A DNA stretch of 64,000 nt from Cliona cf. orientalis (lineage: Eukaryota > Porifera > Demospongiae > Clionaida > Clionaidae). The translations under genes and the position numbers were made by a program. This document shows positions 1-64,000 of this stretch, piece by piece. The notes under the pieces were generated by a model. The model was given only the letters and a program-made list of their open reading frames with translations, did not search any database and was not told where the DNA came from. The stretch covers positions 7,128,006 through 7,192,005 of the forward strand of contig OZ005693.1 in the NCBI GenBank assembly GCA_963930775.1. The letters are read 5' to 3'. The number at the start of each line of letters is the position of its first letter. The first letter of the stretch is position 1.

Positions 1-1
1 T

Positions 2-547
2 TGGGCAGCCTCACTGGTATGTTTCTTCGGCTTCCTTCGTTCAGGAGAAATCACTATCCCATCTGTATCCGCCTATGATGCCTCTACTCACCTAAGTCCA
101 TCAGACATATCTGCCGATGTTCCCTCGCAACCTACTGTTGTCCAGCTAAGGTTAAAACAGTCCAAGACTGACCCTTTCCGACAGGGCGTCAATATTTACT
201 TGGGTGCGACCAACAGCACACTCTGCCCAGTTACAGCACTGCTGAATTTCCTAGCAATTAGAGGACAAGCAGATGGCCCACTTTTTCATTTCCAAGATCT
301 AACACCCCTGACCAAGCAAAGATTCACAAGCAAATTTAGAAGCCTTCTGCAAAAGGTCGGAATAGACAGTTCGCAATACTCGGGCCACAGCTTTCGTATA
401 GGTGCTGCTTCAACAGCGGCTGCAAACGGAGTAGAAGACTCCCTTATCCAAACACTCGGCCGCTGGAAATCCTCTGCATACCTTATTTACGTTCGTATCC
501 CCCCCAGCAACCTTGCAGCTATTTCTAGGCAATTATGTCATAATTAA
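2..547 (+). CDS. Tyrosine recombinase, C-terminal part (5' end outside window)
   Basis: An open frame runs from the window edge to a TAA at 547, giving about 181 residues of a tyrosine recombinase (phage-integrase fold). The first catalytic Arg box is visible as FLRSGEIT near residue 12. The second box is HSFRIGAAS near residue 130, and the nucleophile Tyr lies in the last segment (GRWKSSAYLIYVR). The family cuts and rejoins DNA through a 3'-phosphotyrosine. Animal recombinases of this type belong to DIRS/Ngaro/PAT retroelements or Cryptons. The split direct repeat that follows at once favours a retroelement of the Ngaro/PAT kind. No in-frame stop interrupts the visible part. The reverse transcriptase and RNase H expected upstream are outside the window. 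Confidence 0.85.
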   Translation, partial: WAASLVCFFGFLRSGEITIPSVSAYDASTHLSPSDISADVPSQPTVVQLRLKQSKTDPFRQGVNIYLGATNSTLCPVTALLNFLAIRGQADGPLFHFQDLTPLTKQRFTSKFRSLLQKVGIDSSQYSGHSFRIGAASTAAANGVEDSLIQTLGRWKSSAYLIYVRIPPSNLAAISRQLCHN

Positions 548-676
548 CTTACCATGTGCACCCCATTTGCTTTCTATTGGCACACCCAATTCATATACAT
601 CTCATACACTACTGTAAATACATGTGTGTCATACCGTACTTATAATATAATCCTTGGTGGTGAGACTTCGTCCACT

Positions 677-953
677 GGCTGTGTCGGGAGGACATGCCTC
701 CCTAATCACCCCCAAGTATTATAGGAGCATTAGGTACATTAATCTCAAGCTTGCTAGTCCAATTCCCATTCCAGCATTAATTAGCTGGCCCCTATCATTT
801 CATGCAGCATGTAGTTACCCCCCTGTCCTTCCCGGCACGGCCAGGTTCACCCTCCAAGGAGAGTTGTGGCATGGGAGTTGGGTATTGGATAGGTTTGCTA
901 CAGCCAGTTCAGGTGCCAACTAGTTGGCACCTAATGGCTAGATGAGGGGTTAA
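677..953 (+). repeat. Split direct repeat, copy 1 (B1-like)
   Basis: This 277-bp block recurs at 1186-1462 with no difference that I can see by eye. It starts about 130 bp after the recombinase stop. In Ngaro/PAT-type elements the order after the ORFs is B1-A2-B2, and this fits B1. The short ORF reported across it is identical in both copies and is not a gene. Confidence 0.8.
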
Positions 954-1185
954 ATGAAGTTTAAGGAAGTTAAACTAAGTTAACCACGAGCGGAGTCGGC
1001 GCGCGCTATACATCTTGGCGACCATTACCTATTTATGTACACGCATGCGCAGCTGGCCATAGTTGCCTCGTGTTACAGGCTGGACGTTCAGTTGTGTGCT
1101 GCTGGTTTGCGGATCTTCTTTTACCCGCCCTGCCCTCCCTCTATTGGTACATATTCTTTCCGTCCAGATGGACGTGATTGAGCCG
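954..1185 (+). mobile_element. Spacer between split repeats (A2-like)
   Basis: This 232-bp unique spacer lies between the two identical 277-bp blocks. In a Ngaro/PAT element this position is A2, a copy of the 5' terminal A1 repeat, which would lie left of the window. That identity cannot be tested here. It contains GC-rich stretches and no credible ORF. Confidence 0.55.
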
Positions 1186-1462
1186 GGCTGTGTCGGGAGG
1201 ACATGCCTCCCTAATCACCCCCAAGTATTATAGGAGCATTAGGTACATTAATCTCAAGCTTGCTAGTCCAATTCCCATTCCAGCATTAATTAGCTGGCCC
1301 CTATCATTTCATGCAGCATGTAGTTACCCCCCTGTCCTTCCCGGCACGGCCAGGTTCACCCTCCAAGGAGAGTTGTGGCATGGGAGTTGGGTATTGGATA
1401 GGTTTGCTACAGCCAGTTCAGGTGCCAACTAGTTGGCACCTAATGGCTAGATGAGGGGTTAA
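1186..1462 (+). repeat. Split direct repeat, copy 2 (B2-like)
   Basis: This is the second copy of the 277-bp block and would be the 3' terminus of the tyrosine-recombinase element. The sequence shared with copy 1 ends after the TTAA at 1459-1462. The lack of visible divergence from copy 1 suggests a young insertion. Confidence 0.8.
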
Positions 1463-2579
1463 TTGTTTGTTGTCTATTCAAACTGATTATATTACAGAGT
1501 AGTAGGTACAGGTATAGGTTACCGAGCAAAAATTTTATGAGTGAAAACGTAATATCAAGTTGTATCATGTTGCTCTAAATATAATCTGCTCTACAGTACA
1601 TGTACTCTATCAGTATAATATTATTATAGTGCACTTGCCTGGGACACTATGGTATTACCCCCGTGTGCATAATAAAGTAATCAGGTGGCTTGGCATTTTC
1701 TCTCTTTCTCCTCGTTGAAGTCAGCTGCCTGAAGCTCGGGTGGCATGATGAGTCGTTGATGGCTTCTAGTTTTCCCATCGGACTTATATTTCTCTCTCTG
1801 TTCTAAAAAAATTACCTGATATCAGCATAGAGGCAATCTTAGCGAGTGGTGAGTATAATAATATTCATCAAAAATGCCAAAGCCTACGTTTGTTTCACCT
1901 CATAATGTTGACAAACTGTACAAATCACATCAGGTGTGCCGTGTGCTGTTTCAACCGTGTACTGCACATCTACATGTATATGACGCGTACATGTAAGTGA
2001 ATGCAAGAGCACACACTAGGCTACTAATTGTGCACATGGGGTATGTACAGAGCTCTCATTCTCTCTTTCTTGAAAACTGGCAGTCATGTTGATGTGCTCA
2101 TTGTAACGTGGTGCTTGTAGTCACACTGTCTAGGTGTAAGGGTCAAGGAACCTCATACTAGTGTCAGCTGCTATTATGTTTAGGCCGTTATCTTTACATC
2201 AATATGTATGTGCATTGTACACATTTAGCTTCCTCCATAAACCGAGGCAGTGTGGCCCGGGCTCTTTATATCGTGTGTATTTATGTCGAGCTCCTCCAGT
2301 TACAGCATGATTGAGCACTTGTTGCTCCTGTCAGCGGAGATATATGGCATGTACTGATACAGACTTGGTTTTCTGTGGCATTTTTGTGTTAGTGAATGGT
2401 CTGTATTGTGCTATATCTTTCCTCTCTTCTTAGAGCTCAGTCGGGACGAATGTGAAGGCTTGTTGTGTATGTATGTATGTAATGGCTGATTTCGGGCTGG
2501 TCAGCTTTGGATGATTTCGCTAGAGAATGTTTTCCAAAGCAGCTATGAGTACACATCTGATTTGTAGTAGGGTGGGGAC
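1463..2579. other. Gene-free stretch with repeat fragments
   Basis: No convincing exon was found. The end of a common MITE (cacttgcctgggacactat...) occurs at about 1630-1657. A block at about 2060-2160 recurs in diverged form at about 6200-6300; both end with the shared string ctaggtgtaagggtcaagga. Confidence 0.5.
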
Positions 2580-3005
2580 ATATGTGAGCGGATTTGAGAA
2601 AAGGGCCCACTTCGCGCAAAACGCGAATTTTTGGCACTTTTCAAGCTGTCACCACGCAAAAACTATAAGAGCCTTAGGCTTCTGGCTTGGTTTTTAAGCA
2701 GATCAGGCCTTCTACTAAATATATCCAACGTTAAAGAGTCCGGCTAAGCTCCTGTCCAAAGCACTGAACGCTTGAAGTGAGGCATAAAACGGCCGATTTC
2801 GAACGCGATCGATACGCGCGGGCGCCACGCCCACACCGGATGTGGGTGGGGCGCGAAATTTACAGCGAGTGTTGACTAATGACTGAAGAATGTTTGCTTC
2901 AAGTCTGAAGCTCATAGCTACTATAGTTCAGAAGTTATGCGCGATTTAAAACGAAATTTCGGAAAATGCGCGAAGTGGGCCCTTTTCTCAAATCCGCTCA
3001 CATAT
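2580..3005. mobile_element. MITE-like element with 39-bp terminal inverted repeats
   Basis: The left end (2580-2618, starting atatgtgagcggatttgaga) and the right end (2967-3005) are exact reverse complements over about 39 bp. They enclose 348 bp without a coding frame of note. A small non-autonomous DNA transposon explains this. No clear target-site duplication was recognised. Confidence 0.75.
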
Positions 3006-3503
3006 ATTAATTTGTGTGCTTACAGTTCGATCCCGGAATCAGCCATTCCTTCTTTCTCTCCCTTGAATTTGAGCCGGGGCATTGTGTAGTAGACATAATG
3101 CCTTGAGGGTCACCTGTGCATCTGCCTCCGCGTGGCGTGACCTGGGATAGGAGTTACATGTGCGTAGAAGTGTCTCCATAATCTGGTTCTAGTAGCTCCT
3201 TCACTATAGTTTGTGGTTCCGTGAAGCCAAAGGATGCACACCATCGCTGTCTCTTTTTAGTCTCGTGCCCAGCCCCCTTCATGCACGCACGAGAAAGGGT
3301 CTGGTCAAAAGGGTTGCACTTCCTTGTCCTCGAGGTACGTATATTGCGGCCCAATCAGATTGCAGAACCATGGTCACATGATATTAGTGGAATGTAATTG
3401 TGTGTGATTTATACTACACTGCTATAAGTGCATGCGCTTATTAGCCAGATTTCACAGTAACTTGATTTCAATCCTATTGCAAAATAACGAAAACCATAAA
3501 ATA
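3006..3503. other. Intergenic, with a 50-bp block shared with 10.0 kb
   Basis: No supported gene. The stretch at about 3420-3470 (containing attagccagatttcacagta) recurs almost unchanged at 10,024-10,073. In both places it lies just left of a long tandem array. Confidence 0.5.
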
Positions 3504-5405
3504 TTAGCATATTATGCAGTTATGACCATAAAGGGAAGTTGGTGAAGTAGGTCTCATAACTGGTGGAGCTGGCAGAGGAGGACGCACTGATGGAGGAAGA
3601 GAAGCAGAGTGCCACTGACCAGCTGGAGGAGGGGGACTCACTGATGGAGGAGGAGGAGTAGAGGGCCGCTGACCAGCTGGAGGAGGAAGAGGGCTTGCTG
3701 CTAGAGGAGGAGGAGCAGAGAACTGACTACCTGGAGAAGAGAGACTCATTACTGACGGAGGAGAAGCAGAAGGCCATTGACCAGCCAGAGGAGAAAGACT
3801 CGCTGCTGGAGGAGGAGGAGCAGAGGGCCACTGACCAGTCGGAGGAGGAGGACTCACTGCTGGAGGAGGAGGAGAGGGCCACTGACCAGCTGGTGGAGGG
3901 GGACTCACTGATGGAGGAGGAGTAGAGGGCCGCTGACCAGCTGGAGGAGGAGGAGCAGATGGCCACTGACTAGCCGAAGGAGGAGGACTCGCTGCTGGAG
4001 GAGGAGGAGAGGGCCACTGACCAGTCGGAGGAGAAGGACTCACTGCTAGAGGAGGAGGAGCAGAGAACTGACTACCTGGAGAAGAGAGACTCATTACTGA
4101 CGGAGGAGAAGCAGAAGACCATTGACCAGCCAGAGGAGAAAGACTCGCTGCTGGAGGAGGAGGAGCAGAGGGCCACTGACCAGTCGGAGGAGGAGGACTC
4201 ACTGCTGGAGGAGGAGGAGAGGGCCACTGACCAGCTGGTGGAGGGGGACTCACTGATGGAGGAGGAGTAGAGGGCCGCTGACCAGCTGGAGGAGGAGGAG
4301 CAGATGGCCACTGACTAGCCGAAGGAGGAGGACTCGCTGCTGGAGGAGGAGGAGAGGGCCACTGACCAGTCGGAGGAGAAGGACTCACTGCTAGAGGAGG
4401 AGGAGCAGAGAACTGACTACCTGGAGAAGAGAGACTCATTACTGACGGAGGAGAAGCAGAAGACCATTGACCAGCCAGAGGAGAAAGACTCGCTGCTGGA
4501 GGAGGAGGAGCAGAGGGCCACTGACCAGTCGGAGGAGGAGGACTCACTGCTGGAGGGGGAGGAGAGGGCCACTGACCAGCTGAAGGAGGGGGACTCACTG
4601 CTGGAGGAGGAGGAGGAGGAGAGGGCCACTGACCAGCCGGAGGAGGAGGACTCGCTGCTGGAGGAGGAGGAGAGGGCCACTGACCAGTCGGAGGAGAAGG
4701 ACTCGCTGCTGGAGGAGGAGCAGAGGGCCACTGACCAGCCGGAGGAGAAGGACTCACTGCTGGAGGAGGAGCAGATGGCCATTGACCAGCCGGAGGAGGA
4801 GGACTCGCTGCTGGAGGAGGAGGAGAGGGCCACTGACCAGTCGGAAAAGAAGGACTCGCTGCTGGAGGAGGAGCAGAGGGCCACTGACCAGCCGGAGGAG
4901 AAGGACTCACTGCTGGAGGAGGAGCAGATGGCCATTGACCAGCCGGAGGAGGAGGACTCGCTGCTGGAGGAGGAGGAGAGGGCCACTGACCAGTCGGAGG
5001 AGAAGGACTCACTGCTGGAGGAGGAGCAGAGGGCCACTGACCAGCCGGAGGAGAAGGACTCACTGCTGGAGGAGGAGCAGAGGGCCACTGACTAGCCGGA
5101 GGAGAAGGACTCACTGCTGGAGGAGGAGGAGCAGAGGGTCGCTGACCAGCCAGAGGCGGAGGACTCACTGCTGGAGGAGGAGGAGCAGATGGCCATTGAC
5201 CAGCCAGAGGGGGATGACTCGCTGCTGGAGGAGGAGGAGAGGGCCACTGACCAGCCGGAGGAGGAGCAGAGGGTCGCTGACCAGCCAGAGGCGGAGGACT
5301 CACTGCTGGAGGAGGAGGAGCAGATGGCCACTGACCAGCCGGAGGAGAAAGACTCACTGCTGGAGGAGGAGGAGAGGGCCACTGACCAGTCGGAGGAGGA
5401 ACTGA
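3504..5405. repeat. Purine-rich 51-bp minisatellite with 345-bp higher-order repeats
   Basis: About 1.9 kb is built from units of about 51 bp (variants differ by 3 or 6 bp) with GGA/GAG/CTG triplets. Three segments near 3.7, 4.07 and 4.42 kb repeat at an offset of exactly 345 bp. The minus strand has an uninterrupted 617-codon frame (5357-3504) of Pro-rich units, PPPAVSPSPPAGQWPSA-like. The plus strand reads Glu-rich units (EEEERATDQSEEKDSLL) but is broken by several TAG codons. All length variants are multiples of three, which can follow from the unit itself. A consensus-like donor (CAAG|GTGAGT) sits at 5415/5416 on the plus strand. Whether either frame is translated cannot be decided here. 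Confidence 0.8.
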
Positions 5406-6518
5406 TTGAGCGACAAGGTGAGTTTGTGATTTCTGTGTTGGGAGAAATAAAAATGTTACTGTTGATCCTCTAGAGATTGCTCTTTGTCATTTGCACTTAC
5501 CTGAGATGTTCTTTTTCCTTTTTTTGTCTTATATGGCTGGTATCGCTGGCCTATAAAGTATTAGTGAGTAATGACTATACATAGTGAAGCATGCAGCCTA
5601 TAGCGTATACATGTAACTAGTACCTCTAAGACCAAGCTGCTGTTGAAGCCGCTGTAGGTGCTGCACATCTCTCTCCCTTTCTTGCAGCTCATCTGCAACA
5701 TACCCTGCAAGTCAGACTAGAGGATAAACTTTTCAAGGTAGTATTGTATCCTTACTTGATAAATGCTGTCCCATTTTCCCAGTAATGTGAATGAGACTTT
5801 GGTAGCTGTCAGGGGGTATTTATATAGGCGCCTAGGCACTGCAAGAAAGTAGCATGCTGCTGCTTGCTCTCTGTCTAATGAAGAAAGCTTTCCCCACAGC
5901 TTTGAGGCATGCTGCTGCCTGCTCTCTGTCTTATTGAAGATTGTGGTGAGAGCATTTCTCACAGCTTTGAGGTGGTAATCTCTATTCACTGGACTGGACT
6001 TGGATTCACCTTTAACCCCCATAAAACCTGTGATTTTGCACAGATTGGCAGTCCTAGAATGCGGTCATGCCCTGGGTTCCGTTCAGTTTGGGTTTGGGTG
6101 TACTGTAGCTGTGCTTAGGTTACAGATTTGAGACTCATTCTTGTTACACCAACACTGGCAGAACGAGAATGAGTGTAGTATGATTTCACGGATATACCTT
6201 CCCTCTTTGTCTCTAAAACTGGTGGTCATATTGATGTGTTTGATTGTAGCATGGTGCCTGTAGTCACATTGTCTAGGTGTAAGGGTCAAGGAAGGTCATA
6301 CTTTCCTCTCTTTTATGAGAATACGATGAAGTGCTTCATATGTACTACTATTTATGACAGAGTGTATCACTGAACAGCAAAGCAGTTCCAGGTCGACAGA
6401 GCACTCTTATCCCCTTCAATTAGAAATCATCGCAGTTAGCCACCCAATGATCCTGATTTTCCAGAATATTTTTACTCCTGATAGTTGTAATTTTGAGTTG
6501 TCCCTGCTATGTTACTGG
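5406..6518. other. Gene-free stretch with a local duplication
   Basis: No supported exon. A unit of about 60 bp is tandemly duplicated at roughly 5850-5975 (catgctgctgcttgctctct / catgctgctgcctgctctct). The copy of the 2.1-kb repeat lies at about 6200-6300. Confidence 0.5.
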
Positions 6519-6702
6519 TACAGTAAATCGCGAATATTTGGTGTCACAACCATTCCGTGCAATAATACATAATTTTCGGATAAACAGCTCTGTACCGCCA
6601 TATCTTTAATATTGCATATTATGTATTTTTTCGCGTTTTATTTTCGCACAAGCCTGTCTGTCCAAAAATATTTTAACAACAAAATATTCGCGATTTACTG
6701 TA
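6519..6702. mobile_element. 184-bp MITE with TA-ended inverted repeats
   Basis: The left end tacagtaaatcgcgaatatt (6519) is mirrored at the right end (about 6682-6702, ttcgcgatttactgta). The termini start and finish with TA, as in Tc1/mariner-type MITEs that duplicate TA. Confidence 0.75.
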
Positions 6703-7129
6703 TGTGATTAATTTTTCGGGTACGCCACCCTGATGAGCTGCAATAACAGCGAAACAGAACACATGTTCTGTCGGTGGTTCCCACTATTCCACTGCAGGTA
6801 TTGCAACTGGTGTTTTATTATAAAAGACTCCACTGAAACTTATGTTCAAAAAAAGTGAGTCGGACTTCTTTAGAGCAGAGAACTACTAAAACCTGATCAG
6901 AGTTTCATCCAGAAAAAAATTTTGGGGGAGAAGTAGGTGTGGCAGTTTCACGCACCGTGACCCCTCCCCCAATTAAGAATTGATATGGATTAATGATTGT
7001 GTTTTCTGATGTCACTGAGGTATTGCATAGTTTTATCTAGTGCTCTTAAATAATTGAGTCATGAAGTAGGAGACTATACTGATCACTTGCAATGCGACGC
7101 AAAAATATACACGCTCCCCCTTCCCCCCC

Positions 7130-7228
7130 ACCATGCACCTCTCTTTCTCTCTGTCTCTCTCTCTTTCTCTCCTTTTCCTCTTTTCTTCGTTCTCTCTTTC
7201 TTTTTTTGGGGAGGGGGGGGGGGAAGCT

Positions 7229-7260
<32 letters not shown>
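7130..7260. repeat. CT-rich tract followed by poly-G and poly-C runs
   Basis: A C/T-rich tract leads into a G run near 7206-7222 and a long C run (about 7231-7259). The G and C runs could pair as a hairpin. Homopolymer length here is the least reliable part of the sequence. Confidence 0.7.
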
Positions 7261-7261
<1 letters not shown>

Positions 7262-8067
7262 ATGAAACCCTGCTGATTGTATTGCAGGCTTCAGCAACAC
7301 TGCACTGTATTCATCAAGTAAACAATAACACAAATTTCATGCATCCTTGAAACTGAGCATATTGTGGGTCCCTAGCTGTCTCTACACCCTATATGAAATC
7401 TTATGCATGTAATCTTGTTATGTTACTAGCATTTGCATGCACATTGACCCAAACATGCGTGTAATATCAGTGGCGTGTCCACTTTTTGTATCATGACCTT
7501 TTCAAAAATTCCCATAATTACTATGCTACCACGAAATTTTCCTGCTATACAGTAGTGAAGCTGGCAGATTTAGACCAGCAGTGGAGGCTATGGATGGCAA
7601 TCACTACTATGATTTTTATGGTTGCTTGTAAAAATTTCCGTCCATGTCACAAAAAACCACAAAAGCTAACTAAGCTAATTCAAAATTAGCATCCCTTAAA
7701 ATATGATACATACTGTGTAGAAAACGTGCATCTGTCTTTGAACTACGACAAAGCAAGTACATGCACAGGGAGAGAGAGGTAGAGCAACTACACATACAAT
7801 GTATCTTATTGTCCTAAACTGAATCTCAAGGGAAGTTCAGCCTCAGCGATGATGTTTGGGGATGGGGATATGGATGCATCAGTTGGATGTCAAAATATAT
7901 TCATAGTTGATGGCGGAAGAGCAACTGGGACCACATGCACCCACCTCCACAGTGTACAAGAATGGGTACAGGTTCTATGGAATAAAATGTGATAACAGAC
8001 TCACAGATAGAAATACTGTAACCATAATTTATAGATCTTCTGTTTTTCAGTCTGTCAGTGAGCCTGC

Positions 8068-8109
<42 letters not shown>

Positions 8110-9313
8110 GCCAGTGCTGCTGATGAGGCCTGGTATTGGCCGAAACCAGAGGTATACGTACATGTATGTAGTTCAAATCTGTTGGTGTGGAGTACATGTA
8201 CCTCTGGTCCAGCACATGCTACTACATCAATGTATATGTATATATAGTGCACTGGTAGTTGCAACGTGCATGTTTTGCCCTGTTGCATGTTACTATTTGT
8301 ATGCATGTATTTTTTTCAAAGACAAGTCCCCAGATTGTACTTTGAGTTCTCTCATAATGGTGATACCATTTAGATTACGTTCATCATCTTTTAAACCATT
8401 ATGTGGATCTGGGTCAGTTACTATTACCCTTGCATTCTTTCTTCATTCCCGCCTGTTTGACTCAACACCACGGTTTCATACAGGATCTTTGTTAGGGGAG
8501 GAAACAATGTATTGGTGCTTCAGTAAAGCACAGGGCATCTAGGGGAGTTTGGTGTGGAGGTGTCTAATGGAGAATTGGGTGCGTGTGGTCAACCATGCGA
8601 GGTAGAATCAGGTGCTACTCATTGCAGAAAACCACTTTCCAAGCAGGTAAAGCTAAACGTGCATATATACTCAAAGTTAATTGGTGAAAGTCACACCTAC
8701 CATCCTCCCACTCGTGCTCATTGCAGACGTGTCTGTGGGTGTGTCGTGTATGTATGTGTGTAGCTGCTTTAATTGTGGTCCTTTTCTATGGTAATTATGA
8801 GGTACTGCGCCGGCACTTAATGCCTACGATCATTTTTTTGAATACTTACTTGTGCCTGTATAGTTTTATTTCAGTTTGTACTCTGAGTAACTGTAGTCAC
8901 ATGAACCAAGCCAGCACTGTAGCTAGTGTGAGTCCTTCAGTATACTATTTTTTTAATGTATGCACTAATATTACATATACAGGTGAATTTTCAGTGTGAT
9001 CATGTGGCTGTTTCTACTGTATCAACTCAGTTTCTAGATATACAATATGTGTCAGTTGCATTTCAGTTGAATGACTGTTTGATGCAGATAGCCTGCAGGG
9101 TAGGAGAACATGTCCTCGTCGTCCAGGCCGGGGCCAATCATATCATAACTAGCATTTAGCCCACGATGAAGCATACATGGAACAGTAAGTGTATGCCTAA
9201 CAAAAAATGTATCACCTCAATGTATATCCTAATATCATAATAATGGAATAATGGGCGCAAAGTGCTCCAGTAGTTTTGAGTGTTGCTTGTAATTACCTCT
9301 TTAACATGTACTC

Positions 9314-9394
<81 letters not shown>

Positions 9395-9911
9395 ATACTT
9401 GTGCCTCATATTTTTTGATTAAGGTCCATGCATACATGCAGCCACAGGTCAGAGGGACATTAACTGCTGGCAATGTCATCAGTGCTGTTTTGGAACAAAT
9501 GATGTGGATTTACCTCACATCAAACTCTAATAGCTGCGCCAGGTGCTCCAGCAAGATTTTGTTTGCCCAGTTCTAGTAAGTATGTTAGATGTGTACAATG
9601 TGTGTGTGTGTGTGCGCGCACATATGAGAGTGTGCATATACCATGATAGTGTACTCAGCATACTTGTGGTCAACACACAAACAGCTGACTGCATGTACAT
9701 TTTTGCATTTCCATAAAAGGAAGTAGAGTAAATAGCCAGTATGTGTGCAGTGCCAGGATGTATTATGGTCATTATCATGCAATTATTTCTCATCCAAGAG
9801 GGAACAGCAGTCTATCTAGAAAATTAATGATTGTTTGTGAGTTAATATCTCTTTTTTTCCCTCTCTCTATTTCTCTCTCTCTTTTCTCTCTCCCCCTCTC
9901 CTCTCACTCTG

Positions 9912-9945
<34 letters not shown>

Positions 9946-10023
9946 CAGCCGGACAACCTTTTCTGTGGCTAAAGGTCCGTCAGACCCAGCCCCTGGGTGT
10001 GATGGACATGTATAAACCACTCC
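7261..10023. other. Gene-poor stretch with microsatellites
   Basis: No supported exon in 2.7 kb. Microsatellites are (CT)n at 8071-8106, (GTCT)n/(CT)n/(CA)n at about 9313-9395, CT-rich at 9850-9905 and (CA)n at about 9912-9944. ORFs across these tracts are low-complexity artefacts. Confidence 0.55.
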
Positions 10024-10203
10024 CGCTATAAGTGCATGCACTTATTAGCCAGATTTCACAGTAACTTGATTTCAGCAAAATGACGGTGGAGACCTTCTAG
10101 ATCTTTTTTGCTTACTACGTGGTGCTTCAGATTCTGGAGACGATGGTGGAGATGCGCGAGGTCTTGAGGGCAGGTCCTCTGGACGTGGAGAGAGCGACAA
10201 AGC

Positions 10204-11640
10204 CATCATGTGGAACGCTGTGAAAGTGGCTTGCTGGTCCACGACAGCCACAGACTGCAGCCACAGAACCATCACCATGCTACTTATCCTAGTGGAAGTA
10301 CCTGTCAACATGGCTCGTTGATGCACGATAGTCACAGACTGCAGCCACAGAGCCATCACTATGTAACTTATTGTGGTGGAAGTACTTGTGAAATTGGCTT
10401 GGCAGTCCACGACAGTCACAGACTGAAGACACAGAGCTATCTCCATGCTACTTATCCTGGTGGAAGTACCTGTGAATGTGGCTTGTCGGTCTACGACAGC
10501 CACAGACTAAAGGCACAGAGCTACGTCCATGCTACTTATCTCAGTGGAAGTATCTGTATAAGTGGCTTGTTGGTCCACACAGGTACAAACTGCAGCCACA
10601 GAGCCATCACCATGCTACTTATCCTAGTGGAAGTACCTGTGAAAGTGGCTTGTCGGTCCACGACAATCACAGACTGCAGCCACAGAGCCATCACCATGCT
10701 ACTTATCCTAGTGGAAGTACCTGTGAAAGTGGCTTGTCGGTCCACGACAGTCACAGACTGCAGCCACAGAGCCATCATCATGCAACTTATTGTGGTGGTA
10801 GTACTTGTGAAATTGGCTTGTCAGTCCACGACAGTCACAGACTGAAGACACAGAGCTATGTCCATGCTACTTATCCTAGTGGAAGTACCTGTGAAAGTGG
10901 CTTGTCGGTCCACGACAGTCACAGACTGCAGCCACAGAGCCATCATCATGCAACTTGTTATGGTGGAAGTACCTGTAAACGTGGGCTCGTCGGTGCACGA
11001 TAGTCACAGACTGCAGCCACAGAGCCATCACCATGTAACTTATTGTGGTGGTAGTACTTGTGAAATTGGCTTGTCAGTCCACGACAGTCACAGACTGAAG
11101 ACACAGAGCTATCTCCATGCTACTTATCCTGGTGGAAGTATCTGTGAATGTAGCTTGTCAGTTCACGACAGCCACAGACTGAAGGCACAGAGCTATCTCC
11201 ATGCAACTTATTCTGGTGGAAGTGTCTATAAAAGTGGCTTGTCAGTCCACGACAACCACAGACTGAAGGAACATGCAGGGCTATCTCTATCCAGGTGGCA
11301 GTATCTGTGAATGTGGCTTGTCGGCCATGACAGCCACAGAGTGAAGGCACAGAGCTAGCTTCATGCTTGTTATCTCAGTGGAAGTATCTGTAAAAGTGGC
11401 TTGTCGGTCCACGACAGCCACAGACTGAAGGCACAGAGCTATCTCCATGCTACTTGTCCTGGTGGAAGTATCTGTGAATGTCCACAACAGCCACAGACTG
11501 AAGGCACAGAGCTATCTCCATGCTACTTATTCTGGTGGAAGTATCTGTGAAAGTGGCTTGTCGGTCCATACAGTTATCTATAAAAGTGGCTTGTCAGTTC
11601 ACGACAGCCACAGACTGAAGGCATAGAGTTATCTCCAGGC
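10204..11640 (+). repeat. 84-bp satellite array, about 17 units
   Basis: The period is 84 bp (28 codons). A unit reads like ccacagagccatcaccatgc, then a ctacttatcc segment, a ggtggaagta segment and a gtccacgaca segment. Units differ by a few substitutions and some are shortened. Because 84 is a multiple of three, several frames on both strands stay open (for example units reading GLSVHDSHRLQPQSHHHATY or MALWLQSVTVVDRQATFTGT). This alone does not show coding. Diverged units recur at 14.5, 15.0-15.5 and 15.74-16.1 kb, and in reverse orientation at about 16.2 and 18.3 kb. Confidence 0.85.
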
Positions 11641-11855
11641 TACTTCTATCTATTCTACTAGAGTACTAGAGTGAATGGAAGTCTACTAAACCCTGTGCTA
11701 CACACCCTCCATTGCACATGCATTATCTGCTCGCCAAATCACTGATCGCATTGTGGCACCGACGACCTGCCGGGAAAAAGAAAATAAATCATGTGAGAAT
11801 GATGTTGGCGATCTGACTGTATCATGACAATGTATTCAAATATAGTTCACATAAC

Positions 11856-12886
11856 TCAAGATATTGATATTAGCGCCTTAATTTTGGTTAACAGCGAGCA
11901 CATTGTCTTGATTTCAGCAATGTCAGTGAGCTCTTCCTTATATAAAACAGCTGCTACAGAGCATTCAGTAACTTTAATCTTGTGGGCATCTTTCACAGCT
12001 ATCCCAACTGACCAAATCGTTCCATTAGTAAGGATGAATGGTAGCTTTTGCCTATTGCACTTCTCATCTTGCAGAGTAATGTGTGCCTCCCGAAGAACTT
12101 GGGCTGTACAGTCATTCTCTCCAAATATAGTACTTACATCACTGTTTTTCACCTCAATTATGAGGAAAGGTGACCCTTCTGTAGAGTTGAGATGAATGAG
12201 GAGATCTATGTAGATTGCGTGATTAGACAATGAAGGCTGCAGTTCGATTTTTATATCAGCGTGCTCTTCAACTGCCTCCATAACAACTGAGAGCACACGA
12301 ATGGTAGCTTCCATTTCAGATCTGTTAGTGAGTACTTTGGAATATCTCTTCATGTCATGCTTCAGCCAATCAGACAGGGTCCCCCCTTCAACAGTAGGTA
12401 ACATATTTGTAGAAGGCAGTTTGCCATCCAAGATTTTGGAGACGTCCTTCCATTTCATGTTTGATGGTGATGGTAACACTGGTTCCTTGAGTGCCTATAA
12501 AACAAACAGCAGTCACACTATGAGTACAGGAACTTCCGCTACAGTATAGCACTTACGTTTGCTACGCACTCAGTTAGCTGATGTTCCCATCCTGCCATAC
12601 CAATCGATTCAGCAAAATCAGATTTTCTTTTGGATGCAAGAAAGTCTGCTGGAGTTGTAAGGTCCAACAATAAACAGCTAGAAATCTTTCCTCTCAGGTC
12701 ATGGTCGCGAATCAAAGTGTTGATTATTTGGTCCCACCCAACTTCAGCTGAACGTTTTCTCCCTGACCTTGAAGATGTCACTGATAGGGTCTCCTGTAAC
12801 CTCCCAATTTTCTCATGAAGTTGCTTGTTTTCAGCAGTAAGTTGGTTAATTTTAGCAGTGTATTCAGCAATAATTTGATCACCCAT
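11856..12886 (-). CDS. Coiled-coil plus PD-(D/E)XK-like protein, 322 aa, two exons
   Basis: Exons are 12886-12557 and 12494-11856, joined in phase 0 (donor AAC|gtaagt, acceptor tttatag|GCA). The start chosen is MGDQ at 12886; an in-frame ATG at 12958 would add 24 residues. Residues 5-40 look like a short coiled coil (IIAEYTAKINQLTAENKQLH). The C-terminal half shows a nuclease-like core: an acidic YIDLLIHL with D207, then FLIIEVKNSD with E224-x-K226, then a Gln-containing helix near 242. That order is the PD-(D/E)XK pattern, so a DNA-binding or DNA-cutting role is plausible. I do not recognise the family. A minus-strand donor-like site (cctcg|gtaagtgag) near 14295 may mark a 5' UTR exon. Confidence 0.65.
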
Positions 12887-13168
12887 TATCTTGGATGGTG
12901 TCCCAATAGAAATGCTAGTAAAATGCAGAATTGACAATGAACAATAAAATAGCAGCAATGGATGCCCAATAGAAATGAGAGAGAACTATATACTGACTAC
13001 CAGCATTGCATGTTTATCTACCCCTCAAGCCGTGTCAACCTGGAATGCATTCACATGACGGTGTCACGGGTAAATAATGCAATTAATGCTGCACTTGGTT
13101 AGTACTACAGAGTACTACAGGGGTTAGGGTTAGGCACACTACGATAAGCGCTTTTAGTGGTTAACTAA

Positions 13169-14159
13169 TGGGCCTGTCATGCTACCAATGGTCCCCCCAT
13201 AATCGGTCCCCCCGGACCATCCATATCGGGAATAAATGGTCCCCCCGGACCATTGGTGCCAGAATAACCTGTCCCCCCCGGACCATCTGTGCCTGCTACA
13301 AGCAGTCCCCCCTGGACACTGATGGTCCCCCCTCCCCCCACCCTCCAATCATCCCGGACCATCCATATCAGGAATAAATGGTCCCCCCGGACCACTGGTG
13401 CCAGAATAACCTGTCTCCCCGGACAATCTGTGCCTGCCACAAGCAGTCTCCCCCCCCCCCCCAAATCATCAGATTCTGATAGTGCGCATGGATATTGCAG
13501 CTGTACCAAAGCAGTTGATGCTCTCAACATCAGGCATAATGCAGTGCCATCTGTGCTAGCCTCGTCCCCAGAAGGTCTGGGGACAAGGCTACATCAGTGT
13601 GCTTGTTGCAAGCTGTCACCATGAATCAATCAATTTAGTACTAAAACTCGATCCCCCTCTCACAATTAGTGCATGGATAATGCGGCGGCATTTGTGCCTG
13701 CCAGTGCCAAAAACAGTCTGCCTGGACATTTATCGTTCCCCCTCTCAACATCGATATAAATTGTTTTAGATCATTAATGAAGCACTAGCTATTATGATCT
13801 TAGTCAGTTCTACTGATGATTCCTGGTTCTCCTGCGATGATGTCTTCCGCGAATCGCCGTCTCGCTAGCCACACCCTTCAATCTCAAGGGGTGTGGCGAA
13901 TCTGCTGCCCGCAGCTCAGCAGCTTTATAAGCGGCAGCGGCACCTATTGCCCAGTTGAGTAAAGATAGCACTGCAGTTTGATAGCCTCGCCTTTCATGTG
14001 CATCACGCTCACCTTTTGGGCGGGTTTGTGCATGTCATTGCGTACGTTCCAATGCTCGTGCAAGGGGGACCATTTGTGACTATGGGGGACCAATTTTAGC
14101 GGAAACGGACGGTCCGGGGGGACCACTTGTAGCGGGGGACCATTTATTTCGTGACAGGC
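13169..14159. mobile_element. Element of about 990 bp with GGCCTGTCA inverted ends and GGTCCCCC repeats
   Basis: The ends ggcctgtcat (13169) and tgacaggcc (to 14159) are inverted. Inward of both lie repeated motifs around tggtccccc (left) and gggggacca (right), on opposite strands. No transposase frame is visible, so this looks like a non-autonomous element. It lies upstream of the 11.86-12.89-kb gene. A short palindrome (ctagcctcgtccccag...) sits inside at about 13557-13592. Confidence 0.55.
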
Positions 14160-14373
14160 CAAGACAGTTAATAAAGGATATCTGTACCAAATTATGATAA
14201 ATGCTCGCGCGTTGGCACATAAATGAAACTGAGTAGCTGCCACTCTAGCTTTTGGCTTGTATTTGTGGTCACCCACTAATTATCTTACTCACTTACCGAG
14301 GACGACAAGGAAGAGAGAGTTAGCTGACGACGAGGGAGCTGACGACAAAGAGGCCAGGTGTCAAGGGCCAGGG

Positions 14374-14430
14374 CTAGGGCGCGGTGTGTCACTCATGGTG
14401 TCACATGAACATCACGTGAACAAACAAAGG
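14374..14430. repeat. Inverted repeat, left arm
   Basis: The segment agggcgcggtgt... through catggtgtcacatgaacatc to about 14430 occurs in reverse complement at about 18241-18306, upstream of the 16.8-18.2-kb gene. The right arm carries about 8 extra bases. The shared core contains CACGTG and CACATG. Confidence 0.7.
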
Positions 14431-14581
14431 TAGTAATGTTGTACGCGGCGCATGCGCACCATGACTACCTGCTCTTCTCGTTCTAGAAGTGAAGTTCTCT
14501 CCTCTTTCTCTCCTTGGATAGTTAGCTGTAACAGCCACAGACTGAAGGCACAGAGTTACCTCCATGCTACTTATTCCAGTG

Positions 14582-14983
14582 CATAGGCTCCAACTTTTCC
14601 TGAAGAGCTCCAGGGACATAGACCACACCCACTAGATATGGCCATCATTAATTAAAACTCCACCCACACCACACCCAATATGATTGAATTTGATGACCAC
14701 AATGCCCAGAATATACTTTCTAGAGCATGAATTTGCAAGCCTAGTACACAGCTTGTAGTGTTGCTACTGCAAAAACCAAAGTTTGTAAGGCACTACCACA
14801 AGCAGGTTGTTCATTTTACCACCAATAAGTGATTAGTTGTACTATTACTACAGTGTTTATGCTAGTGTCTGGACCTCTTCCGGGACCAATAATACAGTTA
14901 TAGAAGAGCCTTCCGGGACGCGGGACAATAATTGCTAAAAATCCGGGACTGTCCCGGAGATTCAGGGACAGTTGGAGCCTATG
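14582..14983. mobile_element. 402-bp MITE inserted in an 84-bp satellite unit, 6-bp duplication
   Basis: The ends cataggctccaact and agttggagcctatg are inverted. The element is flanked by ccagtg on both sides (14576-14581 and 14984-14989). Removing it and one ccagtg restores a normal satellite unit (ctacttattccagtg + gaagtatctg). No coding capacity is visible. Confidence 0.85.
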
Positions 14984-15132
14984 CCAGTGGAAGTATCTGT
15001 GTAAGTGGCTTGTCGGTCCACACAGTTACAGACTGCAACCACAGAGCCATCACCATGCTATATATTCTGGTGGAAGTACCTATGAAAGTGGCTTGTTGGT
15101 CCACGATAGTCACAGACTGAAGGCATAGAGCT

Positions 15133-15204
15133 TAGCCTCGTCCCCAGGCGACTCTTTTCTGCGTGCAACATTGAAAACGTGGGAGTGACCTGGGGACGAG
15201 GCTA
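15133..15204. mobile_element. 72-bp palindromic mini-element with 9-bp duplication
   Basis: The ends tagcctcgtccccagg and cctggggacgaggcta are inverted and flanked by catagagct (15124-15132 and 15205-15213). Related ends appear at about 13557 and 19336. A 9-bp duplication would suit a Mutator-like element and 8 bp a hAT. At 72 bp it is only ends plus a short core. Confidence 0.8.
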
Positions 15205-15480
15205 CATAGAGCTATCTTCATGCTACTTATCTCAGTAGAAGAGTCTGTAAAAGTGGCTTGTCGGTCCACGACAGCCACAGACTGAAGACACAGAGCTATC
15301 TACATGCTACTTATCTCAGTGGAAGTACCTGTGAAAACAGTTTGTTGGTCTATAACAGTCATAGACCGCAGCCACATATCCATCACTTGCAACTTATTGT
15401 CGTGGAAGTACTTGTGAAAGTGGCTTGTCGGTCCACGACAGTCACAGACTGAAGGCACAGAGCTATCTCCATGTTACTAA

Positions 15481-15736
15481 TGCACCTATCAATGTATTGC
15501 CCCAGGTACCACCCCACGGGCAAGGGTGGGGGATTTGACCTATATGAAATCAATTGCCTCTCCCCTGGGGCAAATGCTAGGATCAAATGCCCCCCTTAGG
15601 ACTATATATTCCCCCCTACTATCCATAAATATTGATCAAGTCCCCCTGATCTGGGGCATGTTTTATGGTCAAATGCGATCAAATCCCCACCTATTGCCAG
15701 TGGGGGGGTAGGTGGGGTAATACATTGATAGGTGCA
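15481..15736. mobile_element. 256-bp MITE with TAA duplication
   Basis: The ends tgcacctatcaatgtattgc and its reverse complement (to 15736) are flanked by TAA on both sides, inside a satellite unit. A 3-bp TWA-type duplication fits PIF/Harbinger MITEs. A copy that keeps only the left end lies at 18404, also preceded by TAA. Confidence 0.8.
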
Positions 15737-16252
15737 TAATATTGGTAGAAGTATCTGTGTAAATAGTTTGTTGGTCCACACATTTACAGACTGCAGCCAC
15801 AGAGCCATCACCATGCTACTTATCCTAGTGGAAGTACCCGTGAAAGTGGAAGTATCTGTGAAAGTGGCTTGCCGGTCCACAACAGCCACAGACTGAAGGC
15901 ACAGAGCTACCTCAATGCTACTTATGTCAGTGGAAGTATCTGTAAACGTGGCTTGTGGGTCCACGACAGCCACAGACTGAAGGCACAGAGCTATCTCCAT
16001 GCTACTTATTCTGGTGGAAGTATCTGTGTAAGTCTCTTGTTAGTCCAGGAAGACAGACTGCAGCACAGAGCTAATTATTCTAGTGGAAGTATCTGTGAAA
16101 GTGGCTTGTCAGTTTAGAACAGCCACAGACCACAGCCACTGAGCTACTTACAGAGCTATCTCCATGCTACATATCCTGGTGGAAGTATGTGTGATAGCTC
16201 TGTGCCTTCAGTCTGTGGCTGTCGTGAACCGACAAGCTACATTCACAGAGTA

Positions 16253-16806
16253 CTACAGATATCACTGGCTATGGTACGCATACAGATATCACTGGGATTA
16301 TTGACATGCTGTATGATAATTTGACTATGCCATTAATATATGAGCAACCAGGAAGATACACGGTATCAATACAGTGTGTCTTTTCGTCCATTATTTTTAG
16401 AGTGGGAGGACTCATCAGCTGGTCCCACGATTTATATAACACTATAATATGCTGTATGATAATTTGACTATGATACTTCTATAGCCATTAATCTCTGTAT
16501 CATAGTAATAAATACAACATGAGTATCATATTATCTGTATGACATAGAGTGAGCATCATGACAGAGCATGAACATCATGGAAATAATTCCAATCGATATA
16601 CCTGAATCACACGTAGTTTGATCGCCTTCGATTGCATCACAGGCCATGCAGTGCTTGGCGTCCTGTGACTCATGGGTTTTAGGGTAACGTAAATCAATCC
16701 CATAAGTGACTCATGGGATTTTATTCTATTTTACGTCATTTTCACCACGACCGATTACACAGCATAATCATATCATATCATGATGTACAAAAATATCCGT
16801 TCAAAT
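16253..16806. other. Intergenic, AT-rich
   Basis: Nothing coding is seen. Short repeats (tgctgtatgataatttgact) occur at about 16298 and 16450. Confidence 0.4.
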
Positions 16807-18189
16807 TCAACGTTTACCAAGTTTCTCTACAAATGCTCTCACAGCAGTGTCAGTCATATCATTCTGTGTATCTTCAGGAATTACCAGAGGTGTATCACAT
16901 ACTACATAACTTCCATCTGAAAACTTTTCAGACTGCAGTAGAGCGCCTGTATACGCTGAAACTAGACCAGCTTCTTCAATTGCTGCACCAAATCCTGTTT
17001 GACTAAATCCTATATCACGCAGAGTTTCAGAGAATGTATGACTGAGCCTTATGTTCGTCATTTGCATCAACAGAGCCATCATTACCACGCCTTCAACCAC
17101 AAGCCTGCGGTCCTTCACACTGTGCCACTCATAGGCTAACTTTGTCGTCAACATAATGTCATCACGACGATAATAAATAAATGGCCTCACAAAGCATCTG
17201 TTTGCAAACAAAAGCACTACTGGTTGATCCGGTGGAAATAGATGTGCTACAGACGCAAGCTGTACTACTGGCTGGACCACAATCTGCAGATCTATTTTCG
17301 ATTCTTCGGGATGTTCAGTCACCTGTTTAGCAACCAATCTTTCATAGGGCGCTTTGGTTTCAGCTGTAGTTATTCCGCCAAGTTTAATATCTGAAAGGTT
17401 TGTATGCTTTACAACAACATAGTGGTGCAGGTCATCATCTTCTGTCTTCTTTACTCCTATTATGAGATCCAATATTCCGTGTGGTCCGCTGTTACTTTGA
17501 GGTCGGAACAGAATCTCATCTGAGTATACTGTAGGACCGATTTTGTTGTCTGCAAGTATGCACATGATCTTCTTGATTGCAACTTTGTCTTCAGGTTCTT
17601 TGTGAACTTCTGTTGATGATCCTGGTGTTTCAGCTGTTGTTCCAACACCATAGAATGCTATAATACCATTCTTGATGTCCTTGCATGCAGAATTGGAAAA
17701 TACATCTATGTCTGCGGTTAACTCATCAAGCTCTTTTGTGTTTAATCCATCGAAAAGAGCCTTCAATCTGACAAACTTCTCGTGCATAGTCACTGTCACT
17801 TTGGCTGGATAAATGACGAAGTATGACATTCATATGTAAGCTGTCTGCCAATAAAGTTGTGTCTACACAATACCTTGCACAGAAGTAAATCCAATACGTC
17901 CGGAAAAAAGGGCTTCTTTCAGTAGGGATCCATTTTTCCCCTCAAGTGATAGTGGAAACAAGGGATAGTCTAGCACCACTTTCAGTGCTTGGCACACGTT
18001 GTTTGCAGTTACATTAATCATACCCATTTTTATTCTCTTGGCCTGAGGCTCATGGAATAGATCACTTGAGCCAATAACTGAATGTAGAGGAGGAAGGTTG
18101 GGGGTTAGGGATAGCACAGCAAAGAGCTTGTCTAACAAATTCAAACACTTACCCGGTTCAACTGGTGGTGGTCGAGTTCGAGTAGCCAT
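16807..18189 (-). CDS. Unfamiliar 437-aa protein with a degenerate PD-(D/E)XK-like core, two exons
   Basis: Exons are 18189-17874 and 17804-16807. The phase-1 junction CAA G|CC AAA reads VQA-KVTVTMHEKF, and the total is 1314 nt. An ATG three codons upstream (18198) is an alternative start. Exon 1 includes a basic patch (QAKRIKMG, possible NLS). Exon 2 has a strand pattern GILDLIIGVKK, then YVVVKHTNLS, then Gln-rich LQIVVQPVVQ. It resembles the D...ExK...Q layout of the 11.86-kb gene, but Val replaces the Glu. If related, it has probably lost catalysis. It shares the minus strand with that gene. No family is recognised. Confidence 0.65.
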
Positions 18190-18240
18190 TGCAATCACAC
18201 TTCTGATGGGGAGAATGACCCTGTGTAGCTGACGACGAGG

Positions 18241-18306
18241 GAGAGGTTTGTTTGTTCACGTGATGTTCATGTGACACCATGAGTGACGTCATTAGGACAC
18301 CGCGCC
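18241..18306. repeat. Inverted repeat, right arm
   Basis: This is the reverse complement of 14374-14430 with about 8 extra bases (gacgtcattaggacacc region). It lies about 50-115 bp upstream of the start of the 16.8-18.2-kb gene, so it may contribute promoter elements (CACGTG, TGACGTCA-like). Confidence 0.65.
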
Positions 18307-18403
18307 CTACCACAGTAAGTTGCATGGTGTGGCTGCAGTCTGTGACTGAGTGAACCGACAAGGCACATTCACAGATACTTCACAGACACTTCCACCAGAA
18401 TAA

Positions 18404-18520
18404 TGCACCTATCAATGTATTGCCCCACCTACCCTATGTCGGGCCCAGCATGGGGATTTGACGGGGATTGTCACGGTTTTCGATCCCCGCGTGTGGGGAT
18501 GTAGAGGGGATTTGTCAGTG
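18404..18520. mobile_element. Truncated copy of the TAA-flanked MITE
   Basis: It begins tgcacctatcaatgtattgc after TAA, as at 15481. No matching right end is found before the gene at 18663. It is inserted in a reverse-oriented satellite unit. Confidence 0.6.
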
Positions 18521-18662
18521 GATAAACATGGCCATATATGGACGTACGTTATATTTATAGACATTGTATTTTTGCCTATAATATAAGAAGCTGTGCTCTG
18601 GATATCCAGAGTTCGAGAACAGTACGCCACGTGGTTCATGTTCAATCATAGCCAGCGAAATC

Positions 18663-19275
18663 ATGGCCGGCGTCGCTTCCAAGACAGTGCTCGTGGAATT
18701 CCAGGACCACTCGCGTGTCGTGTCTTTTAACTCTGAAGGGTCAAATAATGAATTAGAAAGCCTCAAAAATAATATCGAGAATGTTTTTCAGGACGTTTTC
18801 TCCACCCCGCCAGCTCCCTTTTTCCTTAAACTCTTCAACAAGGAGTGGGAACGATTCATTGACGTACGTGCTGGACAGTCTATTCCGGACAAAGGAGTGA
18901 TCCGGGTATACCTGCTGAAAGAGAGCAAGGTAGGTGAACTTCTTAAATAATTTTATGTGGGTGTAAGATTACTAAGATTTCAATTTATAAACTGCCAGGA
19001 TGATCTGTACAAAATTCAGTGTGTAGTGGTATTCAGTGATGTATGTATTTTCTCTGTAGCCATCAACTTCGGCATTGGCCACTTCAATAGTGACTAGTTC
19101 AGATGTAGTAATATCTGATGTGGTGATTCTAGCTACGTCAGAGGTTCCAGTGTCGACAGCACTCACAGCTGCAGCTAGTGGATCATCAACTGCTGGACCT
19201 CGAAAACAGCTGAAACTAAAAGTGGACAACTCAGGTGTTGGGTTAGTGAACGTGAAAGAACCATCAACTAGTGAG
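18663..19275 (+). CDS. 5' exons of an unfamiliar gene with a PB1/ubiquitin-like N-terminus; 3' part missing
   Basis: Exon 1 (18663-18929, 89 codons) ends at AAG|gtaggt. Exon 2 (19060-19275, 72 codons) follows ctctgtag and ends GAG|gtaagg; both junctions are phase 0. Exon 1 encodes a compact alpha/beta domain (VLVEFQDHSRVVSF, then FFLKLFNKEWERFIDV, then KGVIRVYLL), reminiscent of PB1 or ubiquitin-like folds. Exon 2 is Ser/Thr/Ala-rich linker ending with basic KQLKLKVD. No further exon is found before the duplicated twinfilin block begins at about 19641, so the gene appears cut or displaced. It is divergent from the 16.8-18.2-kb gene (about 470 bp between starts). Confidence 0.6.
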
Positions 19276-19724
19276 GTAAGGCACCAGACATTGTGATGCA
19301 CACACACTCAACAGTAGTACAAGTGCAAGTTAATCTTAGCCTCATCCCCAGGCTATCCTGGGGGAAGGGAAAGGAGAGCCTGGTATTTAATAACTACATG
19401 TGCATGTGTGAACAACAAAATAGCTGGATAAAAAATTTTAAAGTTTGCACGATCTAAAACCTCCTGGACACACACCATCACTAGCCCCAATGGCCCATGG
19501 ACAGGACATTTTGGTGCATGAGCATGTGGTGGTTACCAGTTTCCCTGCCCAAGAGACATGGCTCAAGTTAATAACCCAGCCTTTGCACGTTTATGCCTGC
19601 CAGGAGAGGCTGGTTTTATGTGTGTTTGTCAGAATCTCTTAATAACTAAAACTACTTACTTATTCCGAATAGATACCTAAAAACGGTTCACAAAATACTA
19701 AACAGAAGATCATCAAGAGTTCGC

Positions 19725-20785
19725 TCAGTCAGTCGGCTGCCCATTGTCTCCATTACTGGCTGCTCCATTGTTGAAAGGTCTGTTTGGAGACTTGGAGCGC
19801 CTGCGGCCGGCGGGAGGCTGGGGCTTCATGAACTTGGGCTTGTAGGCATGAGTGGGAGGGTGAACCTCCGTAAGCAAGAACTTTTCACTCAACTCACTGC
19901 CTGAATCTATTTCAACCTGTAACAAGATACAAAAGTGCACATTTGTGGATGTGAACATCACCATGTGAACGATCGACAACAGATATTACCGTAGTGTCCC
20001 GGGCATTAAGTGCCTATGGGCGCTTAAACATTAACTTCCCACATGCGTACTTACCTGGGACTAAAATTGCTATATACATGTATAGAAGCTGCTACATTGA
20101 CCCCTTGAAATGTACCTTGCCCGGGACTATGGTATACAACACTTATGACACGAGGTGGTACATACCTTCTTGGTGACAGTGATACCAAGGTCCTGCTCGA
20201 TGCCTGAAATCAGTGGCTCCTTACAGGAAGAGTAGAGCATCCTCTCCTTGATGGACGACTTGAAGCCAGGACACGAGTAAATGAATACTGAAAGAAGAAG
20301 TCATGGTAGGCTATTGTTCCACCACGTACTGCACAATGGCTTACCAATTGCTTCCTGAAAGTCTCCTTCATGTGTGTGCTCAAAGCGATAGAAGTGATAT
20401 CTGGGTGAGTTCTCTGGAATAACTGTAGGAAGGGAATCTGCACTGACTTTCACCTCTGTTCTGTCTAGCTGTATCAACTCTTGCTTGACATCCACCTCCT
20501 ACATATAATGTACATGTATATATATAATGCAAGACCAAAGAGAGCTGATTCTACAGAGAGGAAGAGAGAAGATGCCAGAGAGTGAGAGTGAGAGTGTGTG
20601 TGTATGTGAAAGAGAGAGAAGAGAGAGAGGGAGAGAGAGAGAGAGAGAGGAGAGTTTACCAATTGCAGGTATCCTATTGAGCCTTGTTTAAACTGCTTGA
20701 GAGCGTCTATAGCGTCAGGCTGGACAGGGAAGGATACACCATGCAGGTGAGACTGACGAGTCCCGGTGCCAATGTCAGCATGGTC
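19725..20785 (-). pseudogene. Partial twinfilin copy (last four exons only)
   Basis: Exons are 20785-20660, 20498-20345, 20287-20166 and 19916-19725. They equal residues 163-359 of the complete gene at 29978-37602. Splice sites and frame are intact, and the translated differences are few or none. The first five exons, start codon and first ADF-H domain are absent upstream, where a beta-helix gene fragment follows instead. Without a promoter or start it is probably not a working twinfilin. A transcript driven from elsewhere could still encode the second ADF-H domain (actin-monomer binding) and tail. Confidence 0.85.
19987..20134. mobile_element. MITE of the TACCGTAGTGTCC family
   Basis: The ends taccgtagtgtcccgggca and its near-complement (ccgggactatggta) enclose about 148 bp in a twinfilin intron. 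The same insertion is present at 30240-30388 in the parental copy, so it predates the duplication. Confidence 0.75.
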
Positions 20786-20929
20786 CTGAAGGTAAGAAGA
20801 GAGGTAGAGAGATACAAAATTATAGCCTATATAGTGTAGGTTTGTGCAGAAGATGGGCTCTTTTCTCACAAAATTTCAAGCGACAAGTTTGACCATCTCA
20901 AATGTTGACACTTATTAACAGTAGCCTTA

Positions 20930-21222
20930 GTCTCGGAGGAGAGTATGCTGTATTCATCAATAATTAGCAGTGGTGCTATTCATGCTATCATGAGCAAAGT
21001 AGCTAGCACTGGTAGACTGTTGGCTTTGAGAAACTCTGCTAAAGTGTTGGGTGGGACTATGTATTTAGAGAGCTGTGAGCTTCAGTGTAACGGAACGAGG
21101 TAATGTTGCTGTTGAACGTGGTGGTGGAATAGAGTCTGTAAACTGTGAGCCTCAATTCCAACTTATTTGACAGAAATTGGGCTCCTGCTGGAAACGATAT
21201 TGTCATGGACACACTTTAAATT
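20930..21222 (+). pseudogene. 3' fragment of a beta-helix (POMP-like) gene, copy 1
   Basis: This is similar to the last ~110 codons of the gene at 48964-51186 (minus strand), including the end that reads GNDIVMDTL and TAA. It carries several internal deletions (for example around 20965, 21102 and 21148) that destroy the frame. It lies antisense to the twinfilin copy. Confidence 0.85.
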
Positions 21223-21492
21223 ATGATTCAATAACTTCGAGATCATCATTGATCAACTTGTACAAGTTTGGGACTGTATGGCAAAAAATTTAATACATAC
21301 ACAGCAAAGTAGGAAGGTCAAAGTTGAGGCTAGTGTTGACAGTTAGCAATGAGGAAACACATCAATAGCTATCATTACTTCCGCTAAACTTCTAGGAATA
21401 GATCCAGGTACCTTTAAAACATCTCATAAACTATTCTTTATCGACATAAACAACAGGCTAGCTGTGCAGATATAGACAAGTCTCAGAGTAAA

Positions 21493-23388
21493 ATGAAGGA
21501 TCAAGCAGACTTTGTATGCAGCACAGTGATCATCCTACTCGTAGCTAGCTGCACTGTGGTGTACAGTAACTGTGTTAGTGATGGAAGTGGACCGCAGAAA
21601 GAAGAATCTGATGACTCACAGTGCCCTCCATGGTTTATCTACAATCATTCAACTAAACAGTGTGAGTGTTTCAGTAGCCAAAGTACCACTGGCATTGTAA
21701 GGTGTACCGAGGATGGAGCTCAAGTCAGACTTGGCTACTGTATGACATATGAGCATGGAAAGGGATTCTGTGTAAGTTCGTGCAATTATCGTACAGCAGA
21801 AGATCACAACATTACAGCAGATAGGTACATTAGACTTCCTAAGAACGTATCGATGCTAAATGAATACATGTGTGGACCACTGAATAGCAATGGCCAGGCA
21901 TGTTCTGAATGTCTTGACAGTTTTGGACGCTCGATCGTGTCTCGAGAGTTGAGGTGTTCAGATTGTACCAACGCTTGGTATGGTGTGCCCTTATACCTGT
22001 TCATGGAGTTTGTTCCCATTACAGTATTCTACTTTATTATCTTGTTCTTTCAAATCAGCATGACATCAGCTCCAATACTAGCCTATGTTTTCTATTGTCA
22101 AATTGGTGTTTCTACCCTGCTCCGCCTACAAAATAATTCCTTTGATTTTGGCTACACAGCTCATTTTATAAGCATCGTGATTACATTTTATGGCTTTTGG
22201 AATTTGGATTTTTTTCGATATATCCTTCCCCCATTCTGTGTCTCTCCCAAACTTCAACGAATTCACACTGTCACTCTCTATTACATTTCTGCCTTCTACC
22301 CCCTCTGCTTAATTAGAATAACTTGGTTTTTTATCAAGCCTCACACTCGTGATCTGAAGCCAATAACTTGGCTGTGGTCCAAAGTAAAGCAATGCCTCTC
22401 AAAGTTGACAAACATGAAATTCAAGGCCAAGTATTCATTGATTGACGTCTTCGCTACCTTCTTTCTTCTTTCTTATGCTAAATTGTTGTTCACCACATTC
22501 CGTATTTTGTCCTATGGCATTGCATACAACTTAAATAATGGCACAGTAGTGCTGAATTTCAATGTAGAAGTAGACCCAAGAGTTGAATATTTCAGCAAGG
22601 AACATCTTCCGTTTGTAATCATCTCAATCGTGATATTTTTAGTAGCTGTTATTCCTTTAACGCTACTCCTAGCGCTCTATCCAGTACGAGGCTTTAGATC
22701 AGTACTCTTTAAGTGTCGATTTAGTAATCACGCAATTGCATCGATCAATATCTTTGTTGAAAAGTTTTACTGTTGCTTTAGAGATGGACTTAATGGTGGA
22801 AGAGATATGAGGAGCTTAGCGTCACTCTACTTCTTTCTCAGGTTAATAATCAACTTCACTTTCATCGATCAAATACCAGTGAGTGCTTCATACACTTTTG
22901 TAGCCATCGTATATGCTGGATGCAGTCTTATGATTGCTATAGTTCAACCCTATAAGAAATCGTTCATGAATACAATTGATTCCCTAATCTTGGCCAGTAT
23001 GGCATTGGTTTCTATACTTCTCGACAAGTATAGTGGCCAAGATAATGGTAATATATTTGGGACAATGTACCTTTTTGTTGGAAGTTTTGTCGCAACTGTA
23101 CCAATGATAGTGATGATTGGATTTGTATGCTACAAATTTATCAAGAAGCTACTAAAATGGATACCTTCTTCCACGAAACAAAAATTATGTTGTTTGAAAC
23201 TGAAAAAGAAACCTGATATTGAAACTAATCAGCAAACAGATAACTCAGAGAGCAAGGATGACTTTGAGCTTCCAGATCGTATTTTACACCCAGAGGAGTA
23301 TGAAGATGAAACTAGTATGAAGTCTAGCTATAGAGGAATGGACTCAACTAAAAATTCTCGAAACCTCACTAACAGCAACCATGCGTAA
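21493..23388 (+). CDS. Intronless multi-pass membrane protein with Cys-rich ectodomain, 631 aa
   Basis: An N-terminal signal segment (STVIILLVASCTVVYS) is followed by about 130 residues with many Cys (C-x-C and C-x2-C pairs; CSECLDSFGRSI, CSDCTNAWYG) and N-glycosylation sites. From about residue 170 several hydrophobic segments follow: near 170-195, 200-215, 230-245, 262-282, 320-345, 375-400, 450-500 and 525-550. The tail is cytosolic, basic and then acidic/Ser-rich (KLKKKPDIETNQQ). An in-frame TAG precedes the ATG, fixing the start. The layout recalls the membrane part of sponge/cnidarian proteins whose ectodomain is a POMP-like beta-helix. A remnant of such a helix lies 270 bp upstream on the same strand. 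Receptor or channel function is unknown. Confidence 0.75.
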   Translation: MKDQADFVCSTVIILLVASCTVVYSNCVSDGSGPQKEESDDSQCPPWFIYNHSTKQCECFSSQSTTGIVRCTEDGAQVRLGYCMTYEHGKGFCVSSCNYRTAEDHNITADRYIRLPKNVSMLNEYMCGPLNSNGQACSECLDSFGRSIVSRELRCSDCTNAWYGVPLYLFMEFVPITVFYFIILFFQISMTSAPILAYVFYCQIGVSTLLRLQNNSFDFGYTAHFISIVITFYGFWNLDFFRYILPPFCVSPKLQRIHTVTLYYISAFYPLCLIRITWFFIKPHTRDLKPITWLWSKVKQCLSKLTNMKFKAKYSLIDVFATFFLLSYAKLLFTTFRILSYGIAYNLNNGTVVLNFNVEVDPRVEYFSKEHLPFVIISIVIFLVAVIPLTLLLALYPVRGFRSVLFKCRFSNHAIASINIFVEKFYCCFRDGLNGGRDMRSLASLYFFLRLIINFTFIDQIPVSASYTFVAIVYAGCSLMIAIVQPYKKSFMNTIDSLILASMALVSILLDKYSGQDNGNIFGTMYLFVGSFVATVPMIVMIGFVCYKFIKKLLKWIPSSTKQKLCCLKLKKKPDIETNQQTDNSESKDDFELPDRILHPEEYEDETSMKSSYRGMDSTKNSRNLTNSNHA

Positions 23389-25009
23389 GTACACAGTACC
23401 CACGGGAAAAAAAAATTATGGCCGCCTATAATCGTAGCTATAATATTATAGCTAACTTAGTCGTTTTTGTGTGCACATGTATATTCCACCTATAAATAAT
23501 TTCTCTCAGTCACAACAAGTTGAACCTCACGTGCAAGTGAAAACAAAAAAAATTGCATTCTTGCATGCATGTATATACACTTGTTGAGGATTCACAACCA
23601 GTGGCATGCATTATTAAGAATGGGATACATAATTATTCGGTACAGACTGAGGAGTTGTGGGCCAGCATCTAATTTGCTTTATTGTGATAACAGACTCGCA
23701 GCTATTGGTGTACCAAATTGACTAGATTTACAGCGACTGTTGCACTCTCATATCAAGATATCACGGCAGAGCCTCTGAGGGTGATGCCAATCATGCAGCT
23801 ATAGCCTATACCACTATATACTGGTCAATATTAAATGCTTATCCGTTGTCTGGCCACTCCCTTCCGATCACTCGCTGCAGAGTGCGCATGCGCGATACTT
23901 GTTAATTGCCTCAATGTTGTTAAAGCTTGAAACTCCCATATTGCCACTAAAATGTATGCGCATGCGCAGACAAACGGATCTGTAGGCCACACCCCTCACT
24001 GCAGGTGGAATTTAATGAGCCAAGAGACTTAGCTCCACTCCAGCATGGATACTAACTATAGTACCGGTATGACAGCGAACAGTTAACTCGCCTCTTCAGT
24101 CTTGCTTTGCAAGAAACATAGATATGCGAGAAGTCGGAGACTTTGGTGGGCCCAGCTTGCGAGTACAACGATGACGTCACTCACTCCGCTCAAACCGGCG
24201 TCGATGCTAGCGCCGGCGCAAGATCGAGAGATTAGGGCTAGGCTAGCTAGGCTATAGCTAGCTAGCTAGCTATACTGCAGCCTAGGCCGAGGGTCGGCCG
24301 GCCCCAAGGCTGTACTCGTACGTACTCGAGTACTCAAACTCGCGATCGATGGCCGGCCGGCCGGCCGCGCCAAGCGCGCGGCGCTTTGCGCCTCGTGCAT
24401 CTCTATGGTTACCATGTTTTTTGCACACGGCCCTACCGTTCTGACCAATCGGGTGCGTTATGACACAAAACGACACTTTCTGAAAATATTTTTCGTTGTA
24501 TATAGTTACATCCCCAGTATAAATTTACTTTTTTGCGGTTATTAGGTAATTATGTTGTAATTATGATGTAACCTATGTCGTCATAGCGCTAAAATTCAGA
24601 GCCTTTACAGAACACTTCTGAGACCTGAAAATCCACAGAATCATCATATATTAACTTACATACATATCCAGCGAATACATTAAAAGCTGAGTGCTACTTT
24701 CTCCGACAAGTAATGCCAGCCGAACTTCACGCGTTCTCTTGGCTGACGTAATCCTGTGGATAAATAAAGCTAGCCTTGCGCTATTTATAGCACGCGTCAT
24801 GCCACGACCGATCTGAAGTTCGGAAGCTGTACTGTGCTGTCAAGTTCATCTCCTTTGATTGAAGCATCGAAACTCGAAGTCGAAAGTTGATCTTAGACTC
24901 CATCTCTGCGATTGAGGCCCCGGCATCGATGTGTGTATTGACGACCTTTACCACATGCACCATTAGAACTATGCAGCCACTGGGGATGTGGTCAAGGGTT
25001 CATATAATA
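23389..25009. other. Intergenic with a GC-rich promoter-like patch
   Basis: No exon is supported. Around 24160-24400 the sequence becomes CpG-rich, with TGACGTCA (24172-24179), a (TAGC)n run near 24250-24270 and GGCCGGCC palindromes near 24295-24365. This looks like an unmethylated promoter-type patch without an obvious adjacent start. A similar TAGC run occurs near 44900. Confidence 0.4.
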
Positions 25010-25206
25010 ATAATTATAGTTTATGATTAGTAACCATTGTACATTAATTTTTATCTTCAAGTTTGCACAGACATTAATTTTATAAGCTCTAGAATAATAA
25101 TAATATGATCATCAGTGATCAACTTTCACTATTGTTTCACAAGCTGTTTAAAAAACCATAAAAATTTGTATGCATGTCAAGTGTTCTCTGTCTTTCTATC
25201 TCCTGA
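25010..25206. repeat. Displaced tail of segmental duplication copy 1
   Basis: It matches 31505-31725 and, in reverse, about 48715-48960, the 3' flank of the beta-helix gene. In the other two places this flank directly follows the beta-helix gene end. Here it is 3.75 kb away, beyond the membrane-protein gene. Confidence 0.85.
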
Positions 25207-25355
25207 ATAGCCATAACATCACTAAAGTTGTTAGTTGTATAATTAATCTACAGAAAATATCTTTACTAAGGTATAATTATTGTAATAATATTATTATTGT
25301 TAATCTGTATTGTTTGAAGCTGCTGCTGTCATAACCACACAATATGATTGTACAG

Positions 25356-25945
25356 ACCCACAAGCGTGCACTGAAGTCGCTGATGAAGTACATGATTGAT
25401 GTGGCCATGGGAATGCACTACCTGTCCGAGAGGGGACTCATTCACAGAGTATGTGATCTGTATAGCATGGATAATAATGATATGTGTACCATAATAATAT
25501 GATATATATGCAGGATCTAGCAGCCAGGAATGTGATGGTGGGTGACAATGAGCAGTGCAAGGTGGCCGACTTTGGTCTCCTTCGAGAGCTGGATGACTTT
25601 CAGGAAGTCTACATTGCATCTGGTGATGCCAAGAGCCCTGTGAGGTGGATGGCCCCAGAGAGCATATCGGAGAAGAAATTCTCCACTGCCTCAGACGTCT
25701 GGAGCTATGGGGTTCTTCTCTGGGAGATGTTCCATTCTCATGAAATGCCCTACTCCAACCTGGATAACATGAAGCTGATCATAGAGGTGACCAGAGGGTC
25801 AACCACTTTGACAGTGCCCAAGGAGTGTCCACCCATTGTTGCAAAGATCATGAGATCATGCTGGAGGTTTAATCCAGCTAAGCGTCCCAGCTTCCTCCTG
25901 GTTTCAATCCTCCTTACCCGTTCAAATTTCCAAGGACCAGCATGA
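25356..25945 (+). CDS. Tyrosine-kinase C-lobe, N-lobe exons absent
   Basis: Exon 25356-25448 follows a good acceptor (gtacag|ACC). Exon 25514-25945 joins in phase 0 and ends at TGA. The junction rebuilds the catalytic loop HR|DLAARN. Then follow DFG (VADFGLL), VRWMAPES, SDVWSYGVLLWE and the C-lobe CW...RPSF motif. HRDLAARN and the W-x-A-P-E form are typical of tyrosine, not Ser/Thr, kinases. No Gly loop, VAVK lysine or receptor segment is found between 23.4 and 25.35 kb. The gene is therefore 5'-truncated by the rearranged segment, or its first exons lie very far upstream. The C-terminus after RPSF is short and odd. Confidence 0.8.
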
Positions 25946-26116
25946 TAGTATACGTAGCTGTATAAAGATTAGTGTATACTAGTGGTAGCAAAATATTAAT
26001 TAGTAGCGGTATAATTATTATAGTTTTTCTTTTGTGTGTATGTGTGATCATAATAATAAAATTTAATGCATTTTGTAGCCAAAAGTAATTTTTCATTGAT
26101 CATAATAATTATTATA

Positions 26117-26239
26117 AAAATCAAACATGCTAGGAATGAACATAAGGGGTAAAACTTCAACTGCACATTATGTCGGTAAAAATCAAACATGCTAGGAATG
26201 AACACAAGGGTAAAACTTCAACTGCACATTATATCGGTA
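26117..26239. repeat. 61-bp tandem duplication
   Basis: Two adjacent units begin aaaatcaaacatgctaggaa and differ at a few positions. They lie between the kinase fragment and the VWA gene (convergent). Confidence 0.8.
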
Positions 26240-26283
26240 ATAAAAATTTAATTATTGATCAAGGACCAATGGTACAGTAGAAG

Positions 26284-29200
26284 TTATTTCTTGGACTTCA
26301 ATCGGTATGCAACCTTAGAAGAATTCTGATAGTAGGCATGGGAATCAACAAAGTTACTGCGCTGAACGGCATGGCTTTGCATCCTGTATGTTACACGAGA
26401 TGTTTTAATGACATTGTATGATTTATGCAAGACTCGCACACTCTCTACCAGATATAATAGTCTATTTCTCATGTACGTATACTCTGATGACACAAGAAAG
26501 CTTTCCTACGTGAATCTTATACAATACAATAATTCCTATGCCCTGATTTCTCTTAATGTCATAGGAATGATCTAGCATCAATACAAGACATGGACGGATA
26601 ATATTATGGACACAGCAATTATTATGGTACTGGGAAGGCAACTCACTTGCTGCGCATGTAGAGCTTGCCATGGCCAAGGTAGGACTGTCGGGACTGCATG
26701 CTCTCAAGGCTTTTCTTCAGGTCACTGATGAGTGCCTAGATAATGGAGATCAAAATAATCATCACCACTCAGTAGCCACAGTAGCTACTACTGATGTCGC
26801 ATTACGCTTACTTGGCAGAATGTTTCCTTGGCAGTTAGTGATTTCTCAATGGTAGCAATAGTATCCTTCAAAACCTTTTGGGCATCCTCAAGTTTACCTA
26901 TAATTATTGTAACATTAGATAAAGTAAGTACATTGGTACTCGATATATAGCGGCATTACCTTGGTCAGCTAGAGTCTCTGCTTCCTTCAAGGCAGCTGTG
27001 GCAAGAATCCTGTTCCTCTGTGTATCCACGCTGCGGCTAGGAGTACCCCTATCTCCATCTAAACCAAACAGATACAAATTTAATGATCACAGAAGTGCAC
27101 ACAGCTGCTGTTAGCAGAAATAGAGTGCCGCTAGCTACCGTCTTACCTCCTCTGGACAAAACAAGGTCAGATTGTATGGTGTCAAGCTCGGAATTGATGA
27201 CATTGAAGTAGGAGAGGGTGGTCTTGAGCACCGTGTCTTGGGCAGGCGATGCCAGTGCTGGCAATTTCAGCTCTAGTACAATATCCCTCTCCTCTTCAGA
27301 CTGGAGATCACCCATTGGAATCTCACAGCTGCAACAAGTATGGGTGAATTTTTATGTCATGGTTATATTAGTCAAATACAGTTGAGTATGTGGACCAAAT
27401 CATGATCAGTGATTGGGAGTGGGGGGGGAGGGGGGGGTGGTGGGTGGGGTTAGGGTTGTCCAAATAGCAGTCCACAGTTTACAGCTATTGTGTAATTAAC
27501 TTGTAGTTGTTGCAATATCTATTGTTGGGTGGGTCATGATCAATATACCTTTTGTTGGGTTCAATCCAGTTGATGGCCCTGTTGGCATGCACGGCTTTCA
27601 TGGTGTTGTCACCAACTGCTTCCATTTTGAGGGAAAGATTCTGGCCCATGACACTGAGCAAACCTCCCAGGCAGTCAGCAAATGACTCGGGGATCTGAAC
27701 AGGACATAAATCACTGATACATGATGTACATATTTGATTATCCTATTACCTTCTCATTGCTGTCAATGTAGTAGTAGACTCCGCCTCCCTGGGTGGAGAT
27801 TGCCTCCAGCAGAGTGGCATCGTGGTCAGACCCAAACCCAAACGTGTATACAGTACCATCAAACTGCAAACATAATAATATTACTGAATGAGAGAGTTCT
27901 ATAGTGTTCAACGACAATAATAATACCTTGGCTCCAGGTGGAATAGGTTTGCTGGTTGTTCCGTCAGGCACAGGTGGGGTGTCAGTGAGCACCTTAGGTG
28001 GAAGTGGTGGCGGGGGCACTGACTGTTGCATTGGTACAGCTTGTTGCTGTTGTTGCTGCATGGGTTGTGGTGGAGGTGGTGGTGCTGGCACAGCCTGCTG
28101 TTGCTGTTGCATAGGTTGAGGTACCACCAGCTGCTGAGCTGGTGGAGGAGGAGGAGGAGGTGCCATTTGCTGCTGCTGTTGCTGCTGCATGGGTTGTGGT
28201 GGTAGTTGAGGTATAGGAGCAGCTTGCTGCATCTGCATTGGCTGCTGTTGCTGTTGCTGCTGATTTTGCTGACGGCGGGCATTTCTTCCAAACAGTACAT
28301 GTAGACCCCTTCTCTGGTGTTGCGGAGCTCTAGGGACTGGGGCGAATGGATTGCTATTGTATGCATTGTCACCTGGAATGGCGACAGCGTGCAGGCCTTG
28401 GTCCTGCATCTTTCTCATTTCAGCCAAGATTCCTTCCTTGGAGGTGATGCCTTGGTTGGCCAAACCATCAGTCAGTAGCAGTACTGACTGTACCTGTGCC
28501 TTCTCCCCTCCGTGAGTCAGACCAATCTGTTCCATGCCTGCACAAATTGACGAAGATGACATAACCACCAGGCTCACAGTTCCTCAGGCAGTATGATTAA
28601 GTAGTAACATCATTATTAATATTCTGACAGCCATACCCTTACAACAGAATGACCACCAGGCAGATAATAATTGCTCAACTAAGATTACAGTAGATCATCA
28701 GATCGTCTGATACACTTGTATTGCATATGAGTGTTCATAGTTATATGAAAACTTGTGTACTCAATTGCCATGGGATTATGTAAGGTATGTCGTCGTGTTC
28801 CAAATTATTACTTGGGTGGCGGATATTGTTATGCATACAAGGCTCCCCTACAAACTTTATTAAAAAAACTTTCAAAATTAATCTATCTGCATGAAGCAGC
28901 ACTTGGACAACCTTCTATGTACCTCTATACAATATCAGGGGGTGGGGCTCGTGCTGTGTACCTTTGATGAGTCCCCCACTGAGGTTGGTGGAAGAGCCAT
29001 CCACTATGGACTCGACAAATGCCTTGGATCTCTCCTTGTTGGCCTTATCCATCTTCATCAGTCCAAACACAAGCTGCACATAGCTATCATAGGTCACCAG
29101 TGACATACGATCACATTCCTTCACTGCATATGTGCAAGAATGCAAAAATTATTGTATATTTGTGTACTGTCACTGAAGCTAGAGTTCATATCCTAAAAGC

Positions 29201-29485
29201 ATGAATAATGCACGTATACTTACATTGGTCAATGACAAAGAGTAGCGTCTTCTTGACAAGGTCTAGCTTGACTCCTCTCATGGAGCCGCTCTTGTCGATG
29301 ACAGCGACGATATCCACGGTCGGTCTGGAGGTAGGTTCGTAGAAAGGCGCCTTGAAGGAGGCCGTGGCCCAGCATGTCTGCTCCGCGCAGCTGTACGATT
29401 CGTACTCGCCGCAACCTGAAAGTTTTATGCGATTATCTCCAGTGGGGGCGGCTGGAACGACAGCTACTGGTTCAGCATCAGCCAT
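26284..29485 (-). CDS. VWA-Vwaint domain protein with Q/P-rich insertion, 616 aa, ten exons
   Basis: Exons are 29485-29224, 29123-28962, 28537-27927, 27863-27750, 27694-27549, 27328-27147, 27058-26960, 26897-26812, 26735-26647 and 26383-26284. Phases agree and the sum is 1851 nt. Residues 56 onward form a von Willebrand A domain with the MIDAS motif DKSGSM (64-69), SSTNLSGG and LLLTDG. The C-terminal part (RNRILATAALKEAETLADQG, YLGHGKLYMRS, FVDSHAYYQN) resembles the Vwaint region of plant and protist VWA proteins, some of which carry RING fingers. No RING is seen here. Exon 3 inserts about 110 residues of poly-Gln/poly-Pro inside the VWA fold. It is probably a cytosolic metal-dependent binding protein; the ligand is unknown. 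Confidence 0.85.
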
Positions 29486-29977
29486 GATGACGAGGTGCTC
29501 TTAACCAGATATCGATCGTGGTGGAGTGATATGGCTGCCCTTGATCTATTTATACTGACAAGCTATGACAACATAGCTCAAAATAGTAACGTGATCTAAA
29601 TTCAGAACAGCTGCATCATAGCATTACGTACGCATTCCTCGTCTTTAATTGCATTGTGGATTGACACGAAATAAAATTAATAGAAACCAACTGTGCTAAT
29701 CAACTTAGAAGCACAGCAATTTAAAAAAAAATGATCTGTCACCACATAATAATATAATCATAATATAGTATTAACACACACTCTAGGAAGCCAACATGTG
29801 CACACAGAAACACAACAGTTGAACATAACACTGCATAAATAATTAAATTATTGCAACACTCCTACGGTAACAGAAGAGACAAGCTCCGGATTTAATAACT
29901 AAAACTACTTACTTATTCCGAATAGATACCTATAAACGGTTCACAAAATACTAAACGGAAGATCATCAAGAGTTCGC

Positions 29978-32900
29978 TCAGTCAGTCGGCTGCCCATTGT
30001 CTCCATTACTGGCTGCTCCATTGTTGAAAGGTCTGTTTGGAGACTTGGAGCGCCTGCGGCCGGCGGGAGGCTGGGGCTTCATGAACTTGGGCTTGTAGGC
30101 ATGAGTGGGAGGGTGAACCTCCGTAAGCAAGAACTTCTCACTCAACTCACTGCCTGAATCTATTTCAACCTGTAACAAGATACAAAAGTGCACATTTGTG
30201 GATGTGAACATCACCATGTGAATGATCGACAACAGATATTACCGTAGTGTCCCGGGCATTAAGTGCCTATGGGCGCTTAAACATTTAACTTCCCACATGC
30301 GTACTTACCTGGGACTAAAATTGCTATATACATGTATAGAAGCTGCTACATTGACCCCTTGAAATGTACCTTGCCCGGGACTATGGTATACAACACTTAT
30401 GACACGAGGTGGTACATACCTTCTTGGTGACAGTGATACCAAGGTCCTGCTCGATGCCTGAAATCAGTGGCTCCTTACAGGAAGAGTAGAGCATCCTCTC
30501 CTTGATGGACGACTTGAAGCCAGGACACGAGTAAATGAATACTGAAAGAAGAAGTCATGGTAGGCTATTGTTCCACCACGTACTGCACAATGGCTTACCA
30601 ATTGCTTCCTGAAAGTCTCCTTCATGTGTGTGCTCAAAGCGATAGAAGTGATATCTGGGTGAGTTCTCTGGAATAACTGTAGGAAGGGAATCTGCACTGA
30701 CTTTCACCTCTGTTCTGTCTAGCTGTATCAACTCTTGCTTGACATCCACCTCCTACATATAATGTACATGTATATATATAATGCAAGACCAAAGAGAGCT
30801 GATTCTACAGAGAGGAAGAGAGAAGATGCCAGAGAGTGAGAGTGAGAGTGTGTGTGTATGTGAAAGAGAGAGAAGAGAGAGAGGGAGAGAGAGAGAGAGA
30901 GAGGAGAGTTTACCAATTGCAGGTATCCTATTGAGCCTTGTTTAAACTGCTTGAGAGCGTCTATAGCGTCAGGCTGGACAGGGAAGGATACACCATGCAG
31001 GTGAGACTGACGAGTCCCGGTGCCAATGTCAGCATGGTCCTGAAGGTAAGAAGAGAGGTAGAGAGATACAAAATTATAGCCTATATAGTGTAGGTTTGTG
31101 CAGAAGATGGGCTCTTTTCTCACAAAATTTCAAACGACAAGTTTGACCATCTCAAATGTTGACACTTATTAACAGTAGCCTTAGTCTCGGAGGAGAGTAT
31201 GCTGTATTCATCAATAATTAGCAGTGGTGCTATTCATGCTATCATGAGCAAAGTAGCTAGCACTGGTAGACTGTTGGCTTTGAGAAACTCTGCTAAAGTG
31301 TTGGGTGGGACTATGTATTTAGAGAGCTGTGAGCTTCAGTGCAACGGAACGAGGTAATGTTGCTGTTGAACGTGGTGGTGGAATAGAGTCTGTAAACTGT
31401 GAGCCTTATTTGACAGAAATTGGGCTCCTGCTGGAAACGATATTGTCATGGACACACTTTAAATTATGATTCAATAACTTCGAGATCATCATTGATCAAC
31501 TTGTATAATAATTATAGTTTATGATTAGTAACCATTGTACATTAATTATTATGATTTATTATCTTCAAGTTTGCACAGACATTAACTTTAAAAGCTCTAG
31601 AATAATAATAATATGATCATCAGTGATCAACTTTCACTATTGTTTCACAAGCTGTTTAAAAAACCATAAAAATTTGTATGCATGTCAAGTGTTCTCTGTC
31701 TTTCTATCTCCTGAATAGCCATAAGGCTTATGCAATACCATGCAACAGAGATGTCAAGCAGTTCCTCTTCAACTATCATATCATTCTTATACTTGTTAAC
31801 ATTATTATATTGCTAGAGGGTGGGCTCACCACAGTTAAGTCAGATATGGAAATGGACTTGGAATATTCTACACATGGTACGGTACCATGGCCTGGTTAGT
31901 ATTACATGTACATGAAGGTCATTCATTTCATAGCGTCATTACAGTCAAGATAATGATAATTATTGTATCCATCTTTGGGCAGAAGCTCATTCACAGATGC
32001 GCGCCCCCTCCCCCAAAACAAATTCATATCTTCAGTTACAGTTGCTAGCTAGAATATCATAGACATACATGCAGAAGGGATTGTTGAGTGAATGAGCCAA
32101 TTGCAGCAACACACTTGTGCACTAAAACTTCAGATACACTATAATATTATAGTACAAAATTGCCACATACTGTATAGTGGAAAAATTTGGCGGTTTGGTG
32201 GATTGACCAGCCAACCGCCAAATTAAAATCCGCCAATATTAAGTCATTCCTTTGTGCGTGCGAAGGTAATCGCGCATCGTGAAGGCAAATTGGTGGGTGT
32301 GGTCTTTGGGACCTTATGTCGCTTGCTCAAATCTCCGCTTACCTAGGCTTGTTTTCAGTTTCTCTTTCAGTGCAGGATAATATCAGAGATGATGACTGGT
32401 ATAGAGTCCAAACATCCTTGAAAAAAAATGATACCTTTGTTTGCAGCTACCAGTTTCAGCTCCATATTTCTTGATCAATGGAAGCCGCAGCAGACCACTC
32501 CCCTTGATCAATAATGCATGCGCAGGCGCCAAATTCGGGGTGTGGCTAGATCAAACTCAGCTATCCGCCAAATTAAAATCCACCAATATTTTTCTTGCTG
32601 ATTGAGGCCAATCCGCCAAATTTTCTGGCTATACGGTAGATGGACGAGCAATAAACCCATAAAAAAGGTGATACATTTTCATGTGACGACCATTACCGAC
32701 TGTCGAATGCCGGGCTGTTTGATCAAGAAAAATGACAAAGTAAGGCATAATATGGCACGAGTGGCTAGTTTGTTAGCTATAGCTACTGCTTATAGACTCT
32801 AATATCTACATTTTGTAGTCAGAGTGGGGGGCTTATATGTGAGACAAAATTACAGGTAGGAACTTGAGCTAAAAGTGCAGGGGGAGGGGGTATAATTGTG

Positions 32901-35900
32901 GAATTCTACAGTAATGTTACGTGCAGTTAAAAATCTGTACCAACACATACTTACTGAGTACTAGCAAGAGTACTCCAAGTGCTCACCTCACTTTCTCTGA
33001 GTAGTTTGAGTTCATGCTCTGCGTCGGTGAGGGGTGGAGCTGCTTGCTGGCTCTCCAAGTGCTTCTTGTAACCGTCCAACGTCAGTTCCTCCTGAGACAA
33101 CAAAAGCCAAAAATCACCATAGGTGCTTACCAACAATGCCATCACTGATAATATATTAATTATTATTACAACTATGCTTTTATGTTTGTGGTCACTAAGT
33201 TAGACTTGGCAATAGCATGATACAGTAAGTCTCATCATACAAACATGCACATGTAAGCAAACACCATGCAGAACAAGCTCAAACCTAGTCTCACGTGCCA
33301 GACGGAGAGTCTAGCACGTGAGACACTCAGCTCAATAGCCAGCAACACACTCTCAGTTCATAAACCAGAACGTCCTTCCTCCCTAACCTTGTGTGTAGCT
33401 GCTACATCATCAACGATGACCCCCGAAGAGAATGCCTTCCTGATAGTGGCCTTGGTCGCTGCATACAGCATCTTTTCCTTCACCTGAGATTGACAACAGT
33501 GATATTATTCATTATACCATCAGATTCTGTAGTTCACATCGACATGCATGTGTGGGTGCATGTGCAGAGAACATGCTTCAATCAGAATTGTGTATAAACT
33601 TGAGCCACAATGATTATGTACTATCGACCCCTGAAATGTTGTAAATGGGCGCTTACCCGGGAGTGGGCACTTGCCCAGGACACTACGGTATATTATAATT
33701 ATGAGAGAGCACTGCACCAGTGCACTACAAATGCAAGGACATACTGTACATGCACATTTTCACTTCTCTAATGCAAATGTATGTAGACATATGGTTTACC
33801 CTAGTAGTCCTTGGTTATCAATGCAGAGCAATTCCCCGATTAGAAAAGCAAGGTACAATCCTATTGAATTTTAGAATCTATAGATTTTGTAAATCAACTT
33901 CTTATATCACCTTGAAATCCTCTGGGGCACACGTACAACAATGAATGCGCAGTAAAGTAAAACAAAAGTATTGTTCAAAAGCTTGGGAGAGAAGCTGCCA
34001 GCTAGGCCACACTAACAATACGCTACTGCACATTGCAAGTGGTTTGAGTGAATAAACAGTTAAGTCTCCAGCTATGATCATATTAATGCTCTGCAGTTTT
34101 GTACATGCATGCGTGTAGTTTACTGAGAGGTGTGTGTGCGGGTACTGATGAGGGGTGGACTCTGGTGATGTATTGGAGCTGCATATAACACTTCACACTA
34201 TCTCCTATTGGTTGCCAAGCTCACATCGTACAGGCCTATAGCTTGAATCAGAAATGGATGTAGCATGGAATGAAATAGCAAGGTCATCTCAGATGCTTAC
34301 GTGTTTCCATGCTGTTACCACGGTTATTGTAACCTGCAGCCTAATTACTACCAACGGAGGAGTACCAGACGGGGAATTATATAACTTCGCTAATACAAAA
34401 GTGTCACACATTGTATATGTAATTATATGGATAGTAACAGTCAAGTAGCAATGCTGATAGCTCACCTGACTGTACATGTAGTTTCCCTTATGGCAACTGC
34501 TGGCATTATACACTTGGAAAAAGCCCAAGTGCAGGTAGATCAACACTTAAGCTACGATAAACATTTTTGTTTGTGTACTGAGCTACTCTTGCTCACAACA
34601 ATAATAATTCTCATCTAGGGCCACTGCACTCCTAAGGAGCAGCCCCTAGTCATCAAGCACTGTCTGCTTGAAATGCCTACCTAACCAGTTGAATGACATC
34701 CACTTCAAGTCTTCAAATATAGCCGGCTGGTAACTGGCTACATCAAGGTAATTACGGATTCTGGCAACAGCTAATTAATATATTCATGCGATGGTACAGC
34801 CAGGCTGACTATCAAACAATGGCTGTTTCCAAGACTATTTTCATCACACTGGCCTTGTAGAGACAATGCAGCGCCCAACAACTATTATGCGTTCCCAGGT
34901 CTACAGACAATACCTACATGGAACCTCTCGATCTACACATACATGTTCATGTAGCTACAAGTATCTTAAGCCAAAACACTCAATAGCATGAACATTACTG
35001 TCCCCTACCAGGTACTTGTCACTAGCCATGGACCTTTCTGTACACATGTACATCGTATATTCCGTAAAAAAGGACATCCCAGTGTGGAATCAGGGATACC
35101 TACATTATACGAGCACAAAGCAGAGAGCCATTTAGGTGCAGAGCTAGAGGTGGCAATTACTTTGCATAATACTAACCACAGCAAAGTCTGGTGTGTAGGA
35201 CATGAAGACCCAGAGGTAGTTTTGGTGAGCATTTCTCTCGTCTAATCGGAAGAAGATGTAGCAAGGCTTCTTGTCCTCTAGCACGGGTTGTACCATGGCA
35301 TCCAGGTCCTGCTCCCACGACCGACTCGGCTCACGATACTCACCGGCAACTAACTTTTCTGTGTGTATGTATATATTATATGCATGTATTAGTGAGTGAA
35401 AGAGAGTACAGCTACTTGCATGTACTTGACATTGTCACTGTGTGTGTGTTTATGCTTGTGGGTACAATGTACATAATATGAAAGGGCTACCACAACACGA
35501 GTGACTATATACACACAGACTGAGTGTTGGGCATTCACTACCTAAATGTGTTATTCAACACAAATTCAACAAGTACATGTATCTAACCATCTTCAATGTT
35601 GATTTTGAGAAGGCGCAGTGAACCTTTCAGAGCTCTTGCAATGAGCTCCTTCAACTTATCATTGGCTGCAGTGAGAAAGGTATAGTATACAGTTTATGAA
35701 GAAACAGCTAATAAAGGTGATGATACACTAATCACAAGAATGATTACATTCTCCCAAATACTCAACAATGCACAAACATATCCAGGCTGAAATATCAAGC
35801 ATTATGTCCCAGGTGAGCAACCATGTAGTGGGCAGTGGTTAGTGATAATCATTATCTGGACAATGGATTGAAACATGTATTCATACACTTACATACTACA

Positions 35901-37602
35901 TCTACTATACTCGTCATTCATCACTGACAAGAGTAGGAGTAGGAGTAGTATGCAATATGTGTAGTCTCAATACAGCATCACCGTGGGTTACTAATGGATG
36001 CAAGCAGGCATTGGGATGGTTCTCCCTAAGCTTGGGATTGACTGTGGAAGTTACTAAGCTTTCTACATAGCATACTCAAGATGCAAACTTGCACATCAAC
36101 CTATGGTAGGCAAGAGGCCAGGACGGACAGGTTTACATCATCACTTATTTGACATGGTTGGTTTATGTCCCATATCCTCTTATAGGATGTGTTAATCAAG
36201 CAGAGATAAGGTTACAGTGTACATGTGGTACCTTCCACAAGGAAACTTCAAGGGAGTGATTCCATCTGTCTCCAATACAAGACATACAGTAGTAATTACA
36301 CACAATAATGCAAATGTATTTCTGTGCCACTAAAGCAATGCAGCAGGCTACTGGATCTCAGGCTTGGGAGCAAGTTTCTCTCTACTAGGAACAGGAGATT
36401 TTCCCATGGTAAACAAGGAATGACTTGTATTACCACTAGATAGCTTCTATTTATGTACATGCATGTCTTGTGCCTCAAGATCCTTGTTACATATTGCGTC
36501 TGCTCTATGAACATCTTACTTGCATGCGTGTACACCTTTACACTTAAATACAACACGGAGCACACACGCAATCTATTCCAATGTGCACTGGTTGACCCCC
36601 AGCAGTGCAGTTTACCACTACGGAAATTTTTAATCGCAATAGTATATTATTATAATACTCTTGCTAATAGTAAGCCCAGTACAGAGGTACTTGTAAGGTG
36701 GCACTATCCGGGAGCTGAATAGTTATTTACACAAGGCCATTTTGTGTAATGTGGCAACAATCTACACATCTCCACAGGCCACAAAACAAGTCTTTAGAGA
36801 CCTTTGGGACTTTCCATATTAACACACACACCAAGATAAGGTTCAAGGAGTGAGTGTCATAGAGTCAGGCACAGGTACACAACAATGCAGATCAACTACC
36901 ACCTGTTGAGGCTGACAGGAAATACTGAGCATCTATAATATCATTATCTGTCAAGTAGTGTGCATGTGCAGAGCAGCCATTAACGAAATGCTTTTTGATC
37001 CTCCTCATACTTTGAACTAACGATGTAACCAAAAAAGGAAAGGCTGTGGCTTCCAATGCTAATCCACACAAAAGAATGTTACATCAACAGAATACTTTGT
37101 AGTGCAACTCAGAGGCCAACTCAATAGCGCATGTTGTGTTTATCTAAGGACTGAGAGCTTGGGAAAGATATGCTAACAATTAATCTAATAATAATTATTA
37201 TCAACTCCCCTAAATAATAGACTGTAGACTACCAAAGCCATTGCACACAGGTATTAAAATATCAACTACTGAATGTACACATACGATATGGGATACCCTG
37301 ACTCTGCCATACAGGACAGCTCCCTTCTCCTGCCTCACAGAAACTTATCCCTGCTACTCTGCCTTTTATTTTATAATATGTTATTTGTACTGATACCTCA
37401 AAACAAAAAAAGGTCAGATGCTCTGGAACCACAGCTATAAATAGCTGTCAGACAAGGCTAGAGCTGGTAGCAACACTGGCACTCCAGGTCCAGCACTAAA
37501 GCGTACATGTACACATAAATCTAGTTTGGTATTTATATAAACAACTGTAGTTATCACTGAACCATGACGGAACTCACGCTCTATCCCTGTTTGATGGGCC
37601 AT
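29978..37602 (-). CDS. TWF1: Twinfilin, 359 aa, nine coding exons
   Basis: Exons are 37602-37578, 35665-35588, 35358-35177, 33483-33388, 33091-32987, 31039-30914, 30752-30599, 30541-30420 and 30169-29978. They sum to 1080 nt with matching phases. The protein starts MAHQTGIE, like vertebrate MSHQTGIQ. It has two ADF-homology domains (about 4-140 and 175-315) and a short basic tail. Recognisable segments are KEKMLYAATKATIRKAF, YKKHLESQQAAPPLTDAE, PRYHFYRFEHTHEGDFQEAI and KERMLYSSCKEPL. Twinfilin binds actin monomers and barbed ends and controls filament turnover in the cytoplasm. The length is close to the family's usual ~350. Intron 5 contains an antisense beta-helix gene fragment and a MITE. 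The start is 140 bp from the divergent ICMT gene. Confidence 0.95.
30240..30388. mobile_element. MITE of the TACCGTAGTGTCC family (twinfilin intron)
   Basis: Same element and position as 19987-20134. It lies between the last two twinfilin exons. Confidence 0.75.
31184..31465 (+). pseudogene. 3' fragment of a beta-helix gene inside twinfilin intron 5
   Basis: Same decayed fragment as 20930-21222, antisense to twinfilin, with the additional ~10-bp loss. Its 3' flank continues at 31505-31725. The fragment and flank resemble the end of the gene at 48964. Confidence 0.85.
32168..32638. mobile_element. 471-bp MITE, TACYGTATAG ends
   Basis: The left end tactgtatagtgg and the right end ctggctatacggta are inverted, with internal aatttggcgg / ccgccaaatt repeats. 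It belongs with the elements at 51839 and 54839. It lies in twinfilin intron 5. Confidence 0.75.
33625..33692. mobile_element. MITE fragment, GTGTCC family
   Basis: This is the right half of the family seen at 19987 (cttgaaatg-like segment, gggcgcttacccgggagtgg, ending cactacggta). It is located in a twinfilin intron. Confidence 0.6.
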
Positions 37603-37741
37603 ACTCACTTCACCTCTTGATTCGTTCTCTACAACGATTGAGTGGATTCTCACTTGAACTTGTGGGGAGGGTCACTATGGTTGTCACGTGTTGAATGCAT
37701 GGCCACGCCTCCTCTACTCACCTCCGGCTCCTCCTACTACA
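37603..37741. promoter_or_regulatory. Bidirectional promoter between twinfilin and ICMT
   Basis: Two head-to-head genes have start codons only about 140 bp apart, so they must share promoter DNA. No TATA box stands out. Confidence 0.7.
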
Positions 37742-38644
37742 ATGGCGTTGAGTGACTTGGTCCCTGTTCGTGATAGAAATATAGCACTGGCCAGTTTCCT
37801 ATCGGGAATCGTCACCTCGTGGGTTATCAGTCGGCTTGACCTGCCAACATGGCTGCTCTGTGCTGCCCTGACTGTTGAGGTGATCAGCATCGTATTCATA
37901 CATGTGACTGAAAAGAAGATACCTTCTGTTCTTCAAGCGATGCTGTGTGGCCATGGGCTGGGAGTTGCATTCACACTAGGGCTGAGTATGACCATATCAG
38001 GACAGTGCTACTCCTACTTTGGCTACTATATCATGGCCCTCTCCTTCTTCCATTTCTCCGAGTACATCGTCACCTCCATCTTCAATTCACACACTCTGTC
38101 CATTGACTCATTCCTGCTGAACCACAGCCCTGAGTACTGTATCGCTGCCGTCGTCAGTTGGGTGGAGTTCTGGATTGAATACTACTTCTTCTCACAGTTT
38201 AAGTGCATTCACATAGTGTGCATTGTAGGGGCTGTGCTAGTGACGGGGGGAGAGTTGCTGCGGAAACTGGCCATGTTGACTGCAGGCTCCAACTTCACAC
38301 ACATTGTTCAGTATCGAAAGAAGGATGGTCACCAGTTGGTGACAGGGGGTGTGTATGCGCTGTTTCGTCACCCTTCCTACGTTGGGTGGTTCTACTGGAG
38401 CATTGGGACTCAGGTACTGCTCTCTAACCCAGTCTGTCTCATTGGCTATGCCATAGCCTCATGGAGGTTCTTTGAGGATAGAATCAACGATGAAGAAGTC
38501 TTTTTGGTATCCTTTTTTGGCGAAGACTATGTTTCATATAAGAAGAAGGTTGGTTCAGGGATCCCCTTCATTGAAGGTGTTCCTCTAGACAGCCCACATG
38601 TCTCCAAGATACTAGAAGCTAAGGCAAAGACGAATGACTACTGA
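37742..38644 (+). CDS. ICMT: Protein-S-isoprenylcysteine O-methyltransferase, 300 aa, intronless
   Basis: ICMT methylates the C-terminal prenylcysteine of CaaX proteins such as Ras and Rho in the ER membrane, using S-adenosylmethionine. Several hydrophobic helices precede the diagnostic C-terminal half: FTHIVQYRKKDGHQLVTGG, VYALFRHPSYVGWFYW and FFEDRINDEEVFLVSFFG. The RHPSY and E-E segments form the cofactor and substrate site in the family. The length matches the usual ~285. The ATG at 37742 (MALSDLV) is preferred; an upstream in-frame ATG at 37688 would add 18 residues. The gene is divergent from twinfilin. Confidence 0.93.
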   Translation: MALSDLVPVRDRNIALASFLSGIVTSWVISRLDLPTWLLCAALTVEVISIVFIHVTEKKIPSVLQAMLCGHGLGVAFTLGLSMTISGQCYSYFGYYIMALSFFHFSEYIVTSIFNSHTLSIDSFLLNHSPEYCIAAVVSWVEFWIEYYFFSQFKCIHIVCIVGAVLVTGGELLRKLAMLTAGSNFTHIVQYRKKDGHQLVTGGVYALFRHPSYVGWFYWSIGTQVLLSNPVCLIGYAIASWRFFEDRINDEEVFLVSFFGEDYVSYKKKVGSGIPFIEGVPLDSPHVSKILEAKAKTNDY

Positions 38645-40431
38645 GACATTAATTCACTCAAATACTTAGTTTTTTAATGAACACTTGACCATGCACTCAG
38701 TAGCTGCATAGTTGAAATTATATTAATTCACTCAAATACTTAGTTTTTTAATGATAAGATGACATCTTCATCAATCATGTGATACACCCAGCCCAATTAT
38801 TATTGTTACTGAATAGCAAATAGTCACTGCAAGCTACTCACACACAGTACATCATGCATGCATGCACAACATCCTAATAGTCACATCTGGACTTACAATT
38901 ATCAATGCATAATCCCATGAACCATTTCCAGCGTACAGCAGTAATAGTACTGGCTATAGACTGACGTACAGGAAGAGGGCGAAAAGTGGCATAATACAGG
39001 ATAGGTAAACTGACAATGGATTAAGCTCGATTAAGCTGTACAGTATATATTTTCATAATGATTGTAAGCCCTTATGTAGTGCTATCGTTACACCAGAGAC
39101 CCAATTAGTACTACATGTATGTATTTCATGGCTATTATGGAAAGCAAATAGAAAATCTTGTGCCAAACAATCGATTACACAAAAGAGAATTTCCAGACAG
39201 GTACATATACCTTTATTGTCATTATTTTTTATGGTTTCCTCTGATTGATCCGCATCTCTAAAATTCTACACTAGCTACGGTGTTTTTATGTGGCTCAAAA
39301 TTGGCTGTTTTCTGTTTTCCTGCCTAATTCTGCTGATTCAGCAATCCAGTCAACTGAAGTGTTTGGATATGAGCTAGCATTGCTATTGTCCAAGGGTGTA
39401 AGCACTTGCTACCATGAATTAGTAGTAAAGGAATATCAAATTCACAACTTTATTAATAATTTTGTGTAATGAACTCAAGATTTATATTGGTACCGTATGC
39501 AAATGTCAGCAATTTGCAAAGTGGCTTTGAGTTTCACTACATCAAAGAAAAATCATCCACCCATTTTCTTTCTAAATATGTATGGCCAAGAAGCTGACCA
39601 TCTCTCCACTGAAGAATCAAGATGATGATCAAGATGATGATGCGTGGAAATTAATATTCTCACTCTCATGACTGTGTATGTGCATGACCTTTATGGGTGC
39701 TATGTACAGGGGCGGATCCAGAGCCTCCAATAAGGGGGGCGCTAAAGTTAATATTTGCGCGCGAAAATTTTGGCCACGCCCCCCTTTTGTCGAAACCACG
39801 CCCACTTAATTGCCGCGAAGCGAGGCAACAACCAGAAAACGTGGAGAAATCAGTGGAACTCGAGTTTTTGTCTTTACAGACAGGTTTATCAGTCATATTT
39901 TATAGCTAAATGTATGTTAGATCGAGGTTTTTGACTAGAAGGGGGGTGCTAGAAGTAGCTATGTCTATAGAAGCCTGTATGTTGTCTTGGCTGGAGGGGG
40001 GGTGCTCAAAGCACCCCCCCTGTATCCGCCCCTGATGTATCTATTTGCCCATGAACATTTCACTGTGAATTGAATATTAGCTATAAGCTATCAAACATCA
40101 TTAAATTTTGAATATCAGTTCTCCCAACAGATAGCGACTGGATTGCTGAGTCAGCAGAATTAGACCAGCTGATTCAGACAGCAAAACGGTTAATTATCAG
40201 TTCTCAGGATTTCTTGAGAGTGTGAGTGCATTAGTCTATAAACATGCATGCATGTGTGAACACTAGAGACTGCATGTGCTTCATAGTGTGTTTCTCTGTA
40301 TAGAATTCTGATAAAATACGTACATGTATGCATGCACTGGGAATCCTCATTCTAGTTACCTATAACAATACAACAAGAAATAATTATTGTACATTGCAAT
40401 GCTGCTATCAATTATTAACCAGTCATGTTTG
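38645..40431. other. Intergenic with repeats
   Basis: No exon is supported. A 33-bp segment (attcactcaaatacttagtt...) is present twice, at about 38650 and 38721. A 28-bp sequence (ctaattctgctgattcagca...) at about 39325 recurs inverted at about 40140, flanking the MITE at 39707. Confidence 0.5.
39707..40034. mobile_element. 328-bp hAT-type MITE
   Basis: The ends caggggcggatcc and ggatac-type complement (tatccgcccctg) are inverted. CAGGGGCGGA ends are common in animal hAT MITEs. Flanks share only atgta. A related end (cagtggcggatgtagga) appears at 63981 at the window edge. Confidence 0.7.
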
Positions 40432-41400
40432 CTACTTCACAAATAGCTCAACTAGTTGAATGAGGGAGTCTTCATCCCTTATATTCTGATCAGCACATAT
40501 ATGTACTTCTATATCATTAGTTGTTGACTCAGAAAGCTCTTTGTAAAACCACGGTGGATTGTTGAAAGAGCAGCATGTATTCTGATCCTCACATCCATTT
40601 CCATTCCAAAGTGGATCCTCTGGGAAGAGAGAGAAACTCCAACTTTGGTTGGCACCCGTGTCGCAAAAGTAGTCACTTCCCACAAAACTTGGTACCTGCA
40701 TTGGACTGCGTGAACTTGTGCATGGACAGAGATACCTATTGTGGTTAGTGTTACTATCACTCTCGTAGAGGTCATTAGCTAAAGTCCAGATGTGCTTTCG
40801 TGGATTTGATCCATATGTAATACTTACTCCATCAACGTATGCACCCTCAATATTGGTACTTCCTGAGCTGAAGGCGCTGGGAGTTCCCACTTGATATCCA
40901 ATTATCTGTCCACAAACTTTTCTGTATGATACCCCTTGTATAGGAAAGTACAGTGATTGACATCCTCCAGTATTTAGAGTGCGTCCACATGCTCTGATAG
41001 GGTTGTTGTACTGTTTGAAGCCTGGAGGACAATGTTGATGAAGATTGGTCATATCGAAATCTGCCACTTTCATCCACCCTACATCTCCCTGACTACAGCA
41101 CTGAGTTGCAGCTGTGCAGTAGACCATCACTGGATTGAAAGTTGAGTTCTTAATCCATTGATAGGAGGGTAGCTGATTTGACTTTGACCTTGCTACATCT
41201 TCACATGACAAGGCAGGTGATGTGTTGGAGCTTGTCTCATGTGTCTGTGGACTATCTGGACACTCTGCTGGCTGTGGGTTGTTGCAGTTGCAGTTAAAAG
41301 TTGGCATGGAGATTGTTCCCTGGCATGCAGAAGAGTTGGATTCTTCCAGAGCACTTGTTGCTGCCATAAGTGATGCTAGAAGAATCAAGGTGTACTTCAT
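40432..41400 (-). CDS. Secreted Cys-rich protein, 322 aa, intronless
   Basis: The start is set at 41400 (MKYTLILLASLMAATSALEE), a clear signal peptide. The longer frame from 41568 adds 56 residues of unlikely leader. The mature part has about 20 Cys and several N-glycosylation sites. Blocks such as VGWMKVADFDM, HCPPGFKQY, RACGRTLNTGGCQS, YRKVCGQIIGYQVGTPSAF, AYVDGVSITYG and NDIEVHICAD recall an extracellular metazoan family, found in cnidarians and lancelets, that looks like a modified fibrinogen C-terminal domain. It is probably an extracellular recognition or matrix protein. The family assignment is from memory of the pattern and is not certain. Confidence 0.75.
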   Translation of the reverse strand: MKYTLILLASLMAATSALEESNSSACQGTISMPTFNCNCNNPQPAECPDSPQTHETSSNTSPALSCEDVARSKSNQLPSYQWIKNSTFNPVMVYCTAATQCCSQGDVGWMKVADFDMTNLHQHCPPGFKQYNNPIRACGRTLNTGGCQSLYFPIQGVSYRKVCGQIIGYQVGTPSAFSSGSTNIEGAYVDGVSITYGSNPRKHIWTLANDLYESDSNTNHNRYLCPCTSSRSPMQVPSFVGSDYFCDTGANQSWSFSLFPEDPLWNGNGCEDQNTCCSFNNPPWFYKELSESTTNDIEVHICADQNIRDEDSLIQLVELFVK

Positions 41401-41568
41401 CTTCTTACTAGCTTGTAGTGTTGCAGAATGATAGTGGTAAGATCCTTCTTCTAAGACTTGCTGTATAGAGTATAATATTATAGCCCTGATTTGCTGGATA
41501 CTGTGCTCTATGAAGCAATCTCTTTTATATCCCTTCTCTTTGTGGTCCTCTAGTCTGGTGATTTCCAT

Positions 41569-42501
41569 GAGAAAATACCCCCAAGTTTGCCACGATGAAA
41601 TTTACAGTTCAGTAGAGTAATTTTTGTATTATCATGACAGGAATGCTTTGATACTGTTATCCCAGTCGAGTGGTCCACTGAGAGATGGAAACCAGTTGCA
41701 TGCATCATCCCAAAGTTATCTCTCAACCTCATCACTGAAACTATTTCCTTAGAAATAGTATAGTTGTACTTTAATGTGTACAAGTTGTATATCAATTACA
41801 AGCACCCGAGTTTAAAATACCATTTGAAGTTGAAATACTATCTGACTTTGTATTAGCCTATGATAGTAAGCTGGTATGTTAAATTTGGGGTACTCTGAAA
41901 TAGGCATTAATTGTACTCACTATCACTCTTACAATTTTTTAAACCAAAATTTAATATGTACCAATTTCACAGTGCTATTTTATCCAAATTCAATGTATAT
42001 ATACAACCTTACTATTATACAAATATAGGATGGTAAACACATTTTATGTTGCCACACAGTGTGCATGTAATTGTTGCTGTTTCACTGTGTCTCATACACT
42101 TGTGGAGGTAAAGATCGGAGTCACTATCTGAGAGTTCTATACAAGTATGTTTGATGGGATAATGTGGTTAGTATGCATTAGCTATTAACAGTATATAAGC
42201 TCATAATATTATGCTCAGAGAAATCTAAACAGTATCATCACACTAGCTGGTACGTCAACTGTTAGTATAGTGCGCATTCACAGCAGCTGCTCAAACTCAC
42301 CACTGCAATAGTGACATTGTTACTCTGCTCGAATGTTGATAAGCTTGATATATAAACTGCTGCCTAGCAATAATCCTAACCACAGGCAACAATTTTAAGA
42401 GTTTGTACAGAAATTTTAAGTTTATTTTGAGCTTTTTACAAGTTTATATTGTGGGAAATAGATATCTGCTCCTGACCATTACAACTAGGATCTAATGTGT
42501 G
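41569..42501. other. Intergenic
   Basis: AT-rich, with no exon or recognisable element seen. Confidence 0.4.
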
Positions 42502-45500
42502 TTAGTGTTGGTTAGGAGGTTCCTTTGGAGATACAGTCATTGGTGAGTCAAATAGGAAGCATATTTCAGCCAGAGTGTCCACAGCAAAGCTGGAGTAATC
42601 AACCTGGACCTTGTTCCTATCATTGCGCAAAAGGATATTCACTGCAAGGATGAACAAGGCAATGACACCATAACAATATAATGGGCCTTGCATTATAATT
42701 TTGGACCATTAGGATCTCAAGTAAGGACACCATTTTAATCAGGACACTTCATGATTATTGGTCCAAGGGTATCACTCTCTATGCTGCTGGGAGTACTGAT
42801 TAGAAATTCGATGTCGTTCTTGGACTCCAGTTCCACCATAATGGTATAGGCATACTGTAGTGTCCCAGGTAAGTGTCAACATAACCGTGATTTTGGCCCG
42901 CATGGGTGCTTAACCAGGATCAAAATTCCACACATTTGTATAGAAGCTGCTACAGTGATTTAATTTTTTGGCCCATAACACTATTCTCAAATGCTCAAAA
43001 ATCCCTAATAATGCTCAAGAAGTGCACCAATACATTGCCCATTAAGCTCAAGTTGAACTGACTATTATGTTAATAAAAATCGATATGAGACATGAGGAGA
43101 CTTGGTTACACTATCGTTGAGTGTAGTCATTTCAGTTTTACATGTGCTTGGATTCGAAATAATGACCAGTCCATAATATGCAGTCCAGGTGTTGTGACAA
43201 AGGTCGATTATAACAGCTACTTGCAATTGTGTGCCCTAAATTCTCAAACTTATGCCAGTTGATGCCTATAATGCTAGCATATTATTCTCAAATGCTTACA
43301 CATACAATGTACCTATTATGCTCAAAAGTATGCCGGCATAATTTAACAGTGATCCCTTGAAAAGGGGTACATGGGGACACTATGGCAAGTGTATATAAGA
43401 GGAGGGAGAGAGAGTCTCCTACTTCCTATTGCTGTGTGCAAACACCCTTTGCCAAGTGCAGAGGTCAATGTGGTCAGCACTACATAAACGTTACCACAGA
43501 CCAGTACAGGTGCACAATAGGTAGTAGGATACTCTCTCTCCCTCCTCTTATATACTCTTGACTATGGTAATAACAATATTCTTATCAAGGAATTCGAAAA
43601 CATCTGACTCAGTGGTGGATGGGATTACCTGCGCGCGAGCGAGCCACTCCTGTTCCAAGCGATATCAAAGATTATCAACCTGTTTTCAGTCCAGATTCAT
43701 GCCAAGGTGAGCCCTAGCAAGTCTCTTAGGATAATGATAGATCAATTACAAGACTATCAGGCACAAAGGGGGTTTCATTTCAATGAAACCCCTCTAAATC
43801 CACCACTGCAACTCACTATAATTAATATGTATAAATGGCATGTTGATAGAAAAACTAAATTTAGAACGGTGCTTACCGGCAGTTCCAGCCCTGAGCCCAC
43901 TGATCATGTCTGTCTTGTCATCTCCTACCACCACCACCTGGCTTGGCTGCAGGCCCCACTGCCCACAGATATGGAGCACTGGGGCAGGGTGAGGTTTACA
44001 CGGCTCAAAGTCACGAGTTACCACCTAAGGTACATTATGAAATCATCATTAGGTCATTGGTCTATCCTCCAAAACTCTGGATAGCGGGAAACTTTGAGGG
44101 AGGAAACATTCGTGGTTCAGTGAGGAAGCTAGCATTGCACAAAGAAAAATTTCCCAGATTGAATTGTATATGTGTACATGTACAATGTCCTGTAGATAAG
44201 TGTAGCATACCGATTCTATGGAGAAAGATTTTGCGGGTGGCTCCCAAACTGCACAATTTGAAATAATTGCCTTTCAATAGGAAATTCATGCATCATTCTT
44301 GTATATCTAATCATTTAGCGGATATTTTCTCGATCCCTATGACAAGCTTAAGTATCATAGAGTCGGTAGACTCTATAAGTAGGGATGGCCCGGATATGCC
44401 ATATATGTAATACATTACAAAAAAGTAAATAACTCAGAGCAAATAAAATGCTAAGATTTTTAACTTTCATATTCATAATCTACATCAAAATACCTATCTA
44501 TCAAGACCCAAACCGTCCATGGAAACAATCGGGTATGCCTGAACCAGCTGTGTAAAGAAATCATAAAAAATGCAAAAATCTCAATCTTCTTGTCTTCTAC
44601 TTTTCTCGGGCTAACTCGATATTGCCAGGACTTCTCACCTTAGCTTGAGTATAAATCCACTCCATTTTGTAGCGCGCACGTCTGTGGCACACTAGTTTAG
44701 TTTTATCAAGACAGCGATTTAATCGTGGGCGTGTACAGCGCATTCTGCGAGTGGGTGTGACTGATTCGCCATTTTGTCATATAATACGCATGCTCAGAAT
44801 GTGTTGCCATGGTGATTGCCGTGCGGTCATGTGACTGTAGTCAGCGGCGCGCGCGACGTTACAGGCCGGCCAGTCCAGTAGTACAAGGCGCTACGTAGCT
44901 AGCTAGCTAGCTAGGCTAAGTGCGAGCGCTAGTGCGCTGGTGGCTAGGCTAGCGCGTACACTGCGCTGATTCGATCATGAATACAAAGGTTCAAGGAGCG
45001 GCCATTCCTTGGGTGGTCACTCAGCAGTCAGTCAGCTCAAGAAGAGTATCATCGCTACTAGGTCTGACAGCTTCTTTGTCAGCCTGCCTAGACACAGGGG
45101 CGTGGTTACTGATTTTCCGCGCACGCGCGAACTTTGGCACCTAGCTACTGAAGTACACTGGAGTTGAATGAGCAAACCATGTAAGATGGCATTCAGTGAT
45201 GAATTACCCTGAAAACAAAAAAAGGAATAGAAACAAGTATAAAAACAATTGAAAGAATTGATGGATGAAGTAGGGATGGCAGGGTCAAAAAGTATACAAA
45301 CAAGATTTGTAGCGATAACTGAATCCACTATACATCCCTACACTTGCTTTTTGAGTAGCTATATGCATGGGGAGCAAAAGTAACCGGTAATAATGAGATG
45401 AATCAAAACTGAGCCATCAGTGATAGGGGACAAAATTTCTCCCACATGTAAGTCTGGATAGCACGAACAAGTCAACACCAATAGGTACATGATAAGCAAG

Positions 45501-48309
45501 CGTAGGGATGTATAGTGGATGCAGTTATCGCTACAAATCTTGTTTGTATACTTTTTGACCGTGCCACTTCATCGATCAATTCTTTCAATTGTTTTTATAC
45601 TTGTAATATTATAGTTTTATTCACAAAGATTAGTGTTAGTTATCATCAGATGCTAACCTGGGAAAAGATGGAATCACTCTGAAGGAAAGGGTAGAGATTC
45701 TGTTTTTCTGAAAGACTCGCTGCTAATCTTTCCAAGAATACTTTAGTTGCCCTGGTTGAATTTCTAGTCATTACAGCTCGCTGGATATCTCTTTCTGCAA
45801 GATAGTGCAGTAGATCCAACACTCCAGGTTGTAGCTGCATAGTAGTGAATGGGTGTGTTTATGTATGACATTATGTAACAGTGAGTGGGCTAGGGAGGTG
45901 AGAGGCGGAGGGAGAGGGGGGGGGGAGTTGCAGTTATTTGATGGTTAGGCTAACCTGCAGTTTTCTCAGTCCATCCTCCTCATATTCCTCAATGATAGCC
46001 ATGGCCTTAGCTCTTTCCTCTGTTGAGTATTTTTGCACAGTCGGCAGAATATCAATGCCTGGTGCAAGACCCAGACTATCCCGTATCCCTTTGAAGTCCA
46101 GCACTGGTAGAGTCAGTGTGCCATCCATGTCAAAAATCACTCCCTTAATTTCCGTCAGTGGCTCATCTTGTGACTGTGGTTTAGTTGAAGATGCTTGCTC
46201 GCCGTCGTCTTTATCTGAAGAATCTTGCTGATGTGTCGCAATTGTCTTGGTAGTTGCCACTCGCCTGTAGAGTATCTTGGAGAGAGTCTTTTTCTGTTGT
46301 TTTGTGGGAACTGGAGAATCCACATCAGACTCTGTGACATGTACATTCCAAATTACATGTATGCATGATTATGTAACATGCTGAAACCACCACTCACTGC
46401 ATGGTCTTTCTCGTTTCACTGGCTTCTTTTCACTGTACATACATTTATGCTTAAAATCAAGAGCATAAGTGATATTCAACTCTCACTTGGAATGCTGACT
46501 CAGCAGTTCCTTCTGTTTCTGAAGGTTAGCTTCATTGTACTTTAATACCTTGGACTCAGGAAGCCAGCTATCATTACTAGCATAGTCATATTATATGAGA
46601 AAAAAGTTTCAGATTCAAGAATTATCATGTACTACTAAGCTACACATACTGTAATTGCAAACTGAACATGACCCTGGGGCGATGATAGATAATACCAGTG
46701 TACGAGGAGTGCAGTTGTTGCAAAATGATCAATTTTTGGACACTGCTTACCATAAATGTCTCAAAGCCAAGCCAAACATTCTCTGAGGGCTTCAAGACAA
46801 CCTCTATGACGCCTTCAAACCTTGACCACAAATGATCTTTTTTATGCTCAACAGCATTTCTTGCATTCTTTTTCTTTCCTCAAATATCAGATAAATTCTG
46901 AATTACCGTATTTATTTGAATACTAGCCGCGGCTACTATTGCTGTAGTGTGGCTACTATTTGTTTCGCAGAACTTCTTGTGCAATTACTAGTCGGGGTGT
47001 GCTTCTATTTGAATAAATATAGTATTATTATTAGTTCATCTGTAACTTGTAATAGTCGAATAAATACGAGAAAGGTGATAAAGATGGATTCTGAGGACGC
47101 TCTAGAACTGCACGTCATTCTGGGGGCGTATCTGATGGTTCCTACAAACATAAACATCAAATGGATACTATACTGTTGAAATATATTTTTTGCCTGACAT
47201 TTGATACAGAAAAGGAAGAATACACGCATGTACAGGCAATGCTAGTAAGTGCAAATGGTCACCTATGGTCAAGGTTTGGAGGTAGACAACCAAGTACGTA
47301 GTTTTGCACTGGTCCATTTTGATATCTGACTCTGCTTCTAGACACCTATAGCGCCGCAAGTGCTGTCGACAAATGCAGTCTTTGTATACGTACACAGTTG
47401 GTTCTAGCAGAACATCAACAAAATGCAACATCATTCCAACAGCACTTTCAGTTTGCAGTTAGTACATAATATTATACGTGGGTGGGGCTATATCAGCATG
47501 CAAGATCAACGATTGTAGCAATTTCCATTCACCCAAACTATAGGAGGAGTCCACGCAAAGGTGTGAAGGAATTTTAATGATATGCAAATGATATTCAGCA
47601 CCCTTTCAGGAAGTTCTGGCCAGGTTCCTGTCACGCCCATTGGTGGGAATCAAATGTATTGCGCTCTATGCGAATAGCGTGCGTTTTGGAGGCTGCACAG
47701 AGCTTCAGGGTAGGTACCGAAAAACGACGCTAGCTACGACACTCTAGGGTGCCGTACACTATGTAGCTGAGGCGCTTTTTTGAGAGAGCAACTATTTGCT
47801 TGGCTAGCATGATAAATGCATGTTATTCCCATAGAGCGTAATACATTCGATTCCTACCAATGGGCGTGATAGGAACCTGGCCGGAACTTCCTGAAAGGGC
47901 GCTGAATATCATTTGCATCTCATTAAAATTCCTTCACACCTTCGCGTGGAATCCTCCTATATTGGTGTCTGAATAACCCTACCCCTCGACTGAACTTGAA
48001 TCTGAAGTATAAATCCTGGATACGTAAAGACGCTTACCTTTCACTTCTTTCACTGCATCGTACAAGAATGTGCCGTACCCCATCCTTCACCTCAGTCCTG
48101 AGTATCTGAATGTGTATAGGCCATGAACACACAGACTATACTCTACATACATGCACCACAGCCATCTGGTTAGTATTTAATATTGCAAGTCATACTATGG
48201 AGATTATAGGTAGATAATTTCATGCCGAGTAGCACTATTTCCCCACCTCTCCTTCGAAGAGAAGAGGACCTTCGAAGTACAGCACCCTCTCTCCTTCACA
48301 AAAAGCCAT
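42502..48309 (-). CDS. Chromo barrel (MRG15-type)-HAD phosphatase fusion, 365 aa, eight exons
   Basis: Exons are 48309-48247, 48105-48038, 46576-46487, 46432-46398, 46331-45955, 45834-45658, 44024-43877 and 42641-42502. All phases agree and the sum is 1098 nt. Residues 1-75 equal an MRG15 chromo barrel (MAFCEGERVLYFEGPLLFEG, then [20 protein letters not shown]). Residues 76-145 are a basic then acidic linker. Residues 147-350 are a HAD hydrolase of the phosphoglycolate-phosphatase-like group: motif I DMDGT (153-157), motif II T234, motif III K280, motif IV GDDKTD (304-309). HAD enzymes hydrolyse phosphate esters through an Asp nucleophile, here D153. The chromo aromatic cage is lost (F18, C38, R41, N45). 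The start aligns with that of MRG15. Transcription of the junction needs RNA evidence. Confidence 0.82.
42850..43390. mobile_element. GTGTCC-family element with an inner insertion
   Basis: The left part (actgtagtgtcccaggtaag...) is at about 42854-42960. The right part (ttgaaaaggggtacatggg, ending cactatgg) is at about 43354-43386. A ~390-bp insertion separates the halves. It lies in the last intron of the fusion gene. Confidence 0.5.
43391..43557. mobile_element. 167-bp inverted-repeat element
   Basis: The arm tatataagaggagggagaga and its complement (tctctccctcctcttatata) enclose about 90 bp. The arms are about 40 bp. Confidence 0.65.
45234..45605. mobile_element. 372-bp element with ~105-bp inverted arms
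   Basis: The arm at 45234-45345 (acaagtataaaaacaattga...) is repeated inverted at 45500-45605, sharing gtagggatgtatagtggat and caagatttgtagcgataac-like strings. It lies in an intron of the fusion gene. Confidence 0.75.
46904..47024. mobile_element. 121-bp palindromic MITE
   Basis: The ends taccgtatttatttgaata and tatttgaataaatatagta are inverted, with agccgcggctactatt inside. It lies in the second intron of the fusion gene. Confidence 0.7.
47540..47961. mobile_element. 422-bp foldback element with ~145-bp arms
   Basis: The arms begin ataggaggagtccacgc and ataggaggattccacgc (read from the other strand). They stay similar through gaaggaattttaatga and ggccaggttcct to about 145 bp. The whole element can fold into a long hairpin. 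It lies in the second intron of the fusion gene. Confidence 0.85.
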
Positions 48310-48714
48310 CAGCCACCAGGTTTGACCTTTGAACTGAACAATCCTAACGCATGCGCATTACATAACGTATGACGTCACAAACCAGACTCTCGCTAGTTGG
48401 GTATATATACCTTCTATGGGCTTTGTACGCTGATTTTCCTTACCACAGTACTTAGCACAACTAGTTTTATCGATATAATATGCTTGGATCTCAGCCAGTA
48501 TAATTATAGCTTCCTCACTTGTGCATGTATAAGACATTAAATTTTGGCCAGGACTGGCCACCGCTTTATAGTCAGGGATGAGGAATGTATCGACTTACAT
48601 AATATTATACTCTCATGTTTCAAGTTAAGAGAGTGATGCTGCACTATTTAATATATTATGTTGGTAAATGATGCACACAGTACAGTAACTGTTTAATATC
48701 TTGTGCATGTCCTA

Positions 48715-48963
48715 TAATTACGGCTATTCAGGAGATAGAAAGACAGAGAGCACTTGACATGCATACAAAATTTTTTAAATAACTTGTGAAACAATAGTGA
48801 AAGTTGATCAATGATGATCATAATTATTCTAGAGTGTTAAAATAATGTTTGTGTAAAATCAAAGATACTGTATCCTAATCAACGTACAATAGTTTCTAAT
48901 CATAAACTTTCTAATCGTAAACTATGTTGATTAATGATGATCTCAAAGTTGTTGAATCACAAT
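48715..48963 (-). repeat. 3' flank of the beta-helix gene, third copy of a local repeat
   Basis: On the minus strand, downstream of the stop at 48964, this flank matches 31505-31725 and 25010-25206 with moderate divergence. It shows where the decayed fragments came from: a paralogue with the same 3' flank. Confidence 0.8.
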
Positions 48964-51186
48964 TTAAAGTGTGTCCATGACAATATCATTTCCAGCAGGA
49001 GCCCAATTTCTGTCAAATAAGAGTGAGCAGTTGGAGTTAAGGCTCATTGATGAGTTTACAGACTCTATTCCACCACCACGTTCAACAGCAATGTTACCAT
49101 AGAGCTGCATCGTTCCATTACACTGAAGCTCACAGCTCTCAAAATATATAGCCCCACCCGACACTTTAGCAGAGTTTCTCAAAGCCAACAGTCTACCTGT
49201 GCTAGCTACTTTGCTCATGACAGCATGAATAGCACCACCACTTATGGCAGAATTATTGATGAATACGACATACTCTCCTCCGAGGCTAAGGCTGCTGTTA
49301 ATGAGCGTCAGTGCACCACCATAATACTGTGAAAGCATATTATTATTGCTTGGGTAATAGTTGTTTCTGAATTGGGTAAAGCCAAGGAATTTGATAGTAC
49401 TATTGACCACCAGGAATGATCCCCCATTGCCAACTACTGTCGTTTGATTCATAAACACTACATTTGACTGCATGAGAACGATTATTCCTTTTTGTCCAAA
49501 ATTTGAGATAATTGAAGTATTGATCAAAGTTACTTTGCTTGTTGCTATTTCGATCACACCTCCTCTTATGGCTGAGTTGTTGGTTATCAGTAATGCATGA
49601 AGTAATAGCGATGAATTCTTCACCCTCAGTACTCCTCCAACTAGTGCTCTGTTCATTGCAAAAGCAGTTTTGGAAATGTACAACATGCTATTAATTGTAT
49701 TTATAGCACCCCCTTCAGTGTAAGCCATATTATTTATAAAGGCTGATTTGGTAATTGAAAGAAATGAGCTTGAACTTTGAAAAACAGCACCATTACTTGC
49801 TGAATTGTTAAAGAACTCACATCTCATAGCCATCACATAGCAATCCTTGTCCACACTTACCACTCCACCATTCTGTTCCACTGCATTTGATGAAATCATG
49901 CTTTCATTGACTCGAATATTACAGTTTTTGTGACAGTAAATTACTCCACCATCTATCATGGCTAGGTTTCCAGAGACCATGCTTTTCTCTATGGCAATTA
50001 AGCTGGCATTGGAATAAACTACTCCCCCTAGTTGTGCGTAAGTGCCCTTTATCAGTGTAAATCGCACTGTGACTTTTGAGCTGAAAGAGACCACAGCACC
50101 GCCACTGATGCTTGCTCTACTATCACCGATATAAGTGTTCAGTATCATCAAGGTACTGGTGTTGACAGCAAAGACTCCTCCAGTGTCTGCTCTATTCTTA
50201 ACACAGGTGCAATTGATCATAGTAACGTCTGAAGAAAAGGCATGTAGTCCTCCTCCTGAGTTATACGCACGATTGTCACTCATGAGGGAATTAGCAATCA
50301 TCAGTTTACTATTTATGATTGCTAGAGCACCCCCCAAGGAATATCCATAGTAGACATGGTTTTTGATTAGTTCAGAGCTGTCGATAAATATGACAGAGCT
50401 TACTGCACAGATAGCACTTCCACCAGCAACTGTAGTAGAGTGCGATGAATTGGCTGTATTAAAATCAAAAACTGAATTGATTATGTTAACATTGCTTTCC
50501 ACAGCGTATATAGCCCCACCAAACTGCGCCCTATTCTCCTTGAAGGTACTCTGGTTGATCATGACGTTGCTTCTACGGGCAACAATAGCTCCCCCAGTCC
50601 AGGCTGTCATTTCCCCATAACCACGTTGAAGAAGGCCACTAGTATTGTGAATACTGCCATAGAGATAAAACGAAAAGGAGCACTGGTGTATAGTGACACT
50701 CACATTGTTCACGTGAATAGCAGTTCCACTTGCTCTAATGGATGGTCCTTGAAATGCTAACCTTGATAGCGTAAGACGTTCAATGTTAGAGACCACATTA
50801 TCAACACAATGAGTAAAGAGCATGTTTTCTATGCTAGCATATTGTACCATTTGTAATCTCAACTTCCCAGATGGAGTACAGGCAATACTACTAGTACCAG
50901 CTATCATAGATGTCATAAAAAATTTCGTAGTGTTGGAAATCAGTAATACTGAATCAAGTGTGTGGTTGCCAGGTTGTAGCATCAGGGTCGTATTCTGTTT
51001 GAGGTAGGAATTTGAATTGGCAGCAAACTGTGAAAGTGTGAAGCACTTTGACACTGGCTGGCATGAAGAGATCCTATTGCTTGGAGATATTACATACACT
51101 GTGTCTCCACGGATCACTTTGGCCCGGTCAAAGACAAGCAAAGCCACCAGAAGCACAAATACGCTGTACCTCATCATGAAGGTCAC
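48964..51186 (-). CDS. Secreted beta-helix (POMP-like repeat) protein, 740 aa, intronless
   Basis: A signal peptide (YSVFVLLVALLVFDRAKVIRG) is followed by a short Cys-containing cap (SSCQPVSKCFTLSQF). Then come many imperfect ~22-30-residue repeats carrying GGAIYA/GGVVY, a hydrophobic strand and N-S-A/N-x-A turns (for example QFGGAIYAVESNVNIINSVF). This is the polymorphic outer membrane-type right-handed beta-helix, used in animals as an extracellular stalk. About 20 N-x-S/T sites fit secretion. The protein stops at GNDIVMDTL without any transmembrane segment, whereas comparable animal proteins often continue into a Cys-rich, multi-pass part. An in-frame second Met (MMRYS) is an equal start candidate. 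Confidence 0.85.
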   Translation of the reverse strand: MTFMMRYSVFVLLVALLVFDRAKVIRGDTVYVISPSNRISSCQPVSKCFTLSQFAANSNSYLKQNTTLMLQPGNHTLDSVLLISNTTKFFMTSMIAGTSSIACTPSGKLRLQMVQYASIENMLFTHCVDNVVSNIERLTLSRLAFQGPSIRASGTAIHVNNVSVTIHQCSFSFYLYGSIHNTSGLLQRGYGEMTAWTGGAIVARRSNVMINQSTFKENRAQFGGAIYAVESNVNIINSVFDFNTANSSHSTTVAGGSAICAVSSVIFIDSSELIKNHVYYGYSLGGALAIINSKLMIANSLMSDNRAYNSGGGLHAFSSDVTMINCTCVKNRADTGGVFAVNTSTLMILNTYIGDSRASISGGAVVSFSSKVTVRFTLIKGTYAQLGGVVYSNASLIAIEKSMVSGNLAMIDGGVIYCHKNCNIRVNESMISSNAVEQNGGVVSVDKDCYVMAMRCEFFNNSASNGAVFQSSSSFLSITKSAFINNMAYTEGGAINTINSMLYISKTAFAMNRALVGGVLRVKNSSLLLHALLITNNSAIRGGVIEIATSKVTLINTSIISNFGQKGIIVLMQSNVVFMNQTTVVGNGGSFLVVNSTIKFLGFTQFRNNYYPSNNNMLSQYYGGALTLINSSLSLGGEYVVFINNSAISGGAIHAVMSKVASTGRLLALRNSAKVSGGAIYFESCELQCNGTMQLYGNIAVERGGGIESVNSSMSLNSNCSLLFDRNWAPAGNDIVMDTL

Positions 51187-51689
51187 TTCGGCTTATTTTG
51201 CCTATAATTATTGAGATAGTGACACAATTATAGCTGGGAATCTTACAAACATATCATGCTAATAGTGAGTACATGATTGGGTAAACTCACCAAGTATGAG
51301 AGTAGACACTTCGATCAAAAACAAGGAAAATGGCTGAGAAGCTCTTACCAATGTTACTGCGTTGACATGTGGCTATTGAAAGTTTATGTAGTCAGGAGAT
51401 AAAACGTTTAAAAACATGAAAAGGTTTCCCAAGAATATCAAACAACAAGATGTGTTTCCCAAACCTAGAATTGATAAAGATTCTACATGCCCTAGTGGAA
51501 ACACAACTGTCAAATCAAAAAGAATAATATTGTAGGTATATATAGCTAAGTATGCATGTTTCAATTGAAACTGTCCATCAAAATATGAGTACGACCAAGC
51601 ATTCTTTGTATGTGCAGTAGGGGTGTATTAACTGCTTTGTATCCCCACTGTTGCAGTAGTACGGAGTCTGAGTCTGACCACTGGGCCAA

Positions 51690-51810
51690 GCATGGGCACT
51701 TGCCTGGAATATAAATTGCATATGTTTGTATGGAAGATGCTTTAGTGGTCCCTTGAAATGCGGTACATGGGCAACACCTGGGAGTGGGCACTTGCCTGGG
51801 ACACTACAGC
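51690..51810. mobile_element. GTGTCC-family MITE, about 120 bp
   Basis: It has gggcacttgcctggaatata at the left and gggcacttgcctgggacact at the right, with the internal ggtcccttgaaatgcggtac typical of the family. Confidence 0.65.
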
Positions 51811-51838
51811 ATTGCAATGTTGCGCAAACTGTATAATA

Positions 51839-52049
51839 TACCGTATAGCCGGAAAATTTGGCGGGGAATTAAATTTGGCGGTTTGGCGGTCTATATCACA
51901 ACCGCCAAATTAAAACCCGCCAAAATTTCCTACTCGCATATATATGTATGGCGATCCCTTACCGAACCGCCAAATTTAAATCCGCCAATATTCGATTTTG
52001 GGCTCAACCGCCAAATTTAATTCCTGCCAATATTTCCGGCTATACGGTA
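51839..52049. mobile_element. 211-bp MITE, TACCGTATAGCCGG ends
   Basis: The ends taccgtatagccggaaa and its complement are exact over about 15 bp. The interior repeats aatttggcgg/ccgccaaatt. The TA-ended termini suggest a Tc1/mariner-type relative. Confidence 0.8.
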
Positions 52050-52743
52050 TTAGCTATTGGGAAATTTTTTGAGGGTATAAATTTCATCCAGCTTCCTGTA
52101 ACAGTTAAGGATGAGATAGATACTGAATGCCTATATTTTTACAGTATCAGCTCAAAGTATGATAATAATTCGTTGACAAGATTGATATACAGTAATCTTT
52201 CTTTCATGCTTTCCCACTGCATGTTTTAAAACCATATCAAAGCACAATTTCAATGTTCATACTCAATCTAGAGTATAGTACTACACAGGCTGGCCCTCTG
52301 TTATGATAGTATACCAGTATGTACATTGTTAATCTGTACAACCTTATAATGGGGTTCATTAATCCATCTTAGTTGATAGAGATTCTGCTCTTGTATTCCT
52401 ATGTCAACAATAATATTGTAGAGAATCTTTATAAAAGGGGATGCTGACTGTGTTAGTTATCAGCCAAGTATCACAGCTGCCCTTGTGCAATACACATGAC
52501 ATTGTAGACTACCTGTAAATTTACATCATAGCAGTAAATTCTACAATAGCAGATTACGTGAAAGGATGTGACATGATATATCTACATTTACGTAGCTAGA
52601 CATAAACTGTCATCCTGACAGTGTCAACACTTTTTAGTAGAGTTAGCCATAGCATACAACCAAGTGTTAGGTATCTGAATATAATATTCACCGTTACTGC
52701 AGCCGAAATACTTAAGTTTGTGATCTGAGCCACGCTAATTGCA

Positions 52744-54822
52744 ATGATGTCTTTTGCTTCAGCAGTACTAATGGTTATAGTAGCCTCAGTGATGGATTCG
52801 TGTGTGGTATCTATGACAGATGTGAACAACTCTGTCTTCCTTATTGTTTCAGCTCCGCTAAATGATTCTATAGGACCAGATAATACAAGAGGATGGGAGA
52901 TACTGTCTGCTGCTCAAGCTGCTGCGAATGGGATTAATAATGACTCGTCTATCTTACCAAACCGTAACTTGCAACTGATACCATTTGACAGCTACGATGA
53001 GATTGAAATGATACAGCAGTTTGTGGCTATCACCTATCATCAGTCATCTCAAAATGTTCAAGGCTTGACAGGATTTTTCAGTAATAAAGCTATATCACTG
53101 TTGTTGCCATTGGCTAGACAGAAAGGGATAATTGCGACCCTGACATCAGATGTACTTGTCTACAGAAATCATGGTGGACATATCCTTGCTACGAGTACAC
53201 CAGCTACTATGGCCAATGTATTGCTCACTTTCATCCAGAGGATGAACTGGGAACGATTGGGACTTATTACTGAAAGTACAGAATCATATTTCTTCGATGT
53301 GGCAGCATCAATTCTTCAAATAGCTGACGTAAGTAAGACCACAGTCATATCCCCATATATTGAGTTACAACATGATTTGGAATCGGCCATCAGTGAAATT
53401 GTCAGCTACAACACAAAAGTCATCATTGTAAGTTTACCGGCACAAAGGAGAGCTCAACTGATAGATCTGATAAATAAGACCAGGTTGCTATGGCCTAACT
53501 ATGCATGGATCTTCTATGGCTATGGAATTGAACAATTTCCCTCAGTAAGTGAGTTGGAGAATCCTATCAGTGGAATGTTTATGATTCAAAGTCAAATAAA
53601 ACCTAATACTCTAGAAACAATGCTGGCTTCAAATTCATTGGGAAATGCTTCCTTCAAGTATAACGGGCTAGCTAATGTAATGCATGATCTTGTTATACTG
53701 ACAGCACTCAAATTAAACAATTCCCAAAGCACTGATCAATTGAGCATAATTGATTACAATGATGATACCTCTTTTAGTGTATTTCATATCTGGGGGTGGA
53801 CTAAAGTGCTCATTGCTACAGTTTACAGCAATTTATCTATAACAATATTGAATAAAACAGTACTACAAATGGCACCCAATGATGACCTTCCAATTAAAAG
53901 CATAGACCCACCTACTGCATACACTGTTGTGATGGCTTCTCTCATCATAGTCCTTACTACTTTTGTGACACTTGTGCTATTTCTTTACATTTACTTTCGA
54001 AAGGAACCAGAAATAAAGGCTACTAGCTTTACAGTTACTCTACTCCTCTTCACTGGTTGCTACTTCAATTTACTCTACATGATACTTCTTGTTTTCTTTG
54101 ACAATCCAGCCTTCAATGCACTCAGCCCACAGCATCAGAATGCAATATGTAATCTCCTGCAATGGTTTTCTGGAATTGGTATTTCCTTTCCACTGATGTT
54201 AGCAACGCTTCTAGTGAAAATGCTGAGGGTCTATCATATTTTCAATTACGTCACACTTCGCATTGGACGCCACTGTTCTGATTTGGCCTTGATAGTTTAT
54301 ATCCTCTTGATTCTTGCCCCTACCATCATTATCAATCTTGTATGGCTCTTTGCTGATCAGTATCATGCTGTAGTTGAACACAACATTCGAAAAGACCACA
54401 CTGAATTATCACAAGATTGTAGTAGCGAGTATGAAAGTATTTGGTCTGGAGTGCTGGCTGCTTATTTGTTCATTTTGGCACTAGCATGTGCAATTGTAGC
54501 AGTAATGACAAGAAAAGTGAGACTACAACACTTCAAAGATACAAAAAAGGTTAACATTCTGGTGTTCATTCTCTGCTTGGGAATTTTCCTAACCTTTTCA
54601 TACTGGCTTCTGTTCCAAACACTCAATACCAAACCGTACATTGTATCAGTGCCCTTGATTATTGGACACTCGGTTGCAATATTCTTTTTTCAACTTCTTC
54701 TATTTATACCGAAAGTATTCCCACCAGTTTGGCGACGCATTAACAAAAAGGTCAACATTAATCAACACTTTGACTCAGTTGTGCAGAAGCTGAAACAAGG
54801 AAGTGCTGGATCACAATTATAA
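52744..54822 (+). CDS. Class C G-protein-coupled receptor, GABA-B-like, 692 aa, intronless
   Basis: The N-terminal ~25 residues are hydrophobic (SAVLMVIVASVMDSCVVS), a likely signal peptide. Residues ~30-390 form a periplasmic-binding-protein (ANF-receptor) Venus flytrap (AAQAAANGINND, IATLTSDVLVYRNHGG, NWERLGLITEST). Seven membrane helices run from ~394 to 665, beginning AYTVVMASLIIVLTTFVTLV, with the PEIKATS first loop and KMLRVYHIF at the end of helix 3, both GABA-B-type signatures. No Cys-rich domain lies between the flytrap and helix 1, which separates GABA-B from glutamate and Ca-sensing receptors. The ligand is unknown. Such intronless receptors are often multiplied in sponges. Confidence 0.9.
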   Translation: MMSFASAVLMVIVASVMDSCVVSMTDVNNSVFLIVSAPLNDSIGPDNTRGWEILSAAQAAANGINNDSSILPNRNLQLIPFDSYDEIEMIQQFVAITYHQSSQNVQGLTGFFSNKAISLLLPLARQKGIIATLTSDVLVYRNHGGHILATSTPATMANVLLTFIQRMNWERLGLITESTESYFFDVAASILQIADVSKTTVISPYIELQHDLESAISEIVSYNTKVIIVSLPAQRRAQLIDLINKTRLLWPNYAWIFYGYGIEQFPSVSELENPISGMFMIQSQIKPNTLETMLASNSLGNASFKYNGLANVMHDLVILTALKLNNSQSTDQLSIIDYNDDTSFSVFHIWGWTKVLIATVYSNLSITILNKTVLQMAPNDDLPIKSIDPPTAYTVVMASLIIVLTTFVTLVLFLYIYFRKEPEIKATSFTVTLLLFTGCYFNLLYMILLVFFDNPAFNALSPQHQNAICNLLQWFSGIGISFPLMLATLLVKMLRVYHIFNYVTLRIGRHCSDLALIVYILLILAPTIIINLVWLFADQYHAVVEHNIRKDHTELSQDCSSEYESIWSGVLAAYLFILALACAIVAVMTRKVRLQHFKDTKKVNILVFILCLGIFLTFSYWLLFQTLNTKPYIVSVPLIIGHSVAIFFFQLLLFIPKVFPPVWRRINKKVNINQHFDSVVQKLKQGSAGSQL

Positions 54823-54838
54823 AGCAAAATGGGAAGTA

Positions 54839-55049
54839 TACCGTATAGCGGGAAATTTTCGAGGGAGAAAACTTTCGCGGATCAGTAGGAAAGGAGCATT
54901 TCGCGGAGAAAACTTTCGCGGAATGTTAAAACTGGTCGCATAATGGGTGTGGCATGCCTAGAATTTCGTGGAGAAAACTTTCGCGGATGGCGGGAAAATC
55001 GCGGAATTCGTGAAAATTTTCTCCCTCGAAAGTTTCCCGCTATACGGTA
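54839..55049. mobile_element. 211-bp MITE, TACCGTATAGCGGG ends
   Basis: The inverted ends (taccgtatagcgggaaa) are followed by gagggagaaaactttcgcgg and complements. It has the same length as the 51839 element but a different interior. It starts 17 bp after the receptor stop. A possible decayed relative is near 44075-44240. Confidence 0.8.
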
Positions 55050-55710
55050 TACTGCTACTAAACATCAGTACAATAGTATTGCTGTCATAATATCAATTAT
55101 TGTTAATGCTAAAAACTATTGATTTGTTACTGTTCTTTTAAGCCATAAGTTAGATGTGAAAGCTAATGATTATCTGCCATATAAGAGGTATATATCATCT
55201 GCACTGTACACAGCAGTGACTTACTTCCTACAGGTAGCTACACTAATGCCATAGTCTCATAACAAAGTACCAACTATCTGTCATGTACACTGTAGATCAT
55301 GACACTAATTGTATACATCAAAGCTACGCTTGTAGACAGCTGCAGCACCATTGAAGATGCATGGTATAATATTATACAATAATTATTACTGTGGCCATGA
55401 CCTGAGAATGGTGTAGCCAGGTGTACCACAGATCGAGTGACAGTTTGCATGAGCATGGATAATACAATACATCTAGTGATTAACCATTCAGGACATTGTG
55501 GAATTGGCATACTGCCAGTACTGTGTTAGCTGATCGATACATTTGTGGTGGGTTTGTGGTGGGTGCAAACGTGGTAAGACAGGAAGTCCACCCACCTTGT
55601 TTACATTATAGAAGTTCAAGAGTTGGTTTGAATGATGTTGTGAGAGAAAGTACCTCAACTAGCAGATCAGGTTAGACTTCATGATCAGCCACTGTGGATC
55701 CATTTCAGAT
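55050..55710. other. Intergenic
   Basis: No exon or clear element is seen. The 5' region of the next gene is included. Confidence 0.4.
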
Positions 55711-57513
55711 ATGGCTTACCCACTCTCCCTACAAGATCTGTGTCTTCTCTGTGTTATAAACAGTGTTGATAGCTACCCAGTAGAGCTACTGGCCACTCTG
55801 CCACACTGGCTACGCAACCAACTTCTCCATTGCCTCCCAGTGCTGGACCTATGTCACCTAGACCATACCCCTATTGCTAGAGGTGTGGACACTAACAAAA
55901 TCTGGACCGCTAGGCTGGAAAGTGAACCAAAGAAGATGTTTGCTGTCCATCGTCAGACACCAACCCCCGCTCGACCAATTTTCATTGAGAGCCTATTTCA
56001 GGTGACTGTCTACAAAAGCAACACAAATGACGAGAAAGAACCACGGATAGTGAAACTCAAGAAAGAAATGGAAGCAGCATTTCCGTTTCATTACTTCAAA
56101 CCAAAATTAGTAAATAACAAGGAAAAGTATCTCATGGCACTAACAGCAGATGCTTTGTCATGTGCAGGCACTGCAGTTGCCCACAAACTAGTTTCTCTTC
56201 ATGGCACCTTGGTTTCCAAGCAACTTGGAATAACAGAAAAAAGCATATGGAAGAAGCAAGCCACTTCATTGGCAGTGAGTAGTTCAAAACATACAAGGGC
56301 TGGCACTTCCCTTCTGGTAAGACTGAGCGATACTTTCCTGACTCCACATCGTCTGCTACCAATATGTGAAAGTGCTGACTCAATTGAGTTGTTTTCTCTT
56401 CTGATACACACCTGCAAGATTAGACCCACCAGTGTCTGCCTTGATGTTGATAAATTATCACATCCAATTCTAAAAAATCTCCAAGCAGAGAAAATCATTA
56501 TTGACAATGGATTACCTGCAACCCACGAGCAAGCAAGCTGTCTTTCAATCATGAAATGTCTCATGGAAAATGTTACCGTATTACGAATAGAAAGTATGAA
56601 GTACCTACACATAACGGGACCTATGATTACCATAATGGAGGCAGCAGCGGCAAATGGCAAGCTAAAAAGCGTATTCTGTGCCATACCGACTTTGTACATG
56701 GAGGTGATTCAACCATTTTCCAACTTGTTCCTGACTAATCACTTCTACAGGCTTCATTTGGATATCGATGGCTACAGCCCGCAGGCGATGATAAAGCTCC
56801 TGCAAGCATTCATGACCGTTCCATGTGAGCTGAATCAAAAATTGGTCATCAGCACCCCTTCAAACACACTGCAGGCTCCCTTTCTCACCAAACAACAGCT
56901 TGCCACCCTCAGTATGGGCTCCGCCTCTGTTCCTGAGTGTGCTCTCTACCATAAGATACTACAGACTGGTCCACAAAATCACACACTACAATACCTCCTA
57001 CTACTACCCTGCATAAGACTCAATGAACTTGAACTAAATTGCTCTAGGAACATGATTCCGTACTTTCATCTCTGTGCTTGCCATCCAAATTTATACATCA
57101 AGAAACTTGTACTGAACTTAGTCAAGTCCGTCTTAGTTGATAAAAATGAGCTCCTCAAAGCAACAATTGAGAATGACCTAATAGTACTACTTAGTAAGCC
57201 ACACCTGCGAGACGTTGAAATCACTGGATGTTGGAATGGACTGAATGAAGCAAAACAAGGAATACTTCAAGGTCTCCAGAGACAAAGACAATCAGTAGCA
57301 GATTTACAGCTGAGGAGCCTAACTCTAGATATGATAGGCTACAGCAATGAAGATATGCTGGCTCTACTGAAAGTTATTGACTCATTTCCGCAACATTATC
57401 GATTAAAAGTGTATCAAGGAAAGAAATTCGTAAAGGAATCAAAGAGAGTGGAAATGACTTACCATACGATCTACACATTTCAGAAAAGAAATGTTTCTAG
57501 AAACTCTCAATGA
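55711..57513 (+). CDS. Unfamiliar intronless protein, 600 aa, possible F-box-like/LRR-like
   Basis: The start is taken at 55711 (MAYPLSLQDLCLLCVIN); an in-frame ATG at 55681 adds 10 residues. The first ~60 residues (SLQDLCLLCVINSVDSY, VELLATLPHWLRNQLLHCLP) resemble the helical N-terminus of F-box-type proteins. The C-terminal half has leucine-rich strands spaced as in irregular LRRs (LNELELNCSRNMI, HLRDVEITGCW, LQLRSLTLDMIGY). It has no signal peptide or membrane segment. An intracellular substrate-adaptor role would fit an F-box-LRR layout, but the family was not recognised and this is a guess. Confidence 0.65.
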   Translation: MAYPLSLQDLCLLCVINSVDSYPVELLATLPHWLRNQLLHCLPVLDLCHLDHTPIARGVDTNKIWTARLESEPKKMFAVHRQTPTPARPIFIESLFQVTVYKSNTNDEKEPRIVKLKKEMEAAFPFHYFKPKLVNNKEKYLMALTADALSCAGTAVAHKLVSLHGTLVSKQLGITEKSIWKKQATSLAVSSSKHTRAGTSLLVRLSDTFLTPHRLLPICESADSIELFSLLIHTCKIRPTSVCLDVDKLSHPILKNLQAEKIIIDNGLPATHEQASCLSIMKCLMENVTVLRIESMKYLHITGPMITIMEAAAANGKLKSVFCAIPTLYMEVIQPFSNLFLTNHFYRLHLDIDGYSPQAMIKLLQAFMTVPCELNQKLVISTPSNTLQAPFLTKQQLATLSMGSASVPECALYHKILQTGPQNHTLQYLLLLPCIRLNELELNCSRNMIPYFHLCACHPNLYIKKLVLNLVKSVLVDKNELLKATIENDLIVLLSKPHLRDVEITGCWNGLNEAKQGILQGLQRQRQSVADLQLRSLTLDMIGYSNEDMLALLKVIDSFPQHYRLKVYQGKKFVKESKRVEMTYHTIYTFQKRNVSRNSQ

Positions 57514-58210
57514 ATTGAATTATAGTATCTTATTAATTCTAATCATTTAGTGCAATACTCTATAATAGGGTGCTATAGCAGGCAGTCATTTACCTATTAT
57601 TAGAGTGTGCTTTAATACCTACATGTACCTTGTCATGTCTGTATACCGCAGATAGCCTCATAGTAGTGCACCATGATCCTGAGTATCGAGCCATCTTACA
57701 TGCATGTAGTATCTTTGTAATAGTCATTTCCATTAAAATGAATCTGTATATTATGTCATTACAACGTGAAATTATGCCGCATACCACCATTTGTAAAGAA
57801 GCTGCTGATATGGGAGCGTAGAACCCACCAGGAGTCAAGTGACCAGGCATGCCAGTGGGTGCTTGCCTGAGACACTACAGTGTATCTTCTGAGGCCCCAG
57901 CCACATGCACTTCAATAGTATTCAGGGAGACAAAATAATTCACAGTACACAGCACCACACCATAATATTTTATGCGATCCAAGTATGGGTATATGTTTGT
58001 AAATTATGTAGTCGCTCCCTTGGCATCACAGTCATGACAATATGCATGCAGCTGTATAAATAGCCAATACAGAAATCACCTTTTGGTAAAGTATGCCTGA
58101 CAAACTACCAGCCATTGCATAGGGAGAGAGACAGAGAGTGTGGGCAGTGTCCAGTTGGTAAGGAGCGCCAGAAATGCGCGCTCGGGTTCAAAGTTCACCT
58201 TGAAATCATC
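57514..58210. other. Intergenic with a MITE end
   Basis: No exon seen. A GTGTCC-family end (gtgggtgcttgcctgagaca) lies at about 57856-57885. Confidence 0.45.
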
Positions 58211-60538
58211 ATGCCCCCCAAACAGAAATTTGCAGATGGTGAGAAGGTTCTATGCTACCACGGACCACTTCTCTATGAAGCCAAGGTAAGAGAAACGAAA
58301 GCTGTATGCTGGTACATCGCTCGTCTACCCATCTTTTGGGTCTCTTTGTGCCGGTGACTGTCTACTATTTATGTGTATTAAATGCTGTCCATTACTCTCG
58401 CACTAGGTACTCAAGACACAGATGAAAGACAAAGCACCTCAATTTTTCGTCCACTACAGCGGCTGGAACAAAACGTAAAAATTTATCCTTTGTGGTTGGT
58501 AATGGTCGTCATGAGACTCTTGTTGGCAGGTGGGATGAGTGGGTTCCAGAAACCAGGGTGCTCAAACACAACGAAGCCAACCTTCAGAAACAGAAGGAGC
58601 TCCAAGCCCAACATCCAGAGTGAGTGTGGTGCCCATCTGGGAATTAGGGAGCTGTTAGGATGTACATGGGTATATCTAAAGCATCATGCACAATTCTGTT
58701 GTCGAACCCTTTGATCTATATGCATAATCTAATAGTTATGGTTGAAGTATGTACAGTGGAATTTCTCAATTTAGAAGTAAATATGATGCAGGATAGTTTA
58801 TATTGTTATGCATGTGGTGGGAACCAATTGTAGTGAATGATAAATGCAGTAGGATTTGCTGTTGGGTCCCAAATTGCTGTTGCCCACGATGGTTTAAATT
58901 TGTCGGTTCGGTACATGGTTACCATGTGTACATGAATAATAATATTGTTAATTTGGCGGTCGTTAAGTAGACTGCAAACCACCAAGTTTATTTCCCTGCC
59001 AAACATTTTGGCTCTAATATTACTGTGTTGTTGAGCTGTGCTTCACATGCAATGTGCAGATTATGATTTTGCTTTTCTACAGTAAGAAGCGTCCCAAGAA
59101 GCGAGAGAGACCGAGAAGAGGTTAGTCATAGTGTTAGTAGTTATTATAAAGAGATACTGTAGTATTTTATGTGGCTGCTGCTGATTGATGCAGAAGCTGA
59201 GCCGTCAAGTGCTAGGCGCGCCAAGAGAACCAGACAAGACCACACTGAGAGCTCCACAGTGAGTACAGGAACTGTCCTACATACAATAAATAATTGTGGT
59301 GGACAAAGGATTTTCTGTACACTTTATAAAGGTTAGTATACATAATATTTCTGTGCAGCGTGAGCCCACCCCTGACCAGGAAATCAAGGTGGACATACCA
59401 GAGGAGCTGCGAAAGTGGCTGGTTGACGACTGGGATTTTGTCACAAGGCAAAAACAAGTAAGCTTATGTATACTTTTGGAGTTTAGTAATTATTATAGTG
59501 TCCATGTGTTTGTACAGTGTTGTGGCGAACATGTTTTCCCTTGTGCTTTATACCTTGTTTGTATGCTAACACAGTTCCTTTGTACTCTATAGCTTGTTCG
59601 TATACCAAAGACAGTAACTGTGAAAGACATTCTCCAGAAGTATCGTGACCATGTCTCCTCTACTGAACCAGAGAAAGCGGAGTGAGTGAGCTCATTATAT
59701 TTTGCTCTAGAATTGACCAGCTCAGCATTTACTTTTTGCTGTAATCCTTGACAGGAGTGGCCAGGTGGACGAGATATGTGAAGGTATCAAGGCTTACTTC
59801 AATGCCATGCTGGGCAGTCAGCTGCTCTATAAGTTTGAGAGATTGCAATATTCAGAGGTACATGTATGCAGCTCATCCTGAAGTACATGTAGATGATGTA
59901 GCTTGTTAGGTCAATGACTTGCATGCCTGTAGATTCTGGAGGCTCATCCTGACAAGCCCATGGCTGAGATCTATGGAGTGGAGCACCTGCTTCGTCTCTT
60001 TGGTAAGCTCTGTCCGGAGAAGTGTGGTGTGTAGTAATTTCCAGTTCTGCTTTGGCTAGCTCCGATATTATCACATGGTGTTCACTCCATGCACATATGA
60101 CTGTGTTTCCCTGTGCAGTACGGCTTGGAGCCATGCTAGGTTTTGCTCAGATGGATGAAGAGAGTATCACTCTGCTGCTATCTCATGTCCATGACTTCTT
60201 AAGGTATTCAAACTCCAATTAAATCTTTCATTGTAGTCTTTGTTCCTCTGTTAATGAAGGAGCAGGTGACCATAGTAGTATTATTATTATGATATTGTAC
60301 AAAATTTAATCCTGACTTTAGTACATTGAGACTACTGCACATGATATTGTAGCCACATGTATTATTATTATACATTCCTTAGCTGGATGCAGAATTTTAT
60401 TGTGTGTGGATTGTTTGTTAGCTTCTTAGCCTTTCTATTGCCTCTATCATTCATTCCAGGTACCTATCCGACTCCAAAGAACTTTTTACCATGGAGTATG
60501 ATGCAGCACCACAGGAGTACCACAGAAGAATGACATAA
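58211..60538 (+). CDS. MORF4L1: MRG15/MORF4L1 chromatin protein, 286 aa, eleven exons
   Basis: Exons are 58211-58285, 58407-58474, 58530-58619, 59083-59120, 59194-59258, 59359-59457, 59593-59681, 59755-59857, 59933-60002, 60119-60203 and 60460-60538. They sum to 861 nt with matching phases. Residues 5-75 are a chromo barrel with a complete aromatic cage (Y22, Y42, W45, W49), which in MRG15 reads H3K36 methylation. Then come a basic linker ([12 protein letters not shown]) and the MRG domain ([69 protein letters not shown]), which binds partners in NuA4/TIP60 and Sin3-HDAC complexes. It is somewhat shorter than human MRG15 (323) because of a short linker. Confidence 0.95.
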
Positions 60539-60768
60539 CTCTCTTTCCATACTACATTATTCAATTCTGCATTGATTATATTATTATTATTATTATGTGG
60601 ACAAGCCATAAATTTTGCCAGGGGTTGGGCGAATCGATATCGTGCATGGCCCATGGGGGAAAATATATTGCCTAAAGGGGCTTACCCACGGTCACGCCCA
60701 CTCACAACGGATAATAGGGAAATTCCCTAAAGGGTTCGTCGCGCTAGCTAGAGAGATTTTGATCTGCC

Positions 60769-61613
60769 ATGTCTCACCATCAAGTCTTCAACACTCCCAA
60801 CTATGTGTGGACAAGCCGAGATAGGCTGGGCTACGGGGCAACTGGCTCTGTCTACATAGGGAATCACAGGGTGAGCTAATAAAACGATTATACATTTGTA
60901 AATACATGCACCTATGATATGAATTGGGCACTGTACTGTCTGTAGCAGGTGGGTATTCGAGGTTGATCTTCATTATCTTTCCCCTTTATGGGCCTTACTT
61001 ATGTGTGTGGGATGCTAAAGGCACAGAGAGAGAGGAGAGAAAGAGGGAGGGAGGGAGGGAGGGAGGGAGGGAGGGAGGAGGGAGAAGGAGATGGGGAGAG
61101 AAAGAGAGAGAGAGGAAGAGAGGAAAGAGAGAGAGGGAACGGGGCGGGGAGGGAGGAGATCGAGGGAGGTATTGGAACCAAGTTTACACAAAAGTGAGTC
61201 ATGTTCTTCAATTCCTGTGGCCTTCTTACGTGTAAATCTTTAATACGTGTGACAGACCACTGGTGATCGAGTGGCCATCAAGGTGTTCAAGGGTGGTCCA
61301 GAGTTTAAGTCCCTCAAAAGAGAAGTCGATGTGGTTTGCTCTCTCCCCCATCATGAGAATATCGTCACCCTCTACAAAGTAGAGGAAGATGTGAGTGCAA
61401 TAACATGATTGACTCCACTATATGTACGTAGTTGAGAAATACAATAGAGAGAGCAAGTGAAAGGAGAAATAGAGAGGTGTGGGGAAGCAGAGGAGAGGAC
61501 AAACAGGGCCTGAATTAAAGGAGAGGGAGAGAGAGAGGGAGAGAGAGAGAGGGAGAGGGAGAGAGAGAGGGAGAGAGAGAGGGAGAGGGAGAGGGAGAGA
61601 GAGATAGGAAGAA

Positions 61614-61644
<31 letters not shown>

Positions 61645-63883
61645 TAGGGAGAGAGAGATCCTTCTCCCCTTTACAGCAAGTCTATCATAATCAAGTGATA
61701 GTGATGGAGCTGTGTACTGGTGGTAGTCTTTATGATGTCATTGATTCCCCTGAGAATGCCTATGGTCTGAGTGAGGCTGAGTTCAAGCAAGTTATATACG
61801 ATGTTGGTATGTTCAATAATTGCTTTATAGTGTATAAATAATATACAATCGTGTGTACTAATTTGTATAATTATGTACATGTAGTTAGTTTAGTGTTTGT
61901 TGTGGTCTCTTGGTTTCAGCATGCTACATGGAACTGGGCCTGGAAAGTCAAGTTGTTATTTTTTTGTGTTAAATGCTGCATGATAATAATAGTTATAGTA
62001 AAAACTTATTATTCCATATTTTTGTGTAGCCAAAGGACTTCAGCATTTGAGAACTCACAACTTCATCCATCGAGACATCAAACCAGGCAATATCATGAGA
62101 TGCCAGAAGGTTGATGGAAGGTAAGCCTCCTAGATGAGACTAAGAGCCAATTGCTGATGATGTTTCATTCCTAACACCAGTAGAAGCGTAATAGTTTAGG
62201 CTTATCCTAGTATGCGCTGTACATGTATATAGATGGAGGCCTTCACATTCTCATGTGTCTTTGTGGCGTAGTCTTCTCTACTGTCAGTCTGTCTTTACTT
62301 GATATTTACATGCATATACAGCAAAGACATGATCTAATAATCTGGCTTGTTGAAGTACATGTACATGTACATTTCCACTGTACCATTGTGTTTATGTGGC
62401 ATTTTTAGTTATAATACTGTAGTGTCCTGGGCAAGCGCCCACTCCCGGGTAAGTGCCCATGTACCGTATTTCAAGTGGTCAATATAGCAGTTTCTACAAA
62501 CGTATGGAAGTTGTATCCCAGATAAGTGCCCATGTGGGCCACTATGGTACATTGTACATGTATATGTACATGTACATGTACATAGAAAAGCCTCAGTATT
62601 ATGTATTTTGCCATTTATCATACACATGTGCTGCTGTAGATGTGCCATATTCATGAGATAGTTAATAAGCCATGTACAATGTTATGATACTTGCTTAAAA
62701 GACCCCACAATCACTTTACATGTACCTTTCAGTTATGTTTTCAAGCTTGCTGACTTTGGGACTGCCCGTGAGCTGGGTCCAGATGAGACTTTCATATCCC
62801 TCTATGGCACAGAGGAGTACCTGTTCCCTGGCCTCTATGAAAGAGCGCTTGTCAACCCTGGAAACAGAACAAAATTCTCAGCCAAGGTCAGCATTCAGTA
62901 GGTGGTCAAGAATAGATCGTACATGTGCATGTACAAACGATTGACACTGTACTTAGGAATGTGTCTAATACATGTACTGTAATTAATTTTCCTAAGTAGT
63001 ATAATACACTTGTACAGTGGAATCCATCGAGAGTCAGTATAGATTGTGTCCAGAATAGTTAACAGTTACATTTAATTTAGCAGAAAACTTTTGCGGTAGA
63101 AAACTCCATCTTTCAATGGTACCGGCATGATTTCGTGGACAAAATCTGTTTGCAGAGGATGTGCTGTGCTTATTATAATACAATGTATGTAGGTTGATCT
63201 GTGGAGTGTGGGAGCTACCTTCTTCCATGCTGCTACTGGTCGACTGCCCTTCCAGCCCTTCAGGAAGAGAGATGACAAGGGACTGATGTAAGTGGACATT
63301 GTAACCATCATGTGTACTGACGGAGTGTATGTATGTTTCACTGTATGCATCTGTTTACCGCTGCACAGGTTTAGGATCATCTCTGAGAAGAAGACAGGCA
63401 TGGTGTCGGGGTGGCAGCTGGAACCCAATGGCAGAATCATCTACAGTGCAACACTACCAAAGGATACACGTCTCTCTGTGTAAGCTTTGTTCCCTTACTC
63501 TCTCCCCCATAGGTAATAATTATTGTTGAAAGGCTAAAAAGCTGCACCCCGTACTGGATCTTGTGATAAGACTCTGCCCATTGCACCTTCATTTTTTTCA
63601 TCTAGTATAGTATGAGGCTACGTACTATAGGCAACTAATATAATTATGTCAATCCCTTAAGTAACAATGATAATCTGGAAATCTTATTTCTTGATATGAG
63701 AAGACAGAGGTTTTCTTTACTGACTGTATGTTCCATTTCCCTTTGCGCCACCTTGCATGCCTGTGCAGTGGTATGAAGCTGCTGATCACTCCACTGCTGA
63801 GTGGCCTGCTTGAGAATGACTTCACCAAAATGACTGAGTTTGATGACTTCTTCAAGGAGATTGAAAAGATCAACAGAAAGAAA
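60769..63883 (+). CDS. TBK1: TBK1/IKK-epsilon kinase, first 311 codons (continues past window)
   Basis: Visible exons are 60769-60870, 61256-61390, 61677-61806, 62030-62120, 62733-62886, 63193-63287, 63369-63479 and 63769-63883, all in phase. The kinase domain has the Gly loop GYGATGSVY (21-29), VAIK Lys43, HRDIKPGN (136-143) and DFG (160-162). The activation loop [10 protein letters not shown] has Ser175 where human TBK1 has Ser172. TENAYGL-type and [16 protein letters not shown] segments and the RPF...II insertion are family-specific. TBK1/IKK-epsilon phosphorylates IRF3-type factors and autophagy receptors in innate immunity. The ubiquitin-like domain and coiled coils must lie beyond 64000. 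Which of the two vertebrate paralogues it equals cannot be decided. Confidence 0.93.
61022..61160. repeat. (GGGA)n and GA-rich tract in TBK1 intron 1
   Basis: Purine-only stretch; the ORFs over it are artefacts. Confidence 0.8.
61500..61665. repeat. (GA)n/(GGGAGA)n tract in TBK1 intron 2
   Basis: This near-pure purine tract ends about 10 bp before the polypyrimidine/acceptor of the next exon. Tract length could affect splicing. Confidence 0.8.
62415..62549. mobile_element. GTGTCC-family MITE, 135 bp
   Basis: The ends tactgtagtgtcctgggca and actatggta-type complement are inverted. Paired gataagtgcccatg/gtaagtgcccatg motifs lie inside. It lies in a TBK1 intron. Confidence 0.75.
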
Positions 63884-63980
63884 GTAATAACAGTATTATA
63901 CTCATTGTCAAGTTTACTGTGCAGTGGGAAACTTCAAGGGAGAATATTTTCACAAACTTTATGGTTTGAGAGCCACCTGC

Positions 63981-64000
63981 AGTGGCGGATGTAGGATTTC
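63981..64000. mobile_element. Left end of a probable hAT element at the window edge
   Basis: The last bases read cagtggcggatgtaggattt, the typical CAGTGGCGGA end of animal hAT MITEs. The rest is outside. Confidence 0.45.

Follow-up and report, generated by a model that had tools for sequence, protein, structure and literature searches.

Two kinds of described protein bear on the gene reported here, which we call chromo-HAD. The first are MRG15/MORF4L1 proteins, which share with it a homologous chromo barrel, the exon phases of the MRG15 gene found in the same stretch of DNA, and a basic tail after the barrel; the differences are that chromo-HAD has no MRG domain and that all five aromatic-cage positions are altered. 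For this cage PMC5084153 gives H37, Y42, Y62, W65, and W69 for MRG701, conserved with MRG15 and with W65 equivalent to W49; applying the constant W65/W49 offset to the other numbers yields H21, Y26, Y46, W49, and W53 for human MRG15. ARID4-type and MSL3 chromo-barrel proteins belong to the same fold group but have other partner domains than chromo-HAD, and the MRG15 gene matches it better than they do, in both sequence and exon structure.

The second kind is a HAD-IA group named after Arabidopsis At2g33255 (the coral protein P0020, which bears that name; P0001; P0002; and P0005, which is from the sponge Dysidea avara). Its members carry HAD motifs I–IV and a HAD domain up to 61% identical to that of chromo-HAD (P0001; 43% for P0020), and show no chromo part. 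In P0001, P0002, and P0005 an LYR-type leader closely follows a Met, whereas in chromo-HAD this Met is absent and the chromo part stands in front. At2g33255 itself is predicted to be chloroplast-localized and is reported to have been inactive toward the substrates tested, although it may not have been correctly folded (PMC3607736).

Chromo-HAD is best classed as a new combination of these known parts. No other HAD protein with a chromo part occurs among the 157 non-MRG15 proteins compared, which include 120 listed of 1130 matches in the largest search. A first-pass annotation of this DNA had called the architecture new. A search of open-access PMC text gave no paper joining MRG15, chromodomain, or chromo barrel with haloacid dehalogenase or HAD phosphatase, and none on MRG15 in the sponge Amphimedon.

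Gene Structure

The window, by which we mean the whole 64,000-nt stretch analyzed, corresponds to C5:7128006-7192005 of a 216.8-Mb genome in 149 contigs. Chromo-HAD occupies eight exons on the minus strand (48309-42502; 63, 68, 90, 35, 377, 177, 148, and 140 nt), and an MRG15 gene lies on the opposite strand. The features are as follows.

48247..48309, minus strand: exon 1, with the ATG and the start of the chromo barrel (MAFCEGERVLYFEGPLLFEGE); GT donor; homolog of MRG15 exon 1, phase 0
48038..48105, minus strand: exon 2, middle of the chromo barrel, 68 nt; AG/GT sites; length and phase as in MRG15 exon 2
46487..46576, minus strand: exon 3, end of the barrel and helix, 90 nt; AG/GT sites; length and phase as in MRG15 exon 3
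46398..46432, minus strand: exon 4, basic tail KKPVKRERP, 35 nt; counterpart of MRG15 exon 4 (38 nt)
46332..46397, minus strand: intron 4, the chromo/HAD junction, 66 nt; GT..AG; no AATAAA and no ATG in the exon-5 frame
45955..46331, minus strand: exon 5, linker, former leader TLSKILYRR without a start Met, and HAD motif I (DMDGT)
45658..45834, minus strand: exon 6, with the HAD cap and motif II (MTRNS); continuous at either end with its neighbors as in P0001 and P0002, which are uninterrupted
43877..44024, minus strand: exon 7, HAD motifs III (CKPHP) and IV (GDDKTD)
42502..42641, minus strand: exon 8, HAD C-terminus and stop; AATAAA downstream at 42426
58211..60538, plus strand: MRG15 gene, 11 exons, 286 aa, cage and MRG domain intact (Pfam MRG 1.4e-53, MSL3_chromo-like 3.1e-20)

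All seven introns of chromo-HAD are GT..AG, and the spliced reading of 1098 nt, stop included, encodes 365 aa with no internal stop. The three junctions between HAD exons agree with the uninterrupted proteins P0001 and P0002. The first-pass annotation had reported these coordinates, the open 1098-nt reading, and a HAD domain with DMDGT and GDDKTD, and all were confirmed; its description of five exons carrying the chromo barrel applies to exons 1–3, which are homologous to it, while exon 4 encodes the basic tail and exon 5 HAD-side sequence.

Chromo Barrel and the Neighboring MRG15 Gene

Residues 3–72 of chromo-HAD are identical to the MRG15 of the window at 36 of 70 positions (BLASTP two-sequence comparison, E 1e-22), and the same residues match the solved MRG15 chromo structures 2efi and 2f5k at about 6e-14 (2efi 5.8e-14; PDB searched by sequence). 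The first four exons measure 63, 68, 90, and 35 nt, compared to 75, 68, 90, and 38 nt in MRG15, with identical phases; the shared phases, the equal exons 2 and 3, and the near-equal exons 1 and 4 had all been noted previously and hold. In an alignment with three MRG15 proteins, 28 columns are identical in all four sequences. Pfam nevertheless gives chromo-HAD only 16.4 bits for MSL3_chromo-like, against a cut-off of 28, and no Tudor-knot match, vs. 72.4 and 63.3 bits, respectively, for the MRG15 gene of the window; a plain domain search would thus miss the chromo part because of its divergence. The MRG domain (PF05712) had no Pfam match in the chromo-HAD protein.

The aromatic cage is changed at all five positions, to E13, F18, C38, R41, and N45 (H21E, Y26F, Y46C, W49R, and W53N in human numbering), while the MRG15 of the window keeps all five residues, as do P0046 and P0048 in the alignment. 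Given these changes, chromo-HAD is quite likely a cage-less non-reader that would not bind H3K36me in the usual way, and its chromo part may instead serve folding, targeting, or protein contact. The label “MRG15-type” that had been given to this barrel is therefore apt by descent and probably not by function.

The evidence supports homology of exons 1–4 to the 5′ exons of MRG15, which lie inverted about 10 kb away, and the gene at 58211-60538 is the presumed source. Two other possible donors were considered and set aside. Among nine candidates in the genome, the only one passing for PF22732 (on C16) looks ARID4-like by eye, and a tblastn search with MRG15 gave no chromo part in the 9.9 kb surrounding another MRG gene, on C7. 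The C16 locus (C16:693817-693993) is of some interest in itself, as a chromo barrel with aromatics like those of a working cage, beside an ARID-like ORF as judged by eye; it is probably of ARID4 type. The C7 gene (C7:24883-25212) has a divergent MRG domain.

HAD Domain and Related Proteins

Chromo-HAD is a predicted HAD phosphatase by domain and motifs. Pfam HAD_2 matches at 4.3e-18 and the solved HAD structure 2ybd matches residues 144–322 at 1.9e-22 (PDB searched by sequence). What we take to be motifs I–IV, with the names and roles usual for HAD proteins, are DMDGT (153–157), TRNS (234–237), CKPHP (279–283), and GDDKTD (304–309). The HAD-IA label rests on relatives, as P0001 and P0002 pass TIGR01549 (HAD-SF-IA-v1). 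We found no second copy of the HAD part in the genome, all seven initial candidates having been scored; since seven of the eight genomic matches to chromo-HAD fall in its own locus and the eighth is exon 3 of MRG15, chromo-HAD appears to be the sole version. A further HAD fusion was seen in P0035 (510 aa), for which PF08543 is listed together with HAD domains.

Protein searches returned 56 proteins, 2 proteins (scored on residues 1–130), and 120 listed of 1130 matches, for 159 distinct proteins. The search scored on residues 1–130 gave two MRG15 proteins only, and among these 159 proteins only P0046 and P0048, both MRG15, have the chromo part. Many of the related HADs have a start Met shortly before an [RK]-x-L-Y-R leader, often in the form M-SSG-R[IF]LYR and in others MA-[RK]F[VL]Y or MAAxKRTRFLYR. 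An [RK]xxY leader motif precedes the HAD motif in 62 of the 159 proteins, and the rest are truncated, lack the motif, or come from other organisms; P0078, named Em0001g927a, presumably an Ephydatia muelleri name, has no LYR leader at all. P0078 and the Dysidea avara protein P0005 are in keeping with a sponge origin of the genome, and many of the other HAD relatives are presumably sponge proteins too. In nine leaders examined, net charge over 30 residues was +2 to +4 with 0–3 acidic residues, a composition from which we infer a resemblance to a mitochondrial presequence.

In chromo-HAD the leader motif falls at residues 104–109, within a linker (residues 85–143) that finds 7 of the 159 proteins in a phmmer search, five of them with DSPVPxKQQ. 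Nine of the 62 leader-bearing proteins belong to this linker group, defined by similarity and not by a tree, and 53 lie outside it. The exon-5 extension is present in P0079, P0081–P0083, P0085, P0093, P0100, and P0102, at 56–91% identity in the aligned stretch, and includes sequence upstream of the usual start such as ESDVDSPVPTKQQ in P0079 and P0081–P0083. The leader Met is missing from chromo-HAD and from six of the nine linker-group sequences, a coding stretch preceding the leader instead. Because database readings start at Met by construction, Met was counted only where the reading extends upstream of the leader motif by more than 10 residues: a Met within 10 residues of the motif occurs in 12 of 12 such sequences outside the linker group vs. 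2 of 8 inside it (P0093 and P0100), or 2 of 9 with chromo-HAD included. P0087, a linker-group member too short for this count, starts at a Met near the old start. The residue after the leader Y is R in 44, H in 6, Q in 2, and K in 1 of the 53 sequences outside the group, and R in 4, S in 4, H in 1, and Y in 1 of the 10 formed by the group and chromo-HAD.

All eight sequences that reach the conserved E/G of the linker have T, A, or S before it, which, as read from amino acids, would fit a conserved NCAG acceptor. Together with linkers read past the old start, this suggests that an upstream coding exon is probably common to the linker group. The extension itself is probably shared and old, although the upstream exons of the relatives need not encode a chromo part. 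Chromo-HAD is probably more than a purely local novelty, for in the relatives, too, the HAD exon reads on in frame ahead of the usual start and has a splice acceptor that is compatible. Outside the linker group, P0018 has ESDVPSPV ahead of its own MSSGSRFLYR start (residues 1–23), resembling ESDVDSPV in the chromo-HAD linker. Contig searches for the relatives' DNA gave at least 27 loci, all titled bacteria, and none of 30 stretches on viral contigs was confirmed; neither set was used.

Proposed Origin of the Fusion

The reading that we consider reasonably probable is that chromo-HAD is a real chimeric gene, in which the 5′ end of MRG15, copied in inverted orientation, is spliced through a 66-nt intron into a HAD gene. 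Under this reading, the duplicated MRG15 end would have become exons 1–4, encoding the chromo barrel and its basic tail, and these would be spliced to the first HAD-side exon. The start codon of the HAD gene, which opens the presequence-like leader in relatives, would have been lost, and the chromo part would now form the N-terminus of the phosphatase. Homology and inverted orientation, two elements of the original proposal that the 5′ half of MRG15 was copied in front of a HAD gene, are well founded; the direction and the event of copying are no more than plausible. At the DNA level, an alignment of the two loci at E < 0.001 covers only 62 nt, in exon 3 (79% identical), beside which 27 nt of non-exon sequence match at E 0.005. 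A motif common to chromo-HAD and MRG15 was rejected as a mark of recent copying because P0046 and P0048 carry it too.

An unlikely alternative, exon capture, would have the MRG15 copy supply the HAD gene with only a promoter, a start codon, and 5′ exons, the chromo fold being a decaying passenger. The loss of all five cage residues that are intact in the window's own MRG15, P0046, and P0048 would be expected of such a passenger, as would the fall in Pfam score from 72.4 to 16.4 bits, and with the score under the cut-off and the cage lost the chromo part may indeed be a relic. However, the four exons are free of stops, and their length differences from MRG15 (12 and 3 nt) are both multiples of three; the 28 columns identical in chromo-HAD and three MRG15 proteins also argue against free decay. 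Between the chromo parts of the two genes pS is 0.76, with synonymous sites saturated, and pN is 0.26, whereas neutrality since the duplication with equal branch rates predicts a pN of at least 0.45. At the lower bound of divergence, again with equal branches, neutral change would be expected to introduce about 3 stops into the copy and to leave 18 of 70 residues identical, in contrast to the observed 0 and 36. A shorter neutral phase (0.3 per site) is compatible with simulation, since at least 36 identities were retained in 59% of runs, 7.6% being additionally stop-free. A simpler neutral simulation (mean 2.8 stops and 24.8 of 70 identities, with none of 5000 runs reaching 36) was discarded, since constraint on the MRG15 branch kept it from being a clean test. 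By this rough estimate the chromo copy would have been at least partly constrained.

The join of the chromo exons to the HAD exons is considered next. Exon 5 has no Met from its acceptor to KILYRR and none in frame before DMDGT, and its first in-frame ATG is the M of DMDGT, a start that would drop the nucleophile Asp. To yield a HAD protein, this locus must therefore draw on a coding exon farther upstream. Exon 4 lies 66 nt away and its end phase is the one required by exon 5, so a splice between the two can be proposed and a fusion transcript is very likely. An improbable alternative is a pair of genes, a short chromo-only gene ending before 46332 and a HAD gene using another, unrecognized upstream exon or promoter. 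Intron 2 is long (1461 nt), leaving room for an unrecognized exon, and contains an AATAAA (46916) that could end a chromo-side transcript. Against this, only 66 nt lie between exons 4 and 5, introns 3 and 4 have no AATAAA (the other occurrence is in intron 6, at 45621), exon 5 lacks a usable in-frame start, and exon 4 fits it in phase. An assembly error joining two loci between exons 4 and 5 is extremely improbable, as two unrelated pieces would have had to come together, at a distance of 66 nt, with phase and splice sites in agreement; the extension of exon 5 in other sources supports the linker as coding and says nothing on the chromo join.

For a chimeric chromo-HAD, the burial of the leader and the gain of the basic tail KKPVKRERP might direct the protein to the nucleus instead of an organelle. 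Judged from these two sequence features, such a shift of location is conceivable, at somewhat less than an even chance. It is a more doubtful proposition still that in a clade of sponges the sole HAD phosphatase, once of organelle type, became nuclear and chromatin-associated when a duplicated MRG15 chromo barrel was spliced ahead of it, and that the barrel, having since given up methyl-lysine reading, would be a dedicated targeting or docking module. The locus offers a clear and testable example of gene birth by local duplication and exon sharing, with an enzyme exchanging its leader for the head of a chromatin protein. If the protein is nuclear, an early animal lineage would have tied a small-molecule-type phosphatase to chromatin and reused a chromo barrel without its methyl-lysine pocket.

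Two further observations concern the surroundings of the gene. By eye, intron 2 contains a seeming inverted repeat resembling a small transposable element (~47560-47940, minus strand). Adjoining chromo-HAD is an ORF of 742 residues (48964-51192, minus strand) with repeated GGAI/GGVI-type motifs.
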